Origin: Halopseudomonas oceani
GTDB taxonomy: Bacteria; Pseudomonadota; Gammaproteobacteria; Pseudomonadales; Pseudomonadaceae
DNA: 64,000 nucleotides
NCBI RefSeq assembly: GCF_002903165.1
Contig: NZ_PPSK01000001.1
Span: 186,001-250,000, forward strand
Direction of reading: 5' to 3'
Both the position numbers and the translations under genes were made by a program. Below are positions 1 through 64,000 of the stretch, in pieces. How positions within the stretch are numbered: position 1 is the first letter of the stretch; every line of letters starts with the position of its first letter. The notes below the pieces were generated by a model. The model searched no databases. It saw nothing but the letters and a program-made list of their open reading frames with translations, and was not told the DNA's origin.

Positions 1-2896
<2,896 letters not shown>

Positions 2897-2897
<1 letters not shown>

Positions 2898-3358
2898 TGA
2901 ACAAGACCGACTTTCGCTTCAGCACGCCGCTGCGCGTGCGCTGGTCCGAGGCGGACCCCCAGGGCATCGTCTTCAACGGCCACTATCTGAACTACGCGGA
3001 TGTCGGCGTCACCGAGTACTACCGGGAGCTGCGCGCCGACGCCGGCGTGCAGCCCGGAGAGGGCCTCGATGGCAGCGAGTTTTTCGCCGCCAGAACCCTG
3101 CTCGACTACAAGGCGTCAGCGCTGTTTGATGATCTGCTGGACATCCGTCTGCGGATTGCCCGCTTCGGCAACTCCAGCATGAGCTTTGTGGTGGGAATCT
3201 ATCGCGGGGACACGCTGCTGGTCAGCGGCGAGATCGTCTACGTGCATGCCAATCAGCAGACCCGTCGACCGGAACCTATCCCGGAGTCATTCAAGGCAGC
3301 TGTTCGCCGCTTCGAAACTCGGCCCCCCGAAGAGGCCGGCGCCGCTGTACAGGGCTGA
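2897..3358 (+). CDS. YbgC/4-hydroxybenzoyl-CoA-type hotdog thioesterase
   Basis: A 153-residue single-domain hotdog thioesterase that would hydrolyse an acyl-CoA or acyl-ACP in the cytoplasm; the substrate cannot be told from sequence. The N-terminal RVRWSEADPQGIVFNGHY carries the Asp (residue 20) that is catalytic in the 4-hydroxybenzoyl-CoA thioesterase family, followed by the usual LNYADVG helix. It shares one base with the argB stop codon, so the two are translationally coupled. No metabolic link to arginine synthesis is obvious. It runs towards the oppositely oriented DUF4124 gene with 19 bp between the stops. Confidence 0.85.
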
Positions 3359-3377
3359 CCTGGGGAAAGAATCCGAA

Positions 3378-3983
3378 CTACTGCGGCGGCGGCTCGTCGC
3401 CAAGCAGAAGCGACAGCCGCGAGCGCTGGGCGGCGTAATCTGCCTTCACCGCAGCAATCTCGCCCTCAGTGCGCTCGATTCGCTGCTGCTGAAGCCGTGT
3501 TTCGGAATCGACGGCCTGCAACTGATCAAGAATGGCTTTATCCACCTTGCGCCCAGCCCGCTCCTGATCGGCCGCCTGCGCGCGCAACTCCTCGCGTTCA
3601 GTCTGCAGCTCGGCAATGTTGGCGCGCGCCACCGCAATCTGGTTATCCAACTGCTGGAGCTGACGGGCCTGGGCCCGGTCCAGATCGGCAAGACTGCTGT
3701 ATAGCCGCAGCAGGGTGGCATCCTCGGCATCCTGTTTTTTCTGGGCTTCCAGCGCCAGCCGACGGGCCTCTCGCTCCTCGGCCGACGGTGCAGCCGGGAC
3801 GACTTGCTTGACCCGACCATTGCTGTCGAGCACTTCATAACCACGAGCAACAAACTGCGGTGGCACCTGCCGACCAAGCACCACAACACCGTGGTCATCG
3901 ACATAGCGGTACAGATCGCCAGCAACGCTCAGCGACGAAACCATCATCAGGGTCAGTGCAGCACAGCTCAAGATCCGATTCAT
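3378..3983 (-). CDS. DUF4124-type exported coiled-coil protein
   Basis: A 201-residue protein of unknown function. The start at 3983 (MNRILSCAALTLMMVSSLS) gives a clean Sec signal peptide ending near residue 22; an in-frame start further upstream would bury that signal. Next comes a short DUF4124-like segment (DLYRYVDDHGVVVLG), seen at the N-terminus of many exported proteins of Pseudomonas. The remainder (about 60-195) is rich in Gln, Glu, Arg and Ala with heptad-like spacing, so probably a long coiled coil. A periplasmic location is inferred. The C-terminus ends in DEPPPQ. Confidence 0.75.
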   Translation of the reverse strand: MNRILSCAALTLMMVSSLSVAGDLYRYVDDHGVVVLGRQVPPQFVARGYEVLDSNGRVKQVVPAAPSAEEREARRLALEAQKKQDAEDATLLRLYSSLADLDRAQARQLQQLDNQIAVARANIAELQTEREELRAQAADQERAGRKVDKAILDQLQAVDSETRLQQQRIERTEGEIAAVKADYAAQRSRLSLLLGDEPPPQ

Positions 3984-4116
3984 CGCAGGCGGTTCCTCGT
4001 CCGTTCCAGCCTTCCTTTGCGTAACTTCGAAGCCAGGCTTGCTGGCCAATTGGCAGTATATCGGCCGCCGCAATCAAACCGTTAGCCCATGTTAAGCGGC
4101 ACCGGCCGAACCGTGA

Positions 4117-4761
4117 TCAGACGCCGAATTCGGCGCGATAGGCCTGCACTGCCGGCAAGTGTTGCTGCAGCTCCGGGTCATCCTTGATGAAATCCATGAC
4201 CTGATTCAGGCTGACAATGCTGATGACCGGAATTGCGAAGTCACGCTCGACCTCTTGGATTGCCGACAGCTCGCTCTGTCCGCGCTCCTGACGATCCAGG
4301 GCAATCATCACGGCAGCCGGTGTCGCGCCAGCCTGCTGAATGATCTGCATGACCTCGCGCACAGCGGTACCGGCAGTGATCACATCGTCAACGATCAGCA
4401 CGCGACCTTCAAGCGGTGCGCCCACCAGCGAACCACCCTCGCCGTGATCCTTGGCTTCCTTGCGATTGAAGCAGTAGGGCAGGTTGCGGTCAAAGCTGTC
4501 CGCCAGTGCCACTGCCGTGACAGCCGCCAGAGGGATCCCCTTATAGGCCGGTCCAAAAATCACGTCGACGCCCGGCAGACCGCTGTGCACCAGTGCCTGG
4601 GCGTAGAAACGACCCAGCCGACTGAGTGAGGCGCCGTCGTTGAACAGACCCGCATTGAAGAAATACGGACTCTTGCGCCCTGACTTGAGAGTGAACTCGC
4701 CAAATCGCAAGACATTGCGATCCAGCGCAAAACGAATGAACTCCCGCTGATATTCGTGCAT
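4117..4761 (-). CDS. pyrE: Orotate phosphoribosyltransferase PyrE
   Basis: PyrE joins orotate to PRPP to make OMP in pyrimidine synthesis. The 214-residue protein has the PRPP loop [13 protein letters not shown] (121-133) and the N-terminal [14 protein letters not shown] substrate region (23-36), at the usual family length. The start [13 protein letters not shown] is supported by GAGG six bases upstream. It is divergent from crc with about 200 bp between the starts, the arrangement seen in other pseudomonads. No attenuator-like leader is evident upstream. Confidence 0.97.
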
Positions 4762-4963
4762 CTACACCCTCATCATTAACAAAAGGACCGGGGCTGCTGA
4801 CGCCGAGGCCATCCGGCGACGCTCGTCGCTTATCCAGAATGACCAAACCACGCGCCTCGTTTCTTGCCCGACAGCTTTACCGGCTGCAACCGCCGGGTTA
4901 ACGAAACTACAACAGACCCTCAAGCTCGGGTATCATACACGCTGGTTTTTTGGGGGACCATGC

Positions 4964-5743
4964 ATGCGAATCATCAGTCTTAACGTCAATGGAGTGAAGG
5001 CCGCCGCCGAGCGTGGCCTGTTTGACTGGCTGCGCACTCAGGATGCTGATGTCATCTGTCTGCAGGACATCCGCGTCACCGCCCCCGAACTGGAGCAGGA
5101 CCCGTACTGGCTGGACGGCTACTGGCAATATTGCTTCGAAGCCGAAACCCCGTCCCAGGGCGGTGTCGCGATCTACACCCGGGTCGCCCCCAAAGCGATC
5201 ATCATGGGTCTGGGCTTCGAGTCCGCCGACCGTTACGGCCGCTTCATGCAGGCCGACTTCGACAAGCTCAGCATCGGCTCACTGCTGCTGCCCTCCGGCC
5301 GTGACGGCGACGCCGACCTGAACCAGAAGTTCAAGTTCATGGAAGACTTCGCCAACTACCTGAACAAGCAGCGCCGCAAGCGCCGCGAATTCATCTACTG
5401 TGGCTCCCTGTATGTCGCCCACCTCAAGCTGGACGTAAAAAACTGGCGCGACTGCCAGAACGAACCCGGCTTCATGGCGCCCGAGCGAGCCTGGATGGAC
5501 GAGATCTTCGGCAACATGGGCTACGTCGATGCGCTACGCGAAGTCACCCGCGAGTCCGAGCTCTACAGCTGGTGGCCCAACAGCGAACAGGCGGAGAATC
5601 TCAACCTCGGCCTGCGCTTCGACTACCAGTTCCTGACTCCTGGCCTGCGCCGCTTCGTCAAACAGGCCAAAATCCCGCGCAATGCGCGCTTCTCTCAGCA
5701 CGCACCGGTGATTATCGACTACGACTGGACCCTGAGCATCTGA
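4964..5743 (+). CDS. crc: Catabolite repression control protein Crc
   Basis: Crc acts with Hfq on A-rich mRNA sites to repress translation of catabolic genes while preferred carbon sources are present. The 259-residue protein has the exonuclease III/endonuclease-exonuclease-phosphatase fold, but the nuclease residues are altered: LQD (Asp35) replaces the catalytic Glu of LQE, GSLY (147-150) replaces the GDxN motif, and SQHAPV (244-249) replaces SDHAPV. These are Crc features, and the length and position beside pyrE fit. The start at 4964 follows a GGGGGA ribosome-binding site. A strong terminator lies 66 bp downstream. Repair nuclease activity is unlikely. Confidence 0.96.
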   Translation: MRIISLNVNGVKAAAERGLFDWLRTQDADVICLQDIRVTAPELEQDPYWLDGYWQYCFEAETPSQGGVAIYTRVAPKAIIMGLGFESADRYGRFMQADFDKLSIGSLLLPSGRDGDADLNQKFKFMEDFANYLNKQRRKRREFIYCGSLYVAHLKLDVKNWRDCQNEPGFMAPERAWMDEIFGNMGYVDALREVTRESELYSWWPNSEQAENLNLGLRFDYQFLTPGLRRFVKQAKIPRNARFSQHAPVIIDYDWTLSI

Positions 5744-5808
5744 GATACTGCAAGCGATGATCTGGGGATACCCACCCTTGTCGCAACAGAATCAGCCTCA
5801 CAAACGAA

Positions 5809-5847
5809 AAACACCCCCGGAGCCGATGGCTGCGGGGGTGTTTTTTT
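5809..5847. terminator. Bidirectional rho-independent terminator between crc and the DUF4870 gene
   Basis: A stem of AACACCCCC paired with GGGGGTGTT closes a loop around 5819-5833. It is followed by a T run on the plus strand and an equivalent T run on the minus strand. It serves two converging genes. Confidence 0.9.
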
Positions 5848-5854
5848 GCTTCGC

Positions 5855-6241
5855 CTATTTAATCAGGCGCCAGCAGAACGGATAGCGGTAGGCCTGACCT
5901 TCGTTGGCCTTGATCGCGGCAATGATGGTCAGCACCAGCGCGCCTACCCCCACCACCCACATCAGCAGCAGGCCAATCAGCACCAGTGCCAACAACAGGC
6001 AAACCAGCATCAGCAAGGCAACGGTGATCTGGAAATTGAGCGCTTCCTTGCCTTGATCATCGACAAAGGGGTCCATGTCTTTCTTCAGCTGCCAGATGAT
6101 CAACGGGCCGACCAGGTTGCCGAACGGAAAAATGAACCCCAGCAATGCGGACAGGTGCACAAACAGCGCCCACTGGCGCGCTTCCGGGCCGGGCGTCGCG
6201 GGCGGCGGCGTATTGTCAGTCTGGGTTACTGGATCAGTCAT
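5855..6241 (-). CDS. DUF4870 small membrane protein
   Basis: A 128-residue membrane protein of the DUF4870 (Tic20-like) group; the function is unknown. A Pro-rich N-terminus (about 1-20) is followed by ALFVHLSALLGFIFPFGN and by two long hydrophobic segments near 70-115; YRYPFCWRLIK at the end is typical of the family. The ATG at 6241 has AAGGAG eight bases upstream; a GTG nine bases earlier would sit on that site and is less likely. Its position between crc and rph matches P. aeruginosa. Confidence 0.85.
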   Translation of the reverse strand: MTDPVTQTDNTPPPATPGPEARQWALFVHLSALLGFIFPFGNLVGPLIIWQLKKDMDPFVDDQGKEALNFQITVALLMLVCLLLALVLIGLLLMWVVGVGALVLTIIAAIKANEGQAYRYPFCWRLIK

Positions 6242-6338
6242 CGCAGGCACTCCTTGGCGTAAAAACAGGTTTACGCGAGTTTTAACAGAGTTTCCGCTCC
6301 CTGCCTACGCCAGTGCCCGCGCCAGCGCGACCGCCGCA

Positions 6339-6367
6339 CAAAAAAGGCAGCCCAAAGGCGGGCTTTT
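6339..6367 (-). terminator. Probable terminator after rph
   Basis: On the minus strand AGCCC and GGGCT form a short stem, followed by GCC and six T residues, 18 bp past the rph stop. The stem is short, so efficiency is uncertain. Confidence 0.5.
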
Positions 6368-6384
6368 CAGCGCAGAGACGCGAG

Positions 6385-7104
6385 TCAGTCCTCCAGCGCA
6401 GCGCGCTGCAACACAAACAGCTCCTCGGTGCCCTTGCGTGCCAGCGCCAGCATGGCATTCAGGTCCTCGGCACTGAACGGCGCCGCCTCAGCGGTGCCCT
6501 GCACTTCGATAAAGCCGCCCTTGTCGGTCATCACCACATTCAGGTCAGTATCGGCAGCCGAGTCTTCCGGATAATCCAGATCCAGCACCGGCACACCTTG
6601 ATAGATACCGACCGAGATCGCGGCAATCATCTGCACCTCAGGCACCTTCTTGATCGCGCCACGCTGCTTCATGGCACGCAGCGCATCGACCAACGCCACG
6701 CAGGCGCCGGTGATCGACGCGGTACGGGTACCGCCATCGGCCTGGATCACATCGCAGTCGATGTACAGGGTGTTTTCGCCCAACGTCTTCAGGTCAACCG
6801 CGGCGCGCAGCGAGCGACCAATCAGCCGCTGGATTTCCAGCGTGCGACCACCCTGCTTGCCACGGCTCGACTCACGCTGCATGCGCGAGCCAGTCGAGCG
6901 CGGCAGCATGCCGTATTCAGCGGTGATCCAGCCCTGGCCGCTGCCACGCAGGAAGCGCGGCACCCCGGCCTCAACACTCACGGTACAGATGACTTTGGTG
7001 TCGCCAAACTCGACCAGCACGGAACCTTCGGCATGCTTGGTGTAATGACGGGTCAGGGTAACCTGGCGCATCTGGTCGGCGGCGCGTTCGCTGGGGCGTT
7101 TCAT
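6385..7104 (-). CDS. rph: Ribonuclease PH
   Basis: RNase PH trims tRNA 3' ends by phosphorolysis and also acts on structured rRNA ends. The 239-residue protein contains the phosphate-site segment ADGGTRTAS (122-130), LPRSTGSR (68-74) and [20 protein letters not shown] (82-101), all characteristic. The start [13 protein letters not shown] at 7104 matches the family N-terminus; upstream in-frame codons do not resemble it. It is divergent from yicC, with 120 bp between the starts, as in other pseudomonads. Confidence 0.97.
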
Positions 7105-7224
7105 CATCTGGAATCCTTGTACTGCAGGTGGGAAGACCGCGGAGTATAGCACCCCGACGATACCCCCGGACCGCAGCAAGGCGCTACAATGCCCATCCGC
7201 TCACCGACCAGACAGAGGATCCGC

Positions 7225-8091
7225 ATGGTTTACAGCATGACCGCCTTCGCCCGCAGCGAACTCAGCACCGATCAGGGCAACCTGGCCTGGGAACTGCGGT
7301 CGGTGAACCACCGCTATCTGGAAGTCACCCTGCGCCTGCCCGAAGCCTTCCGCGAACTGGAGGGTCCGCTGCGCGAACTGCTGCGCAAGCAGCTGGCCCG
7401 CGGCAAGGTCGAGTGCACCCTGCGCTTCAATCCGGCCGAGCAGCAGTCCAGCGAGCTCAGCCTGAACCAGCCATTACTCGATCAGCTGATCCGCACCACC
7501 GAGCAGCTCAGCGCCCGCCTGCAGAACGCCGGTCCGGTCAACCCACTCGAGCTGCTAGCCTGGCCGGGCGTGGTGATTGGCGAGAAGACTGATCAGGGTG
7601 ACTTGGTCAAGCAGGCCCGACAGCTGTTCGATCAGGCCCTCAAGGAACTGAAGGAACACCGCGCGCGCGAAGGTGCCGAGCTGAAGCAACTGATCGAGGA
7701 CCGCCTGAGCAGCATCAGCGAGCGCACCGCCGTAATCCGCGAAATGATGCCGACCCTGCTTACCGCCCACCGGCAGAAGCTGATCGACCGCTTCAACGAC
7801 GCCAAACTGGAGCTGGACAGCACCCGCGTCGAACAGGAAATTGTGTTGCTGGCACAGAAGATCGACGTCGCCGAAGAGCTCGACCGCCTCGATACCCACG
7901 TCGCCGAAACCCGCCGCGTGCTGGACAGCAAAGACGCCATCGGCCGCCGCCTGGACTTCCTCATGCAGGAGTTCAACCGCGAAGCCAACACCCTCGGCTC
8001 CAAGGCCATCGATACGCGCAGCACCCAGGCGGCGGTGGATCTGAAGGTGTTTATCGAGCAGATGCGCGAGCAGATCCAGAATATCGAGTAA
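7225..8091 (+). CDS. yicC: YicC family endoribonuclease
   Basis: A 288-residue YicC protein; the E. coli homologue is an endoribonuclease that affects small-RNA turnover. The start MVYSMTAFAR at 7225 is the conserved YicC N-terminus and follows an AGAGGA ribosome-binding site. The C-terminal DUF1732 part contains FLMQEFNREANTLGSKA, the most conserved stretch of the family. In P. aeruginosa the next gene is gmk; here gmk begins about 7.5 kb further on, after the allantoin block. Confidence 0.95.
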   Translation: MVYSMTAFARSELSTDQGNLAWELRSVNHRYLEVTLRLPEAFRELEGPLRELLRKQLARGKVECTLRFNPAEQQSSELSLNQPLLDQLIRTTEQLSARLQNAGPVNPLELLAWPGVVIGEKTDQGDLVKQARQLFDQALKELKEHRAREGAELKQLIEDRLSSISERTAVIREMMPTLLTAHRQKLIDRFNDAKLELDSTRVEQEIVLLAQKIDVAEELDRLDTHVAETRRVLDSKDAIGRRLDFLMQEFNREANTLGSKAIDTRSTQAAVDLKVFIEQMREQIQNIE

Positions 8092-8095
8092 GCCC

Positions 8096-8120
8096 ATACC
8101 GCTCCGTTGCGGAGCGGTAT
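8096..8120. terminator. Hairpin between yicC and allA
   Basis: A perfect 11-bp stem, ATACCGCTCCG with CGGAGCGGTAT, closes a 3-nt TTG loop four bases past the yicC stop. There is no clear T run on either strand, so it could be a 3'-end stabiliser or a weak bidirectional terminator. Confidence 0.6.
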
Positions 8121-8136
8121 CAATGTCAGCGCAGGG

Positions 8137-8637
8137 TCACTCCAGCGTGACCCGGATGTTGATCGGATGCTCGTCGCAGTTGTGGCCGGCACCACCGCGA
8201 TCAACCACCAGAAACTCCCCTTCACGCTCCAGCACCGACTGGATGGCATGCCAGGTGCCGATGCGGTAGTTGACGCCCTGGCGGCCGTCGGTGATGAAGG
8301 CGCGCACCTCGGCCGGATCAATCGCATCGCCCGGCGGCGCCACCACGATCAGAAACTGCTCCTCGTGCAGCGGCATAAACGCCTGACTGCCGAGCGGATG
8401 GCGCTCCAGAAAGGTCAGCTCCAGCGGCACGGTGACCGGCTGGCTGACAAAGATGCTGATCAGCACCCGCGGTGATTCACCGGCCACCTCAACCTTAGCC
8501 AGATCATGATGGCGACGGGTACGGCCCGCGTTGATCATGAAATGCGCGGAGCTGCGCACATCGATCACCTCACCGAATGCCGCGAAGGCCTCCGGTGTCA
8601 GGGGCTGGGCCGTCAGCTGCAACACGTCAGCACTCAT
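8137..8637 (-). CDS. allA: Ureidoglycolate lyase AllA
   Basis: AllA splits ureidoglycolate into glyoxylate and urea, the last step of ureide breakdown. The 166-residue cupin-like protein carries the family segments LTPEAFAAFGEVID (12-25), FLERHPLGSQAFMPL and WHAIQSVL. The start at 8637 follows GAGGAG with six bases between; that site overlaps the end of allE, so the genes are coupled. It is the last gene of the minus-strand operon puuE-allE-allA. The product urea would need urease or export, which this window does not encode. Confidence 0.93.
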   Translation of the reverse strand: MSADVLQLTAQPLTPEAFAAFGEVIDVRSSAHFMINAGRTRRHHDLAKVEVAGESPRVLISIFVSQPVTVPLELTFLERHPLGSQAFMPLHEEQFLIVVAPPGDAIDPAEVRAFITDGRQGVNYRIGTWHAIQSVLEREGEFLVVDRGGAGHNCDEHPINIRVTLE

Positions 8638-8647
8638 CTCCTGCTCC

Positions 8648-9493
8648 TCAACGGTCAAGCGCCGGCAGTTTCATGTGGCGGTTGACATCCTTGTACAGCA
8701 GGTAGCGGAACGGGCCGGGGCCGCCGGCATAGCATGCTTGCGGGCAGAAGGCGCGCAGCCACATGTAGTCGCCGGCTTCGACCTCAACCCAGTCCTTGTT
8801 CAGCAGATACACCGCCTTGCCTTCCAGCACATAGAGGCCGTGCTCCATGACGTGGGTCTCGGCAAAGGGAATCGCACCGCCCGGCTGGAAGTTGACGATA
8901 TTCACGTGCATGTCGTGGCGCATGTCGCTCATGTCGACAAAGCGAGTGGTGCTCCAGGCCCCGTCGGTGCCGGGCATCACCAGCGGCTCGATGTCATTTT
9001 CGTTGGTGACGAAAGCTTCCGGCGCGTCGATACCCTCGACTTTCTGGTAGGCCTTGCGAACCCAGTGGAAGCGCACCACAGCGCCGCTGTTGTTGTGCAG
9101 TTGCCAGTCGCTGCTTGGCGGAATAAAGGCGTAGCCGCCCTCTTTCATCAGATGCTGCTGACCGTTCAGGGTCAGCGTCATTTCGCCTTCCACCACGAAC
9201 AGCACGCCTTCGGCGGAGGCGTCGGTTTCCGGCTTGTCACTGCCGCCACCCGGTTGCACTTCCATGATGTACTGCGAAAAGGTTTCGGCAAAGCCGCTGA
9301 GCGGGCGCGACAGCACCCACAGACGGGTACCGGTCCAGAACGGCAGGTGGCTGGTAACGATATCGCGCATCACGCCCTTGGGAATCACCGCGTAGGCCTC
9401 GGTGAAGACCGCACGGTCGGTGGTCAGCTGCGTCTGCGGCGGGTGCCCGCCGGTTGGCGCGTAGTAGCTGCGGGGTTCGGATTGCTTGCTCAT
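8648..9493 (-). CDS. allE: (S)-ureidoglycine aminohydrolase AllE
   Basis: AllE releases ammonia from (S)-ureidoglycine, giving (S)-ureidoglycolate for AllA. The 281-residue protein has two cupin halves: GEMTLTLNGQQHLMKEGGYAF in the first, and FAETHVMEHGLYVLEGKAVY with metal-ligand type E/H/H residues in the second. It matches the bicupin YlbA/AllE family in length. The ATG at 9493 overlaps the puuE stop by four bases (ATGA), indicating tight coupling. Its presence implies a route through ureidoglycine, although no allantoate-hydrolysing gene is in view. Confidence 0.93.
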   Translation of the reverse strand: MSKQSEPRSYYAPTGGHPPQTQLTTDRAVFTEAYAVIPKGVMRDIVTSHLPFWTGTRLWVLSRPLSGFAETFSQYIMEVQPGGGSDKPETDASAEGVLFVVEGEMTLTLNGQQHLMKEGGYAFIPPSSDWQLHNNSGAVVRFHWVRKAYQKVEGIDAPEAFVTNENDIEPLVMPGTDGAWSTTRFVDMSDMRHDMHVNIVNFQPGGAIPFAETHVMEHGLYVLEGKAVYLLNKDWVEVEAGDYMWLRAFCPQACYAGGPGPFRYLLYKDVNRHMKLPALDR

Positions 9494-10431
9494 GCTGACT
9501 CCTGGTTCTGTGCGGGATGATGCTCGGCCCAATGGCGGGCGATATCGACACGGCGTGTCACCCAGACCCGATCATGGGATTCGATGTAATCAAGAAAACG
9601 CTGCAGCGCGCGGAAGCGGCCGGGGCGGCCGATCAACCGGCAGTGCAGACCGATCGACAGCATCTTCGGCAGGTCTTCACCCTCAGCGTAGAGCACGTCG
9701 AAAGCGTCTTTCAGATACTGAAAGAAGTGGTCGCCGGTGTTGAAGCCCTGCGGTGAGGCAAAGCGCATGTCGTTAGTATCGAGAGTGTAAGGCACGATCA
9801 GGTGATTGTGCAGCGCGCCGGCGCTGTCCGCCTCACGGGTCCAGAACGGCAGATCATCACCGTAGTAGTCGCTGTCATAGAGGAAACCGCCCTGATCCAG
9901 CAGCAGACGCCGGGTGTTGGGGCTGTCCCGCCCGGTGTACCAGCCCTCCGGTTGACTGCCGTAGAGGCGCTGGAAGATGTCCAGTGCACGCTGCAGGTGC
10001 TCGCGCTCAACCGCTTCGGGGATGTTCTGGTAGTGAATCCAGCGCCAGCCGTGGCAGGCGATTTCGTGGCCCAACTCATGGAACGCCTGGGCTACTTCCG
10101 GATGCCGCTCAAGTGCCATCGCCACGCCAAACACGGTCAACGGCAAACCGCGCCTCTCGAATTCGTTGAGCAGGCGCCAGACACCCACCCGCGAGCCGTA
10201 CTCGTAGATCGACTCCATGCTCATATGGCGATCATCGAACGCCGCCGCACCAATGATTTCCGACAGGAACTGCTCGGAGTGGCTGTCGCCGTGCAGCACA
10301 CAGTTCTCACCGCCCTCTTCGTAGTTGAGCACAAATTGAACGGCGATCCGCGCACGGCCGGGCCAACGGGCTTCCGGCGGGGTGCGGCCGTAGCCGATCA
10401 GATCGCGTGGATACACAGCGCTATCGATCAT
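9490..10431 (-). CDS. puuE: Cofactor-independent allantoinase PuuE
   Basis: PuuE opens the hydantoin ring of allantoin to give allantoate. The 313-residue protein belongs to the polysaccharide-deacetylase (NodB-like) superfamily, with RIAVQFVLNYEEGGEN near 27-42, GHEIACHGWRW near 121-131 and SIGLHCRLIGRPGR near the C-terminus, as in the P. fluorescens type enzyme. It is the first gene of the minus-strand operon and diverges from the racemase gene across a 150-bp control region. It is structurally unrelated to the metal-dependent AllB allantoinase. Confidence 0.93.
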   Translation of the reverse strand: MIDSAVYPRDLIGYGRTPPEARWPGRARIAVQFVLNYEEGGENCVLHGDSHSEQFLSEIIGAAAFDDRHMSMESIYEYGSRVGVWRLLNEFERRGLPLTVFGVAMALERHPEVAQAFHELGHEIACHGWRWIHYQNIPEAVEREHLQRALDIFQRLYGSQPEGWYTGRDSPNTRRLLLDQGGFLYDSDYYGDDLPFWTREADSAGALHNHLIVPYTLDTNDMRFASPQGFNTGDHFFQYLKDAFDVLYAEGEDLPKMLSIGLHCRLIGRPGRFRALQRFLDYIESHDRVWVTRRVDIARHWAEHHPAQNQESA

Positions 10432-10528
10432 TAAGACACCTCTTTCGCTGAAGAAAGCCTGCAGTTCGAGTACGTAGTGCTTATTACGCGCGATAACTGC
10501 AAGGCATTTTGATTTTTTGACTCAGACG

Positions 10529-10562
10529 ATTGTATACAATTAATCTACTCTTTTGTGTACAT
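10529..10562. promoter_or_regulatory. Probable GntR operator pair in the puuE/racemase divergent promoter
   Basis: A perfect 12-bp palindrome ATTGTATACAAT lies at 10529-10540. A degenerate copy, TTGTGTACAT (8/10), lies at 10553-10562 with 23 bp between the centres. TTGTATACAA-type palindromes are known targets of FadR/FCD-type GntR regulators, and such a gene is at 12823-13578. A TTGACT hexamer at 10517-10522 could be part of the promoter of the rightward genes. Binding is inferred. Confidence 0.65.
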
Positions 10563-10581
10563 ACATGGGCAGGCCAGATTC

Positions 10582-11325
10582 ATGCATATTCGCGTCATCA
10601 ACCCGAACACCACCCACGCCATGACCGAGACCATCGGCGAGGCGGCCAAAGCGGTTGCCGCACCCGGCACGCGGATCACTGCCAGCCAGCCAGACAGCGG
10701 CCCGGTGTCGATCGAAAGCCATTTCGACGAGGCGGTAAGTGCCCTGGGCGTCGTTGAGGAAGTGCGCGCCGGTGAGCGCGAAGGCACCGATGCCTACATC
10801 ATTGCCTGCTTTGGCGACCCCGGCTTGTATGCCGCTCGCGAGCTGACCCGCGCCCCGGTGATCGGCATCGCCGAAGCCGCATTCCATGTCGCCAGTCTGA
10901 TCAGCACCCGCTTCTCGGTGGTTACCACCCTGCCGCGCACCCTGATCATCGCCGAGCATCTGCTCGACAATTACGGCTTCCGCCACAGCTGCCGACGCCT
11001 GCGCGCCGCCGACATTCCGGTGCTGGATCTGGAAGAGAACCCGGATATCGCACTCGAGCGCATCATCGACGAGTGTCTGAAGGCCAAGCGCGAAGACAAC
11101 ATCGGCGCCATCGTGCTTGGTTGCGGTGGCATGGCCGACCTGACCCCGCAGATCAGCGACGCGGTCGGTCTGCCCGTGGTGGAAGGCGTAACCGCCGCAG
11201 TGAAGCTGGCCGAAGCCGTGGTTGGGCTGGGGCTGGGTACCAGCAAATTTGGCGATTTGGCGTTTCCGGGCAGCAAGCGCTTCACCGGACGCTTTGCCGA
11301 GTATTCTGATCTGGCCCACGGCTGA
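10582..11325 (+). CDS. Allantoin/hydantoin racemase (Asp/Glu racemase family)
   Basis: A 247-residue HyuE/HpxA-type racemase that would interconvert the allantoin enantiomers so that a stereospecific allantoinase can use both. The start MHIRVINPNTT at 10582 is the family N-terminus. The two catalytic cysteines of the Asp/Glu racemase fold are seen as YIIACFGDPG (Cys76) and VLGCGGMADL (Cys181). Divergent from puuE and followed 99 bp later by the permease gene, it fits an allantoin role better than general hydantoin use. The exact substrate is inferred from context. Confidence 0.88.
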   Translation: MHIRVINPNTTHAMTETIGEAAKAVAAPGTRITASQPDSGPVSIESHFDEAVSALGVVEEVRAGEREGTDAYIIACFGDPGLYAARELTRAPVIGIAEAAFHVASLISTRFSVVTTLPRTLIIAEHLLDNYGFRHSCRRLRAADIPVLDLEENPDIALERIIDECLKAKREDNIGAIVLGCGGMADLTPQISDAVGLPVVEGVTAAVKLAEAVVGLGLGTSKFGDLAFPGSKRFTGRFAEYSDLAHG

Positions 11326-11424
11326 TCAGGTGACAGCGCGCCCCGCGGGGCAAACACAAAAAAACCGCAGGATCGGATGATCCGGGGAGACAACAATGCA
11401 CAACACAGCCCACGGGGGAGTCTC

Positions 11425-12783
11425 ATGAACACTGACGCCAGCACGCTCACCGCCGGCAGCCAGCCGAGCAACGAAACCAAGGCCGCCGGCGAGGAGTCCC
11501 TCGCGCCCCAGAAGGTTCGCATTATGGGGCGCTTGTCCTATCTGCTGGCCTGGTTTGGTGGTTGCGTTTCAATCGGCACCTTTACCATGGGCTCCAGCGT
11601 GGTCGGCAGCCTGAACCTGATCCAGGCCACCCTGGCGATTGCCATTGGCTGCTTCGTCATTGGCGTTGCCCTGGTCTTGAACGGCGCCGCCGGTTACAAA
11701 TACGGCATCCCGTTCATGGTGCAGGCGCGCAGCGCCTTCGGCTTCGCCGGCACCCGACTACCCGGCCTGGTGCGCGCGGTTCCCGCGATCGTCTGGTACG
11801 GCTTCCAGAGCTGGATTGGCGCCGGCGCCCTGAACATGGTGTCCGCCACCCTGTTCGGCTTCGACAATCTGGTGTTCTTCTTTGTCGCCTTCCAGTTCCT
11901 GCAGATTGGTCTTTCGGTCATGGGCTTTCAGGGCATCAAGTGGCTGGAGAATGTCGGCAGCGCCTTTATCCTCGCCTCACTGGTCTACATGTTCTACAGC
12001 ACCGTGCAGCGCTACGGTGACGAACTGTCGGGCAGTCTGCTGACCATGCAGGGCTCATGGGGCCTGCCGTTCTGGAGTGCGACCATGCTGTTCCTCGGCA
12101 TCTACAGCACCATGATCCTCAACGTCAGCGACTACGCCCGTGAGCACAAACACGGCACCGGCCCCGGCCTGCTGACCACCATTTACTCGATGTCGATTCT
12201 GCCCTGCACCTTGTTCATGGGCCTGATCGGGTACATGGTCTCCGAGGCCACCGGCGTCGCCGACCCGATTCAGGTGTTTGCCAACGCGGTCGACAACACC
12301 CCGCTGCTGATGACCACCCTGCTGTTCATCGCCTTCGCTCAGGTCACCACCAACGTACTGAACAACGTGGTGCCACCAACCTACGTGCTAATGGATGTAT
12401 TCAAGCTGAAGTTCCGACCGGCTACCGTGATCGTCGGCCTGCTGGCCTTCGCGACCTTCCCGTGGAAACTGGTCAGCGAAGATTCAGCCGCCGGCCTGCA
12501 GGTGTTCGTGCAGACCTACTCGGCCTTCCTCGGCCCGATCTTCGCGATTCTGGTGGTGGACTACTATCTGATCCGCAAGCGTACGCTGAATCTGGAGCAC
12601 CTGTACGACGCCAACGGCCCGTATCAGGGGGTCAACTACGCCGCGCTGATCGCTACCGCCATTGGTGCCGTGGTCGCACTGAACGTATCCAGTGTGTCCT
12701 GGTATGCCAGCCTGATCCCGGCCGGGGTCAGCTACTACCTGCTGATGCAATACTGGGGTCCCTGCCAGCGCTTCCGCCGCTGA
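11425..12783 (+). CDS. NCS1 family allantoin/nucleobase permease (PucI-like)
   Basis: A 452-residue NCS1 cation symporter with about 12 hydrophobic segments, such as LLAWFGGCVSIGTFTMGSSVVG near the N-terminus. The YGIPFMVQARSAFG loop and WYGFQSWIGAGALN are NCS1 motifs that line the substrate path. A hydrophilic N-terminal tail of about 35 residues precedes the first helix. The start at 11425 follows GGGGGAG. Lying among allantoin genes, it most likely imports allantoin or a related ureide; uracil, hydantoin or another purine base remain possible. Confidence 0.88.
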   Translation: MNTDASTLTAGSQPSNETKAAGEESLAPQKVRIMGRLSYLLAWFGGCVSIGTFTMGSSVVGSLNLIQATLAIAIGCFVIGVALVLNGAAGYKYGIPFMVQARSAFGFAGTRLPGLVRAVPAIVWYGFQSWIGAGALNMVSATLFGFDNLVFFFVAFQFLQIGLSVMGFQGIKWLENVGSAFILASLVYMFYSTVQRYGDELSGSLLTMQGSWGLPFWSATMLFLGIYSTMILNVSDYAREHKHGTGPGLLTTIYSMSILPCTLFMGLIGYMVSEATGVADPIQVFANAVDNTPLLMTTLLFIAFAQVTTNVLNNVVPPTYVLMDVFKLKFRPATVIVGLLAFATFPWKLVSEDSAAGLQVFVQTYSAFLGPIFAILVVDYYLIRKRTLNLEHLYDANGPYQGVNYAALIATAIGAVVALNVSSVSWYASLIPAGVSYYLLMQYWGPCQRFRR

Positions 12784-12794
12784 ACCCCGAGGCC

Positions 12795-12818
12795 GCCGAC
12801 GGTGCCTGCACCGTCGGC
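12795..12818. terminator. Hairpin between the permease and gntR genes
   Basis: A 10-bp perfect inverted repeat (GCCGACGGTG and CACCGTCGGC, 4-nt loop) lies between two converging genes. It has no long T run, so it may be a factor-assisted end. Confidence 0.6.
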
Positions 12819-12822
12819 GTCA

Positions 12823-13578
12823 TCAGCCGCGATAGGCGGCGAAGATATCCTGCAAATCCGGCGTGGTCTGCGGCGAGTCGGCAATCGCCAGCGAGCCCTC
12901 AATGGCATCCAGATGCTGCGCCATGAAAGCGGCAGCCGCCTCACCATCCCGAGCTTCCAGCAGCGTGATCAGGCGGCTGTGATCGGTACAATCGCAGCCC
13001 AGATTCCCGGCGTTGCCGTACACCGCCAGAATCAACGATGAGCGCGAACACAGCTGGACGACAAAACTCGCCAGCGTCTGATTACCGGCCAGCACCGCCA
13101 GCCGACTGTGAAACTCCGCCGAGCACTTGATCGCTGCACTCTGATCGCGCGCCGCCAATGCCTGCTGCTCCTGCTCGGCCAGCGCGCGCAACGCCGCCAG
13201 CGCCGCCTCATCAATCTGCCGCGCCAGTTGCCGCATCAGGCCACATTCCACCATCCGCCGCGCATCAAAGACTTCCCGTGCCTCCTCGGCGGACGGCCGG
13301 GTGACACTGGCGCCCTTGCCCGGTGTCAGGGTGACCAGCTGATCCATGGCGAGGCGCTGCAGCACCTTGCGAATACCGGTTCTGCTGACCCCGAACACCT
13401 CAGCCAGCGCATCCTCACGCAAACGCGCCCCCGGCTGCAGCCGGTGCTCGATGATGGCGTCGCTGATGGCCTGATAGATTCGATCCTGACGCAATGCGCC
13501 GGCACCGGAAGCCGGCGCCGTGGCAGCAGTTCTGTGATCAGCAGCGCGCAACGCTGATGAAATCCGACGTGCGGTCAT
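12823..13578 (-). CDS. GntR family (FCD domain) transcriptional regulator
   Basis: A 251-residue regulator. After an Ala-rich tail (1-28), the winged-helix domain (about 32-95) shows LREDALAEVFGVSRTGIRKVLQRL and the wing LTLTPGKGASV. The C-terminal FCD domain (about 105-235) contains EFHSRL and DHSRLITLLEARD, positions that bind a metal or small acid in the family. It converges on the permease gene of the allantoin block, so it probably controls that block. The likely operator is the palindrome at 10529. No similar palindrome is seen before this gene, so self-control is not evident. Confidence 0.9.
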   Translation of the reverse strand: MTARRISSALRAADHRTAATAPASGAGALRQDRIYQAISDAIIEHRLQPGARLREDALAEVFGVSRTGIRKVLQRLAMDQLVTLTPGKGASVTRPSAEEAREVFDARRMVECGLMRQLARQIDEAALAALRALAEQEQQALAARDQSAAIKCSAEFHSRLAVLAGNQTLASFVVQLCSRSSLILAVYGNAGNLGCDCTDHSRLITLLEARDGEAAAAFMAQHLDAIEGSLAIADSPQTTPDLQDIFAAYRG

Positions 13579-13691
13579 CAGGGTAATTCCTCGACGGGAT
13601 GAAAGGACAAAGCGGCGCTATTGTAGCGGTTTCGGCGCAACGGGTGCGGCCGAGTGGCCCACACCCGATAATCAGGCGCGGGCCGGGATAA

Positions 13692-14003
13692 TCAGGCAAC
13701 AACCTGACTGATGGTGACAACCGGCGTGATATCGGTGTAATTCGCCATGTCCTCATTCAGCGCCTGGCCGCCAGCGGCGAAGGCCGCCTGAAACTGCGCC
13801 ATATCGGCAAAGAACAGATGCGCAGAGGCCACAAACTGCGGCGCCTGCCCTGCACCATCGGCCAGACACTGATCCACTTCCAGCTTCAGCAACCCGTGCG
13901 CATCCAGCTGCTGATGGATCAGTTGAGCGTGCTGTTGCTGGTAATAGCTGTGGTCAAAGCGCGCATTGTCCTGCGCGGGGTAGGAAACGGTAATTCGAAT
14001 CAT
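13692..14003 (-). CDS. EthD family protein
   Basis: A 103-residue small alpha/beta protein of the EthD group (dimeric ferredoxin-like fold). Proteins of this group accompany very different catabolic pathways, so the reaction cannot be assigned. The start MIRITVSYPAQ at 14003 and the central FDHSYYQQQHAQL are typical of the family. It lies 113 bp upstream of the gntR start, on the same strand. A link with allantoin use is only positional. Confidence 0.75.
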   Translation of the reverse strand: MIRITVSYPAQDNARFDHSYYQQQHAQLIHQQLDAHGLLKLEVDQCLADGAGQAPQFVASAHLFFADMAQFQAAFAAGGQALNEDMANYTDITPVVTISQVVA

Positions 14004-14171
14004 GCTGCAGAACTCCATTATTGTTCGAAAGGGCCGGCGGGGGCGCCTGCGAGCAGCACATCAGACACTGCTCAGCCCTACACCATATCACCACTACTGC
14101 TCCTGTTGGCGGCTACCACGTGCTTCAAATACGCCCCCATAAACGCAAGCAAGGGTGCTCAGCAGATCGCG

Positions 14172-15425
14172 CTAGTGCTGACCTATTCGATCCACTGCCG
14201 CCAGCACCCGCTGACGGTCTGCCTCGAGCACCATCGCGTGCTCGGCCAGCGCGCGCACCGCGGCACCCAGGCGCTGTGCTGGCTGCAGAAACCGTTCGTC
14301 GCGCGCGGCCAGCGCCTGCAGCGCCTTGGCCAGCCGCATCTGCACGTCAACGCGGCCCGCCCCATCCCGCACAATCGGCCCAAACAGGTCATCGAACAGG
14401 TCGTCCAGCGTAAGTGCAGGAACCCAGATTTGCGGGTAACAGACCGTATCCGGCTCAGGCTCGTGATAGTCCACCCAAGCCGACAGCAGCCGCACGCCGC
14501 GGCTGAGAATGTCGATCGCCGTACCCGGATCATTGACCGCAGGGGACAGCGCCCGCGAGGCGATCTCGGACAGCACCGCAAGGCCGAAACGCGGGTCCTG
14601 ATCAAACGAGCGCAGGTCACCCAGCGTGAAGCACTCGCGCAAGCGCGCCTGAGCGGCCTCGTCGGCGTCGCCTTCAAACCAGAGTAACGGTGACGCCGGA
14701 TGAACAAAGTTGCCGGGCAGCACCACCACATACAGGCGCAGCGAATGTGCTTCGGCACAGTCAGCCAGAGCGCCCACATCCAAGTGCTGCAGATACAGAC
14801 TGTGCTGCGGATACAGCGGCGTCGCTTGCCGTGGAATTCCGTTCGGGTCCAGTTGCCTTGCACCGAGACACGGATTGGCGATCCGGTCCACCAGAGCGCT
14901 GCTGGTCACGGCCTCGACCCTCGCTGTCGTTTCACCAACCCGGCCAAACCGCGACAGATGATCAATCCAGCGCAGAATCGTCACCACAATCAGCACAATA
15001 ACCACCAGGGTCACGGCAAACAGCAACACCCGCCCATTCTCGTCATACGCCTTGGTGCTGAGCGCCACCAGCCCCACCAGACTGAACAGAAACGCACCGA
15101 TAAAGGTACCCAGTACATTCTGCGTGGTGGTGTCCTGCATCAGCAGGCGCGTCGCCCTTGGTGTCACATTGGCCGTCGCAGCGCTGTATGCCGCTACCAT
15201 GACACTCAGCGAGAAGGTCGTTACCGCCAGCATACTGGAGGCAAGGATATCGAGAATGCGGTCAACCGCATCTGCTCCAATGGTGATCGGCAACGTGGTG
15301 GGCAACAACTGCTGTGCCAGCACCGAAAGCAGCGCCGCGGCGACCGCAAATACCGCGTACAGGGAGGCGCGAACCCAGAGCGTCCGCGTCAGCTGCGTCA
15401 AAAGCCATTGCCATTTCGAAATCAT
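14172..15425 (-). CDS. DUF2254 predicted inner-membrane protein
   Basis: A 417-residue membrane protein of unknown function (DUF2254). Four hydrophobic segments fall within the first 155 residues, including LYAVFAVAAALLSVLAQQLL and LLFAVTLVVIVLIVVTILRW, followed by a large soluble domain of about 260 residues. The family-typical SRALSPAVNDPGTAIDIL stretch is near 290-307. It closes the block between yicC and gmk and is not obviously part of the allantoin pathway. Roughly 130 bp separate it from the divergent gmk start. Confidence 0.85.
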   Translation of the reverse strand: MISKWQWLLTQLTRTLWVRASLYAVFAVAAALLSVLAQQLLPTTLPITIGADAVDRILDILASSMLAVTTFSLSVMVAAYSAATANVTPRATRLLMQDTTTQNVLGTFIGAFLFSLVGLVALSTKAYDENGRVLLFAVTLVVIVLIVVTILRWIDHLSRFGRVGETTARVEAVTSSALVDRIANPCLGARQLDPNGIPRQATPLYPQHSLYLQHLDVGALADCAEAHSLRLYVVVLPGNFVHPASPLLWFEGDADEAAQARLRECFTLGDLRSFDQDPRFGLAVLSEIASRALSPAVNDPGTAIDILSRGVRLLSAWVDYHEPEPDTVCYPQIWVPALTLDDLFDDLFGPIVRDGAGRVDVQMRLAKALQALAARDERFLQPAQRLGAAVRALAEHAMVLEADRQRVLAAVDRIGQH

Positions 15426-15455
15426 CCCTGCTCCTGTGCTCGGAATTCTGTCTGA

Positions 15456-16178
<723 letters not shown>

Positions 16179-16268
16179 AGCATCAGCCAGTACACTGTCA
16201 GGTCCTGCGTCCGGAACAAATGCCGGGCGCGCCGATCTGTCAATTAGTTACCTTTCCGGAGTACCCCC

Positions 16269-16529
16269 ATGGCTCGCGTCACCGTTGAAGACTGCCTGGA
16301 AAATGTAGATAACCGTTTCGAACTGGTCATGCTGGCCTCCAAGCGCGCCCGTCAGCTGGCCACCGGCGGCAAGGACGCCAAGGTAGCATGGGAGAACGAC
16401 AAGCCCACCGTCGTTGCGCTGCGTGAAGTCGCCGAAGGCCTAGTTACCAATGAAATCCTCGCCGAAGAAGCCCTGCAGGATCAGCAGGAGCCGCTGTACT
16501 CGCTGGAAACTACCGAACTGGCCGAGTAA
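16269..16529 (+). CDS. rpoZ: RNA polymerase omega subunit
   Basis: Omega assists assembly of RNA polymerase by holding beta-prime, and in proteobacteria it forms part of a ppGpp binding site. The 86-residue protein begins [20 protein letters not shown] and contains ASKRARQL, both hallmarks; the length is typical. CCGGAG lies just upstream of the ATG. The C-terminal tail after residue 65 is acidic. Its place next to spoT agrees with the shared role in the stringent response. Confidence 0.97.
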
Positions 16530-16593
16530 AAGGATTGCGCAGGCCGGGCATCCCTGAGGTCATCACCCGTCAGCACGGGTGCGGGAGAGCTGC

Positions 16594-18735
16594 ATGTCTG
16601 CGATAGAAGTTTTTGCCGACAATCTTGGCAATTACCTTGAGCCGGAACAGGTCAATCTGGTCCGGCGCGCCTATTTCTACGCCGAGCAAGCCCACGACGG
16701 CCAGACCCGTCGCAGCGGCGAGCCCTACGTTACTCATCCGCTGGCAGTAGCCAACATCCTCGCCGACATGCACATGGACCATCAGAGCCTGATGGCAGCC
16801 ATGCTGCACGATGTTATCGAAGACACCGGCATTCCCAAGGATGCACTGGTCGAACAGTTTGGCGACACCGTTGCCGAGCTGGTAGACGGGGTCAGCAAGC
16901 TGACCCAGATGACCTTCGAGAGCAAGGCCGAGGCCCAGGCCGAGAACTTCCAGAAGATGGCGTTGGCCATGGCCCGGGATATCCGGGTGATACTGGTCAA
17001 GCTCGCCGACCGCCTGCACAACATGCGCACCCTGGGCGCACTGGCGCCGGAAAAGCGCCGCCGCATCGCCAAGGAAACCCTTGAGATTTACGCGCCCATC
17101 GCCAACCGTCTGGGTATGCACAGCCTGAGCACCGAGTTCGAAGACCTCGGCTTCAAGGCCATGTATCCGATGCGCTCGATGCTGATTGACCGCGCCGTAC
17201 GCAACGCCCGCGGCAACCGCAAGGAGCTGCTGAACCGCATTCTTGAGTCGCTGCAGGCCTGTCTGGAACGCGAGGGCCTGCAGGGCAAGGTGATGGGCCG
17301 CGAGAAGCACCTGTACGGCATCTACCAAAAGATGCGCGGCAAGAAGAAGTCGTTCAATGAAATCATGGACGTCTACGCGTTCCGCATCATCGTCGACAAG
17401 CCGGATACCTGCTACCGCGTGCTCGGTGCGGTACACAGTCTTTACAAGCCGTTTCCCGGTCGCTTCAAGGACTACATCGCGATCCCCAAGGCCAACGGCT
17501 ATCAGTCCCTGCACACCACGCTGTTCGGCATGCATGGGGTACCGATCGAGATTCAGATCCGTACCGACGAGATGGAAGAGCTGGCCAACAACGGCATTGC
17601 CGCGCACTGGGTCTACAAGTCGAAGGACGAGGTGATCAACGGCAACCACGCCCGCACCCGGCAGTGGCTCAAGAGCGTGCTGGAGCTGCAGCAAAACGCC
17701 GGCAACTCGCTGGAGTTCATCGAGAACGTCAAGATCGACCTGTTCCCGGACGAGGTCTACATTTTCACCCCCAAGGGCCGCATCATGGAGCTGCCCAAGG
17801 GTTCGACCCCGGTCGACTTTGCCTACGCGGTGCACACCGACATCGGCAACAGTTGCATCGCCTGTCGCGTCAACCGACGCTTGGCGCCACTGTCCGAGCC
17901 GCTGGAAAGCGGCGAAACCGTCGAGATCATTACCGCACCGGGCGCCCGCCCGAATCCGGCCTGGCTCAGCTTCGTGATTACCGGCAAGGCCCGCAGCAAC
18001 ATCCGCCACTTCCTCAAGCACCAGCGCCATTCCGAGTCCATCGCCTTGGGCGAGCGACTGCTGGACAAGGTACTGGCCAGCTTCGGCACCCAGCTCAGCG
18101 AGATCCCGGAGGCACGCGTCCAGGCCGTGCTGACCGACTGTGGCATGGAGCTAATGGAGGACCTGCTGGCCGACATCGGCCTCGGCAACCGGATGGCCTA
18201 CGTGGTCGCCCGACGCCTGCTGGCGAGCGAAGGCGGCAGTGAAGAAGAGGCACAGAAGGTCAGCCCCGACAACGACAGCGATAGCGACGAAAAACCGCTG
18301 GCGATTCGCGGCACCGAAGGCCTGGTCGTCAGCTTCGCGCGCTGCTGTAACCCGATTCCGGGTGACCCGATTGTTGGCTATCTGTCCTCCGGCAAGGGCA
18401 TGGTCATTCACCAGGAGAACTGCCGAAATCTGGCAGACAACCGCCACAACAGCGAAAAGATCCTGAACCTGGCCTGGGACAAGGATGTGAGCGGCGAATT
18501 TACCGTCGAGCTGCGCGTCGAGCTGGAACACCAGCGCGGCATTATTGCCCAGCTCGCCACCGGCATCACCGTCGCCGACGCCAGTATCGACAAGATCAGC
18601 GTCGACGAACGCGACGGACGCGTCAGCGTCGTGCAACTGGTGGTTCGGGTACGTGACCGCCTGCACCTGTCACAACTGATCAAGCGCATCCGCAACCTCA
18701 AGGGCGTGATGCGCATTACCCGTCTCAAAAACTGA
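16594..18735 (+). CDS. spoT: Bifunctional (p)ppGpp synthetase/hydrolase SpoT
   Basis: SpoT makes and degrades (p)ppGpp under starvation. The 713-residue protein has the HD hydrolase domain with HDVIEDT (His72, Asp73), the synthetase domain with [20 protein letters not shown], a TGS domain ([19 protein letters not shown]) and a C-terminal ACT domain near 635-713. The intact HD site argues for SpoT rather than RelA. The start at 16594 (MSAIEVFAD) follows GGGAGAG; the codons before it are not conserved in the family. ridA follows after 17 bp, probably in the same transcript. Confidence 0.97.
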
Positions 18736-18752
18736 ATTTCGTCGGAGAACAC

Positions 18753-19133
18753 ATGAACAAACAAGTCATCACCAGCGAGCAGGCCCCTTCCGCCATCGGC
18801 CCGTATTCCCAGGCTATCAAGGTTGGTAACACGGTTTATCTGTCCGGCCAGATTCCACTGGACCCGGCCACCATGGAAGTCGTTGAAGGCTTCGAAGCAC
18901 AGGTCTGCCGTGTATTCGACAATTTGAGCGCCGTTGCCGAAGCCGCTGGCGGTACGCTGCAGGACATCGTCAAACTGAATATCTTCCTCACTGACCTGGG
19001 CAACTTTGCCAAGGTCAACGAAATCATGGAGCGCTACTTCGAAAAGCCCTACCCGGCACGCGCCGCCATTGGCGTTGCCGCGCTGCCCAAGGGCGTACCG
19101 GTCGAGATGGACGGGATTATGGTGGTGGGCTAA
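18753..19133 (+). CDS. ridA: RidA family reactive intermediate deaminase
   Basis: RidA hydrolyses reactive enamine/imine intermediates, such as 2-aminoacrylate from serine and threonine dehydratases, protecting PLP enzymes. The 126-residue protein has the family segments [26 protein letters not shown] split across residues 10-36, [15 protein letters not shown] with the key Arg, and the C-terminal [12 protein letters not shown]. It follows spoT by 17 bp with GGAG before the ATG. A strong terminator at 19231-19264 ends the gmk-rpoZ-spoT-ridA unit. Confidence 0.95.
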
Positions 19134-19230
19134 CGCCCATCCCCCTGAGCTGCAAGCTTAGTCAGTGTCTGTTCGACGGCGACACCGTCAACTGTTTTTA
19201 CGGTTTCCGGGCCGCCAGCAGCTCATAAAG

Positions 19231-19264
19231 AACCCGCGCGATTAAACACCGCGCGGGTTTTTTC
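19231..19264 (+). terminator. Rho-independent terminator after ridA
   Basis: AACCCGCGCG pairs with CGCGCGGGTT around a 9-nt loop and runs into six T residues. It lies about 100 bp past the ridA stop. Confidence 0.88.
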
Positions 19265-19268
19265 TTGC

Positions 19269-19286
19269 AGCTTGTGGCTTGCCGCT
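19269..19286. repeat. AGCTTG-rich repeat copy
   Basis: AGCTTGTGGCTTGCCGCT matches, with one change, the reverse complement of 60895-60912. This points to a dispersed intergenic repeat like the REP-type elements of pseudomonads. Confidence 0.55.
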
Positions 19287-19287
19287 G

Positions 19288-19313
19288 GCTTCGCTCGGCT
19301 AGCCGAGCGAAGC
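19288..19313. repeat. 26-bp perfect palindrome across the osmC stop codon
   Basis: Arms 19288-19300 and 19301-19313 are exact reverse complements with no loop (GCTTCGCTCGGCT and AGCCGAGCGAAGC). It includes the last osmC codons and the TAG at 19299-19301. No T run follows on the minus strand. Confidence 0.85.
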
Positions 19314-19721
19314 TTTGAGGCTGATCTCGGCATTCAGCAGCTTGGAGACCGGGCAACCCTCTTTTGCCTTGCCGGCAATTTCATCGAAGGCCTGCTGGTC
19401 GATACCGGGAATCACGGCATTCATGGTCAGTGCCACGGCGGTAATGGCAAAGCCATCATCCTGCTTGCTCAGGGTCACCTCGGCCTGAGTGTCGATGCTG
19501 CTGGCTGTGTACCCGGCCTCTCCCAGCAGGTTGGAAAAGGCCATCGAGAAGCACCCCGCGTGCGCTGCGCCGATCAACTCCTCAGGATTGGTGCCTGGCT
19601 GGTCCTCAAAGCGGGTGTTAAAGCCGTAGGGGTTGGCTTGAAGGGCGCCACTTTCAGTCGAAATGGTACCTTTGCCTTCCTTCAGCGAGCCTTCCCAGTG
19701 AGCCGATGCTGATTTTTTCAT
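19299..19721 (-). CDS. osmC: OsmC family peroxiredoxin
   Basis: OsmC-type proteins reduce organic hydroperoxides with a cysteine pair in the cytoplasm. The 140-residue protein has the two conserved cysteines in AAHAGCFSMAFS (Cys57) and KAKEGCPVSKLL (Cys123), plus the ISTESGALQANPYGFNTRF start region and NPEELIGAAHAGC. It resembles OsmC more than Ohr. The minus-strand start MKKSASAHW follows AGGAGG. The stop codon lies inside a perfect palindrome. The neighbouring epimerase gene has the same orientation but starts about 0.9 kb upstream. Confidence 0.9.
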   Translation of the reverse strand: MKKSASAHWEGSLKEGKGTISTESGALQANPYGFNTRFEDQPGTNPEELIGAAHAGCFSMAFSNLLGEAGYTASSIDTQAEVTLSKQDDGFAITAVALTMNAVIPGIDQQAFDEIAGKAKEGCPVSKLLNAEISLKASLG

Positions 19722-19807
19722 CTGCGCCTCCTCTTGAGCGGTTAGCGGATTGTCCTACTCCCCTTGCGACACGCTAAGTGGCCAGATAATTCCCTGCGAT
19801 CTTTTCT

Positions 19808-20650
19808 CTACTGCCCCAGCAGCGCCGCATACCCCTCGCGATAGGTCGGATACTGCGGTGCCCAGCCAGTCTCGCGTGCCAGTGCATTGCTGCAGCGCTT
19901 GCTGCCGACCCGGGTGCTACCCGGACCATCAGCTCGAGCCTCTGCTCCGACCTGCTCGCGCAACCACTGAACAACCTCATGCAGTGCAGCCGGCTCGTCG
20001 TCAACACCCAGATAACAGGGCGCCAGCAGTTCCCGTGCCTCGGCCTGCAGCAGCAGGTGCTCTAGCAAGCCGACCGCATCGTCACGATGAATCCGATTGG
20101 TGTACTGCGGCGGCTCGGCTGGCACCGTCATCCCGGCCCGAGCCTGTTCAATCAGCCGGTTTCGACCCGGCCCGTAAATACCCGCCAGCCTCACCACCGA
20201 CGCCGGCACGCCACTGCGCAGTGCAACATCCTCAGCGGCGAGCAACGCCTTGCCGGTTTCACTGGCAGCCTCAGCGCGGCTGTTCTCACTGACCCACTCA
20301 CCATCCTGCTGGGCGTAGACGCCGGTGCTGGAAACCTGCAGCAGATGACGGAGATTCTTTTTGTCCTGACCCAGCCAGCCGATCACGTTCTCCAGCCCCT
20401 GCACATACAGACGCTGATACAGCTCGGCGTCACGCTTACCAGCCGCAGGGCAAAACACCAGGTAATCGACCTTCTCCGGCCAGTCCGCAGGCCGTTCGGC
20501 AGCACACAGATCTGCCGCAATGGGCAGCACGCCCTCCGGCAGTCTGGCAACATCACGGCGCAGACCGTAGACCTGCCACCCACGCGCGACCAGACAACTG
20601 GCCAGCGCCGACCCCACATCCCCACATCCGGCGATCACTACCCGCGGCAT
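19808..20650 (-). CDS. NAD(P)-dependent epimerase/dehydratase-like SDR (YeeZ-like)
   Basis: A 280-residue extended-type short-chain dehydrogenase/reductase. The N-terminal VVIAGCGDVGSALASCLVARG (4-24) is a Rossmann GxGxxG dinucleotide site, and VSSTGVYAQQDGEWV near 107-121 is where extended SDRs have their active-site Ser/Tyr. It is close to E. coli YeeZ, whose substrate is unknown. It diverges from oxyR with 164 bp between the starts. The sugar-nucleotide or other substrate cannot be inferred. Confidence 0.82.
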   Translation of the reverse strand: MPRVVIAGCGDVGSALASCLVARGWQVYGLRRDVARLPEGVLPIAADLCAAERPADWPEKVDYLVFCPAAGKRDAELYQRLYVQGLENVIGWLGQDKKNLRHLLQVSSTGVYAQQDGEWVSENSRAEAASETGKALLAAEDVALRSGVPASVVRLAGIYGPGRNRLIEQARAGMTVPAEPPQYTNRIHRDDAVGLLEHLLLQAEARELLAPCYLGVDDEPAALHEVVQWLREQVGAEARADGPGSTRVGSKRCSNALARETGWAPQYPTYREGYAALLGQ

Positions 20651-20814
20651 TTGTCTCTCCTGTCCGTCAACTCAAGGCCGACACTGTATCAGCCACCACA
20701 CGGGATCTGCAGTATCCTCGGCCACGCTTCGATTGTTTTACTCTATTAACCAAACGGCTATGCTAGAGCCAGTCGTTCAACCTACGTTCCCGTTGCCAGA
20801 TAGATTGCCAGCCA

Positions 20815-21729
20815 ATGACCCTGACCGAACTCCGCTATATCGTCACCCTTGCCCAGGAGCAACACTTCGGCCACGCCGCCGAGCGCTGCCATGTCTCCCA
20901 GCCGACCCTCAGCGTAGGCGTCAAGAAGCTGGAGGAAGAGCTGGGCGTGATGATTTTCGAGCGCAGCAAAAGCGCCGTTCGGGTCACGCCGATTGGCGAA
21001 CGCATTGTCGCTCAGGCCCAGAAGGTACTGGAGGAGGCGCTGTCCATCCGTGAGCTGGCGACCGCTGGCAAGAACCAGCTGGCCGCACCGCTCAAAGTCG
21101 GCGCCATTTACACCATCGGCCCCTACCTGTTCCCGCATCTGGTGCCGCAGCTGCACAAGGTGGCACCGGAGATGCCGCTGTACATCGAAGAAAACTTCAC
21201 CCATGTGCTGCGCGACAAGCTGCGCAACGGTGAACTCGACGCCATCATCATCGCGCTGCCATTCCAAGAGCCGGATGTGCTGACCAAGACTCTCTACGAC
21301 GAGCCGTTCAGTCTGCTGATGCCAGCCAGCCACCCCTGGGCGGCGCGCGACTCCGTGACGCTGGACGAGCTGGACGACAACAAGCTGCTGCTGCTGGGTG
21401 AAGGCCACTGCTTCCGCGATCAGGTGCTCGAGGCCTGCCCCACCCTGCGCAAAGGAGAGGAGCAGCACAAGCACACCACGGTCGAATCCAGCTCGCTGGA
21501 GACCATCCGCCACATGGTCGCCTCCGGTATTGGCATGACCGTCTTGCCCATGTCTGCCGCCGATGACCGTTATTACAGCTCCGATCTGCTGGTGACCAAA
21601 CCGTTCAAGGCACCGGCTCCCTACCGCACTGTCGCCGTCGCCTGGCGCGCCAGCTTCCCGCGTCCGAAGGCGATTGAGCTACTCAGCGACTCGATTCGCC
21701 TGTGCTCGGTCGGCCAGCCATCACGCTGA
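20815..21729 (+). CDS. oxyR: Hydrogen-peroxide sensor OxyR (LysR family)
   Basis: OxyR activates antioxidant genes when peroxide oxidises its cysteine pair. The 304-residue protein has the LysR winged helix (AERCHVSQPTLSVGVKKLEEELG, 21-43) and the redox pair in GEGHCFRDQVLEACP: Cys199 and Cys208, the same numbers as in E. coli. The start MTLTELRYIVTLAQE is conserved. recG follows 18 bp downstream, the usual oxyR-recG order in Pseudomonas, so they are probably cotranscribed. Confidence 0.96.
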   Translation: MTLTELRYIVTLAQEQHFGHAAERCHVSQPTLSVGVKKLEEELGVMIFERSKSAVRVTPIGERIVAQAQKVLEEALSIRELATAGKNQLAAPLKVGAIYTIGPYLFPHLVPQLHKVAPEMPLYIEENFTHVLRDKLRNGELDAIIIALPFQEPDVLTKTLYDEPFSLLMPASHPWAARDSVTLDELDDNKLLLLGEGHCFRDQVLEACPTLRKGEEQHKHTTVESSSLETIRHMVASGIGMTVLPMSAADDRYYSSDLLVTKPFKAPAPYRTVAVAWRASFPRPKAIELLSDSIRLCSVGQPSR

Positions 21730-21747
21730 TTCAAGGCAGGACAGAGG

Positions 21748-23823
21748 GTGAGTGAACAGACATCGCTGACCGTTCTCAAAGGTATCGGCCCAGCCCTCGC
21801 GGACAAGCTGGACCGGCTCGGCCTGTCGTCGGTACAGGATCTGCTGTTTCACCTGCCGATGCGCTATCAGGACCGTACCCGCGTCACCCCGATCGGCGCG
21901 CTGCGGCCCGGGCTGGATGCGGTGATCGAGGGCACGGTGCTTGGTGCCGAGGTGGTCATGGGCCGGCGCCGCAGCCTGCTGTGCCGAATTCAGGACGGCA
22001 GCGGCACCCTGAGCCTGCGCTTCTACTATTTTTCCGCCGCGCTCAAAGCCAATCTCAGCCGCGGCAGCCACTGGCGCTGCTATGGCGAAGTGCGGCCCGG
22101 CGCTTCCGGGCTGGAGATCTACCATCCCGAGCTGCACAACCTTGACGGCGCCGAGGCGCTGCCCGTCAGTGACACCCTGACGCCCATCTACCCCGCCACC
22201 GAAGGGCTATCGCAACAGCGCCTGCGCAGCCTCAGTGACGCGGCGCTGGCCTGGCTTGCCAAGGGCAACCATCTGACCGAGTGGCTGCCGCCGGAGCTGG
22301 CCGAGGCATACCAACTGCCGCCACTGCGCGAAGCCGTCCAGTTGCTGCACCGGCCACCGCCGGACATCGACCTCGAGGCCCTGCAGGATGGCCGTCACTG
22401 GGCACAGCACCGACTCGCGTTTGAGGAGTTGATGGCGCATCAGCTGGCCATGTTACGGCTGCGCGCCCAGATGCGGGCGCACAAGGCGCCGCCGATGCGC
22501 GCAGCCGGTGAGCTGGCTGACCGCTTTGTCACTCAGCTCGGCTTCCCGCTAACCGGCGCCCAGCGCCGGGTAGCTGATGAAATTCTGCTCGATCTGGCGC
22601 AACCAAGACCGATGTTACGTCTGGTGCAGGGTGATGTCGGTGCCGGCAAGACCGTCGTCGCGGCGCTGGCTGCGCTGCAGGCCATCGAAGCAGGCTGGCA
22701 GGTGGCGCTGATGGCACCCACCGAGATTCTGGCCGAGCAGCACTTCAACAACTTCCAGCGCTGGTTTGCTGCACTCGGCCTGTCAGTGGCCTGGGTCGCC
22801 GGCAAACTGAAGGGCAAGGCGCGCAGCAACCAGCTGCAACTGATCGCCAGCGGCGAAGCGGTGATGATTGTCGGCACCCACGCGCTGTTCCAAGACGACG
22901 TGCAGTTCCGCAATCTGGGCCTGGCGATCATCGACGAGCAGCACCGCTTCGGCGTCCAGCAGCGCCTCGCCCTGCGTGACAAAGGTGCTGCCGGCGGCGT
23001 ATCGCCGCACCAGCTGATCATGACCGCCACGCCGATCCCGCGCACCCTGGCGATGAGCGCCTACGCCGACCTGGATACATCAATCCTCGATGAGCTGCCG
23101 CCCGGACGTACCCCAGTCAATACCGTGCTGATTTCCGACAGCCGCCGCGTCGAGGTCATCGAGCGGGTCCGTGCCGGCTGCGCCGAAGGCCGTCAGGCCT
23201 ACTGGGTCTGTACCCTGATCGAGGAATCCGAGCAACTGCAGGCACAAGCTGCAGAGGCGACCTGGGAGTCACTCTGCGAAGCCCTGCCGGAACTCTCCAT
23301 CGGCCTGATTCACGGGCGTATGAAACCGGCAGAAAAAGCCGAAATCATGGCCGCCTTCAAGGAAGGTGACTTGCACCTGCTGGTGGCAACCACGGTGATC
23401 GAGGTCGGCGTGGATGTGCCCAACGCCAGTCTGATGATCATCGAGAACCCGGAGCGGCTGGGTCTTGCTCAGCTGCACCAGCTGCGTGGCCGGGTCGGTC
23501 GTGGCAGTGCCGCCAGCCATTGTGTGCTGCTCTACCACGCACCGCTGTCAGCGCTCGGCCGCGAGCGGCTGGGCATCATGCGTGAAAGTACCGACGGCTT
23601 CGTCATCGCCGAAAAGGACCTGGCCCTGCGCGGCCCAGGTGAGGTACTGGGTACCCGACAGACAGGTCTGGTACAGTTTCGGGTAGCCGACCTGGTGCGT
23701 GACGCCGATCTGCTGCCGGCCGTTCAGCAAGCCGCCCAGCAACTCGCCAGCCGCCACCCCAGCCATGTTCAGCCGCTGCTTGATCGCTGGATAGCTGAGG
23801 GCCAGCATTTTGCACAGGTCTGA
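21748..23823 (+). CDS. recG: ATP-dependent DNA helicase RecG
   Basis: RecG remodels stalled forks and branched recombination intermediates. The 691-residue protein has the N-terminal wedge/OB region (about 1-150), Walker A GDVGAGKT (295-302), the family form of the DExH box DEQH (396-399) and motif VI QLRGRVGRG. Its length is normal. The start is GTG at 21748, with a purine-rich AGAGG close upstream; no ATG is better placed. It lies directly behind oxyR. Confidence 0.96.
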   Translation: MSEQTSLTVLKGIGPALADKLDRLGLSSVQDLLFHLPMRYQDRTRVTPIGALRPGLDAVIEGTVLGAEVVMGRRRSLLCRIQDGSGTLSLRFYYFSAALKANLSRGSHWRCYGEVRPGASGLEIYHPELHNLDGAEALPVSDTLTPIYPATEGLSQQRLRSLSDAALAWLAKGNHLTEWLPPELAEAYQLPPLREAVQLLHRPPPDIDLEALQDGRHWAQHRLAFEELMAHQLAMLRLRAQMRAHKAPPMRAAGELADRFVTQLGFPLTGAQRRVADEILLDLAQPRPMLRLVQGDVGAGKTVVAALAALQAIEAGWQVALMAPTEILAEQHFNNFQRWFAALGLSVAWVAGKLKGKARSNQLQLIASGEAVMIVGTHALFQDDVQFRNLGLAIIDEQHRFGVQQRLALRDKGAAGGVSPHQLIMTATPIPRTLAMSAYADLDTSILDELPPGRTPVNTVLISDSRRVEVIERVRAGCAEGRQAYWVCTLIEESEQLQAQAAEATWESLCEALPELSIGLIHGRMKPAEKAEIMAAFKEGDLHLLVATTVIEVGVDVPNASLMIIENPERLGLAQLHQLRGRVGRGSAASHCVLLYHAPLSALGRERLGIMRESTDGFVIAEKDLALRGPGEVLGTRQTGLVQFRVADLVRDADLLPAVQQAAQQLASRHPSHVQPLLDRWIAEGQHFAQV

Positions 23824-23918
23824 CTGCAGCTATGCTGCAGATAGACCAAACGCTAGAATCGAACAAGAATCCCGCAATATCGGGGCACCAGCCCGCCTGA
23901 CCGAGCAAGGAACAGACA

Positions 23919-25334
23919 ATGAGCAACCCGGCCGCTTCCGAGCAATTTGGCGCCAGCCTGCCCGACCTGATTGAAAAGCTCCTGCAACAACAAGGGATTG
24001 CCTACCAGTTGCGCCCCGCCAGTGGAGGGTGGCCAGCGTCTCAACAGATTCAGGCCAGCCTGCTTTGTGACAATGTCGGCACCGTCCTGATCCTGATCCC
24101 CAAGGACCACCTGTTGGATCTGAAGACCCTCGGCTCGCTGCTCGGCCGCGAACTTGAACCGGTTCGCAACCGCGAGCTGCAGCGCATCCTGAGCAAACAC
24201 CAGCTAAACCAGCTGCCGGGCTTGCCTATCCTGTTCAACTCGCCCTGTGTCTGCGAGCGCAGCCTGCTTGATCAGCCCGAGCTGGTACTCGACAGCGGCC
24301 TGGATGGCTGGTCGCTGGTACTGAACCAGGCGGATGCCCGCACCCTGATGGCCAAGGTCAGCCTGGCCCAGTTCTCAGTCCCGCTGAGTAGCCTGGAAAA
24401 GTCGGCGGTCAGCGCCGCCCAGGACGATCAGGACCTGAGTGACGCGGTTCAGAATTTCACCGCCCTGCGCATGAAGCAACGGCTGGAAGAAACGATTGAG
24501 ATCCCACCGCTGCCGGAAACCGCACAAAAGGTGATGAAACTGCGGGTCAACCCGGATGCGGACGTCGACGATCTGGCTGATGTAGTCGAAACCGATCCGA
24601 GCCTGGCGGCTCAGGTCGTCAGTTGGGCCGCTTCCCCCTACTACGCTGCGCCCGGCAAGATTCGCTCGGTCGAGGACGCCATCGGGCGGGTACTGGGCTT
24701 TGACCTGGTGATCAACCTGGCGGTGGGTCTTGCTTTGGGTAAAACCTTCAAGCTCCCCAACGACGCGCCGGATCGCGCCACTCCCTACTGGGAGCAGGCC
24801 ATTTACACCGCCGCCGTGATCGAAGGTCTGGCCAAGGCCATGCCGCGCGAGCGTCGCCCGGAAATGGGCCTGAACTACCTCGGCGGCCTGCTGCACAACT
24901 TCGGCTATCTGGTGTTGGCGTATATCTTTCCGCCCTACTTCAAACTGATCTGCCGCCACATTGAAGCCAACCCGCATGTGCAGCCACACCAGATCGAGCA
25001 ACACCTGATCGGCGTTACCCGTGACCAGATCGGCAGCTGGCTGATGCGCTACTGGGACATGCCCGACGAGGTCTGTACCGCTCTGCGCCAGCAGCATAAT
25101 GCGAACTATCAGGGCACCGACCACATCTATCCGAACCTGATCTATCTGTCACTGGCGCTGCTCAGCGAGCAGGGTATCGGCAGCGGGCCGCGACTCAGCA
25201 TTCCCGACGCGCTGCTCGAGCGCCTTGGTCTGGAGCGGGAGTCCGCTGACAAGGTCGTCGGCAAGGTGCTGGATGCGCGTGATGCACTGCGTTCGCTGGT
25301 GAGCAAGTATCAGGGGACGACACGTCCAGAGTAG
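23919..25334 (+). CDS. YbaK-like deacylase domain fused to an HDOD domain
   Basis: A 471-residue two-domain protein. Residues about 15-155 resemble the YbaK/ProX aminoacyl-tRNA deacylase fold (QIQASLLCDNVGTVLILIPKDHLLDL), and about 190-400 form an HDOD domain (EIPPLPETAQKVMKLRVNPDADVDDLADVVETDPSLA split across 188-225), a catalytically silent HD relative used in signalling. A similar protein occurs after recG in P. aeruginosa. The output is unknown; a regulatory role is inferred from HDOD. It is 95 bp after recG and converges on hup. Confidence 0.82.
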   Translation: MSNPAASEQFGASLPDLIEKLLQQQGIAYQLRPASGGWPASQQIQASLLCDNVGTVLILIPKDHLLDLKTLGSLLGRELEPVRNRELQRILSKHQLNQLPGLPILFNSPCVCERSLLDQPELVLDSGLDGWSLVLNQADARTLMAKVSLAQFSVPLSSLEKSAVSAAQDDQDLSDAVQNFTALRMKQRLEETIEIPPLPETAQKVMKLRVNPDADVDDLADVVETDPSLAAQVVSWAASPYYAAPGKIRSVEDAIGRVLGFDLVINLAVGLALGKTFKLPNDAPDRATPYWEQAIYTAAVIEGLAKAMPRERRPEMGLNYLGGLLHNFGYLVLAYIFPPYFKLICRHIEANPHVQPHQIEQHLIGVTRDQIGSWLMRYWDMPDEVCTALRQQHNANYQGTDHIYPNLIYLSLALLSEQGIGSGPRLSIPDALLERLGLERESADKVVGKVLDARDALRSLVSKYQGTTRPE

Positions 25335-25346
25335 AGCACAGAGAGG

Positions 25347-25368
25347 CAGGGGCCCGAGCGAGCCCCTG
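25347..25368. terminator. Hairpin between the HDOD and hup genes
   Basis: CAGGGGC pairs with GCCCCTG around an 8-nt loop between two converging genes. No strong T run is seen. Confidence 0.5.
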
Positions 25369-25383
25369 TCGCGGGAGTCAGGC

Positions 25384-25656
25384 TCAGTTGACCGCGTCGC
25401 GCAGGCTTTTGCCCGGCTTGAAGGATACGGTGTTGCTTGCCTTGATCTTGACCGGAGCGCCGGTCTGGGGGTTTTTGCCGGTGCGGGCGCCACGATGACG
25501 CTGCAGGAATGTGCCGAAACCGACGAGTGTAACGGAGTCCTTGTTACTCAGTGCCTGGGTAATTTCGTCCAGTACGGCGTTGAGCACTCGGTTCGCCTGA
25601 TCCTTGCTCAGGTCTGCCTTTTCGGCAATCGCCGCTGCGAGATCTGGTTTGCGCAT
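25384..25656 (-). CDS. hupA: HU family DNA-binding protein
   Basis: HU is a small dimeric nucleoid protein that bends DNA. The 90-residue protein contains LVGFGTFLQRHRGARTGKNP with the beta-arm Arg residues and the end segment KASNTVSFKPGKSLRDAVN. The start MRKPDLAAAIAEKADLS at 25656 matches the P. aeruginosa protein; another ATG 12 bases upstream would add MRLY. It is monocistronic, with about 210 bp of upstream control region before the rubB stop. Confidence 0.93.
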   Translation of the reverse strand: MRKPDLAAAIAEKADLSKDQANRVLNAVLDEITQALSNKDSVTLVGFGTFLQRHRGARTGKNPQTGAPVKIKASNTVSFKPGKSLRDAVN

Positions 25657-25868
25657 ATAAAGCCTCATTGTCTGTTGTTTTTGTTGTTGCCGCCGATTCC
25701 TCGCGGCGGGCCCTGGCAGACACCTGCGAGCCCGCTCGAAGCGCTCTGGCAAGGCCCGATCAGCATGGCACGACTGAATCCGTTTCGCCAGTCGTCTCAG
25801 CCCTCAGAGCGCGCAAAATCACGGTTTTTCCCGACAAAAGGCCAAACTGTCCCACATTGTCGACCGGA

Positions 25869-27023
25869 TCACCCTAGCCAGGCAGGGAGTTCACGGGTCA
25901 ACTGCAGTTTTTCTGCCACCGCAGTGCCGGTCAGCGCAAAGCCATGCATCTGCCCACTGTCATCGAGATAGAGTGCGCGCATGTCACTGCCCTCACCCGT
26001 GCATTGCCAACTGCCGCACTGCGCGGTCAACGGTGGCGCGACCACCAGCGGGCAGGCTGGCGTTTTCACCATGATCGGCATCGCCGGATAACTCAACTCG
26101 GTCGGTGTGCCACTGAGGGTTTTCGCCAGCGCCCGCGCAGAGGTCATCAGCGGCATCACGTACATCAGATTAAGACCAGCGACCTCGGCGCAGTCACCCA
26201 GGGCATAGATATGTGGATCACGGGTGCGCAGTTGGCGGTCCACCTGCACGCCACGCCCCACCGCCAGTTCGGCCGCCTCGGCCAGTGCCGCCCGCGGCGC
26301 CAGGCCGATGGCCGAGAGCGCCTGATCGGCAACCAGTTCGACACCCGAATCCAGCCGCACACGCAGCCCCTCACCCTCCAGCCGCATGCTCTCAATGCCG
26401 CAACCAAGGTGGAAGCTGACGCCCAGCTCCTCCAGCCCGGCCTGCACCGCAGCGGCGGCCTGCTCCGGCAGCAGTTGCGGCATGAGCCAGGGGTCCGTCG
26501 CCACCACGGTGACCTCAAAACCGCCGAGGCGCAGGTCATTGGCAAACTCGCAACCGATCAGACCGGCGCCAACAATCACCACCTTGCGACGCCCCTGCAG
26601 CGCCGCACGGAATTGACCGTAGTCGGTCAGATCGTTGATCGACAGCAGCCGCTCGCCCAACGCGTCGCGCCACGGCAGTGAACGCACTTCAGCGCCGGTA
26701 GCCAGCACCAGATCACTGTAGGGCTGGCTGCGCCCGTCCACCGTCAGCGTTCGACTGGCCGGATCAATGGCGGTCACCCTGGCGCCTGTCAGCACGTCGG
26801 CATTGAGCTGCGCGGCCATGGTTGCCGCGTCCTGCATGCCCAGTTCGTCGGCTTCCTTGCCCTTGGCAAAACCGGTCGAGAGCAATGGCTTAGAGTAGAA
26901 GCGGCCATCATCAGCGCTGATCATCAACAACGGGCGCTCGCTATCGAGTTTGCGGAATTCCTTCGCCAGATTGTAGCCAGCCAGGCCTGTGCCAATGATG
27001 ACCAAAGGTGCGTTATCAGCCAC
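25869..27023 (-). CDS. rubB: Rubredoxin-NAD(+) reductase (FAD)
   Basis: This flavoprotein passes electrons from NADH to rubredoxin, for example for alkane hydroxylase or oxidative-stress use. The 384-residue protein has the FAD site VIIGTGLAGYNLAKEFRK (8-25), the NAD site VIVGAGLIGCEFANDL near 148-163, and the second FAD motif YALGDCAEV near 273-281. It is 41 bp behind the rubredoxin gene on the same strand, its natural electron acceptor. No alkane monooxygenase gene is present in the window. Confidence 0.93.
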   Translation of the reverse strand: MADNAPLVIIGTGLAGYNLAKEFRKLDSERPLLMISADDGRFYSKPLLSTGFAKGKEADELGMQDAATMAAQLNADVLTGARVTAIDPASRTLTVDGRSQPYSDLVLATGAEVRSLPWRDALGERLLSINDLTDYGQFRAALQGRRKVVIVGAGLIGCEFANDLRLGGFEVTVVATDPWLMPQLLPEQAAAAVQAGLEELGVSFHLGCGIESMRLEGEGLRVRLDSGVELVADQALSAIGLAPRAALAEAAELAVGRGVQVDRQLRTRDPHIYALGDCAEVAGLNLMYVMPLMTSARALAKTLSGTPTELSYPAMPIMVKTPACPLVVAPPLTAQCGSWQCTGEGSDMRALYLDDSGQMHGFALTGTAVAEKLQLTRELPAWLG

Positions 27024-27064
27024 TTGGATTCTCCTGCGGGGCGTGTATTAAGGGAGTGACAGAA

Positions 27065-27232
27065 TCAGCCGATTTCAATCATCTCGAAATCTTCCTTGCC
27101 CACGCCACAGTCGGGGCACATCCAGTCCGCCGGGACGTCTTCCCAGCGGGTACCGGGGGCAATACCTTCGTCGGGCCAACCCTCAGCTTCGTCATAAATG
27201 AAACCACAGACAATACACTGCCACTTCTTCAT
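27065..27232 (-). CDS. rubA: Rubredoxin
   Basis: A 55-residue one-electron carrier with an Fe(Cys)4 centre: CIVCG (Cys6, Cys9) and CPDCG (Cys39, Cys42), with the aromatic core [14 protein letters not shown] between them. It starts MKKWQ. It is the first gene of the rubA-rubB unit. P. aeruginosa has two rubredoxin genes here; only one is seen in this window. Confidence 0.95.
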
Positions 27233-27269
27233 GCTTGCTTCTCACGGAGTTCTGAATTTGCTATCTGGG

Positions 27270-27314
27270 AGGTGCTTGAAAAGCGCTGCCGAAACAGCCC
27301 GGTTTTCAACACCT
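27270..27314. repeat. Inverted repeat between rubA and ubiC
   Basis: AGGTGCTTGAAAA (27270-27282) pairs with TTTTCAACACCT (27303-27314), with one bulged base and a 20-nt loop. It lies in the 205-bp divergent region and could be an operator or a leader hairpin. Confidence 0.5.
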
Positions 27315-27437
27315 GCTCGCGACACTACCGCAATTACCCTGCAAGTCCAAGACCAGCTCACAGCGCCCGCCGCAGACGGGGTTTCGTGATACCCTTGGGG
27401 CCACATCCAACCTGCCTGCACCCCGTAAATACCTGAC

Positions 27438-27959
27438 ATGCTGCCTCACTGGTATCCCACCGACCACCATCCCGCACCGCCGGCAAACCCGCTGTTCAGC
27501 TGGCTCTGCCATGAAGGCTCGCTGACCCAGCGTCTGACCGACGCCGGCAACCACGACTTCCGTGTCGAACTGCTGCGGCAGGAGCCGCAGGCCGCGCGTG
27601 CCGACGAGGCGGCCGCACTGGGGGTGCCGCAGGGCGCTACCGTATGGGCCAGAGAGGTGCTGCTGCACACCGCTGGTGCACCTCGCGTCTATGCACGCTC
27701 GGTCGCACCGCCCAGCGCACTTGGCAGCTCGGCGGTCGAACTCGACGCGCTTGGCACGACCAGCCTTGGCCACCTGCTGTTCCGCAACCCGCAGATCAGC
27801 CGCGGTCCGATCGAGATCAGCCGTTACCCTGCCGAATGGCTGCCCGCCGACTGGCGTAGCGACGGACTGTGGGCACGCCGTTCTCACTTCTCGGATGGCG
27901 AGTTGCAGCTGCTGGTGTGTGAAGTATTCTTGCAGGGCTGGCCGGTCGCCGGCACCTGA
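27438..27959 (+). CDS. ubiC: Chorismate lyase UbiC
   Basis: UbiC removes pyruvate from chorismate to give 4-hydroxybenzoate, the first committed step of ubiquinone synthesis. The 173-residue protein has [21 protein letters not shown], split near 68-88, and LWARRSHF (about 142-149), which carry the Arg residues that hold chorismate in the family. ubiA follows 28 bp downstream and uses its product, as in most pseudomonads. Confidence 0.92.
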
Positions 27960-27987
27960 GTATCTGTCTTCTGACTGGAGAATCACC

Positions 27988-28878
27988 TTGCTCGGTCTGC
28001 TGATCAAACCCATCGCCCGGCTCAATCCCAGGGCCAACGACTACATCCAGCTGATGCGACTGGACCGCCCAATCGGCACCTACCTGTTGCTATGGCCAAC
28101 CCTGTGGGCGCTATGGCTGGCCGCCGAGGGCGTCCCGGACATCAGCACTCTGGTGATCTTCGTGCTGGGAGTGATTCTGATGCGCGCAGCCGGTTGCGTG
28201 ATCAACGACTATGCCGACCGCGATTTTGATGGCCACGTCCAACGTACCCGCGAGCGCCCGCTGGCCACAGGCCGCATCACTGAGCGCCAGGCCCTGTTGA
28301 CCTTCGCCATTCTGGTTGGCCTGAGTGGCCTGCTGGTGCTGTTTACCAACGCACTGACCATCAAGCTGGCCTTCGTCGGCGTGGCTCTGGCCGCCATCTA
28401 CCCGTTCTGCAAGCGCTTCACCTTCTACCCGCAGGTCATTCTCGGTGCGGCCTTCTCCTGGGCCATCCCAATGGCTTTTGCCGCCCAGGCCGAGGCCCTG
28501 CCGATACCCTTGTGGCTGGTGTTTCTCGCCAATCTGCTGTGGACGGTGGCCTACGACACCGAGTACGCCATGTGCGACCGAGAGGATGACCTGCGCATCG
28601 GCATCAAGTCGACCGCAATCCTGTTCGGCGACGCAGACAAGTTGATTATCGGCCTGCTGCAGGGGCTTACCCTGGTATGTCTGCTGTTGGTCGGTCTACG
28701 CTTTGAGCTGGGTCTGTACTACTACCTCGGGCTACTGGGCATGACGCTGGGATTTGCCTGGCAGCAATGGCTGATCCGCGACCGTGACCGCAACGCCTGC
28801 CTGAACGCCTTTCTGGCCAATCACTGGGCTGGCATGCTGGTCTTCATCGGGATTGCACTGAACTACTGGCTGGCCTGA
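27988..28878 (+). CDS. ubiA: 4-hydroxybenzoate octaprenyltransferase UbiA
   Basis: UbiA prenylates 4-hydroxybenzoate in the inner membrane. The 296-residue protein has the two Asp-rich motifs: [15 protein letters not shown] near 72-86 and [12 protein letters not shown] near 191-202, among about eight membrane segments. The start is read as TTG at 27988, preceded by GGAG; this places the [20 protein letters not shown] region at its usual depth. The frame is open further upstream, but there it overlaps ubiC. It is cotranscribed with ubiC. Confidence 0.93.
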
Positions 28879-28915
28879 TCCAGAGCGGCCGCATAGATGT
28901 CACGTCGCCGTCGCG

Positions 28916-28944
28916 ACGTCACACAAATGAAATAAAAATGTTAT
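28916..28944 (+). promoter_or_regulatory. Candidate Pho box upstream of phoB
   Basis: Three 7-mers with 11-bp spacing, ACGTCAC-ACAA-ATGAAAT-AAAA-ATGTTAT, resemble the CTGTCAT repeat unit bound by PhoB (4, 4 and 5 of 7). They lie 43-71 bp before the phoB ATG, which fits autoregulation. The match is weaker than at pstS. Confidence 0.5.
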
Positions 28945-28986
28945 CTAATCGGCGCATGACTTATAGCTGCAACGAGACGGTAAACC

Positions 28987-29676
28987 ATGTCTGGCAAAAG
29001 TATTCTGATCGTCGATGACGAAGCCCCGATCCGCGAAATGATCGCGGTCGCACTGGAAATGGCGGGCTACAACTGCCTGGAAGCAGAAAACACACAGCAG
29101 GCGCACGCCTGCATCGTCGACAGCAAGCCTGACCTGATTCTGCTCGACTGGATGCTACCTGGCACCACCGGGATCGAGCTGGCCCGGCGCCTCAAACGCG
29201 ACGAGCTGACCGCTGACGTGCCAATCATCATGCTCACCGCCAAGGGTGAAGAAGACAACAAGATCCAGGGGCTGGAAGTCGGCGCCGATGACTACATCAC
29301 CAAGCCGTTTTCCCCCCGCGAGCTGGTTGCCCGCCTGAAAGCCGTGCTGCGCCGTGCCGGCCCGGTCGACAGCGAAGCGCCCATTGAGGTCGCAGGCCTG
29401 GTACTCGACCCGATCAGCCATCGCGTAACCATCGACGACGAGGCTGCCGAAATGGGACCGACCGAGTACCGCTTGCTGCAGTTCTTCATGACGCATCAGG
29501 AACGCGCGTATACCCGTGGCCAGTTGCTGGACCAGGTCTGGGGTGGCAATGTTTACGTTGAAGAGCGTACTGTGGACGTGCACATCCGCCGGCTGCGCAA
29601 GGCACTTGGCGAGAAGTACGAACATCTGGTCCAGACCGTACGCGGCACCGGCTACCGATTCTCTACCAAAGCCTGA
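28987..29676 (+). CDS. phoB: Phosphate regulon response regulator PhoB
   Basis: PhoB activates phosphate-starvation genes when phosphorylated by PhoR. The 229-residue protein has a receiver domain with acidic Asp10/Asp11, the phosphoacceptor Asp54 in [15 protein letters not shown] and [11 protein letters not shown]-terminal OmpR/PhoB winged helix follows ([18 protein letters not shown] to [12 protein letters not shown]). phoR follows 58 bp later. Three PhoB-type repeats upstream suggest autoregulation. Confidence 0.97.
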
Positions 29677-29734
29677 CAAGCTGCGCACCGCGATACTCTG
29701 AAACAGGACGCCGTCGTTTTGAAGAGGACCTTCA

Positions 29735-31027
29735 GTGGCCAAGAATAGCTTCAGCCGAGTACTCGGCCATGTCCTGCTGCTGGTGCTTTTCTGCCTGCTG
29801 CTGGGCTGGGTTCTGGAGCAGACTGCCTGGGTGCTGGTGATCGGCCTCGGCTGTTATCTGGCCTGGACCCTGCGCCACATGTCGCGCTTCTACGACTGGC
29901 TCAGTACCCACCCCAACGAACCGCCGCCGGAAGCCCGTGGCGTCTGGGGCGAGATTTTCGACAGCATTTATCACCTGCAGCGCCGCGACAGCAAAATGCG
30001 CTCTCGCCTGCAGGCAGTGATCGACCGCATTCAAAGCTCCACCTCCGCCCTGCGCGACGCCGTGGTGATGATCGACAGCGAAGGCCACCTGGAGTGGTGG
30101 AACCACGCTGCCGAGCGCCTGCTTGGTCTGCGCACCCCGGACGACAGCGGCCAGCATGTTGCCAACCTGATCCGCGATCCGCGCTTCATCGAGTACTTCG
30201 AGCGCGGTGACTTCCGCGACCCGCTGGAAATCCCGGCGCCGATCGACCTCAACGTCCAGCTGCAATACGCCATTACCCGCTACGGACCCGGTGACCGGCT
30301 GATGGTCGTGCGCGACGTTACCCGGGTGCACAACCTGGAGCAGATGCGCAAGGACTTCGTCGCCAATGTCTCCCATGAGCTGCGAACACCGCTGACGGTG
30401 GTGGTTGGCTACCTGGAGACGCTGCTCGATATGGACGACGAGCTCAACCCGCGCTGGAAACGTCCGCTGCAGCAGATGCAGCAGCAGGCCAGCCGAATGC
30501 AGGCCCTGCTGCAGGACCTGTTGTTGCTGGCACGGCTGGAAACGTCGGACAACCCCAGTGAAGAGGAGCTGGTCGATGTGCGTCCGCTGCTGGAGCATAT
30601 CCGCAAGGACGCCGAAGCGCTCTCCGGCGAGCGCGGTCATCACATCACGCTGAAAATTGAAGGCAACACCCGGTTGCACGGGATCGAAGGCGAACTACGC
30701 AGTGCCTTCTCCAATCTGGCCTTCAATGCCGTGAAGTACACCCCGGATCAGGGCGAGGTAACCCTGCACTGGTGGAGCGATGACAAGGGTCAGCACTTGA
30801 GCGTGATCGACAACGGCGTCGGTATCGCACCGCAGCACATCAACCGACTTACCGAGCGCTTCTACCGGGTCGACACCAGCCGCGCCAGCACTACCGGCGG
30901 CACCGGCCTGGGCCTGGCGATCGTCAAGCATGTGCTGCTGCGCCACCAGGGCCGTCTGCAGATTACCAGCGTGCCCGAACGCGGCAGTACCTTCAGCTGC
31001 CACTTTCCGCCCAACCGCGCAGCCTGA
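29735..31027 (+). CDS. phoR: Phosphate regulon sensor kinase PhoR
   Basis: PhoR phosphorylates PhoB at low phosphate, under control of the Pst transporter and PhoU. The 430-residue protein has a pair of N-terminal membrane segments (about 10-45) with almost no periplasmic loop, a PAS-like domain (about 95-190), the HisKA box FVANVSHELRTPL with His214, and HATPase motifs NAVKYTP, DNGVGI and GGTGLGLAI. The start is GTG at 29735 behind GAAGAGGA. It ends five bases from the stop of the converging response-regulator gene. Confidence 0.96.
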   Translation: MAKNSFSRVLGHVLLLVLFCLLLGWVLEQTAWVLVIGLGCYLAWTLRHMSRFYDWLSTHPNEPPPEARGVWGEIFDSIYHLQRRDSKMRSRLQAVIDRIQSSTSALRDAVVMIDSEGHLEWWNHAAERLLGLRTPDDSGQHVANLIRDPRFIEYFERGDFRDPLEIPAPIDLNVQLQYAITRYGPGDRLMVVRDVTRVHNLEQMRKDFVANVSHELRTPLTVVVGYLETLLDMDDELNPRWKRPLQQMQQQASRMQALLQDLLLLARLETSDNPSEEELVDVRPLLEHIRKDAEALSGERGHHITLKIEGNTRLHGIEGELRSAFSNLAFNAVKYTPDQGEVTLHWWSDDKGQHLSVIDNGVGIAPQHINRLTERFYRVDTSRASTTGGTGLGLAIVKHVLLRHQGRLQITSVPERGSTFSCHFPPNRAA

Positions 31028-31032
31028 AGCGC

Positions 31033-31953
31033 TCAGGCGCTTGGCGAATAGTGTGATTGGGCGGTACCGGAAGCAATCAGACGGGACAGGTAATCAAGCT
31101 TCTCCGGGTCCTGATCGACAAACTTGATCGTTACCTTGATCCACTCGCAGTCCACTTTCGCTTCCAGTGCCGCTACGGCATGGACGTAGCCGTTGATACG
31201 CGCGACCGAGCGATCGGCGTCCTGCTCCAGATCCAGCACGCCGCTTTCGAATACCTGCGGCAGCCGCTCGCCACGACGCACCACGATCAGCGCATCGCGC
31301 AGACTAAGCGTCTTGATTACACAGGCAAACTGCTCGCCCGCCAGCCGCAGCTGACCCTGACCACGTACCGATTGTGCGCTGCCGGTCGAGGCTGCTGGCG
31401 GAGCCGGCGGTTCAGCCGGGCGGGCAGAATTGAGCAATGGCGAACTGACCGGCGCGGGCGCCGGGCGGGCAGAGGCTTCCGCAGGGCGCCCGGCTGTCAG
31501 ATTGGCGACCGAACCGACAGCAGTACCGGCGCTCGGGCGCGGCGCACCGCCGACCTGCAACTGCGCCAACTTGCCGGCTCGGTGCAGCGCTTTCTTGACC
31601 TTGGTGATCAACTGCTCGTTGCTGAACGGCTTGCCGACGTAGTCACTGACGCCGGCCTGGATGGCCTCCACAACGTTGGCCTTGTCACCACGGCTGGTCA
31701 CCATGACGAATGGCACACCAGCTCCCTCGGGCTGCGCACGGAACCACTGCAGTAGCTCAAGGCCGCTCATCTCCGGCATTTCCCAATCACACAGAATGAG
31801 ATCGAAACGCGTACGCCCGAGCATCTGCTGGGCCTTACGACCGTTGGTCGCCTCCTCAATCTGCAGTCCGGGAAAGTAGCTACGCAGTGCTTTCTTGACC
31901 AAGTCGCGGATGAAAGGCGCATCATCAACGACCAGGACCGATACTTTCGACAT
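31033..31953 (-). CDS. CheY-like response regulator with an unusual C-terminal domain
   Basis: A 306-residue protein. The receiver domain (1-125) is complete: Asp10/Asp11, phosphoacceptor Asp56 in LILCDWEMPE, MVTSRG and GKPFSNEQL. A Pro/Ala-rich linker (about 135-200) leads to a domain of about 100 residues (GQLRLAGEQFACVIKTLSLRD onward) with a PilZ-like pattern of beta strands. I do not see the RxxxR and D/NxSxxG residues that bind c-di-GMP. P. aeruginosa has a response regulator in the same place between phoR and phoU. The partner kinase is unknown; PhoR is next door but pairs with PhoB. Confidence 0.75.
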   Translation of the reverse strand: MSKVSVLVVDDAPFIRDLVKKALRSYFPGLQIEEATNGRKAQQMLGRTRFDLILCDWEMPEMSGLELLQWFRAQPEGAGVPFVMVTSRGDKANVVEAIQAGVSDYVGKPFSNEQLITKVKKALHRAGKLAQLQVGGAPRPSAGTAVGSVANLTAGRPAEASARPAPAPVSSPLLNSARPAEPPAPPAASTGSAQSVRGQGQLRLAGEQFACVIKTLSLRDALIVVRRGERLPQVFESGVLDLEQDADRSVARINGYVHAVAALEAKVDCEWIKVTIKFVDQDPEKLDYLSRLIASGTAQSHYSPSA

Positions 31954-32100
31954 AGTGAATTTTCCTGAAGCTCTGCGTCTAGCTTAACGCAGACTGAGGA
32001 AAAAGCTGCACTTCGTATTGCGCAAAGTGCCGGTGCGGCGTTCGCAGGACGCCCCTGCGCCACTCACCACCACCGCTGGCTGCCCCCGGGCCCCGCAGAG

Positions 32101-32127
32101 AAAAAAGCCGGGCACAAGCCCGGCTTT
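32101..32127 (-). terminator. Rho-independent terminator after the alcohol dehydrogenase gene
   Basis: On the minus strand AAAGCCGGGC pairs with GCCCGGCTTT around a 4-nt loop and ends in a T run. It lies 17 bp past the stop of the gene at 32144. Confidence 0.9.
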
Positions 32128-32143
32128 GCTCAGCACAGCACGA

Positions 32144-33298
32144 TCACAACTCGCCGCGCACGGCCTTGAGGAAGATCGCCTGGTATTGCTCGGCGTTGTA
32201 GCGCTGAGGGTTGGTGCTGCCGGCAACATCCTTGGCGGACATGGCACCAATGGTTTCAGCCTTGGCATCGTCAATGTTGATCTCGGCCAGGGTATGCGGG
32301 ATACCCAGCTCGGCACGCAGCTCCAACACCCAGTCCAGCATGCCATCGTAGTTCTGCTTCTGCAGACCCAGATAGCGGGCAGCCCGCGCCATTTCCTCTT
32401 CGATAACCGGACGGTTGGCCTGCAGCATGTAAGGCATGACAATCGCGTTCAGCAGGCCGTGGTGAGCGTCATAGACCGCGCCCAGGCTGTGTGAGACAGC
32501 GTGAATACCACCCAGACCGCGCTGGAAAGCTACCGCACCCATGCTGGAAGCAACCTGCATCTGCAAACGAGCCTGGATGTCGTCACCCTGTTTGGTCGCA
32601 CGTGGCAGGAAGTCCTTGACCAGGCGCATGCCTTCCAGCGCGATACCTTCAGCCATCGGGTGATAAACCGGAGCGCAGAAGGCCTCCAGGTTGTGCGCCA
32701 ACGCGTCCATACCGGTAGCAGCGGTCAGCTTGGCGGGCAGACCGACGGTCAGCTCGGGGTCCAGCAGCACGATGGCGGGGACCATTTTCTGATGGAAGAT
32801 AACCCGCTTGACGTGGCTTTCGTCGTCGGTGATGACCACCGCCTGACCCACTTCCGAGCCGGTACCAGCCGTGGTTGGTACCGCGACCACCGGCAGCATC
32901 TTGCTCGCATCGATCGAACCGGGGCCCGCTTCCCACAGGCTGCAGTCCTGATGGGCAATCAGCGCAATCGCTTTGGCTGCGTCAATTGCGGAACCGCCGC
33001 CAAAGGCGATGACCCCGTCGTGGTTGCCGGCCTTGAGGGCAGTTACGCCATCGGCTACGTTGCCACCAGTGGGGTTGCCCTTGATGGCGCTGAACAGACC
33101 TGCTTGCAGGCCCGCATCGCGACACAGCTGCAGCGCCGCCTCAACCATCGGCAATGCTGCCAGGCCCGGGTCAGTCACCAACAGCGGAGAAGTCATGCCC
33201 AACTGGCGGCAGGCTTTCGGCAATTCGCTGATACGCCCTGCACCCACGCGCACGGCGGTGGGGTAATGCCAGTTCATGCTGTAAGACTTGATCTCCAT
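32144..33298 (-). CDS. Iron-containing (group III) alcohol dehydrogenase
   Basis: A 384-residue NAD(P)-dependent alcohol dehydrogenase of the iron-activated family (YiaY/AdhB/ErcA group). The cofactor loop GGGSAID is at 100-106; VAVPTTAGTGSEVG and FQRGLGGIHAVSHSLGAVYDAHHG, broken here at about 255-278, supply family motifs and the metal-binding histidines. The start at 33298 follows GGAGATACC. It stands alone with its own terminator, so context does not define the substrate; a short alcohol or a quinoprotein-linked regulatory role, as for ErcA, are both possible. Confidence 0.88.
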   Translation of the reverse strand: MEIKSYSMNWHYPTAVRVGAGRISELPKACRQLGMTSPLLVTDPGLAALPMVEAALQLCRDAGLQAGLFSAIKGNPTGGNVADGVTALKAGNHDGVIAFGGGSAIDAAKAIALIAHQDCSLWEAGPGSIDASKMLPVVAVPTTAGTGSEVGQAVVITDDESHVKRVIFHQKMVPAIVLLDPELTVGLPAKLTAATGMDALAHNLEAFCAPVYHPMAEGIALEGMRLVKDFLPRATKQGDDIQARLQMQVASSMGAVAFQRGLGGIHAVSHSLGAVYDAHHGLLNAIVMPYMLQANRPVIEEEMARAARYLGLQKQNYDGMLDWVLELRAELGIPHTLAEINIDDAKAETIGAMSAKDVAGSTNPQRYNAEQYQAIFLKAVRGEL

Positions 33299-33570
33299 GG
33301 TATCTCCGAATTTCTCAGGTTTTTGTGGGTGCAGGCGTTAGCCTCTGGGGCCCGCCTTCTTTTATCAATCTTCGGAAGCGGGCTGCGCAAGATACAAAAT
33401 GCGATAATGTCCCGCAACATACTCAAAATAGCGACTTTAGTCCACGTACTCTGCGACAAATGAGCACTTGTCAAAGCCGGCATCAACGTCCATTTTTAGC
33501 AAAGTAGCGATACGCTCTAACAAGAGACAAGCAGGGTCACCTGCAACTTACAGCCCGTGAGGAACACCTG

Positions 33571-33882
33571 ATGAAACGTCTGATGATCACTGCCCTGGGT
33601 GCAGCCGCGCTGCTCAGCTCCGGCTCCCTGTTCGCCACCGATGGCGAAACCCTGTACAAGACCAAGGCCTGCGTCGCCTGCCACCAGATCGATACCAAGG
33701 TGGTCGGACCTGCCTACAAGGATGTCGCCGCCAAGTATGCCGGGCAGGAGGGCGCAGTGGAAACTGTCGCCGGCCATATCAAGAACGGTATCTCTGGCCT
33801 CTGGGGGCCGATTCCGATGCCTGCCAACCAGGTGACCGACGAGGAAGCCCGTATTCTGGCCGAATGGGTGCTCAGCCAGTAA
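33571..33882 (+). CDS. Cytochrome c-551 (NirM-like)
   Basis: A 103-residue periplasmic monohaem cytochrome. A signal peptide (1-22, ending SLFA) is followed by the haem site CVACH (Cys34, Cys37, His38) and WGPIPMP with axial Met83; [15 protein letters not shown] is close to Pseudomonas cytochrome c-551. That protein donates electrons to nitrite reductase cd1 or to oxidases. No nitrite reductase genes are nearby, so an oxidase partner is equally possible. GAGG lies upstream of the ATG. Confidence 0.92.
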
Positions 33883-33895
33883 TAACAAAATTCCA

Positions 33896-33926
33896 ACAAA
33901 AAACCCGCCATCAGGCGGGTTTTTTG
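33896..33926. terminator. Bidirectional terminator between the cytochrome and phoU genes
   Basis: AAACCCGCC pairs with GGCGGGTTT around a 4-nt loop. A T run follows on the plus strand and an A-rich flank precedes it, so it can end both converging transcripts. Confidence 0.9.
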
Positions 33927-33943
33927 TTGCCTCAGGCACCAGC

Positions 33944-34678
33944 TCACTCGTCAGCCACGTCCTTTTTCACCTCGGCTTCCATCCGCTTCAGGCCGATATG
34001 ACGGACATCGGTGCCCTTGACCAGATAGATGACGTGCTCGGCGATGTTGCGCGCGTGGTCGCCGACCCGCTCCAGCGAGCGCAGGACCCAGAGGATGTTC
34101 AGAACCCGGCCGATGGAACGCGGATCTTCCATCATAAAGGTCACCATCTCACGCATCGCGGTCTTGTATTCCTGGTCAACCGCCTTGTCCTCGCGGGCAA
34201 CGGCAAACGCCTGCTCGGTGTCCATTCGGGCAAAGGCATCCAGCGACTCCTGCACCATGCGACGTACGTGGTGGCCGATATGGCGACACTCAACATAGCC
34301 ACGCGGAGCCTGGCCTTCATCCACCAGATCCAGCGCACGACGGGCAATCTTCGACGATTCGTCACCGATGCGCTCAAGATCGACGATGATCTTGCTGATG
34401 CTGACCACCAGGCGTAGGTCGCTGGCTGCCGGCTGGCGCCGGGCCAGAATGCGCAGGCAATCCTGGTCGATATCCAGCTCCATCTGGTTGATGGTGTCGT
34501 CCTTCTCGCGGACCTGCTGGGCCAGCTTGGCATCCCCCTCCACCAGCGCAACGATGGCGTCGTTGATCTGTTTCTCGACCAGGCCACCCATTTCCAGCAA
34601 ATGGGTACGGATCTCCTCGAGTTCATCGTTGAACTGCTGGGAAATATGCTGATTAAACGCTTCTTTATCTGACGGCAT
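33944..34678 (-). CDS. phoU: Phosphate signalling protein PhoU
   Basis: PhoU links the Pst transporter to PhoR and keeps PhoB inactive when phosphate is plentiful. The 244-residue all-helical protein has the two PhoU repeats, with ISKIIVDLERIGDESSKIAR in the first and LRSLERVGDHARNIAEHVIYL in the second, each carrying the E/D-rich metal-binding motif. It is the last gene of the pstSCAB-phoU operon, 18 bp after pstB. Confidence 0.97.
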   Translation of the reverse strand: MPSDKEAFNQHISQQFNDELEEIRTHLLEMGGLVEKQINDAIVALVEGDAKLAQQVREKDDTINQMELDIDQDCLRILARRQPAASDLRLVVSISKIIVDLERIGDESSKIARRALDLVDEGQAPRGYVECRHIGHHVRRMVQESLDAFARMDTEQAFAVAREDKAVDQEYKTAMREMVTFMMEDPRSIGRVLNILWVLRSLERVGDHARNIAEHVIYLVKGTDVRHIGLKRMEAEVKKDVADE

Positions 34679-34696
34679 GGTGCATGTCTCCCTGGG

Positions 34697-35530
34697 TTAG
34701 CCGTACCGACCGGTAATGTAGTCTTCCGTCTGTTTCTTCGACGGATTGGTGAACAACGTGTTGGTGTCACCGAACTCGATCAATTCGCCCATGTACATGA
34801 AGGCAGTGTAGTCAGAAACCCGCGCTGCCTGCTGCATGTTGTGGGTAACGATAACGATGGTGAACTTGGACTTCAGCTCGTTGATCAGCTCTTCGATCTT
34901 CAGGGTGGAGATCGGGTCGAGTGCCGAGGCCGGCTCGTCGAGCAGCAGCACTTCAGGCTCCACGGCGATCGTGCGGGCAATGCACAAGCGCTGCTGCTGC
35001 CCCCCGGACATGCCCAGAGCCGACTCGTTCAGACGGTCCTTGACCTCATCCCACAGGGCCGCCCCCTTGAGTGCCCACTCAACCACTTCGTCCAACGTGC
35101 GCTTGTTGTTTACACCCTGAATGCGCAGGCCGTAGGCGACGTTTTCGTAGATCGATTTGGGGAACGGGTTCGGCTTCTGAAACACCATGCCAACGCGACG
35201 ACGCAGCTCGGTCACGTTGACGTCCTTGCCGTAGATATCCTTGCCATCAAGCAGGATCTCACCGTCAACGCGGCAGCTATCGACCAGATCATTCATCCGG
35301 TTGAAGCAACGCAGCAGAGTCGACTTGCCGCAGCCGCTCGGACCAATGAACGCGGTTACCCGGTTACGCGGAATCCGCATGCTGACGTTATGCAGGGCCT
35401 GCTTGGTGTCATAGAACAGGGAGAGGCCCGGCACTTCCAGGGCAATGGACTCATTGTCCATGTTCAGCTCCTGCTGAGAGCGGCCCAGCGCGCTCATATC
35501 CATAGCATGGGTCTTGGTAGTGTTAGACAT
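34697..35530 (-). CDS. pstB: Phosphate ABC transporter ATP-binding protein PstB
   Basis: PstB powers high-affinity phosphate import. The 277-residue ATPase has Walker [10 protein letters not shown] (63-71), signature MSGGQQQRL, Walker [15 protein letters not shown] and the switch His in [13 protein letters not shown]. An N-terminal tail of about 30 residues precedes the ATPase domain, as in the P. aeruginosa protein, which supports the chosen start at 35530; MDNES at residue 24 is an alternative. Confidence 0.96.
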
Positions 35531-35557
35531 AATCTTGCGTCCGCCTAGAAAGAGTGA

Positions 35558-37228
35558 TCAGTTTTCCAGCGCCTTGTACTTTTCGCGCAGGTGGTTGCGA
35601 ATGGATACCGCAGCAAAGTTGAGCGCGGCAATGACGCCCACCAGCAACAGCGCAGTGGCATATACCAGCGGTCGCGCTGCTTCGACGTTGGGGCTCTGGA
35701 AGCCGACGTCATAGATATGGAAGCCCAAGTGCATGAACTTCTGGTCCAGGTGCAGATACGGGTAGTTGGCATTCAGCGGCAAGGTCGGTGCCAGCTTGAC
35801 CACACCCACCAGCATCAGCGGTGCGACCTCACCCGCGGCGCGGGCCACGGCGAGAATCAGACCGGTCATCATGGCCGGGCTGGACATCGGCAGAATCACC
35901 TTCCACAGGGTTTCCGACTTGGTCGCACCCAGCGCCAGCGAGCCTTCGCGCAGCGAACGCGGAATGCGGGTCAGACCTTCCTCGGTGGCAACGATCACCA
36001 CCGGCACGGTCAGCAGCGCCAGGGTCAACGAGGCCCACAACAGACCGCCGGTACCCAGGGTTGGCGCCGGCAGCGCTTCGGGGAAGAACAGCTGGTCGAT
36101 ATTGCCGCCGAGCAGATAGATGAAGAAACCGAGGCCGAACACACCATAAACGATGGACGGGACACCGGCGAGGTTGTTCACCGCGATGCGGATAATCCGG
36201 GTCACCGCGCCCTGCTTGGCGTATTCGCGCAGATAGACCGCAGCCAGCACGCCAAACGGAGTGACGATGATCGACATCAGCAGCACCATCATCACGGTAC
36301 CGAAGATCGCCGGGAACACACCACCCTCGGTGTTGGCCTCACGGGGCTCGTCGCTGACAAACTCCCACAGCTTGCTGAAGTAGTGACCCACCTTCTGCAT
36401 CGGGCCCATGGCATTGGGCTGGAACACGCGCACAACCTTGCCGAGGCTGATATCGAGCTCACGACCGTCCATCGCCTTGACGTGAATGCTGTCGCGGTTG
36501 AATTCCTTGTAGAGCCCGACCAGCTGCCCCTCCAGCTCGGCGTACAGGTCATGCTGCACCTTGCGCTCGGCTTCCAGCTCGGCCTTGCGCTGTTCGGTCA
36601 ACGCGTTGTCGAGTTCGAAGCCACGCTCGCGCAGACGAATGCGTTCCAACTCGTTGTTGATCTTGCCGATGGCACCGGTTTCCAGGGCGTGAATTTCATC
36701 GTAGATCCCCAATGCGCGGTCTACCGCCTGCTGCAGCGCGGTCCAGGCCTGGTCGCCTTCGGCGATCACCTTACCGTCCTGCTTGACCTGTTGCAGATAG
36801 CCGTAGAAGTTGCCCCATTCGCGGCGCTCGATAACGACGATATCCTCAGGATGGCGTTCGTTTTCCAGCCAATCGGCGACAATCCAGCGGAAGTCCGCAC
36901 CATACAGATCACGGTTACCCACTTTAAGCAGTTCGCGATCCATAAACTCGGTCTTTTCCGGATCCACCGGCAGGCCTGCACCGTGCAAACGCTCGGTCGG
37001 CACCTGCTCGCGGGTAGTGACTTCGCCGATCAGGGTAATGGTCGGCTGGCCCGGAATGGTGTACTCCGCCTCGATGACATCAGCCGGCCAGAAGTGGCTC
37101 AGGCCGCGCACCGCGATCAGCATCAGCAGACCCAGGGTCATGATCACCGCGATGGCGACCGCGCCTGCATTCATCCAGACCCAGGGGCTGCCCGATTTGA
37201 ACCAGGTTGTGAAGTTGCCTTGTTTCAC
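35558..37228 (-). CDS. pstA: Phosphate ABC transporter permease PstA (enlarged form)
   Basis: PstA is one of the two membrane subunits of the phosphate importer. At 556 residues it is nearly twice the E. coli length. The first membrane segment (about 18-44) is followed by an insert of about 250 residues, rich in Glu, Leu and Arg with a likely coiled coil (near 165-225), before the conserved permease core of about 290 residues with AVYLREYAKQGAVTRIIRIAVNN and the EAA-type loop SLREGSLALGATKSETLWKVILP. The insert is probably periplasmic. The enlarged form is shared with other Pseudomonas. Confidence 0.94.
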   Translation of the reverse strand: MKQGNFTTWFKSGSPWVWMNAGAVAIAVIMTLGLLMLIAVRGLSHFWPADVIEAEYTIPGQPTITLIGEVTTREQVPTERLHGAGLPVDPEKTEFMDRELLKVGNRDLYGADFRWIVADWLENERHPEDIVVIERREWGNFYGYLQQVKQDGKVIAEGDQAWTALQQAVDRALGIYDEIHALETGAIGKINNELERIRLRERGFELDNALTEQRKAELEAERKVQHDLYAELEGQLVGLYKEFNRDSIHVKAMDGRELDISLGKVVRVFQPNAMGPMQKVGHYFSKLWEFVSDEPREANTEGGVFPAIFGTVMMVLLMSIIVTPFGVLAAVYLREYAKQGAVTRIIRIAVNNLAGVPSIVYGVFGLGFFIYLLGGNIDQLFFPEALPAPTLGTGGLLWASLTLALLTVPVVIVATEEGLTRIPRSLREGSLALGATKSETLWKVILPMSSPAMMTGLILAVARAAGEVAPLMLVGVVKLAPTLPLNANYPYLHLDQKFMHLGFHIYDVGFQSPNVEAARPLVYATALLLVGVIAALNFAAVSIRNHLREKYKALEN

Positions 37229-37245
37229 TGTCTAGAGTCCTGTGG

Positions 37246-39522
37246 TCAGAGAGAGGCGTATTTCTTGCGCAGGCGCTGACGAATCAGCTCCGCCGCCGTG
37301 TTCATCAGGAAGGTAAAGCTGAGCAGCACCAGCGCGGCCAGGAACAGCACCCGATAGTGCGTACTGCCCACTTCCGATTCCGGCATCTCGACCGCAATGT
37401 TGGCCGACAGCGTGCGCATGCCTTCGAAGATGTTCCAGTCCATGATCGGTGTGTTGCCGGTTGCCATCAGCACGATCATGGTTTCGCCTACAGCGCGACC
37501 CAGACCGATCATCACCGCCGAGAAGATGCCCGGACTGGCGGTCAGAATGACCACCCGGCTCAAGGTCTGCCAGGGTGTGGCGCCAAGCGCCAGCGAACCC
37601 TGGGTCAGGTGACGCGGCACGCTGAACACGGCGTCCTCGGCAATCGAGAAGATGGTCGGTATCACCGCAAAGCCCATGGCCAACCCAACCACCAGCGAGT
37701 TGCGCTGGTCGAAGTTGATGCCCATGTCGCGGGTCAGGAACACGCGCATGTCGCCACCGAAGAACCAAGCCTCGACATACACGCTCATGGCGAAGCAGAC
37801 CCAGCCCAGCAAAATAATGACCGGGATCAGCAGCACCGCTTCCCAGCCCTCGGGCACCAGCAGACGGATGCGCGCCGGCAGGCGGCTCCAGCCATAGGCG
37901 AAGGCGATAAATACAATCGGCGTCAGAATCAGCAGCGAGAAGATACCCGGAAGATTGTCTTCCAGCATCGGCGCCAGCCAGAGACCGGCGAGAAAACCGA
38001 GAATAACGGTCGGCAGTGCCTCCATCAGTTCGATGATCGGCTTAACCTTGCGGCGCAACGCCGGTGCCATGAAGTAGGCGGTGTAGACCGCAGCGGCAAT
38101 CGCCAGCGGAGTGGCCAGCAGCATCGCGTAGAAGGCCGCCTTCAAGGTACCGAAGGTCAACGGCGCAAGGCTCAGCTTGGGTTCGAACTCGGAGGTCGCC
38201 GAGGTCGACTGCCAGACATAGTCCGGTTCCGGGTAGCTTTCGTACCAGACCTTGCCCCACAACGAACTCCAGGAAATCTCCGGATGTTCGTTGTGCACGT
38301 CCCAGAAGCTCATTTCGCCACTGTCATGTTCAACCAGCAAGTGGTCGGCGCGCGGGCCAATGGCGAAGGCCTGCACCTTGTCGTCGCCAAGCGGTTCGAT
38401 CAGCAGATTGTTGTGTGCCGTTGAGTTATAGACACCCAGCTGGCCGGCAGCATCAATAGTAAGAAAGACCTTGCGGCGCTCTTCAGGCTGGATCAGCGCA
38501 ATGGCTTCGCCCTGCTGCTGATCAAAGTCACGTATCTCGGTCAGCTGAGGATTGCCATTGCCGCGGACCATGAACCACTGCTTCAGATCACCGCTGCTGT
38601 CACCGACGATCAACGAGATGCCACCGAGCATCAGGTTAACCGAGGTGACCGACTTGCCAGTACCTTCGACCACCTTGTAGCGGCCGTTCAGCTCACCCTT
38701 GTGACGCAGCGCCAGGACATCAATGTGTTGCTCGCCATTAACCACGTACATCCACTGGCGCAGCGGATCAATCAGCAACTGCTTGACCACGCCTTCGGCC
38801 GGATTCAACGCCAGCCGCGCTTCGCTACGGGTCTCTTCGCCGGTGATCATGTTGCGTTTGACGCTAACGCTGATCGCCGTCAACTCACGGCCGATGCTGC
38901 CAGCCAGCGTCAGGCCATTGCTGTCGGCACTCATGGCCACCTGATCCAGGGCGCGCCCCTGCGGATCCAGGGTGATCGGCTCCTGACCGTAGGGGAACAT
39001 CAGGCTCGGCGTGATCAGGCGCACATCGTTCGGGTAAGTCACCTTGTAGTTGTGCTGGGCAATCAGCACTTGACCATTGCTCAGGCCCACGACAAAGCGA
39101 CGGGAATTGGGGGTTTCGACGCTGAAGCTGGTGATCTTCGCATCGGCCGGAATCGGTAGCTGCTGTTCCAGTACCGGCTTGCCGTCATGGGTGTTGAAGA
39201 AGCTCACCTGACCGCTCCGGGCCACGCGAATCGCCACTTCGCCCTGTTCTTCCATCGCCAGCATCAGCGGCGGATCATCGGGCTGCACCCAACTTGCGCT
39301 GTAACGCTCGCGCTCCTCGATCTCGGCACCGCCAAACAGCGGCAATACCTCGAACAGCAGATAGAGGAAAATCAGCAGGACAGCGACAATGACGCCAAGT
39401 CCACCGACCGCAACGTACCAGCGGGTAAAGTGGTCCTTGAAGTGACGCATGGCTCGGTGGCGCTGCATCGCTGGGGTATCAAAATCGACGCGGGACGTCT
39501 TGGATGGGGATTGCGTAGTCAT
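37246..39522 (-). CDS. pstC: Phosphate ABC transporter permease PstC (enlarged form)
   Basis: PstC pairs with PstA. At 758 residues it has an N-terminal membrane segment (near 38-62), a large insert (about 70-430) with repeated beta-strand pattern suggestive of a propeller, and the standard permease domain at the C-terminus, with YTAYFMAPALRRKVKPIIEL and LTQGSLALGATPWQTLSRVV as cytoplasmic loops. The start at 39522 (MTTQSPSK) is preferred over a GTG nine bases earlier because of an AGGG at suitable distance; both are possible. The insert is probably periplasmic, and its function is unknown. Confidence 0.93.
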   Translation of the reverse strand: MTTQSPSKTSRVDFDTPAMQRHRAMRHFKDHFTRWYVAVGGLGVIVAVLLIFLYLLFEVLPLFGGAEIEERERYSASWVQPDDPPLMLAMEEQGEVAIRVARSGQVSFFNTHDGKPVLEQQLPIPADAKITSFSVETPNSRRFVVGLSNGQVLIAQHNYKVTYPNDVRLITPSLMFPYGQEPITLDPQGRALDQVAMSADSNGLTLAGSIGRELTAISVSVKRNMITGEETRSEARLALNPAEGVVKQLLIDPLRQWMYVVNGEQHIDVLALRHKGELNGRYKVVEGTGKSVTSVNLMLGGISLIVGDSSGDLKQWFMVRGNGNPQLTEIRDFDQQQGEAIALIQPEERRKVFLTIDAAGQLGVYNSTAHNNLLIEPLGDDKVQAFAIGPRADHLLVEHDSGEMSFWDVHNEHPEISWSSLWGKVWYESYPEPDYVWQSTSATSEFEPKLSLAPLTFGTLKAAFYAMLLATPLAIAAAVYTAYFMAPALRRKVKPIIELMEALPTVILGFLAGLWLAPMLEDNLPGIFSLLILTPIVFIAFAYGWSRLPARIRLLVPEGWEAVLLIPVIILLGWVCFAMSVYVEAWFFGGDMRVFLTRDMGINFDQRNSLVVGLAMGFAVIPTIFSIAEDAVFSVPRHLTQGSLALGATPWQTLSRVVILTASPGIFSAVMIGLGRAVGETMIVLMATGNTPIMDWNIFEGMRTLSANIAVEMPESEVGSTHYRVLFLAALVLLSFTFLMNTAAELIRQRLRKKYASL

Positions 39523-39575
39523 GGCGCACACCCTACAGGGTCAATATGACGAATTCATTACAGCCTGGTGACGGC

Positions 39576-39603
39576 AAAAAGGGGCGTGTCATCGACACAC
39601 CCC
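39576..39603 (-). terminator. Intra-operon terminator/attenuator after pstS
   Basis: The minus-strand RNA forms a 10-bp stem GGGGUGUGUC with GACACGCCCC, containing one G-U pair, followed by five U residues. The plus-strand version has a C-A mismatch, so the element works for the pst direction. Partial readthrough would give more PstS than permease. Confidence 0.82.
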
Positions 39604-39639
39604 TCCAAGCTCAGGCATCCGTGCCCGACAGCTGCGAAC

Positions 39640-40608
39640 TTAGAAGCCCAGTTCCTGATGGACGTTGTCCACTGCACGCTTGGGCAGCGGCACATAACCG
39701 TCTTTGAAGACCACTTCCTGACCCTGCTTGGACAGCATCATCTTGACGAACTCACGCTCCAGCGGAGCCAGCTCGCCATTCGGCGCCTTGTTCACGTAAA
39801 CGTAGAGGAAACGCGACAGCGGGTAAGTACCGGCGATGGCGTTTTCTTCGTTAGCTTCGATGAACGGCTGGCCTTCTTCTGCTGCCAGCGGGATAGCGCG
39901 AACGCTGGAAGTCTTGTAGCCCAGACCGGAGTAACCAACCGCATTCAGCGACTGACTGACCGACTGAACAACGGAAGCAGAGCCCGGCTGCTCGTTAACG
40001 CCGCTGCGGAAGTCGCCTTTGCACAGCGCGTGCTCTTTGAAGTAACCGTAGGTACCGGATACCGAGTTACGGCCGTACAGCTGAATGTCGCGGTCAGCCC
40101 AGGCGCCAGTCAGACCCAGCTTGCCCCAGGTGTCCAGATCCTCGCCACCACACAGACGGGTAGCAGAGAAAATACCGTCAACCTGAGCCATGGTCAGGCC
40201 TTCGATCGGGTTGTCCTTGTGCGCGAAGACAGCCAGGGCGTCGATAGCAACCGGCACAGCGGTCGGCTTGTAGCCATAGCGCTCTTCGAATGCCTGGATT
40301 TCACTGTCTTTCATCATGCGGCTCATCGGAGCCAGGTTGGAGGTACCCTCGGTCAGAGCCGGCGGCGCAGTGGAAGAGCCTGCAGCCTGGATCTGGATGT
40401 TGACGTTGGGGTACATGCGCTTAAACTCTTCAGCCCACAGCGTCATCATGTTGGCCAGAGTGTCGGAGCCGACGCTGGACAGGTTGCCGGATACACCGCC
40501 AACACGCTGGTAGTCTTCCAGAGTCTGGTCAACGGCGGCAAAGCTGGAGCTGGCGGCGACGCCGGCGGCAGCGAAGGTCACAGCAGCGAACAAGCGCTTG
40601 AGTTTCAT
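39640..40608 (-). CDS. pstS: Periplasmic phosphate-binding protein PstS
   Basis: PstS captures phosphate for the Pst importer. The 322-residue protein starts with a signal peptide ([20 protein letters not shown], cleavage near 25). The phosphate-site segments are [30 protein letters not shown] and [13 protein letters not shown]. The start at 40608 has AGGAG seven bases upstream. It is the first gene of pstSCAB-phoU and sits behind a strong Pho box. It belongs to the longer PstS type without an obvious lipobox. Confidence 0.96.
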
Positions 40609-40648
40609 GTCATTCTCCTGTTGAGGTAGTGTTTGCAACACGCGACTC

Positions 40649-40693
40649 AGTATCAGAGCGGCTTGTGACAACTCTATTCACGAATTATGACAA
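40649..40693 (-). promoter_or_regulatory. Pho box and promoter of pstS
   Basis: On the minus strand three 7-mers at 11-bp spacing, TTGTCAT-AATT-CGTGAAT-AGAG-TTGTCAC (40693 down to 40665), match the PhoB repeat. Ten bases later comes a GATACT -10 element (40654-40649). This is the classical PhoB-dependent layout, with the boxes replacing a -35. Confidence 0.85.
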
Positions 40694-40855
40694 TTGCGTG
40701 AACCCCCACAGAACGAACGAGACCGGCGGCGCAAAGCCGTCATACAAAGATTGAGAGGCTGCCGCCAATCCCTTAACATAGGCGGCTTTCCGCTAGGTCC
40801 GCGTTCGGCCACGGCCCGGCACAACAAATACAATAGACCACTACCGAGTCTACCA

Positions 40856-41248
40856 ATGCACGAATTAGATACCGATCCCGTGCCACAGGGCGAGCTTGCG
40901 CTCAAGATCACCGCCCTGCCGCGAGACTGCAACAGCTTTGGCGACATCTACGGTGGCTGGCTGGTTGCCCAGATGGACACCGCCGGCACCAGCATCGCCG
41001 CCCGCATCGCCCGCGGTCGTGTTGCCACTGTCGCCATCGACCGCATGGGCTTCATGGTCCCGGTGCCAGTTGGCGCCCAGCTGGCGTTTCACGGCGAAGT
41101 ACTGGACATCGGCCGCAGCTCGATCAAGATTCTGGTCGAGGTCTGGAGCGAAGACCTGGCCCATGACGAGAGCCGCAAGGTGACCGAAGCCACCTTCGTC
41201 TTTGTCGCGATCGACGACCGCGGCCGTACCCGGGTAATCCCGTCCTGA
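40856..41248 (+). CDS. YciA-type acyl-CoA thioesterase
   Basis: A 130-residue hotdog thioesterase of the acyl-CoA hydrolase (YciA/BACH) group. NSFGDIYGGWLVAQMDTAG near 26-44 carries the catalytic Asp and the CoA-binding helix, and VTEATFVFVAIDDRGR ends the domain. The start MHELDTDPVPQGE at 40856 has no strong ribosome-binding site but fits the family; the frame is open further upstream towards the pstS promoter. The TRAP permease genes begin 41 bp later on the same strand. Confidence 0.87.
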   Translation: MHELDTDPVPQGELALKITALPRDCNSFGDIYGGWLVAQMDTAGTSIAARIARGRVATVAIDRMGFMVPVPVGAQLAFHGEVLDIGRSSIKILVEVWSEDLAHDESRKVTEATFVFVAIDDRGRTRVIPS

Positions 41249-41288
41249 TCAAGGCGGTCACCCGGCGGCCCTGACGGACTGCTGCCAC

Positions 41289-41849
41289 ATGTTCCAACGC
41301 CTTACCTCCGCGGGCCTGACGCTGGCCTGCGCCATCGACCGTGCAACCAGCCTGCTCGGCCGCGCCGTTTCCTGGCTGACGTTACTAATGGTGCTGCTGA
41401 CCTGCGCCGTGGTGCTGCTGCGCTACGGTTTCAACATTGGCGCAACGGCAACCCAGGAAGTCGTCCTCTACGCCCACTCGCTGGTGTTTCTCGGCGCTGC
41501 AGCCTGGGCATTGCAGCGGGATGCCCATGTTCGCGTCGACATTTTCTTCCGCCGACTGCAAAACCGTGGCAAAGCGTTGGTTGACCTGACCGGCAGCCTG
41601 CTGTTTCTGCTGCCAATGTGCCTGTTTCTGGCGTGGAACTGCTGGGACTATGTAAGCATGTCGTGGCAGCGGCAGGAGCGCTCCGCCGATGCCGGCGGGT
41701 TGCCGTGGGTCTATCTGCACAAGAGTTTTATCCTGCTACTGGTCGTCAGCCTGCTGCTGCAGGCCGTGGCGCAGCTCCTCAAGACCCTGGCGGTCCTGAG
41801 CGGTGTACAGCCCGGGCATCTGCCGGCCAGCCATGAGGAGCACCTGTAA
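41289..41849 (+). CDS. TRAP transporter small permease subunit (DctQ)
   Basis: The small membrane subunit of a tripartite ATP-independent periplasmic transporter. The 186-residue protein has four hydrophobic segments, with VVLYAHSLVFLGAAAWALQRDAHVRVD, split near 58-84, the diagnostic DctQ region. Its stop overlaps the start of the large permease gene (TAATG), so the two are coupled. The substrate is unknown. No binding-protein gene is adjacent; the nearest one is at 59774-60874. Confidence 0.92.
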   Translation: MFQRLTSAGLTLACAIDRATSLLGRAVSWLTLLMVLLTCAVVLLRYGFNIGATATQEVVLYAHSLVFLGAAAWALQRDAHVRVDIFFRRLQNRGKALVDLTGSLLFLLPMCLFLAWNCWDYVSMSWQRQERSADAGGLPWVYLHKSFILLLVVSLLLQAVAQLLKTLAVLSGVQPGHLPASHEEHL

Positions 41850-43225
41850 TGGGCGGAGAATTCATGGCGATTGCGCTGTTCGTCTGCCTCTGCCTGGCAC
41901 TGATGGCCGGCTACCCGGTGGCCTTCACCCTGGGCGGTATCTCGCTGCTGTTCGCCGGTATCGGAATCCTGTTTGACCTGTTTGAGCCGAGCTTCCTGGG
42001 CGCCCTGCCGAGCCGCCTGTACGGCACCATGACCAATCAGACACTGATGGCGGTGCCGCTGTTTGTATGTATGGGCGTCATGCTGGAAAAATCCCGCATC
42101 GCCGAGGATCTGCTCGACGCCATGGCCCGACTGTTCGGCGGGCTGCGCGGCGGCCTGGCCTTCTCGGTCTGCATCGTCGGGGCGCTGCTCGCCGCCAGCA
42201 CCGGCATTGTCGGCGCCACCGTGGTCACCCTCGGCCTGCTGGCGCTGCCGACCATGCTGCGGCGCGGCTATGACCCGGCACTGGCCACCGGCACGTTGGC
42301 GGCGACCGGCACGCTGGGACAGATCATTCCGCCGTCGATCATTCTGGTGCTGTTGGGCGACGTATTGTCCAATGCCTATCAACAGGCGCAGCAAAAGCTT
42401 GGCATCTTTTCGCCGAAGACCGTGACCGTCAGCGACCTGTTCGTCGGCGCACTGCTGCCGGGGCTCCTGCTGGTGCTGCTGTATCTGCTGTATCTGGCGT
42501 TTGTCGCCTGGCGCCAGCCAGAAAAACTGCCGGCACCGACGCCGGAGGAGCGTAGCTCCGTATCGATCGCCCAACTGCTGCGCAGCTTGTTGCCACCGTT
42601 GCTGTTGATCATGGCCGTGCTGGGGTCGATTCTGGGTGGCGTTGCCACGCCGACCGAGGCCGCCGCAGTCGGGGCGCTGGGTGCCGGCCTGCTGGCTCTG
42701 TTCAAGCGCCAGTTGAACATTGGCAAGCTGCGCGAGGTGGCTCAGGCTACCGCCGAGATCAGCGCCATGGTGTTCATGATCCTGCTTGGCGCATCGATCT
42801 TTTCGTTGGTATTTCGCGGGTTCGGCGGTGACGAGCTGATCCACGAGCTGTTCCACTCGCTGCCGGGCGGAGCCTTCACCGCCACGCTGGTGGTAATGCT
42901 GGTGATCTTCCTGCTCGGCTTTATCCTCGACTTTATCGAGATTACCTTCGTGGTCGTACCGATTGTTGGCCCGGTGCTGCTGAGCATGGGTATCGACCCG
43001 GTCTGGCTCGGGGTGATGATCGCGCTGAACCTGCAGACCTCATTCCTCACCCCACCCTTCGGCCTGTCGCTATTCTATCTGCGCGGGGTTACCCCGCCCA
43101 GCGTGCCAACCTCGGCCATCTACCGAGGCGTGCTGCCGTTTATCGTCATTCAGTTGCTGATGCTGGCAATTGCGGCCTGCTGGCCCGGTCTGGTGACCTG
43201 GCTGCCCACACTGCTTGCGCGCTAA
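41849..43225 (+). CDS. TRAP transporter large permease subunit (DctM)
   Basis: A 458-residue DctM protein with about 12 membrane segments that moves an organic acid or other solute with sodium. Family motifs seen are LFVCMGVMLEKSRIAEDLL, the GTLGQIIPPSI loop (about 152-162) and FLTPPFGLSLFYLRGV near the C-terminus. It overlaps dctQ by one base. The long cytoplasmic loop near 180-215 resembles the mannitol/chloroaromatic sub-group. A partner binding protein must come from elsewhere, possibly 59774-60874. Confidence 0.93.
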   Translation: MGGEFMAIALFVCLCLALMAGYPVAFTLGGISLLFAGIGILFDLFEPSFLGALPSRLYGTMTNQTLMAVPLFVCMGVMLEKSRIAEDLLDAMARLFGGLRGGLAFSVCIVGALLAASTGIVGATVVTLGLLALPTMLRRGYDPALATGTLAATGTLGQIIPPSIILVLLGDVLSNAYQQAQQKLGIFSPKTVTVSDLFVGALLPGLLLVLLYLLYLAFVAWRQPEKLPAPTPEERSSVSIAQLLRSLLPPLLLIMAVLGSILGGVATPTEAAAVGALGAGLLALFKRQLNIGKLREVAQATAEISAMVFMILLGASIFSLVFRGFGGDELIHELFHSLPGGAFTATLVVMLVIFLLGFILDFIEITFVVVPIVGPVLLSMGIDPVWLGVMIALNLQTSFLTPPFGLSLFYLRGVTPPSVPTSAIYRGVLPFIVIQLLMLAIAACWPGLVTWLPTLLAR

Positions 43226-43234
43226 CACCGGCAC

Positions 43235-43254
43235 AACCGGGCAGCCGCCCGGTT
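43235..43254. terminator. Hairpin between dctM and the LtaS-family gene
   Basis: AACCGGGC pairs perfectly with GCCCGGTT around a 4-nt loop between two converging genes. There is no long T run. Confidence 0.55.
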
Positions 43255-43270
43255 GGCTGCCTGCCCTCTC

Positions 43271-45337
43271 TCAATCGCCCTTGCCGGTGGCAAGCTCGAC
43301 CCCGACCCGGTTCTCCAGCAGCGCCGTGGTCGCGGTCTGCACATAGGCCTTGAGCTGCTCATCCAACTCCGTCGGCACCTGCGGCAGCGGCGTCACAGCG
43401 GCCTCCGGGCCGAGCTGATAGCGATAGGCACGGGGCTGCTCGCCGCGCGGCTGGACCACCAGTTGGTCACCCTGCAGCAAGCCCACGGTCTGCCCGCCGC
43501 CCGAGGGCTTGATCACACCAAACCCCTTGTCCTCCGTCGGCAACGCGAGCAGATCGCGGCCCCAGCACTGCTGCTGCACCTCGCCGCCGAGGCGCCCCAT
43601 GATGGTCGGCACGACATCCACCTGAGTGCCGACAATGTCATTGCGCTGGCCAAAGCGCTCAGTGATACCGGGCGCGATCAGCAGCATGGGCACGTTGAAC
43701 CGCAGCAGATCGAGATCGGTCAGTTGGCGCGGCGTACCAAAGCCATGGTCGCCAATCACCACGAACAGGGTGTCCTTGTACCAGGGCTCGTTGCGTACCT
43801 GATCGAAGAACCGGCCCAGCGCCCAGTCGGAATAGCGCATGGCGGTCAGGTGCTCGTCGTTAACACCCTGCCCGCTCACGGCATCCACCGGCAGCGGGTC
43901 TGGCAGCGCGTAAGGCGTGTGGTTGGACAGGGTCTGCAGCAGTGCGTAGAACGGGCGCGTATGATCCAGCGCATTCAGTTCAGTGACAGCTCGGTCAAAC
44001 ATGTCCTGATCGGACACGCCCCAGGTCGGATCGGAAAAGACCGGATTGACGTACTCGTTACGACCAATGAAATGGCGCATGCCCTGCTTGCCGAAAAAGC
44101 CCTTCTGGTTGTCCCAGGCAAAGTCGCCGTTATAGACATACAGGTCGTCGAAACCACGCTTGCTCAGCAACTGCGGCAGACCTGAAAACGCATGGCCACC
44201 CTCCGGCTCCTGCATCAGGTATTCAAAACCGGGCAGATTGGGGAAACAGGCCATGGTCGCGAACATGCCCTGATGAGTGTGAGTGCCGTTGGAGAAGTAA
44301 CGGGTAAACAGCAGACCCTCTTTACTCAGCCGGTCGAACTCCGGGGTAATCCCCAGCGGCGAACCCAGCGCACCGGTGTAGTAGCCGGCAAAACTCTCCA
44401 TCAACACCACCACCACATTGCGCACCGGCAGCACGGTCTCAGCCGGGGACTCGGACTTCCGGCGGACCGGCGCCTGCTCGGCATCGATCAGCTGATCGTT
44501 CGCGGTCAGCAGCAGATGACGGGTTACTTCGGTTGCCTTGCTGTCATCCATCAAACCAAGCCAGGCATTGTTGCGGTGATCGGAAAACTGCGCCTTGGCC
44601 GCTGAATACAACGTCAGCGCCGGGGTCAGGCCAAGCTGATTGGTAAACGTCGATTCGGTGGTGAAAGCATCGCCCCAGCGCAGCGGTGGCCCCTGCCGCA
44701 AAGTGCCGCGCGCCAGCACGGTCGAACTGATTAGCAACAGCAACAGCACCGAAACCCGCGCCGTCAGCGCCCCCAGCCGACTATGCTGCCGATTGGCGGC
44801 ACTGTCCGGCAGGCGGGTGTGACGATCCAGCAAGCGGTAGCTGCGGTACATCAGCCAGCTGACCAGAGCCATGCCAAGCAGCAGTCGTACCACCGGGAAG
44901 CCATACCAGAGCATGCTCAGTACGGTCGCCGGATCTTCCTGCAGATACTGAAATACCAGTGTGTTCAAACGCTGGTGAAACTCCCGGTAGAAACTCAGCT
45001 CGATGGTGCCGAGCAGACACAACAGCAGGGTCGCCAGCGTCAGCCACAAACACTGCAACGTGCGCATGGCCATCAGCCGCGCGCTGAGAACGGTGAGCAT
45101 CAACGGCGCGCCGACGATGACGACGACCCGCAGGTCAAAGCGCAGGCCGTTGAAAAAGGCCTCCAACAGGTCGCCACGGGTTACTTCCGCAGCCAGCTCC
45201 CAGTTCCATACCAGCAAGGCGCCACGCAACAGGGTCAACATCAGAGTCAGCGCTGCCAGCGCACCGACGATGAACAACAGCTGGCCGCGCAGGCCAACCA
45301 CCGGCCGGCTGGCCGAGGCAGTAGACAGGGTCATCAA
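43271..45337 (-). CDS. LtaS/MdoB-family phosphotransferase (sulfatase fold), copy 1
   Basis: A 688-residue inner-membrane enzyme of the lipoteichoic acid synthase/phosphoglycerol transferase family. Five membrane segments occupy the first 205 residues; the periplasmic alkaline-phosphatase-like domain has VLMESFAGYY (metal Glu), SNGTHTHQGMF (Thr nucleophile region) and VVIGDHGFGTP (Asp-His metal ligands). Such enzymes move phosphoglycerol or phosphoethanolamine from phospholipid to glycans, leaving diacylglycerol. It is the last gene of the operon methyltransferase-inaA-dgkA-this gene, 23 bp after dgkA, whose product recycles diacylglycerol. The acceptor is unknown. Confidence 0.88.
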   Translation of the reverse strand: MMTLSTASASRPVVGLRGQLLFIVGALAALTLMLTLLRGALLVWNWELAAEVTRGDLLEAFFNGLRFDLRVVVIVGAPLMLTVLSARLMAMRTLQCLWLTLATLLLCLLGTIELSFYREFHQRLNTLVFQYLQEDPATVLSMLWYGFPVVRLLLGMALVSWLMYRSYRLLDRHTRLPDSAANRQHSRLGALTARVSVLLLLLISSTVLARGTLRQGPPLRWGDAFTTESTFTNQLGLTPALTLYSAAKAQFSDHRNNAWLGLMDDSKATEVTRHLLLTANDQLIDAEQAPVRRKSESPAETVLPVRNVVVVLMESFAGYYTGALGSPLGITPEFDRLSKEGLLFTRYFSNGTHTHQGMFATMACFPNLPGFEYLMQEPEGGHAFSGLPQLLSKRGFDDLYVYNGDFAWDNQKGFFGKQGMRHFIGRNEYVNPVFSDPTWGVSDQDMFDRAVTELNALDHTRPFYALLQTLSNHTPYALPDPLPVDAVSGQGVNDEHLTAMRYSDWALGRFFDQVRNEPWYKDTLFVVIGDHGFGTPRQLTDLDLLRFNVPMLLIAPGITERFGQRNDIVGTQVDVVPTIMGRLGGEVQQQCWGRDLLALPTEDKGFGVIKPSGGGQTVGLLQGDQLVVQPRGEQPRAYRYQLGPEAAVTPLPQVPTELDEQLKAYVQTATTALLENRVGVELATGKGD

Positions 45338-45360
45338 ACAGTTTCCACAGGCAAGCCCGC

Positions 45361-45765
45361 TCAGGCGGGCGAGAAAAGAATCAGGCTCCAGACGCTGGTG
45401 ATCAGCAACAGCGCGAGCATCTGCGCCGCACTGCCCAGATCTTTGGCGCGCTTGGATAGCGGGTGCAGCTCCAGCGAAATACGATCCACCACGGCCTCGA
45501 TGGCCGAATTGATCAGCTCAACGATCAGCGCCAGCAGCACCACCCCGACCATCAGGGCACGCTCCACACCACTGACCGGCAGCCAGAACGCCAGCGGAAT
45601 CAACACCACCGCCAGAAACAGCAACTGACGGAACGCGGCCTCAAAGGTAAAGGCCGCACGCAGACCGGCGAGCGAGTATCCCGTCGCCTTGAACACCCGG
45701 ATGAACCCGCCGCGACTCTTCAGCTTCAACGCATCCGCTGCTTCGGATATCGACTCAGGCTGCAT
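45361..45765 (-). CDS. dgkA: Diacylglycerol kinase DgkA
   Basis: DgkA phosphorylates diacylglycerol to phosphatidic acid in the inner membrane. The 134-residue protein has three membrane segments and the family signature ELINSAIEAVVDRIS near 89-103, plus EAAFRQLLFLAVVLIPLAFW. The start at 45765 (MQPESISE) overlaps the end of inaA by 11 bp. A C-terminal extension of about 10 residues relative to E. coli is present. Its place just before an LtaS-family gene suggests it cleans up the diacylglycerol that enzyme makes. Confidence 0.93.
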   Translation of the reverse strand: MQPESISEAADALKLKSRGGFIRVFKATGYSLAGLRAAFTFEAAFRQLLFLAVVLIPLAFWLPVSGVERALMVGVVLLALIVELINSAIEAVVDRISLELHPLSKRAKDLGSAAQMLALLLITSVWSLILFSPA

Positions 45766-46465
45766 GGCGGCTGTCTCCAGTGCGCCCTTGCAGGCTGTGA
45801 TAGCAGCCCAGGAAATATTGCCAGTCACTCTCCGGCATGCCCTCACGACGGCGGCGCAGCTGGTCGAGATCATGCCGCACCGCACGACTGCGCAGCAGGC
45901 GACGACGACTCTTCTCCAGATCCAGCAAGGCGACCTCGGCATGGTCGCCGTTTACCCGAACATAGATGTGCTTGGCGTACAGGCAGCCGTGCTGGCGTCG
46001 ACCGCCATGCAAGCGCCGCAGTACCACAGCCAGCTGCTGCAACACCGCGCGCCGCTGGGTTGCTGTCGCCGTGCCGGCGTACCACTGCCCCAGACTGACA
46101 TAACCGCTCAGTTCCTCGGTTACCAGCAGCCCCTGCCAACGCCCCTGTTCACGCCTGGCGGCACAGAACACCAGTTTGGGCACGGGTACCAGGAGCTGCT
46201 CGCAGGCGCGCAAGGCCTCCTCTTCCCGCAGCACGGTCGGCCGGCCAAGCGGATGCAGCCAGCTACGGTAAATATGACCCGCCTGACGTTTGCTGTAGAG
46301 CCTCGGCTGGCCGCGGCCCTGAGCGGGGAGCAGTTTCACGCCACTCTGACCTCCGCGCCGCTGATTGGGCTCCTCAACCCACTCGCCATCCATATACCAC
46401 CAGCGCTCAAAACGCGCCTGAATAAACGACGGCAGGCGGCCCTGGGCCGAGATGACCGCGCTCAT
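45755..46465 (-). CDS. inaA: InaA-type lipopolysaccharide kinase family protein
   Basis: A 236-residue kinase-like protein of the Kdo/WaaP/InaA group, probably acting on LPS core sugars or another envelope substrate at the inner face. Kinase-like features are LYSKRQAGHIYRSWLHPLGRPT (Lys region, split near 55-77), EELSGYVSLGQWY (hinge) and LHGGRRQHGCLYAKHIYV followed by VALLDLEKSRRR, which takes the place of the catalytic and DFG-type loops. It overlaps the methyltransferase stop by four bases (ATGA). A related copy is at 58851-59579. In P. fluorescens an inaA gene lies beside colRS. Confidence 0.82.
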   Translation of the reverse strand: MSAVISAQGRLPSFIQARFERWWYMDGEWVEEPNQRRGGQSGVKLLPAQGRGQPRLYSKRQAGHIYRSWLHPLGRPTVLREEEALRACEQLLVPVPKLVFCAARREQGRWQGLLVTEELSGYVSLGQWYAGTATATQRRAVLQQLAVVLRRLHGGRRQHGCLYAKHIYVRVNGDHAEVALLDLEKSRRRLLRSRAVRHDLDQLRRRREGMPESDWQYFLGCYHSLQGRTGDSRHAA

Positions 46466-47154
46466 GCGTCCACCTTGCGCAGCACGTAGACCCGCCACAT
46501 GGCGTAACCCGGCAGAAAATCGTGATGGCTAAGCTCATTGAATCCCGCCTCACGGAACTCGGCTTCGATCACGTCACGCGCGACCACAAAGCGGTTCTGA
46601 TTCTGACCTGCCCGCCCCTGGCTGGCGCGACGCGCCTCCAGACGGCTGCGTTTCCACGATTTGTAGTTGCCGTCGACCCACAACGAGATGATCAGGGTGT
46701 CGCGGGTGACCCGGGCACATTCGCGCAGCAAGGCAAGGCGGTGCTCATGATCGGCCACATGGTGAATCAGCCGCATACAGAAGATGCTGTCGACCGCGTT
46801 ATCGCCCAGATCGATGTCAAAGGCAGAGGTCTGGAACGCCTTGACCCGTCCCACCACGTCCGCTGGCTGGCCAGCCAGCGCGGTCTGGATCATGTCCGCC
46901 GAGTTATCGGCAGCGAGAATCACCCGATTCGGCGCCTCGGCCAGCAGCGGCCAGAAACGGCCGGCGCCACAGGGCAGATCCAGCACCAGGTTGGGCTCAC
47001 CGGCGTCTTTCAGGGCACGGCGGGCCAGCTGCATGTCACGCCAGTTGGACAGACGGCGCGACAGGCCGCTCTGATGCTTACTGAAATACTGCTGGGAGTG
47101 ATCCCGGTCGTACTTGTCGGAGAACGCGAGTTCAATTGGCTTGGCTTCAGACAT
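46462..47154 (-). CDS. Class I SAM-dependent methyltransferase next to colS
   Basis: A 230-residue methyltransferase. Motif I VLDLPCGAGR is at 57-66, followed by LAADNSADMI (motif II acidic region) and IFCMRLIHHVADHEHR. The substrate is unknown. It is the first gene of the minus-strand operon with inaA, dgkA and an LtaS-family gene, and begins 140 bp after colS ends; a methyltransferase gene also lies beside colRS in P. fluorescens and P. putida (from memory). A candidate ColR motif is 70-85 bp before its start. Confidence 0.85.
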   Translation of the reverse strand: MSEAKPIELAFSDKYDRDHSQQYFSKHQSGLSRRLSNWRDMQLARRALKDAGEPNLVLDLPCGAGRFWPLLAEAPNRVILAADNSADMIQTALAGQPADVVGRVKAFQTSAFDIDLGDNAVDSIFCMRLIHHVADHEHRLALLRECARVTRDTLIISLWVDGNYKSWKRSRLEARRASQGRAGQNQNRFVVARDVIEAEFREAGFNELSHHDFLPGYAMWRVYVLRKVDA

Positions 47155-47223
47155 GACGGTGATCCTGATGAGGAAGTTGCCGCCAGACTAGGCGCCAAGG
47201 CATCAAGGTCGCGTCAAAGCAAT

Positions 47224-47239
47224 GTCAAAATTTCGTGAA
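47224..47239. promoter_or_regulatory. Candidate ColR site upstream of the methyltransferase operon
   Basis: GTCAAAATTTCGTGAA at 47224-47239 matches, 14 of 16, the reverse complement of the motif at 49259-49274. It lies between the colS stop and the methyltransferase start. ColR binding is inferred. Confidence 0.6.
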
Positions 47240-47293
47240 AGAGCCGGACAACAGGACGTCAGCCGGCGTTTGCCGACCGAGCGCAGCCGGGAC

Positions 47294-48556
47294 TCACCCC
47301 AGCCGCACCTCAAAACAGCTGCCCCCCGCTGCCGGAGAGTACATGGTTACCGACCAGCCCTGATGGGCACAGATCCGCTTGACCAGCGACAAACCCAGCC
47401 CCAGCCCTTCACCTCGGGCCTGGCTACCACGAACAAAGGGTTCGAAAATGTCGCTCTGCTGGTCCCTCGGCACCCCGGGCCCGGTGTCCTCCACCCGGAA
47501 GCAGCCGGCACCCAGCAGCAACCGGACCTGCCCCTGCTCGGTGTAGTGCAGCGCATTGCGCAACAGATTCGACATCACCGTCCCCAGCAGCCCCGGATGA
47601 TACTGGCCAGCGTCCTCTGCCTCGACGATCAGCTCAAAGCTCAGACCCTTTTCAGCGAAAGCGCTATGCCAGCGCTCGGTCTGTTCCTGTGCAACCGACA
47701 GCAGGGAGGCATTGCCGGTCATCTTCACCGGCTGGCCCTTGGCCCGCGCCAACAGCAGGAAGGTGCCGACCAGCTCGCGCATTTCCTCCGCTGCACGGGC
47801 GATGCGGTCAACCTGCCGCTGCTCACGCTCACCCAGCTGCGCTGCCTCCAGCAGTTCCGTGGAGGTAGCAATAATCATCAACGGCGTACGCAGCTCATGG
47901 CTCACGTCTCCGGTAAACAGCCGTTCACGCTCCAGCGAGCGGCGCAGCTGACTGAGGGTCGAATCGAAAGCCTCGGCCAAATGCCCCACCTCATCATCCG
48001 GGTAGTCCGGTGCCAACGGCGGCGCCAGCAGCAGCAATTGATCCCGATGGCGCACCTGGCCCGCCAGCCGGATGATCGGGGCGAGAATCTTTTGTGCCAT
48101 TAGCCAGCCCAGCAGGCAACCGAGCAGGACACTGAGCATGAAGCCGGCAAACACCACCGCGAACAGTACCTTCTCGCGCGCCTCAAACTCGGCCTGTTCT
48201 TGCACCAGCACAAACCGCTGAGTACCAATCTGGCGAATGTAGACGTAGGCAGCAAATTCGTCGTCCACCAGCTCGCTGAAGCCCTCATCGAGGTCACGCA
48301 GCGGCTGCGGTATTTCGTAGCCAGGCATGTGCGAGGCATACAGCCGGGTCTTGGCATCAAGGCGGGGCGGCAGGCCTTGCGCCAGATCCTGCTCCAGCAC
48401 GCTGTCCAGCTCTTCGCTCATCTCTTGTGACACCAGGTGCTCTTCAACGAAATGCACAATGGCGACGATCCCCAGCGAAAACACGCCGCTGACTGCCAAC
48501 GTCATCAAGGTGAAGGCAATTACGATCCGCCGCCGCAGCGGCTGCTTACGGATCAT
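47294..48556 (-). CDS. colS: Sensor histidine kinase ColS
   Basis: ColS senses excess metal or envelope stress and phosphorylates ColR. The 420-residue protein has membrane segments near 11-36 and 130-153 with an acidic periplasmic loop between. EARE (125-128) just before the second segment has the ExxE form linked to metal sensing in P. putida ColS (from memory). A HAMP-like stretch follows, then FTGDVSHELRTP with His220, and the ATPase boxes NLLRNALHYTEQG, DTGPGVP and GLGLGLSLV. It overlaps the colR stop by four bases. Confidence 0.9.
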   Translation of the reverse strand: MIRKQPLRRRIVIAFTLMTLAVSGVFSLGIVAIVHFVEEHLVSQEMSEELDSVLEQDLAQGLPPRLDAKTRLYASHMPGYEIPQPLRDLDEGFSELVDDEFAAYVYIRQIGTQRFVLVQEQAEFEAREKVLFAVVFAGFMLSVLLGCLLGWLMAQKILAPIIRLAGQVRHRDQLLLLAPPLAPDYPDDEVGHLAEAFDSTLSQLRRSLERERLFTGDVSHELRTPLMIIATSTELLEAAQLGEREQRQVDRIARAAEEMRELVGTFLLLARAKGQPVKMTGNASLLSVAQEQTERWHSAFAEKGLSFELIVEAEDAGQYHPGLLGTVMSNLLRNALHYTEQGQVRLLLGAGCFRVEDTGPGVPRDQQSDIFEPFVRGSQARGEGLGLGLSLVKRICAHQGWSVTMYSPAAGGSCFEVRLG

Positions 48557-49230
48557 TGCGCTGGCTCCGCCAGGCTGTAGCCAACCCCGTGCACGGTGTG
48601 AATCAGCGGCGTTTCAAAGGGTTTGTCGACGATCTGACGCAACTGGTGGATATGGCTGCGCAGGCTGTCGCTGTCGGGCAGCTCGTCGCCCCAGAGCGCC
48701 TCTTCCAGCACGTTGCGGCGAATCACCGCCGGGCTTTTGCGCATCAGCACTTCCAGTAGCTTGAGCCCGACTGGGTTGAGTTTGAGCGCCTTGCCGGCAC
48801 GGTTGACCTGCAGGGTATCGAGGTCATAGCTCAAATCACCCACCTGCAGGCGGTGACGGCCACCGCCGCTGCTGCGGCGCAGAATGGCTTCGATGCGCGC
48901 CACCAGTTCGGACAGTGCAAAGGGTTTGAGCAGATAATCATCAGCGCCGACTTTCAACCCCTTGAGTCGGTCGTCCAGCGCGTCGCGCGCGGTCAACATG
49001 ATAATCGGCGTGTCGCGACCGGCGTCATCACGCAGCCGCTGACAGAGCTGATAGCCGTCCATGCCGGGCAACATGATATCCAGCACGATCAGGTCATAGT
49101 GATCACTGACCGCCAGATGCAGACCGGATACACCGTCCTGCGCACAATCCACCGTGTAGCCCTTGAGCTGCAGGTAGTCCATCACGTTGGCGAGGATATC
49201 GCGGTTATCCTCAATGACCAGAATACGCAT
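48553..49230 (-). CDS. colR: Response regulator ColR
   Basis: ColR is an OmpR-type regulator of envelope-maintenance genes. The 225-residue protein has a receiver domain (phosphoacceptor Asp51 in LIVLDIMLPG, MLTARDALDDR, LKPFALSEL) and a winged-helix domain ending HTVHGVGYSL. The DILANVMDYL and KLNPVGLKLLEVL segments are close to P. putida ColR. The start at 49230 (MRILVIEDNRD) is the standard one. Its control region is shared with the divergent LtaS-family gene at 49333 and contains a candidate ColR site, suggesting self-control. Confidence 0.93.
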   Translation of the reverse strand: MRILVIEDNRDILANVMDYLQLKGYTVDCAQDGVSGLHLAVSDHYDLIVLDIMLPGMDGYQLCQRLRDDAGRDTPIIMLTARDALDDRLKGLKVGADDYLLKPFALSELVARIEAILRRSSGGGRHRLQVGDLSYDLDTLQVNRAGKALKLNPVGLKLLEVLMRKSPAVIRRNVLEEALWGDELPDSDSLRSHIHQLRQIVDKPFETPLIHTVHGVGYSLAEPAQ

Positions 49231-49258
49231 GCAGGTGCTCTCCAAAAAACCACTCGGC

Positions 49259-49274
49259 TTGACGAAATTTTCAC
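49259..49274. promoter_or_regulatory. Candidate ColR site between colR and the second LtaS-family gene
   Basis: TTGACGAAATTTTCAC at 49259-49274 fits, with two mismatches, the P. putida ColR consensus as I remember it. It is almost the same as the reverse complement of 47224-47239. It lies 29-44 bp before colR and 59-74 bp before the gene at 49333. Confidence 0.6.
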
Positions 49275-49332
49275 AGCGCGTTGACGCAGCGCCGACAGCA
49301 AGATCACCACACTGCGACGGTCGATTTCAACC

Positions 49333-51306
49333 ATGGACCGTCACATGCCCCTGCTCAAATCCGCCCAGGCCCGTTTCCTAGGCTTGCTCGCCAGCCTCTG
49401 GCTCGGTGTTTTCGTTGTCACCCGTTCGATCCTGCTGCTGACCCACCTGGGCGAAGCGCAACTCAGCGCCGGCGGTGTGCTGCGCCTGTACGGCGAAGGA
49501 ATGATCTACGACCTGACCTTCCTGCTCTACGCCCTCGCGCCACTGGCACTGTACCTGCTGCTGTGTCCGGCCTGGCTATGGCGCAAGCGCTGGCACCTGC
49601 GCCTGCTGCAGGTAGCCATGACCTTCGGCGTTTTCCTGATGCTGTTCACTGCGGTCGCCGAATGGCTGTTCTGGGACGAGTTCGGGGTGCGCTTCAACTT
49701 CATCGCGGTCGACTATCTGGTCTACTCCGACGAGGTGATCAACAACATCCTCGAGTCCTACCCGGTCTATCCGCTGCTGGCAGCGCTGACCGTCATCGCC
49801 GTGATCACCACCGCGCTGCTGCAACCACGGGTTCGCCGCATCGCCGCCGCCCCCTTGCTAAGCTGGCCCGAACGCGGCATCAGCCTGGCAGGCGCAGTTA
49901 CGGCCGTCGCCCTGAGCATTTTGGTGGTCGGTCAGGACTTCCCGCGCAGCAGCGGCGGAAACGCCTATCAGCACGAACTGGCCAGCAACGGCCCGTACCA
50001 GTTCTTCGCCGCCTTCCGTAACAACGAACTGGACTACACCCAGTTCTACCCGCAACTGCCCGAAACGACCGCCGCCACCACCCTGCGTGATGAGGTCAGT
50101 GAAGCCAATGCCCGCTTTGTCGACACCGACCCGATGGGCGTTCGCCGGCAGATCGACAACCCCGGCCAGCCGCGCAAGCTGAACCTGATTTTGGTCACCG
50201 TCGAGAGCCTCAGCGCCAAGTACATGGGCAGCGAAGGCGATGCGCGCAATCTGACCCCTAACCTCGACGCCCTGCGCCAGCAGAGCCTCTACTTCAACCA
50301 GTTCTACGCCACCGGCACCCGCACCACCCGCGGCCTGGAAGCCATCACCCTGTCGATCCCGCCGACCCCCGGCCGCTCGATAGTCAAGCGCATCGGCCGC
50401 GAAACCGGGTTTGCCAGTCTTGGCCAGCAACTCGGCGCGCAGGGCTACGACAGCGTGTTTGTCTACGGTGGCCGCGGCTACTTCGACAACATGAACGCCT
50501 TCTTCGCCGGCAACGGCTACCGAGTAGTCGATCAGGCCAGCGTGCCTGACGAGGAAGTCACCTTCACCAACGCCTGGGGTATGAGCGACGAAGACCTCTA
50601 CAACCAGACCCTGAAGCTGGCCGACGCCGATGCCGCCGCGGGCAAGCCGTTCCTGCTGCAGCTGATGACCACCTCCAACCACCGCCCCTACAGCTATCCG
50701 GAAGGCCGCATCGACATCCCGTCCGGCACCGGCCGCGAAGGCGCGGTGAAATACACCGACTACGCCATCGGCCAGTTCCTCGCGCAGGCGCGTGAGAAAC
50801 CCTGGTTCAAGGACACCGTCTTCGTGTTCGTTGCCGACCACACCGCCGGCAGCGCCGGCAAGGAAGACCTGCCGGTGCACAACTACCACATCCCGCTGTT
50901 CGTCTACGCCCCAGGCCTGATCGACGCCCGCGAGGACAGCCGCGTGGCTAGCCAGATCGATCTGGCACCGACGCTGATGGGCCTGCTGAACATGGATTAC
51001 ACCTCGACTTTCTTCGGCCATAACCTGCTGCGCCCGGATACCGGCCCGGGACGGGCGCTGATCGGTAACTACCAGCATCTGGGTCTGTTTGACGGTCAGG
51101 ATCTGGCGATCCTGAGCCCGCGCGGCCTGATCCGCCGGCACGACGACGCCATGGGACTGAGCGTGGAAAAGGCGGCGCAGGCAACTGATCCGCTGGTCCG
51201 CCGCGCCATTGCCTACTACGAAGGCGCCAGCTACGACTACGGCCACCGACTGCTGGCCTGGCAGCCCTCCAGCAGCCACCCGGTCCGTCAGGTCAGCCAG
51301 CGATGA
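49333..51306 (+). CDS. LtaS-family phosphotransferase (sulfatase fold), copy 2
   Basis: A 657-residue membrane enzyme with five N-terminal segments (about 15-190) and a periplasmic sulfatase-fold domain: LVTVESLSAKYMG (metal Glu), ATGTRTTRGLEA (Thr nucleophile region) and VFVADHTAG (Asp-His). It belongs to the same superfamily as 43271-45337 but to a different branch, and so is not a recent duplicate. The start may be 49333 or the ATG at 49345; neither has a good ribosome-binding site. It overlaps the PAP2 gene by four bases (ATGA). It may move phosphoethanolamine or phosphoglycerol onto an envelope glycan. Confidence 0.87.
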   Translation: MDRHMPLLKSAQARFLGLLASLWLGVFVVTRSILLLTHLGEAQLSAGGVLRLYGEGMIYDLTFLLYALAPLALYLLLCPAWLWRKRWHLRLLQVAMTFGVFLMLFTAVAEWLFWDEFGVRFNFIAVDYLVYSDEVINNILESYPVYPLLAALTVIAVITTALLQPRVRRIAAAPLLSWPERGISLAGAVTAVALSILVVGQDFPRSSGGNAYQHELASNGPYQFFAAFRNNELDYTQFYPQLPETTAATTLRDEVSEANARFVDTDPMGVRRQIDNPGQPRKLNLILVTVESLSAKYMGSEGDARNLTPNLDALRQQSLYFNQFYATGTRTTRGLEAITLSIPPTPGRSIVKRIGRETGFASLGQQLGAQGYDSVFVYGGRGYFDNMNAFFAGNGYRVVDQASVPDEEVTFTNAWGMSDEDLYNQTLKLADADAAAGKPFLLQLMTTSNHRPYSYPEGRIDIPSGTGREGAVKYTDYAIGQFLAQAREKPWFKDTVFVFVADHTAGSAGKEDLPVHNYHIPLFVYAPGLIDAREDSRVASQIDLAPTLMGLLNMDYTSTFFGHNLLRPDTGPGRALIGNYQHLGLFDGQDLAILSPRGLIRRHDDAMGLSVEKAAQATDPLVRRAIAYYEGASYDYGHRLLAWQPSSSHPVRQVSQR

Positions 51307-52046
51307 GCAGCCCTGCGCGGGTGTCGCGCCCCTTTCCTGTTGGTCGCTGGCTGCTGATTCCGGCAGCAGTCATGGCGCTGATGCTGATGTTTGACACCAG
51401 CGCGCTGGATTTCTGGTTCTCCGACCTGTTCTACGTACCGGGCGACGGCTTCGTCGGTCGCCACAGCTTCTTCCTCGAAGACATCCTGCACGACCGGGTC
51501 AAGCAGGCGGTGATTGTCATCGGCGTACTGGCGATCATCGGGTTTGTGCTCAGCCTGCTGCCGACCCGGCTGAGGCGCTGGCGGCCGGAACTGGGCTATC
51601 TGGTGCTGTCGCTGGCCTTGGCTACCAGCCTGGTCACCCCGCTCAAGCAGCTGACCAACGTGCCCTGCCCCTGGAGTCTGGTGCAATACGGCGGCACGGA
51701 GATTCACACGCCGCTGCTATCAGTCCGCCCCGACAGCAACAAACCCGGACGCTGCTGGCCCGGCGGTCATGCCTCTTCCGGGTTCTCGCTGCTGGCCTTG
51801 TTCTTTGCCCTGCGTGACCGCTTTCCGCGGGCCGCCCGCGGCGCCCTGATCGGCGCACTGGCGCTAGGCACCGTGCTGTCACTCGGGCGCACCATGCAGG
51901 GCGCACATTTCCTCTCGCACAACGTCTGGACCCTGTTGTTCGACTGGTGCATCTGCCTGCTCTGTTACCGGCTACTGCTGTATCGGCCAGCCGTCGCAGC
52001 GCGTAACGTCAGCCAGGCTGGGGAGCTCCGTCATGAAGCCGCGTAA
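51303..52046 (+). CDS. PAP2 family membrane phosphatase
   Basis: A 247-residue integral-membrane phosphatase of the PAP2 superfamily. The three phosphatase motifs are KQLTNVPCPW (from Lys115), PGGHASSG (His156) and GRTMQGAHFLSH (Arg196, His206), facing the periplasm in this family. The CPW form of motif 1 and the YGG that follows occur in the lipid A 1-phosphatase-like branch, so lipid A or a polyprenyl/phosphatidyl phosphate are possible substrates. It overlaps both its neighbours, indicating a three-gene operon. Confidence 0.9.
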   Translation: MSSPARVSRPFPVGRWLLIPAAVMALMLMFDTSALDFWFSDLFYVPGDGFVGRHSFFLEDILHDRVKQAVIVIGVLAIIGFVLSLLPTRLRRWRPELGYLVLSLALATSLVTPLKQLTNVPCPWSLVQYGGTEIHTPLLSVRPDSNKPGRCWPGGHASSGFSLLALFFALRDRFPRAARGALIGALALGTVLSLGRTMQGAHFLSHNVWTLLFDWCICLLCYRLLLYRPAVAARNVSQAGELRHEAA

Positions 52047-52746
52047 TCTGTTGCTCGTGGCCGGCCTGCCGCTGGCACTGCTGGGTGTCATCGCGCTGGC
52101 CCGACCCGACGTCCTGCGCAGCGACCACGTCGACATGCCGGCACCCACCCTCAGCGCCGGGCAGGCGCGTCCGGCCAACTGGGCAACCCCGATTGATCCG
52201 CAGCTGCGTCTGTATCGCATGGCACCCAACCTGTATCGCAGCGCCCTGCCGGACAGCGGGGACCTGTCGACGCTGCAGGCGCAAGGTATCCATACCGTGA
52301 TCAATTTCTACCAGCGCAACGACGACTGGCTGGCAGGCAGCGAGCTGACCGCCATCCACGAACCACTGCACGCCGACCGGGTAACCGACACCGACGTGAT
52401 CCGCGTGCTGCGCGCGATCCGCGCCGGCCAGCAACAGGGTGGTGTGCTGATCCACTGCAAGCACGGCCAGAACCGCACCGGGCTGATGACCGCCATGTAC
52501 CGCATGGTGTTCGAGGGCTGGAGCCGCGAACAGGCGCTGGCCGAGATGCTCGAAGGCGGCTTCGGCGACGGAGAGCTGATGACCGATGCGGTCGGCTACC
52601 TGAATCGGGTCGACGTGGAGGCCGTGCGCACGGCGATGGATGAGGGCCGCTGCAGCACCCAGGCGCTGGCACTGTGTCAGGTCAGCGACTGGTGGCGCCG
52701 CCAGACAGGTGAGATTGACCAGCGGGTAGCGCAACTGGAAGACTGA
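52033..52746 (+). CDS. Dual-specificity-type protein/phospholipid phosphatase
   Basis: A 237-residue phosphatase with an N-terminal signal anchor (about 5-23), so the catalytic part is probably periplasmic. The active-site loop HCKHGQNRTG (Cys142, Arg148) is the CX5R signature of cysteine phosphatases, and Asp residues near 97-120 may supply the general acid. The gene overlaps the PAP2 gene by 14 bp. Exported members of this group can act on phospholipid headgroups such as phosphatidylglycerol phosphate; a lipid role suits the neighbours better than tyrosine phosphatase activity. Confidence 0.85.
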   Translation: MKPRNLLLVAGLPLALLGVIALARPDVLRSDHVDMPAPTLSAGQARPANWATPIDPQLRLYRMAPNLYRSALPDSGDLSTLQAQGIHTVINFYQRNDDWLAGSELTAIHEPLHADRVTDTDVIRVLRAIRAGQQQGGVLIHCKHGQNRTGLMTAMYRMVFEGWSREQALAEMLEGGFGDGELMTDAVGYLNRVDVEAVRTAMDEGRCSTQALALCQVSDWWRRQTGEIDQRVAQLED

Positions 52747-52750
52747 GCCG

Positions 52751-53611
52751 TCAGGGCGTGGATGCTGCCGGGTCTGTCTTGTTCACCAGCCAGACCATCT
52801 CGCCCACCACCCGCTCGGCCAACACCGATCCCCAGTAACGGCTATCGTTGGAATTGTCGCGATTGTCACCCAGAAAGAAGTAGTGCCCTTGCGGCACCTT
52901 GAACGTCTGGATCGGCTGCGGCGCAGCAGCGTCCAGTTGCTGAATCCGGTAGGACTGGCCGCCATTTCGCTCACGGTAGATCCGTATCCCCTCGCTGTCC
53001 GACAGCAGCTCCCGGGGCAGACGCTCGCCGTTGATGACGACGCCGTCCGGGGTCAGCGCGATCACATCACCGGGCAGTGCCATCAACCGCTTCACATACA
53101 GCGCATCGTGTCCGGGAGGATAGAACACGTAAATCTGACCGCGCTGCAGGCGCGCCGTATCGAGCTGATCGCTACCGGGCAAGGTGAAACCGAACAGGCT
53201 GCGATGGGCAAAGCCCCGCTTCTGCGCAACAAACAGATTCCCCTCCATCAGCGTCGGGCGCATCGAGGCAGACGGCACCTGATAGGGCTCATAGAGGAAG
53301 GTCCGCGCCCCCAAAATACTCACCATCACCGCGAGATAGAGGCCAACCGCCACACTGGCACGATTGAACCAGCGGCGCGGCGTCTGCGGGTCGTAACGCC
53401 TCGCAATCATCACCGCGTGCAGCGGGCAGATCAGGCTGAACAGCAAGGTCAACGCCAGCTCGTAATACCAGTCGATTCCCGCGGTCACCAGCGAGACCAG
53501 CAGGTAACCCCAGAACAAGCGGGGCCGGTTGACATAGAGAAACACAAACGGCTGCAGCACGATGCCAAGCAGCACCGTCAGCCAGAGACGGGGTTTCCAC
53601 GGTGATGACAC
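52751..53611 (-). CDS. lepB: Signal peptidase I, second type with a long hydrophobic N-terminus
   Basis: Signal peptidase I removes Sec and Tat signal peptides on the periplasmic side. The catalytic dyad is seen as PSASM (Ser116) and YVKRLMALPGD (Lys174), with the box GDNRDNSNDSRYWG. The start is GTG at 53611 with AAGGAG correctly placed, giving 286 residues; upstream in-frame codons overlap a gene remnant. Three to four hydrophobic segments precede the active site (about 10-100). It is not in the lepA-lepB-rnc-era setting of the housekeeping enzyme, so it is probably a paralogue. It converges on the phosphatase operon with 4 bp between. Confidence 0.88.
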   Translation of the reverse strand: MSSPWKPRLWLTVLLGIVLQPFVFLYVNRPRLFWGYLLVSLVTAGIDWYYELALTLLFSLICPLHAVMIARRYDPQTPRRWFNRASVAVGLYLAVMVSILGARTFLYEPYQVPSASMRPTLMEGNLFVAQKRGFAHRSLFGFTLPGSDQLDTARLQRGQIYVFYPPGHDALYVKRLMALPGDVIALTPDGVVINGERLPRELLSDSEGIRIYRERNGGQSYRIQQLDAAAPQPIQTFKVPQGHYFFLGDNRDNSNDSRYWGSVLAERVVGEMVWLVNKTDPAASTP

Positions 53612-53691
53612 AACCTCTCCTTGCGCTAGAGACCCGAGCAGGCCATGCCTTGATTGACCATCGCTTTGTTTCAAGGTTGCAGCTGGCGGCG

Positions 53692-53793
53692 ATAAGCCCA
53701 TTGGAACGTTTGGGTGAATCGGCCGATATCGCTGGCACCGTCGCATTCCTGTGCAGCAAGGACGGTGGCTGGGTCAACGGCGGTTTTACCTGA
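53692..53793 (+). pseudogene. Remnant of a short-chain dehydrogenase/reductase C-terminus
   Basis: The encoded stretch SPLERLGESADIAGTVAFLC then SKDGGWVNGGFT is the C-terminal signature of FabG-like SDRs, where normally some residues separate NG from the final GGF. No Rossmann domain or catalytic Tyr/Lys precedes it; the rest of the gene is absent. It lies between two genes of the minus strand. Confidence 0.75.
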
Positions 53794-53796
53794 ACG

Positions 53797-54186
53797 TCAG
53801 CTGTCTGCAGTGCGCTCCAGATGGCATATCAGCAGGCAAAGCAGCAAGACCGGCAGATTGGTCGACACCGGATTGAACGCCTCGATCAACAGCATCGGGG
53901 CGAACAAGGCAACGTAGCCAAGCAAGCCGACCAGCCCGAACCCGGCGGCGACTACCGGCCAGCGGCCGAACCAGCCAGACAGAATAAGCAAGCCGAGCAA
54001 AACCTCAGCCGCTCCGGCCAGCGGCGAAATCACCTGTGCGTTCAGGCCCAGACCTGACGCCTCGACCATCTGCACTTCGACCGGGCTGAGAAACAGCAGC
54101 TTGGGCACCAGGCCGTGGTAGATGAAAACAAACGCCAGCATCCAGCGACACCAGCGTGCCACCCTCAACGTCTCCTGCCTACTCAT
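53797..54186 (-). CDS. DoxX family membrane protein
   Basis: A 129-residue protein with four hydrophobic segments and the DoxX pattern: RWMLAFVFIYHGLVPKLLFL, SPLAGAAEVLLGLLILSG and a final helix near 95-120. Some DoxX relatives belong to thiosulfate:quinone oxidoreductase, others to redox-stress membrane complexes. The start MSRQETLRVARW at 54186 overlaps the DCC gene stop by eight bases. It is the third gene of the RDD-DCC-DoxX unit. The function is inferred only as membrane redox related. Confidence 0.78.
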   Translation of the reverse strand: MSRQETLRVARWCRWMLAFVFIYHGLVPKLLFLSPVEVQMVEASGLGLNAQVISPLAGAAEVLLGLLILSGWFGRWPVVAAGFGLVGLLGYVALFAPMLLIEAFNPVSTNLPVLLLCLLICHLERTADS

Positions 54187-54586
54187 CAACAAAGCGCCCC
54201 GCGTGGTCGGCCGCCGGCAAGCGACACAGTTCATAACGACCAAACAGCCGGTAACGATTCAGCGCAATACGGTCATAGAGCCAATCGCGCAGCGGGCGCG
54301 GGATCAGCCGAAACAGGCACAGTCCGCGCCACGGCCAGCCGAGCCGAGCCATGACAACAAAGAACGCCGCACTTTTTTCGAAGCAGCGTTCGCCATCAAC
54401 CACCAGCATGGTTTCAAAGGTATCGGTGGGATAGCCGTGTCGTGCCAACAGTCGCTGTCCGGCCGGTGACTGCACGCTGCAGAGCCGAAACCGGTGATCA
54501 ATATCGTGCTCGATAATGAAGTTGGCCCAGGCGCTGCACAGTTTGCACACACCATCGAACAGGATCACGGGTGTTGGCTCGTCCAT
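54179..54586 (-). CDS. DCC family thiol-disulfide oxidoreductase (DUF393)
   Basis: A 135-residue protein of the DCC family. The name-giving motif FDGVCKLC (Asp11, Cys14, Cys17) is a CxxC redox site near the N-terminus, followed by SAWANFIIEHD and the C-terminal LYDRIALNRYRLFG typical of the group. The start at 54586 (MDEPTPVILFDG) is conserved. It sits between RDD and DoxX genes on the same strand. Partners and substrates are unknown; a thiol exchange role is inferred from CxxC. Confidence 0.87.
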   Translation of the reverse strand: MDEPTPVILFDGVCKLCSAWANFIIEHDIDHRFRLCSVQSPAGQRLLARHGYPTDTFETMLVVDGERCFEKSAAFFVVMARLGWPWRGLCLFRLIPRPLRDWLYDRIALNRYRLFGRYELCRLPAADHAGRFVDE

Positions 54587-54599
54587 CTGTGCGCCTGCC

Positions 54600-55052
54600 C
54601 TATTCCCGGCCTGCGAAGCGCACTGGCTCACGGGGCTCGACAATCACCACGCTGCCGGCAATCTTGTCATGCCAACCCTGCTTGCGAGCATCGAAGGCCA
54701 CCCAGAGAAAACCCAGGCAGAGCGGCAGCGCCGACACAAAGTAACCGACATAGCGCAGGATACATTGGCCCAGCGGCAACGGCTCACCGGTACGCGCATC
54801 GACCACCCGCAAACGCAGCAGCATCTTGCCCGGTGTACCGAGAAAGCGGCGCCAGAACCAGAGGGTGGCGATAAAGGGCACAACGTAGCTGAGCAACACA
54901 TCCCAAAAGCCGTGCACCAGGGTTTCATCGACCCAGTAGCTTTCACCGTAGATCAGCGCCAGCGGCACCATCAGCACCACGCCGAAAACCACAGAATCAA
55001 TCAGGGTAGCGCCGAAACGCAGCCAGAAACCGGCGTATTGGGGTTCACTCAT
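54600..55052 (-). CDS. RDD family membrane protein
   Basis: A 150-residue protein with the RDD pattern: YAGFWLRFGATLIDSV (Arg and Asp-Asp-like positions in helix 1), a second hydrophobic segment near 55-75 (FWDVLLSYVVPFIATLWFW), LGTPGKMLLRLRVVDARTG, and a third segment with LGFLWVAFDARKQGWHDKIAG. The role of the RDD family is poorly known; some affect ion transport. It starts at 55052 and is 13 bp before the DCC gene, so all three genes are probably one transcript. Confidence 0.85.
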   Translation of the reverse strand: MSEPQYAGFWLRFGATLIDSVVFGVVLMVPLALIYGESYWVDETLVHGFWDVLLSYVVPFIATLWFWRRFLGTPGKMLLRLRVVDARTGEPLPLGQCILRYVGYFVSALPLCLGFLWVAFDARKQGWHDKIAGSVVIVEPREPVRFAGRE

Positions 55053-55147
55053 GGTCAGTCCTTTGGGCAAATGAAAATCCCCGAAAGCATATCAGGCCTG
55101 ACTCGCAAAATGTGCGCTGCGCTGGCGGGACTGAACACGCCGTTGGG

Positions 55148-55954
55148 TTACAACACCGGTCTGCTCGCGGTAAATGCCGAGGGTGGCTGCCCGAACTGCT
55201 TGCGAAACGCCGTAGTGTAAGCACTATGGCTATCGTAGCCGCTGGCAAGTGCAACTTGGGTGATTGGCACGCCCTGCAGCAACAGCGTCAGCGACGACAT
55301 CAGCCGCAACTGCTGACGCCACCTGCCAAAGGTCATGCCGGTAGACTGCTGGAAGCGCCGGTGGAATGTTTTGATGCCAACTGCCAGTCTGTCGGCCCAC
55401 ACGGCAGCGGTGCCGGTATCGCCCGGATTGTCCACCAGCGCCTGACACACCTGCTGAATCGGGTTGGCGGCTCCGCCCGTCGGCCACGGCAGGTGCAGCG
55501 GCAGAACGGGCTGCGCATGCAACTCCTCAACCAGCAGCTCACCCAGCAGCGCCATCCGCCTGTCGCCGACAGCCGCGTTATCGGCTCGGGTCAGCGCCAT
55601 GATCAGCTCACGCAGCAAACCCGAGACATGCACCACGCAGTCGGCCGCTGGCAAACGCGCGCACACATCCTCCCGTACGAACAACCCGTGAGCCTGCAAC
55701 GCGACCGGAACCACCAGCCGGTGCTGCACACCCGCCCGCAACCAGACCGCCGCCGTGGGCGGCACCAGCCACTGCCCGCTTTCGGCTTCCACCCGCAGCA
55801 GTCCGCGGTCGGCATAGATCAGGTGCCCCTGCGGGTGCTGGTGTGCAGGTACGACATGGCCCGCAGGGTAGCGAACCGCCACGCCGGATACCGACCAGGT
55901 GTCGACACTCGGATCAAGTGCATGACCACCGTATTCAGGAGAGTGAAAGCCCAT
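55148..55954 (-). CDS. AraC family transcriptional regulator
   Basis: A 268-residue regulator. The N-terminal cupin-like half has VPAHQHPQGHLIYADRG (38-54) and WLVPPTAAVWLRAGVQH. The C-terminal double helix-turn-helix (about 160-260) includes LAVGIKTFHRRFQQSTGMTFGRWRQ, split at 190-214, and VALASGYDSHSAYTTAFRKQFG, split at 238-259. The inducer and targets are unknown; the closest genes on its strand are the RDD-DCC-DoxX unit, about 95 bp downstream. Short inverted repeats lie just upstream. Confidence 0.9.
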   Translation of the reverse strand: MGFHSPEYGGHALDPSVDTWSVSGVAVRYPAGHVVPAHQHPQGHLIYADRGLLRVEAESGQWLVPPTAAVWLRAGVQHRLVVPVALQAHGLFVREDVCARLPAADCVVHVSGLLRELIMALTRADNAAVGDRRMALLGELLVEELHAQPVLPLHLPWPTGGAANPIQQVCQALVDNPGDTGTAAVWADRLAVGIKTFHRRFQQSTGMTFGRWRQQLRLMSSLTLLLQGVPITQVALASGYDSHSAYTTAFRKQFGQPPSAFTASRPVL

Positions 55955-55968
55955 GCCGAGGCAATATG

Positions 55969-56011
55969 TCCATATGGATAAATAATCTGTCTATTTTTAT
56001 GTAGATAGACA
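55969..56011. promoter_or_regulatory. Inverted repeats upstream of the araC-type gene
   Basis: A palindrome TCCATATGGA (55969-55978) is followed by TGTCTAT (55988-55994) and ATAGACA (56005-56011), a 7-bp inverted repeat with 10-bp spacer. Both lie in an AT-rich stretch 15-57 bp before the araC-type start and could be operators. The rest of 56012-56214, up to leuA, shows no clear element. Confidence 0.45.
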
Positions 56012-56214
56012 AATGCCGCAAGCCTAGCATCAGTGACACATCCATTGGGGCTATTCACCTGGTTGGTGCGCGCGTTTGCCCAACGGCGGCTACCGCTGAT
56101 GGTCGCATGATCGTGCGTGTCGTGACCCGCCCTCAATTCACCTGACCCGGCCATTATCTGCGTGAGCCAGACAACGGGAATCAGGCAGATAACAATTTCG
56201 CTGGAGTGCTGTTC

Positions 56215-57888
56215 ATGTTGACCGACCCTTCCCGGAAATACCACGCGGCCTCTCAGGTCGATCTCAGCGACCGCCAATGGCCGTCACGGACCATGAAGCA
56301 AGCGCCGATCTGGCTGTCCACCGACTTGCGCGACGGCAACCAGGCGCTGTTTGAACCGATGAACCGTGAACGCAAGTTACGTCTGTTCGATACCCTAGTA
56401 CGCATCGGGTTTAAGGAAATAGAACTGGGCTTTCCCGCCGCATCAAGCACGGATTTCGCGATCGTTCGCACCCTCATCGACACGAATCAGATCCCTGATG
56501 ACGTCACTCCGATGGTCATGACTCAATTGCGCGAAGACCTGATCACCGACACTGTGCGCAGCGTCGCAGGTGCCCGCCGGGTCATCGTTCATCTCTACAA
56601 CGCAGTGGCCCCCGTCTGGCGCGAGGTCGTGTTCGGCATGAGCGTGCCACAGATCACCGCCATGGTTGAGCACCATATCGCCCTGTTCAAACGGCTGACG
56701 GCGGCCCACCCCGAAACCGAGTGGGTATTGCAATATTCGCCGGAGACCTTCTGCATGGCTGAGCTTGAGGTGTCACTCGCCGTCTGCAACGCCGCCATCC
56801 GCGCCTGGGACGCCGGGCCACAACGCCGGATGGTCATCAATCTGCCGACTACCGTGGAAGTCGCCACCCCCAATGTGTTCGCCGATCAGGTCGAGTGGAT
56901 GGACCGGCGGCTGGAGCGACGCGAGCACATAACCCTGTCGGTGCACCCTCACAACGACCGGGGCACCGGCGTCGCCTGCGCCGAACAGGCGATACTGGCG
57001 GGCGCGCAGCGGGTCGAAGGGTGTCTGTTTGGCAATGGTGAGCGCAGCGGCAATGTCGATCTGGTAACGCTGGCACTGAATCTGTACACCCAGGGCATCG
57101 CGCCAGACCTGGATTTTTCCGACATTGCGGCGATTGCCCGGGTGGCCGAAGAGTGCACCGCACTGCCGATTCATCCGCGCCACCCCTACGTTGGCGACCT
57201 GGTGTTCACCGCATTCTCCGGTTCGCATCAGGATGCCATCGCCAAGGGCTTTGCTGCACAGAAGCCCGACGCGACCTGGCGCGTGCCTTACCTGCCGATT
57301 GACCCAAAAGACCTGGGCCGCACCTATGACAGCATCGTGCGCGTCAACAGCCAGTCGGGAAAAGGCGGTATTGCCTTTCTGCTGCAGCGCGACAACGGCA
57401 TCAGCATGCCGCGCCGCATGCAGGTCGAGTTCAGTTCGATCGTGCAGGCACAGGCCGACGCCAGCGAAACGGAGCTGGCCAGCGAGCAGATCTGGGAGCT
57501 CTTCGAGCGAACCTACCTTGCCCCGACCCGGGAGCAGTCGCCCTTCATCTATCGCAGCCATCGCCTGTTCGAGCATGCGGACGGCCAGGGCATTGCCCTG
57601 GAGCTGGCTGACGCGGATGGTGCCCTCAAGGCTTTGTCGGGGTCAGGCAACGGGCCCATTGCTGCAACGGTCGCGGCACTGGGTATGCCGCTGCGCATCG
57701 ACAGCTACGAGGAGCGCAGCCTGGGAGCAGGGTCGGATGCCGCTGCAGTGGCGATCGTAGAGGCCGCCATGCCGAATGTCCCCGGCTCGCGTTTTGGCGT
57801 CGGCCGGCACGCGAATATCACCACGGCCTCGATTCTGGCGGTACTGAGTGCGGCGGCCCGGTTCTCCGAAACCCCGGCAGCCCGTTGA
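56215..57888 (+). CDS. leuA: 2-isopropylmalate synthase LeuA
   Basis: LeuA condenses acetyl-CoA with 2-oxoisovalerate, the first committed step to leucine. The 557-residue protein is the long form, with TDLRDGNQALFEPM (Arg39, Asp40), the metal motif VHPHNDRGTG (His244, His246) and a C-terminal LeuA dimer domain that binds leucine for feedback inhibition. The ATG at 56215 has GGAG eight bases upstream; a GTG three codons earlier overlaps that site. No leader peptide with Leu codons is recognisable upstream. Confidence 0.95.
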   Translation: MLTDPSRKYHAASQVDLSDRQWPSRTMKQAPIWLSTDLRDGNQALFEPMNRERKLRLFDTLVRIGFKEIELGFPAASSTDFAIVRTLIDTNQIPDDVTPMVMTQLREDLITDTVRSVAGARRVIVHLYNAVAPVWREVVFGMSVPQITAMVEHHIALFKRLTAAHPETEWVLQYSPETFCMAELEVSLAVCNAAIRAWDAGPQRRMVINLPTTVEVATPNVFADQVEWMDRRLERREHITLSVHPHNDRGTGVACAEQAILAGAQRVEGCLFGNGERSGNVDLVTLALNLYTQGIAPDLDFSDIAAIARVAEECTALPIHPRHPYVGDLVFTAFSGSHQDAIAKGFAAQKPDATWRVPYLPIDPKDLGRTYDSIVRVNSQSGKGGIAFLLQRDNGISMPRRMQVEFSSIVQAQADASETELASEQIWELFERTYLAPTREQSPFIYRSHRLFEHADGQGIALELADADGALKALSGSGNGPIAATVAALGMPLRIDSYEERSLGAGSDAAAVAIVEAAMPNVPGSRFGVGRHANITTASILAVLSAAARFSETPAAR

Positions 57889-57892
57889 TCAG

Positions 57893-57921
57893 GACGCCGC
57901 ACCTCAGCCGTGCGGCAGCGT
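57893..57921. terminator. Hairpin at the end of leuA and the GNAT gene
   Basis: GCCGCAC (57896-57902) pairs with GTGCGGC (57910-57916), extended by GACG/CGTC with small bulges. It covers the stop of the converging gene. No T run is present. Confidence 0.5.
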
Positions 57922-58386
57922 CTCTGTGGAACCCGCAATGACCTTGGCGTAATGAAAAAAAGCGTCATCGCGAACCCAGCCAGTCGACTCATAGAGCCGC
58001 TGCGCCGAAGTATTGGTAACCGCCGTCGCCAATTCCATCCGCACCGCGCCATACGCCTGTGCCTGCTGGCCGGCCGCTGCCAGCAACAACTCGGCCACGC
58101 CCTGACGACGGTAATCGGCAGCCACGAACAGATCGTAGAGAATGCAGATCGGCGCCATATCCACCGAGCAGAAAGTCGGGTAAAGCTGGCAGAAGCCGGC
58201 CAGCTCCCCCCCAGCGGTCTGCGCCATCAGTACGATGGATTCACCACGCTGCAAACGGGCACGCAGATAGGCGGTTGCGCCGGCGGGGTCTGTCGGTTGT
58301 TCATAAAACTGGCGATACAGGTCGAACAGCACGCCAACCTGCTCGGCGTCAGCGGCGGTTGCCAGAGAAATACGGAAAGAAGTCAT
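57904..58386 (-). CDS. GNAT family N-acetyltransferase
   Basis: A 160-residue acetyltransferase of the GNAT fold. The acetyl-CoA loop is LFVAADYRRQGVAELLLAAA near 88-107 (Q/RxxG/A motif), followed by ELATAVTNTSAQRLYESTGW, the usual motif B. The substrate (amine, amino acid or peptide) cannot be predicted. It converges on leuA with 15 bp between the stops and shares a strand with the MAPEG gene upstream. Confidence 0.9.
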   Translation of the reverse strand: MTSFRISLATAADAEQVGVLFDLYRQFYEQPTDPAGATAYLRARLQRGESIVLMAQTAGGELAGFCQLYPTFCSVDMAPICILYDLFVAADYRRQGVAELLLAAAGQQAQAYGAVRMELATAVTNTSAQRLYESTGWVRDDAFFHYAKVIAGSTETLPHG

Positions 58387-58422
58387 AGGCCAAAGCCTCG
58401 TTGATCGTTTGGAGGTTGGCCC

Positions 58423-58824
58423 TCAGAGTGTTGCACCAAGCAACCAACCCCACATCAGCAGCACAGCCAGAAAGTTGATGGTAAACACCAGACCACGCAG
58501 CCGAATATTACCCGTCAGTATTTGGACAAAACTGTGAACGACGCGCCCCGCCACAAAGATCCAGGCCAGCAGCACCAGGCCAGGATCTACCTTGCCCGTC
58601 TGCAGCAGTAACACACAACAGACGTAAAACAGCAGCGGCCATTCAAACTGATTGGACAGGTTGGCGCTGACCCGTGGCTCCCAGGCGGCCCGGCGAGCCA
58701 GCCTGCCGGAGCGGGTATCCAGCCCCCAGATCGTCGGCGCCCGCAGCACGGTCAGGGCAACATACAGCAGTGCTGTCCAGCCGACGTGGAACACCATGGG
58801 ATATAACAACGCACTCGAGTCCAT
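58423..58824 (-). CDS. MAPEG family membrane protein
   Basis: A 133-residue protein with four hydrophobic segments, like MAPEG proteins (membrane-associated eicosanoid/glutathione metabolism). NLSNQFEWPLLFYVCCVLLL, split near 56-75, and AWIFVAGRVVHSFVQILTGNI contain the conserved N, E and R positions. In bacteria the group is mostly uncharacterised; glutathione-dependent detoxification is a guess. The ATG at 58824 is preferred over the adjacent GTG. Confidence 0.85.
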   Translation of the reverse strand: MDSSALLYPMVFHVGWTALLYVALTVLRAPTIWGLDTRSGRLARRAAWEPRVSANLSNQFEWPLLFYVCCVLLLQTGKVDPGLVLLAWIFVAGRVVHSFVQILTGNIRLRGLVFTINFLAVLLMWGWLLGATL

Positions 58825-58850
58825 CACTTGCCTTCCCTGCCAGTCCTGAC

Positions 58851-59579
58851 TCAGACCTGCTTTGGCTTCACCGGCGTTTTGCGACCGAGCAGTTGCTCGC
58901 TGGGGGCAATTGTGGCGACCCGACGGTAATCATCCAGCATCTGAAACCAGTCCGCCTGAGGCATGCCGTCACGGTGGCGATACAGCTGCGTCAGATCATG
59001 ACGTACCGCCGCACTGCGACGCCAGCGCCGGCGACTTTTCTCCAGGTCCAGCAGGGCCACTTCGACCCCATGGCTATGCACCCGAATGAACACATGCTTG
59101 GCATACAGGCAGCCATGCTGGAGCCCATGAGCATGGGCTCGGCTCAGCGTAGCGGCCAGTTCACGCAGCATGTGCCGATGTACCGCAGCGCCATGACGCA
59201 CTGGCGCGTCGCTGGCGTACCACTGATCAAGGCTGACGTAACCACTCAGTGCTTGTGTCACCAGCAACCCCTGCCACTGCCCCTGCACCTTGCGCACCGC
59301 AGAGAATACCGTTTCCGGCACCCGAACCCCGGCAGCGCGATAGGCTGCCAGTGCTCGCGCCTCGCGCGCCACCGTAGGACGTCCGAGTGGATAGCGCACG
59401 GAACGACTGAGATGACCGACCTGTCGTTTCAGATAAAGAAGAGAGTCGTTGCCGATAGTCAGGCGCTGTACGCCACTATTGCCATCGCGACGCTGATTGG
59501 GGGCTTCAACCCAGTCGCCCTGTTGCATCCACCAGTAGGCGAAATCACCCTGTGGGTAGTGCCGTTCTGCCTGCTTCAA
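58851..59579 (-). CDS. InaA-type lipopolysaccharide kinase family protein, second copy
   Basis: A 242-residue paralogue of the protein at 45755-46465. The shared blocks are GDWVEAPNQRRDGNSGVQRL, split here, LYLKRQVGHLSRSVRYPLGRPT, SGYVSLDQWYASDA and HGCLYAKHVFIRV followed by VALLDLEKSRRRW. Overall similarity is clear along the whole length, but the N-terminus and C-terminus differ. It is not linked to a methyltransferase or dgkA, and no ColR-type motif is seen before it. It is 26 bp upstream of the MAPEG gene on the same strand. Confidence 0.82.
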   Translation of the reverse strand: MKQAERHYPQGDFAYWWMQQGDWVEAPNQRRDGNSGVQRLTIGNDSLLYLKRQVGHLSRSVRYPLGRPTVAREARALAAYRAAGVRVPETVFSAVRKVQGQWQGLLVTQALSGYVSLDQWYASDAPVRHGAAVHRHMLRELAATLSRAHAHGLQHGCLYAKHVFIRVHSHGVEVALLDLEKSRRRWRRSAAVRHDLTQLYRHRDGMPQADWFQMLDDYRRVATIAPSEQLLGRKTPVKPKQV

Positions 59580-59746
59580 ATGGAAACCTCGCTGCCAATA
59601 CGCTCTGCTGTCCCGTGCGGTGCAAGGACTGCGCCAGAGGTTTGGCTGATCTTGTTATTATCAGGCAGAGTGCCAGTAGCGAAGACATTAGACGGCATCC
59701 AGCGAGGTGGTCAACCCGCGAGGGCAGTCGAAGGACAAGCAAAGTG

Positions 59747-59764
59747 CCCCGCAGGAGTGCGGGG
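59747..59764 (-). terminator. Hairpin after the TRAP binding-protein gene
   Basis: CCCCGCA pairs with TGCGGGG around a 4-nt loop, 10 bp past the stop of the minus-strand gene, with a short T-rich stretch afterwards. Apart from this hairpin, 59580-59773 shows nothing recognisable. Confidence 0.6.
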
Positions 59765-59773
59765 CGGGGCCGT

Positions 59774-60874
59774 TCAGGTGCGCAGATCGTACATCGCCTT
59801 TTCACTGATCGCGTGCCAGGCCTGGATCTTCTCGCGGAACGCCTGCATGGAATCCCACACTTCGCGGTTCAGCGGATCCATCGCGGCGGTCTCTTCCAGC
59901 ACATCAGCACTGATGTCGCGCAATCGGTCCAGCACCGAGTCCGGCAGCCGACGTAGCTGAACGTCATATTCGTCGATCAGGGTGTGTAGCGCGTCGGCAT
60001 TACGGCGGCCATACTCATCCAGCATGGCCTGATTGGTTGAACGGGCAGCCTCGATGACGATACTGCGCAGGTCATCCGGCAACTCTGCCAGCTTCTGCTT
60101 GTTGATGGTCAACTCCAGCACCGCACAGGGTTCCTGCCAACCCGGGTAGTAATAGAACTTGGCCGCTTTGTGCAAACCAAAGGCCAGATCGTTGTAGGGA
60201 CTGACCCAGTCGGTGGCGTCGATCACGCCAGTCTGCAGCGAGGTAAAGATTTCGCTGCCAGGCAGGTTGACCGTAGTCGCGCCAGCACGCGACAGCACCT
60301 CGCCGCCGAAGCCCGGCATACGGATTTTCAGGCCCTGCAGGTCGTCCAGGCTATTGATTTCCTTATTGAACCAGCCGGCCATCTGCACGCCGGTATTGCC
60401 GCACGGCAGCGGCACCACGCCGAGCGGGTCATAGGCCTTCTGCCACAGCTCCAGCCCGCCGCCTTCATATAGCCAGGCGTTCATTTCCTGGGCATTCATG
60501 CCGAACGGCACAGCGGTAAAGAACGGCGCCGCGGCACTCTTGCCCTTCCAATAATAGGCTGCGCTGTGACCCAGTTCAGCGGTGCCGCCAGAAACGGCGT
60601 CAAACACTTCCAGCGCCGGAACCAGGGTGCCAGCGGCGAACACCTGAATGGTCAGACGGTCGTTGGACAGCCGCGCCACAGTGTCAGCAAAGTGCTGGGC
60701 GGTGGTACCCAGACCAGGAAAGTTCTCCGGCCAGGAGGTCACCATCTTCCAGCGAAAGCGCTGCTCTGCCGGCGCTGCCGCAGTGCCGGCAGCTGCACTG
60801 TCATCCTTGCAGCCAGCCAGCGCCGCAGCCCCCAGGCCCAGACCTGCGGCCGTCAACAATTCACGTCTATCCAT
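59774..60874 (-). CDS. TRAP transporter solute-binding protein (DctP family), Tat-exported lipoprotein
   Basis: A 366-residue periplasmic binding protein. The N-terminus has a twin-arginine start (MDRRELL, Arg3-Arg4), a hydrophobic stretch and a lipobox LAGC (Cys22), so it is probably Tat-exported and lipid-anchored. The body is DctP-like: WKMVTSWPENFPGLGTTAQHF near 43-63 and VINLPGSE-like and IDATDWVSPYNDLAFGLH sites, close to the mannitol/chloroaromatic sub-group that binds carboxylates. No permease genes adjoin it; the only dctQM pair in the window is at 41289-43225. The start at 60874 gives the complete signal. Confidence 0.9.
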   Translation of the reverse strand: MDRRELLTAAGLGLGAAALAGCKDDSAAAGTAAAPAEQRFRWKMVTSWPENFPGLGTTAQHFADTVARLSNDRLTIQVFAAGTLVPALEVFDAVSGGTAELGHSAAYYWKGKSAAAPFFTAVPFGMNAQEMNAWLYEGGGLELWQKAYDPLGVVPLPCGNTGVQMAGWFNKEINSLDDLQGLKIRMPGFGGEVLSRAGATTVNLPGSEIFTSLQTGVIDATDWVSPYNDLAFGLHKAAKFYYYPGWQEPCAVLELTINKQKLAELPDDLRSIVIEAARSTNQAMLDEYGRRNADALHTLIDEYDVQLRRLPDSVLDRLRDISADVLEETAAMDPLNREVWDSMQAFREKIQAWHAISEKAMYDLRT

Positions 60875-60880
60875 TCTTTT

Positions 60881-60904
60881 AGCTCCAAGCTGTAAGCGGC
60901 AAGC
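60881..60904. repeat. Left arm of a 24-bp imperfect inverted repeat
   Basis: 60881-60904 is complementary to 61002-61025 at 22 of 24 positions, with 97 bp between. It belongs to the AGCTTG-rich family also seen at 19269. The spacer shows no gene. Confidence 0.75.
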
Positions 60905-61001
60905 TACAAGCTGTCCGCGTCTGATTTTGTACTGAATCCCCAAGCGCCGACAGCCGCTCTAACACTCTCACTTCGCACAATGCCTCACGCACGCCCAGAC
61001 C

Positions 61002-61025
61002 GCTTGCCGCTTATAGCTTGAAGCT
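61002..61025. repeat. Right arm of the 24-bp imperfect inverted repeat
   Basis: This arm reads GCTTGCCGCTTATAGCTTG and onward and pairs with 60881-60904. It lies just past the uvrD stop, between uvrD and the binding-protein gene, both on the minus strand. Confidence 0.75.
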
Positions 61026-61034
61026 TGCAGCTCC

Positions 61035-61056
61035 AAGCGCTAAAGCGCTAAAGCGC
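61035..61056. repeat. Tandem 8-bp repeat at the uvrD stop
   Basis: AAGCGCTA is repeated 2.75 times (61035-61056), covering the last uvrD codons and its TAG stop at 61048-61050. Slippage here could change the C-terminus. Confidence 0.8.
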
Positions 61057-63222
61057 CTGTAGCTTGGCATACGCCACCATCAGCCACTTGCTGCCTTCAT
61101 CATCAAAATTGACCTGAATCCGTGCCTGCGCGCCATGGCCTTCGTAGTTGAGCACTACCCCTTCACCGAACAGGGCGTGTTCGACGCGCTGGCCGAGGGC
61201 AAAACCGGTGCTTTCGGTCGCCTCACTGGAGAACAGGTTGCCCTTGGCCGGACCAAAGGGTCGACTGACCTGACTGCCAAGACGTACTTCACGAATCAGT
61301 TCCGGCGGAATTTCACGGACAAAGCGCGACACCTTGTTGAAGGTTTCACTGCCGTACAGTCGGCGGGTCTCCGCCCAGGTGATCACCAGTTGCTGCATCG
61401 CCCGGGTAATACCCACATAGGCCAGTCGGCGCTCCTCCTCCAGCCGGCCCGGATCTTCCAGGCTCATCTTGTGCGGGAACAACCCCTCTTCTACCCCGGC
61501 CAGAAATACCAGCGGGAATTCCAGACCCTTGGCACTGTGCAGGGTCATCAACTGGACGCTGTCTTCAAAGCGGTCAGCCTGGGTTTCACCCGCTTCCAGC
61601 GACGCGTGGGCAAGGAAGGCCAGCAGCACGTCGCCTTCCTCTTCCTCGTCGGCCATGTCGTTCTCGAAACCGCGCGCGGCCGACACCAGCTCTTCCAGGT
61701 TCTCGACCCGCGCCTGCGCCTTGTCGCCCTTTTCCTGCTCATGGAAGCGCAGCAGACCACTGTGCTCGATGGCAATCTGGGTCTGGCTGTAGAGCGGCAG
61801 CCCTTCGGCGCGCTCGGCCATTTCCTCGATCAGTACCAAAAAGCCCTGCACCGCGTTGGCCGCCCGGCCCGGCAACCCCTTGTTGTCGATCAGATCGCAG
61901 GCGGCCTGCCACATGGAGACATCTCGCTCGCGCGCTTGCTGGCGCAGCAGCTCGACGGTCTTGTCGCCGATACCGCGGGTCGGCAGATTGATAATGCGCT
62001 CCAGCGCACCGTCGTCGCCGCGGTTGGCCATCAGCCGCAGGTAGGCCATAGCGTTCTTGATCTCGGCACGTTCGAAGAAGCGCTGGCCGCCGTAGATACG
62101 GTAGGGAATACCGCTGCGCAGCAGCGCCTCCTCCAGCACCCGCGACTGGGCGTTGGAGCGATAGAGAATGGCCATCTCGCTGCGCGCCAAGCCGTCGCGA
62201 ATGCCCTGCTCGATCCGTTCGACGATAAAGCGCGCTTCATCCTGCTCGTTGAAGCCAGCGTAGAGGGCAATCGGCTCACCTTCGTTGCCGTCGGTCCACA
62301 GCTCCTTACCGAGTCGGCCCGAGTTATTGCCGATCAGCGCGTTGGCGGCCTGGAGGATGGTCGCGGTGGAGCGGTAGTTCTGCTCCAGGCGAATCATCTC
62401 GGCATTCGGGTAATCGGTCTGGAACTGCTGGATGTTTTCAATCCGCGCACCGCGCCAGCCGTAGATTGACTGGTCATCGTCACCAACCACCATCAAGCTT
62501 GGCGTCTTGCCGGCCAGATGCCGCAACCAGGCGTACTGCACCGCGTTGGTATCCTGGAACTCGTCGACCAGAATGTGCTTGAAGCGGGCCCGATACTGCT
62601 CGCGCAGGGCCTGGTTGTCACGCCACAATTCCAGCGAGCGCAGCAGCAGCTCGGCAAAATCGACCACGCCAGCCCGGCTGCAGGCCTGCTCGTAGGCTTC
62701 GTAGATGCGCACCATGGTGCTCATGTACAGATCACCGGCCGGCTGGATGTGCTGCGGGCGCAGACCTTCGTCTTTCTGCGCGTTGATCCACCACTGGGCC
62801 TGCTTGGGCGCCCACTGGTTCTCGTCCAGCCCCAACTCACGGATAACCCGCTTGACCAGCCGCTGCTGGTCGTCGCTGTCGAGAATCTGGAACTGTTCGG
62901 CCAGCCCGGCCTCACGCCAGTGCGCTCGCAACAATCGATGTGCCAGGCCATGGAAGGTGCCGACCCACATGCCCTGCGGCGCAATGCCGAGCAGTTGCTC
63001 GATCCGCGCGCGCATCTCGTAGGCGGCCTTGTTGGTAAAGGTGACGGAAAGAATGCTCCAGGGTGAGGCCTGTTCGACCTGGACCAGCCAGGCGATACGG
63101 TGAACCAGCACTCGGGTCTTACCGGAGCCGGCACCGGCCAGCACCAGTTGCTGGCCGACTGAGGCGGTCACAGCCTGACGTTGAGCATCATTGAGAGAAT
63201 TAAGCAGGTGGGAGATATCCAT
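61048..63222 (-). CDS. uvrD: DNA helicase II UvrD
   Basis: UvrD unwinds DNA in nucleotide-excision and mismatch repair. The 724-residue superfamily 1A helicase has Walker A AGAGSGKT (29-36), motif II VDEFQDTN, motif III GDDDQSIYGWRGA and motif VI YVGITRAMQQL. A C-terminal Tudor-like region ends VNFDDEGSKWLMVAYAKLQAL, split here, typical of UvrD. The start MDISHLLNSLNDAQRQAV is standard. No LexA-like CTGT-N8-ACAG site is seen upstream. Confidence 0.96.
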   Translation of the reverse strand: MDISHLLNSLNDAQRQAVTASVGQQLVLAGAGSGKTRVLVHRIAWLVQVEQASPWSILSVTFTNKAAYEMRARIEQLLGIAPQGMWVGTFHGLAHRLLRAHWREAGLAEQFQILDSDDQQRLVKRVIRELGLDENQWAPKQAQWWINAQKDEGLRPQHIQPAGDLYMSTMVRIYEAYEQACSRAGVVDFAELLLRSLELWRDNQALREQYRARFKHILVDEFQDTNAVQYAWLRHLAGKTPSLMVVGDDDQSIYGWRGARIENIQQFQTDYPNAEMIRLEQNYRSTATILQAANALIGNNSGRLGKELWTDGNEGEPIALYAGFNEQDEARFIVERIEQGIRDGLARSEMAILYRSNAQSRVLEEALLRSGIPYRIYGGQRFFERAEIKNAMAYLRLMANRGDDGALERIINLPTRGIGDKTVELLRQQARERDVSMWQAACDLIDNKGLPGRAANAVQGFLVLIEEMAERAEGLPLYSQTQIAIEHSGLLRFHEQEKGDKAQARVENLEELVSAARGFENDMADEEEEGDVLLAFLAHASLEAGETQADRFEDSVQLMTLHSAKGLEFPLVFLAGVEEGLFPHKMSLEDPGRLEEERRLAYVGITRAMQQLVITWAETRRLYGSETFNKVSRFVREIPPELIREVRLGSQVSRPFGPAKGNLFSSEATESTGFALGQRVEHALFGEGVVLNYEGHGAQARIQVNFDDEGSKWLMVAYAKLQAL

Positions 63223-63429
63223 CGCGGCATTCTAACAGCCCGTTGTCCTGCGCCGGAAGCCACGCAGCCATGCCCCGGACCAGACGCCTCGGATGTGATA
63301 TTTTGCGGCTGAGGGACTGTGCCGCAGGACAGGGCTGGTGTAAGGTGAAGAGCCTGATTCGACTGTAACACCCGACGTAAAGCGCATGATAACAATAACA
63401 ATCACGGGCCAACGGAGCGCAAAAAAGCC

Positions 63430-64000
63430 ATGACTGGCAGCCGAGCCGCGTTCAGCCCTATCTCGCAAAGCGATCTGCGCCTGCCGCAGATGGACCAGCT
63501 GTATGCCCGATCGCGGCTACCGCAATGGCTACTGCTGTTCACCGCGCTGCTGGTCACGCCCCTCGTCTGGAACCAGGCGTCCGCATTCCACCTGTTCAGC
63601 TGGCTGGGTGCCCTCGCCCTGCTGGCGGTGCTGCGCCAGATGCTGGTTCGTCGCTACTGGCAAACCCCCTCCCAGGACCGCCTGCGCCGGCGCTGGAGCT
63701 TCTTCTTCCACCTTGGCAACCTGGCATCGGGCCTATGCCTGAGCTGGGTCTACATTGCGCTGACACCACTCGACAACTTTGCCCAGCAAGCGCTGACGTA
63801 CAGCATTGCCGGAGGCGTCAGCCTGTGCGTAGGCGTGCTCTACGCTACCCGTTTCAGTGCCTTTATCTCGTTCCTGCTGCCTGCCTGGTTACCCCCGCTG
63901 GCCTGGCTGTTGCACGACGGCAGCGCCAGCAGCAAAGGCTGGGCAACGATGGGGATGCTGCTGTTTTTCTTCATCGTACTGACCGCCGTACTGATCCACC
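63430..64000 (+). CDS. Multi-pass membrane protein, 3' end outside the window
   Basis: An open frame of 190 codons starting MTGSRAAFSPISQSDLRLPQ and running off the right edge without a stop. Six hydrophobic segments are visible (from WLLLFTALLVTPLVWN to LLFFFIVLTAVLIH), the arrangement of a membrane sensor module. In P. aeruginosa the gene divergent from uvrD encodes a GGDEF/EAL-type protein (from memory), so a cyclic-di-GMP enzyme with this sensor is possible, but no catalytic domain is in view. GGAG lies 11 bases before the ATG. Confidence 0.75.
   Translation, partial: MTGSRAAFSPISQSDLRLPQMDQLYARSRLPQWLLLFTALLVTPLVWNQASAFHLFSWLGALALLAVLRQMLVRRYWQTPSQDRLRRRWSFFFHLGNLASGLCLSWVYIALTPLDNFAQQALTYSIAGGVSLCVGVLYATRFSAFISFLLPAWLPPLAWLLHDGSASSKGWATMGMLLFFFIVLTAVLIH

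Follow-up and report, generated by a model that had tools for sequence, protein, structure and literature searches.

Two short sequences in the gap between the divergent puuE and racemase genes of Halopseudomonas oceani very probably (at a probability of about 0.9) are tandem operators of the HpxS-type GntR-FCD regulator that is encoded in the same allantoin cassette. The sites were predicted by sequence comparison in a window of 64,000 nucleotides, the window being the whole stretch of DNA that was analysed. An earlier note on this DNA had proposed them as operators of the allantoin GntR regulator. The proposal is supported by conservation within the genus, by co-occurrence with the regulator and by a Klebsiella regulator whose recognition helix is identical and whose gene is likewise preceded by a tandem pair of such sites.

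Tandem operators of the HpxS kind have already been described for Klebsiella, and the principle itself is known. The new parts are the extension to Halopseudomonas and its relatives and the compact shared layout. Among the literature matches listed by title for the literal 10-mer, nothing was found on allantoin or GntR, and no literature was found on CTTGTATACAAG. The literature search gave no confirmation of the presumed B. subtilis gluconate operator. The extension to Halopseudomonas and its relatives was not found among the matches listed in the literature searches, the supplementary site lists of PMC4494728 lying outside that search.

The allantoin cassette and its paired sites

The genes of the cassette and the two predicted sites are as follows.

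8137-8658, minus strand: ureidoglycolate lyase (PF04115; NF009932 (PRK13395) above cut-off)
8648-9532, minus strand: (S)-ureidoglycine aminohydrolase, of which the ORF start may be internal (profile match; also above the NF040771 cut-off)
9490-10431, minus strand: puuE allantoinase, which opens the left operon (TIGR03212, 524 bits, cut-off 424.6)
10432-10581, no strand: divergent intergenic region of 150 bp (41% GC, compared to 61.6% GC for the window)
10529-10540, no strand: predicted operator site 1, ATTGTATACAAT, a perfect palindrome (from sequence; unchanged in 15 of 15 genus loci)
10553-10562, no strand: predicted operator site 2, TTGTGTACAT (from sequence; first nine bases the same in 15 of 15 genus loci)
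10582-11325, plus strand: Asp/Glu/hydantoin-family racemase, first gene of the right operon (PF01177)
11377-12783, plus strand: NCS1 permease, start possibly at 11425 (PF02133; under the NCBIfam allantoin-permease cut-offs)
12823-13578, minus strand: HpxS-related GntR regulator of the FCD/FadR type, proposed to bind both sites (PF00392 and PF07729)

The perfect palindrome, a second copy 23 bp away at near two helical turns and the location between divergent puuE and racemase genes had all been read from the sequence in the earlier note, and each was found again. Both sites lie inside the 150-bp gap, and their 10-base cores start at 10530 and 10553, which corresponds to about 2.2 turns. The GntR-FCD gene, described there as ending the cassette at 12823, runs from 13578 to 12823 on the minus strand, so that 12823 is its stop. 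It is convergent and located at the far end of the cassette, and is not the first gene of an operon that it would control. The domain scores of the regulator were 61.9 bits for PF00392 and 78.4 bits for PF07729, both above cut-off. Twenty NCBIfam models were listed for this protein, and it stayed below their cut-offs.

The racemase start is likely ATG 10582 and not GTG 10555 of the ORF list; the former (MHIRVINPNTT) is present in all 15 genus loci. The assignment of the enzyme as an allantoin racemase is by context only, and the NCS1 permease perhaps transports allantoin. The aminohydrolase at 8648-9532 passed the cut-off of NF040771, a model for a bifunctional allantoicase/(S)-ureidoglycine aminohydrolase. 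A bifunctional enzyme of this type would explain why no separate allantoicase was seen among the scored cassette proteins.

The palindrome was rejected as significant by itself, because palindrome and loose-motif counts matched expectation or control. The window contains 22 perfect 12-bp palindromes, against 21.4 expected, and five matches to TTGTATACAA with up to two mismatches, against 6.07 expected. In the whole genome, TTGTNTACAA with one mismatch gave 155 and 146 matches compared to 132 and 142 for the reversed control, which is no enrichment. The exact 10-mer occurs as a single copy in the 4.16-Mb genome. It is because of its conservation that the pair is considered real and beyond chance.

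Conservation of the pair

A close racemase was found in 15 of the 37 genomes of the genus (83-99% identity, besides the window's own), and five others had distant matches only. The same 15 genomes encode the GntR regulator at 65-100% identity, and the match that ranks next by E-value has 36%. The pair pattern was found in 15 of 398 genomes of the family, and these were the Halopseudomonas genomes with the close racemase; the reversed control gave none. ATTGTATACAATTA (10529-10542) and TTGTGTACA were invariant in all 15 aligned genus loci and the spacing was unchanged. Within the two sites 21 of 22 columns were invariant, only 10562 varying, compared to 9 of the 128 other columns of the gap. 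When the racemase genes were codon-aligned, identity to the window at third positions was 88% in the sister strain but 51-62% in the other 13 loci. The T that makes the last base of site 2 appear degenerate is shared by the window and its sister strain, and TTGTGTACAA is found in 13 of the 15 loci.

Conservation of the palindrome upstream of homologous puuE genes, the check named in the earlier note, was borne out for the cassette. Nineteen puuE genes were found in 17 of the 37 genomes. Fifteen of them are of the cassette type, and all of these have the pair. The other four (genomes G000, G002, G030 and G032) are not located at a pair, single sites having been checked in G000.

Beyond the genus, the best 80 of 199 racemase relatives (74-99% identity) were kept from an alignment scan, eight of them being Halopseudomonas-group records that are also in the genus set. 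TTGTATACAA, TTGTGTACAA or TTGTACACAA was present at most 150 bp upstream of the racemase start in 74 of the 80 loci. Near the racemase starts 83 sites were counted in 12,000 bp, compared to 39 in 980,447 bp elsewhere, and 31 of these 39 fall 178-613 bp upstream of the racemase. Exact TTGTATACAA was found in 18 of the 80 loci; 19 other palindromes with its base composition served as a control, and none of them occurred in any locus. The 63 distances between neighbouring sites in the best 80 loci were 22 bp in 45 cases, 23 bp in 11 and other values in 7. With a looser definition a 22/23-bp pair was present in 57 of the 80 loci, the remaining 23 having one site, another spacing or none. As a control, the pair was counted in stretches taken from these loci 1.5 kb or more away from the start of the racemase, and it was found in 6 of 20,000 random and 19 of 3,000 AT-richer ones. 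A class-wide racemase search gave matches in 13 of 369 genomes at E <= 1e-40. An HpxS-like rule, TTGTRTACAA, often in tandem at 22-23 bp, can be followed through Halopseudomonas, Halomonas, Marinobacter and their relatives.

Co-occurrence with the GntR regulator

Of the 71 genomes that encode a close orthologue of the GntR regulator, 70 have the site, compared to 4 of the 9 that encode none (Fisher p = 3e-5, uncorrected for kinship and linkage). Co-occurrence of site and regulator is partly linkage, because the cassette is inherited as a block. In the fetched stretches, a GntR of at least 58% identity was found in 53 loci, all of which have the site. A distant GntR (38-43%) was found in five loci, two of them with the site, and the whole-genome search of these five genomes found nothing above 47%. 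Neither a close nor a distant GntR was seen in the stretches of the remaining 22 loci, 19 of which have the site. When the whole genomes of these 22 were searched, an orthologue of 62-67% identity was found in 18, six of these matches crossing one stop codon, and only relatives of 27-42% were found in L151, L175, L183 and L190. The sole genome with a close orthologue and no site, L126, reads TTGTATACAT. Four loci (L151, L174, L175 and L185) have the site without a close orthologue in the genome, their best GntR matches being 27-42% identical, and because of these another GntR may use the site.

Five loci have neither the site nor a close orthologue. Three of them, from Azoarcus (L176) and Aromatoleum (L181 and L191), still show a degenerate pair with a spacing of 22 bp, in which TTGTGTCCAA is combined with GTGGATACAA or ATGGATACAA. 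It is located upstream of a GntR-racemase-permease-puuE run (at about 5119-5151), the GntR being 40-43% identical. The more distant Photobacterium (L195) and Rhizobium (L197) loci have related single sites and no 22/23-bp pair.

Relation to HpxS, UgmR and the FadR subfamily

The closest described system is that of HpxS in Klebsiella pneumoniae (Guzman et al. 2011, PMID 21357483). In locus L193 a GntR (44% identity over 243 aa), a racemase (59%) and puuE (68%) are encoded in a row. The same row is found in a second Klebsiella record (L194, CP125156.1), with a stop inside the hpxS-like GntR reading that is open in L193; its annotation adds a divergent NCS1 gene with guaD beyond. This is the order of hpxSAB, hpxC and guaD, and the Klebsiella GntR was assigned as HpxS from this gene order. 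Linkage of the GntR gene to racemase and PuuE allantoinase genes, a mark of the HpxS type, is also found in the window cassette.

The gap upstream of the Klebsiella GntR gene contains TTGTATACAA and ATGTATACGA, 22 bp apart, and in both Klebsiella stretches a further TTGTATACAA lies within the NCS1 gene. The window and Klebsiella regulators share an identical recognition helix, VSRTGIRKVLQRLA. It was found exactly in 9 of 64 proteins of the group, and exactly or as a V/I variant in 53 of 64. HpxS reportedly binds a tandem pair of sites, named S1 and S2, that overlap the promoter of hpxSAB, and with allantoin it may act as an activator as well as a repressor. The Klebsiella likeness extends from the regulator (44%, identical helix) to a cluster with racemase and puuE, a divergent NCS1 gene and a tandem pair. 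The TTGTATACAA/ATGTATACGA pair is presumably the mapped S1/S2 of HpxS.

Several differences to HpxS were also observed. The regulator gene is first in Klebsiella, but convergent and last in the window cassette, which is a difference of layout and not of function, and the Klebsiella NCS1 protein is only 24% identical to the window permease. The window pair is located between the puuE and racemase operons with a spacing of 23 bp, compared to 22 bp in Klebsiella, and ureidoglycine/ureidoglycolate genes belong to the window cassette.

A tree was built from 38 of the 72 rows of the GntR alignment, from which matches that contain a stop or are shorter than 190 aa had been excluded. The proteins of Klebsiella and Photobacterium joined the cassette regulators at 95/95; the program warned that the branches of these two are long and that the join may be false. 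The Pseudomonas aeruginosa protein of locus L196 fell outside this group. In the plasmid collection 436 records had a GntR match, five of which were examined. Three histidines of the FCD domain are kept in all 72 proteins. In the region of residues 153/157, four residues before the first FCD histidine, 58 of the 64 group members have a Ser, and 5 of 8 comparison GntR proteins have an Asp at that position. The metal or ligand site of the cassette GntR group may therefore differ.

The L196 protein is 41% identical to the window regulator, has puuE, uraH and an NCS2 permease as neighbours, and was taken to be UgmR (PA1520) from gene order. According to passages of PMC12694930, UgmR represses allantoin genes and is relieved by uric acid, not by allantoin. 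The L196 stretch contains TTGTATACAA three times, but the sites do not form a 22/23-bp pair and the stretch has no racemase match. An assignment of the window regulator to the UgmR-type urate regulators was rejected, given the 41% identity, the place of L196 in the tree and the absence of uraH and uraD among the seven window proteins scored. Glyoxylate carboligase, a further target as for UgmR, gave a genome match under cut-off only. PA1520 was not found in the main text of the P. aeruginosa SELEX atlas.

The earlier note had also described the sites as being of the kind bound by FCD-type GntR proteins, and the sequence fits this description. Passages of Suvorova et al. 2015 (PMC4494728) give TKGT/ACMA as FadR-subfamily consensus, with 2-3 nt between GT and AC, and list GntR, HpxS and HypR among the groups with 2 nt. 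Site 1, TTGT-AT-ACAA, fits TKGT-N2-ACMA; site 2, TTGT-GT-ACAT, fits except for its last base. Both would thus be sites of the 2-nt class.

Promoters and proposed mechanism

Candidate promoter boxes were placed around the sites.

10506-10511, minus strand: CAAAAT, possibly the -10 box for puuE and its operon, in which case site 1 would occupy the -35 region (by eye; weak)
10517-10522, plus strand: likely -35 box of the racemase-permease promoter, TTGACT (in 11 of 15 genus loci site 1 is preceded by TTGAC[TCG])
10541-10546, plus strand: TAATCT at spacer 18, possibly the -10 box of the same promoter (weak match)

The placement was made by inference, because a consensus sigma-70 scan (spacers 16-18, at least 9 of 12 letters) listed no promoter. 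A rival -10 box, ATTAAT at spacer 16, is one letter better than TAATCT in the window. A weak -10 box at spacer 18 is present in nine of the 11 genus loci with the TTGAC box, and the other four of the 15 loci have no TTGAC box.

We infer binding, cooperation, the promoter boxes, repression, the effector and control of puuE from this arrangement. One GntR dimer would bind to each site, and two dimers about two turns apart would lie on roughly the same face of the DNA and probably cooperate. In the racemase-permease promoter, site 1 would fill the spacer that separates the likely -35 box from the -10 box, and site 2 would be near the start; it is therefore proposed that the bound regulator blocks RNA polymerase. 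Site 1 adjoins the presumed puuE promoter region, and the regulator may hold puuE off too. Binding of allantoin or a breakdown product to the FCD domain would lift repression; alternatively the effector could turn repression into activation, as reported for HpxS. In either case, uptake, racemisation and breakdown of allantoin would be switched on.

For the control of puuE there is a second reading. The pair could be the operator of the cassette GntR for racemase and permease only, puuE and the genes downstream of it being expressed from an independent promoter, and this we regard as a real possibility short of an even chance. In the sister strain (L112) the pair is close to the racemase, the centres being 47 and 24 bp from its ATG and 103 and 126 bp from puuE. 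The divergent Klebsiella gene hpxC is reportedly not induced by allantoin, which also speaks for one-sided control. Furthermore, many Halomonas loci, six Marinobacter loci and one Alcanivorax locus have an extra site of their own on the puuE side (WTGTATACAA-like), and the compact Halopseudomonas gap is without such a separate site. These puuE-side sites are 70-79 bp from puuE in the seven Marinobacter and Alcanivorax loci, three of the seven being one letter off. Where the gap is shortest (L114 and L117), however, site 1 itself is 69 bp from puuE, the puuE starts being extrapolated from protein matches. As site 1 is there located about where the Marinobacter and Alcanivorax puuE-side site is, an operator shared by both operons is plausible. 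Where a divergon has two sites a constant distance apart, PMC4494728 interprets them as controlling both operons or one of them, depending on position.

Returning to shared control, we tentatively suggest that the Halopseudomonas gap shrank and that site 1 came to serve in place of a separate site near puuE, giving one two-dimer switch for both operons. The GntR would sense allantoin or allantoate through an FCD pocket in which Ser replaces the usual Asp metal ligand. This detailed scenario is held with less than even confidence. The locus offers a clean pair for studying one FCD regulator over back-to-back promoters.

Other regulators and the second puuE locus

The sites could instead be bound by some other regulator, such as a UgmR-like paralogue or a protein of the MarR/OhrR type, but this was judged improbable. 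Genome matches to WTGTRTACAW were the two sites of the pair, ATGTATACAT at C1:305837, TTGTGTACAA at C2:32401 and two on C20 (53211 and 53609), and the reversed control gave 2 and 0 matches. The match at G000:C2:32401 (L068:1500-1515), the only other TTGTGTACAA among them, is upstream of an OsmC/Ohr-like gene. It presumably is an unrelated OhrR-type site, and is one of two observations that would favour a different regulator; the other is the four genomes that keep the site without a close orthologue. Against this stand the confinement of the pair to cassette genomes in the family sample, the near-complete presence of the site where a close orthologue is found, and the Klebsiella cluster with the same helix and similar sites.

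The genome itself provides a further argument. A second puuE is encoded in a purine-breakdown cluster (L061, G000:C29:11000-25630), in which xanthine dehydrogenase xdhAB, a purine ABC transporter, a TetR/RutR-like gene, a canonical allantoicase and ureidoglycolate lyase were recognized by eye, only puuE being family-scored. TTGTATACAA is absent from this 14.6-kb stretch, in which a TetR-like gene is located, and the core was matched there only once and loosely. Because the genome has a second puuE in another cluster, the window cassette is seen as a separate module, and the two allantoinase modules of one genome are probably under different regulators. The sites thereby predict which of the two puuE loci answers to the cassette GntR.

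It is very improbable that the conserved blocks are core promoter elements, namely spacer and -10 box, and not operators. They are positioned where the racemase promoter is expected, but two palindromes of one sequence at fixed spacing were found, and these recur next to puuE and in arrangements with different presumed boxes. A promoter spacer is normally not conserved letter by letter. A chance palindrome, for which the unremarkable number of such palindromes in the window would speak, is refuted by the invariance and the cross-genus recurrence and has a negligible probability.

The gap contains one further element on the puuE side, an inverted repeat TTAT-N8-ATAA at 10481-10496, which was seen by eye in 8 of the 15 genus loci and is possibly the site of another regulator.
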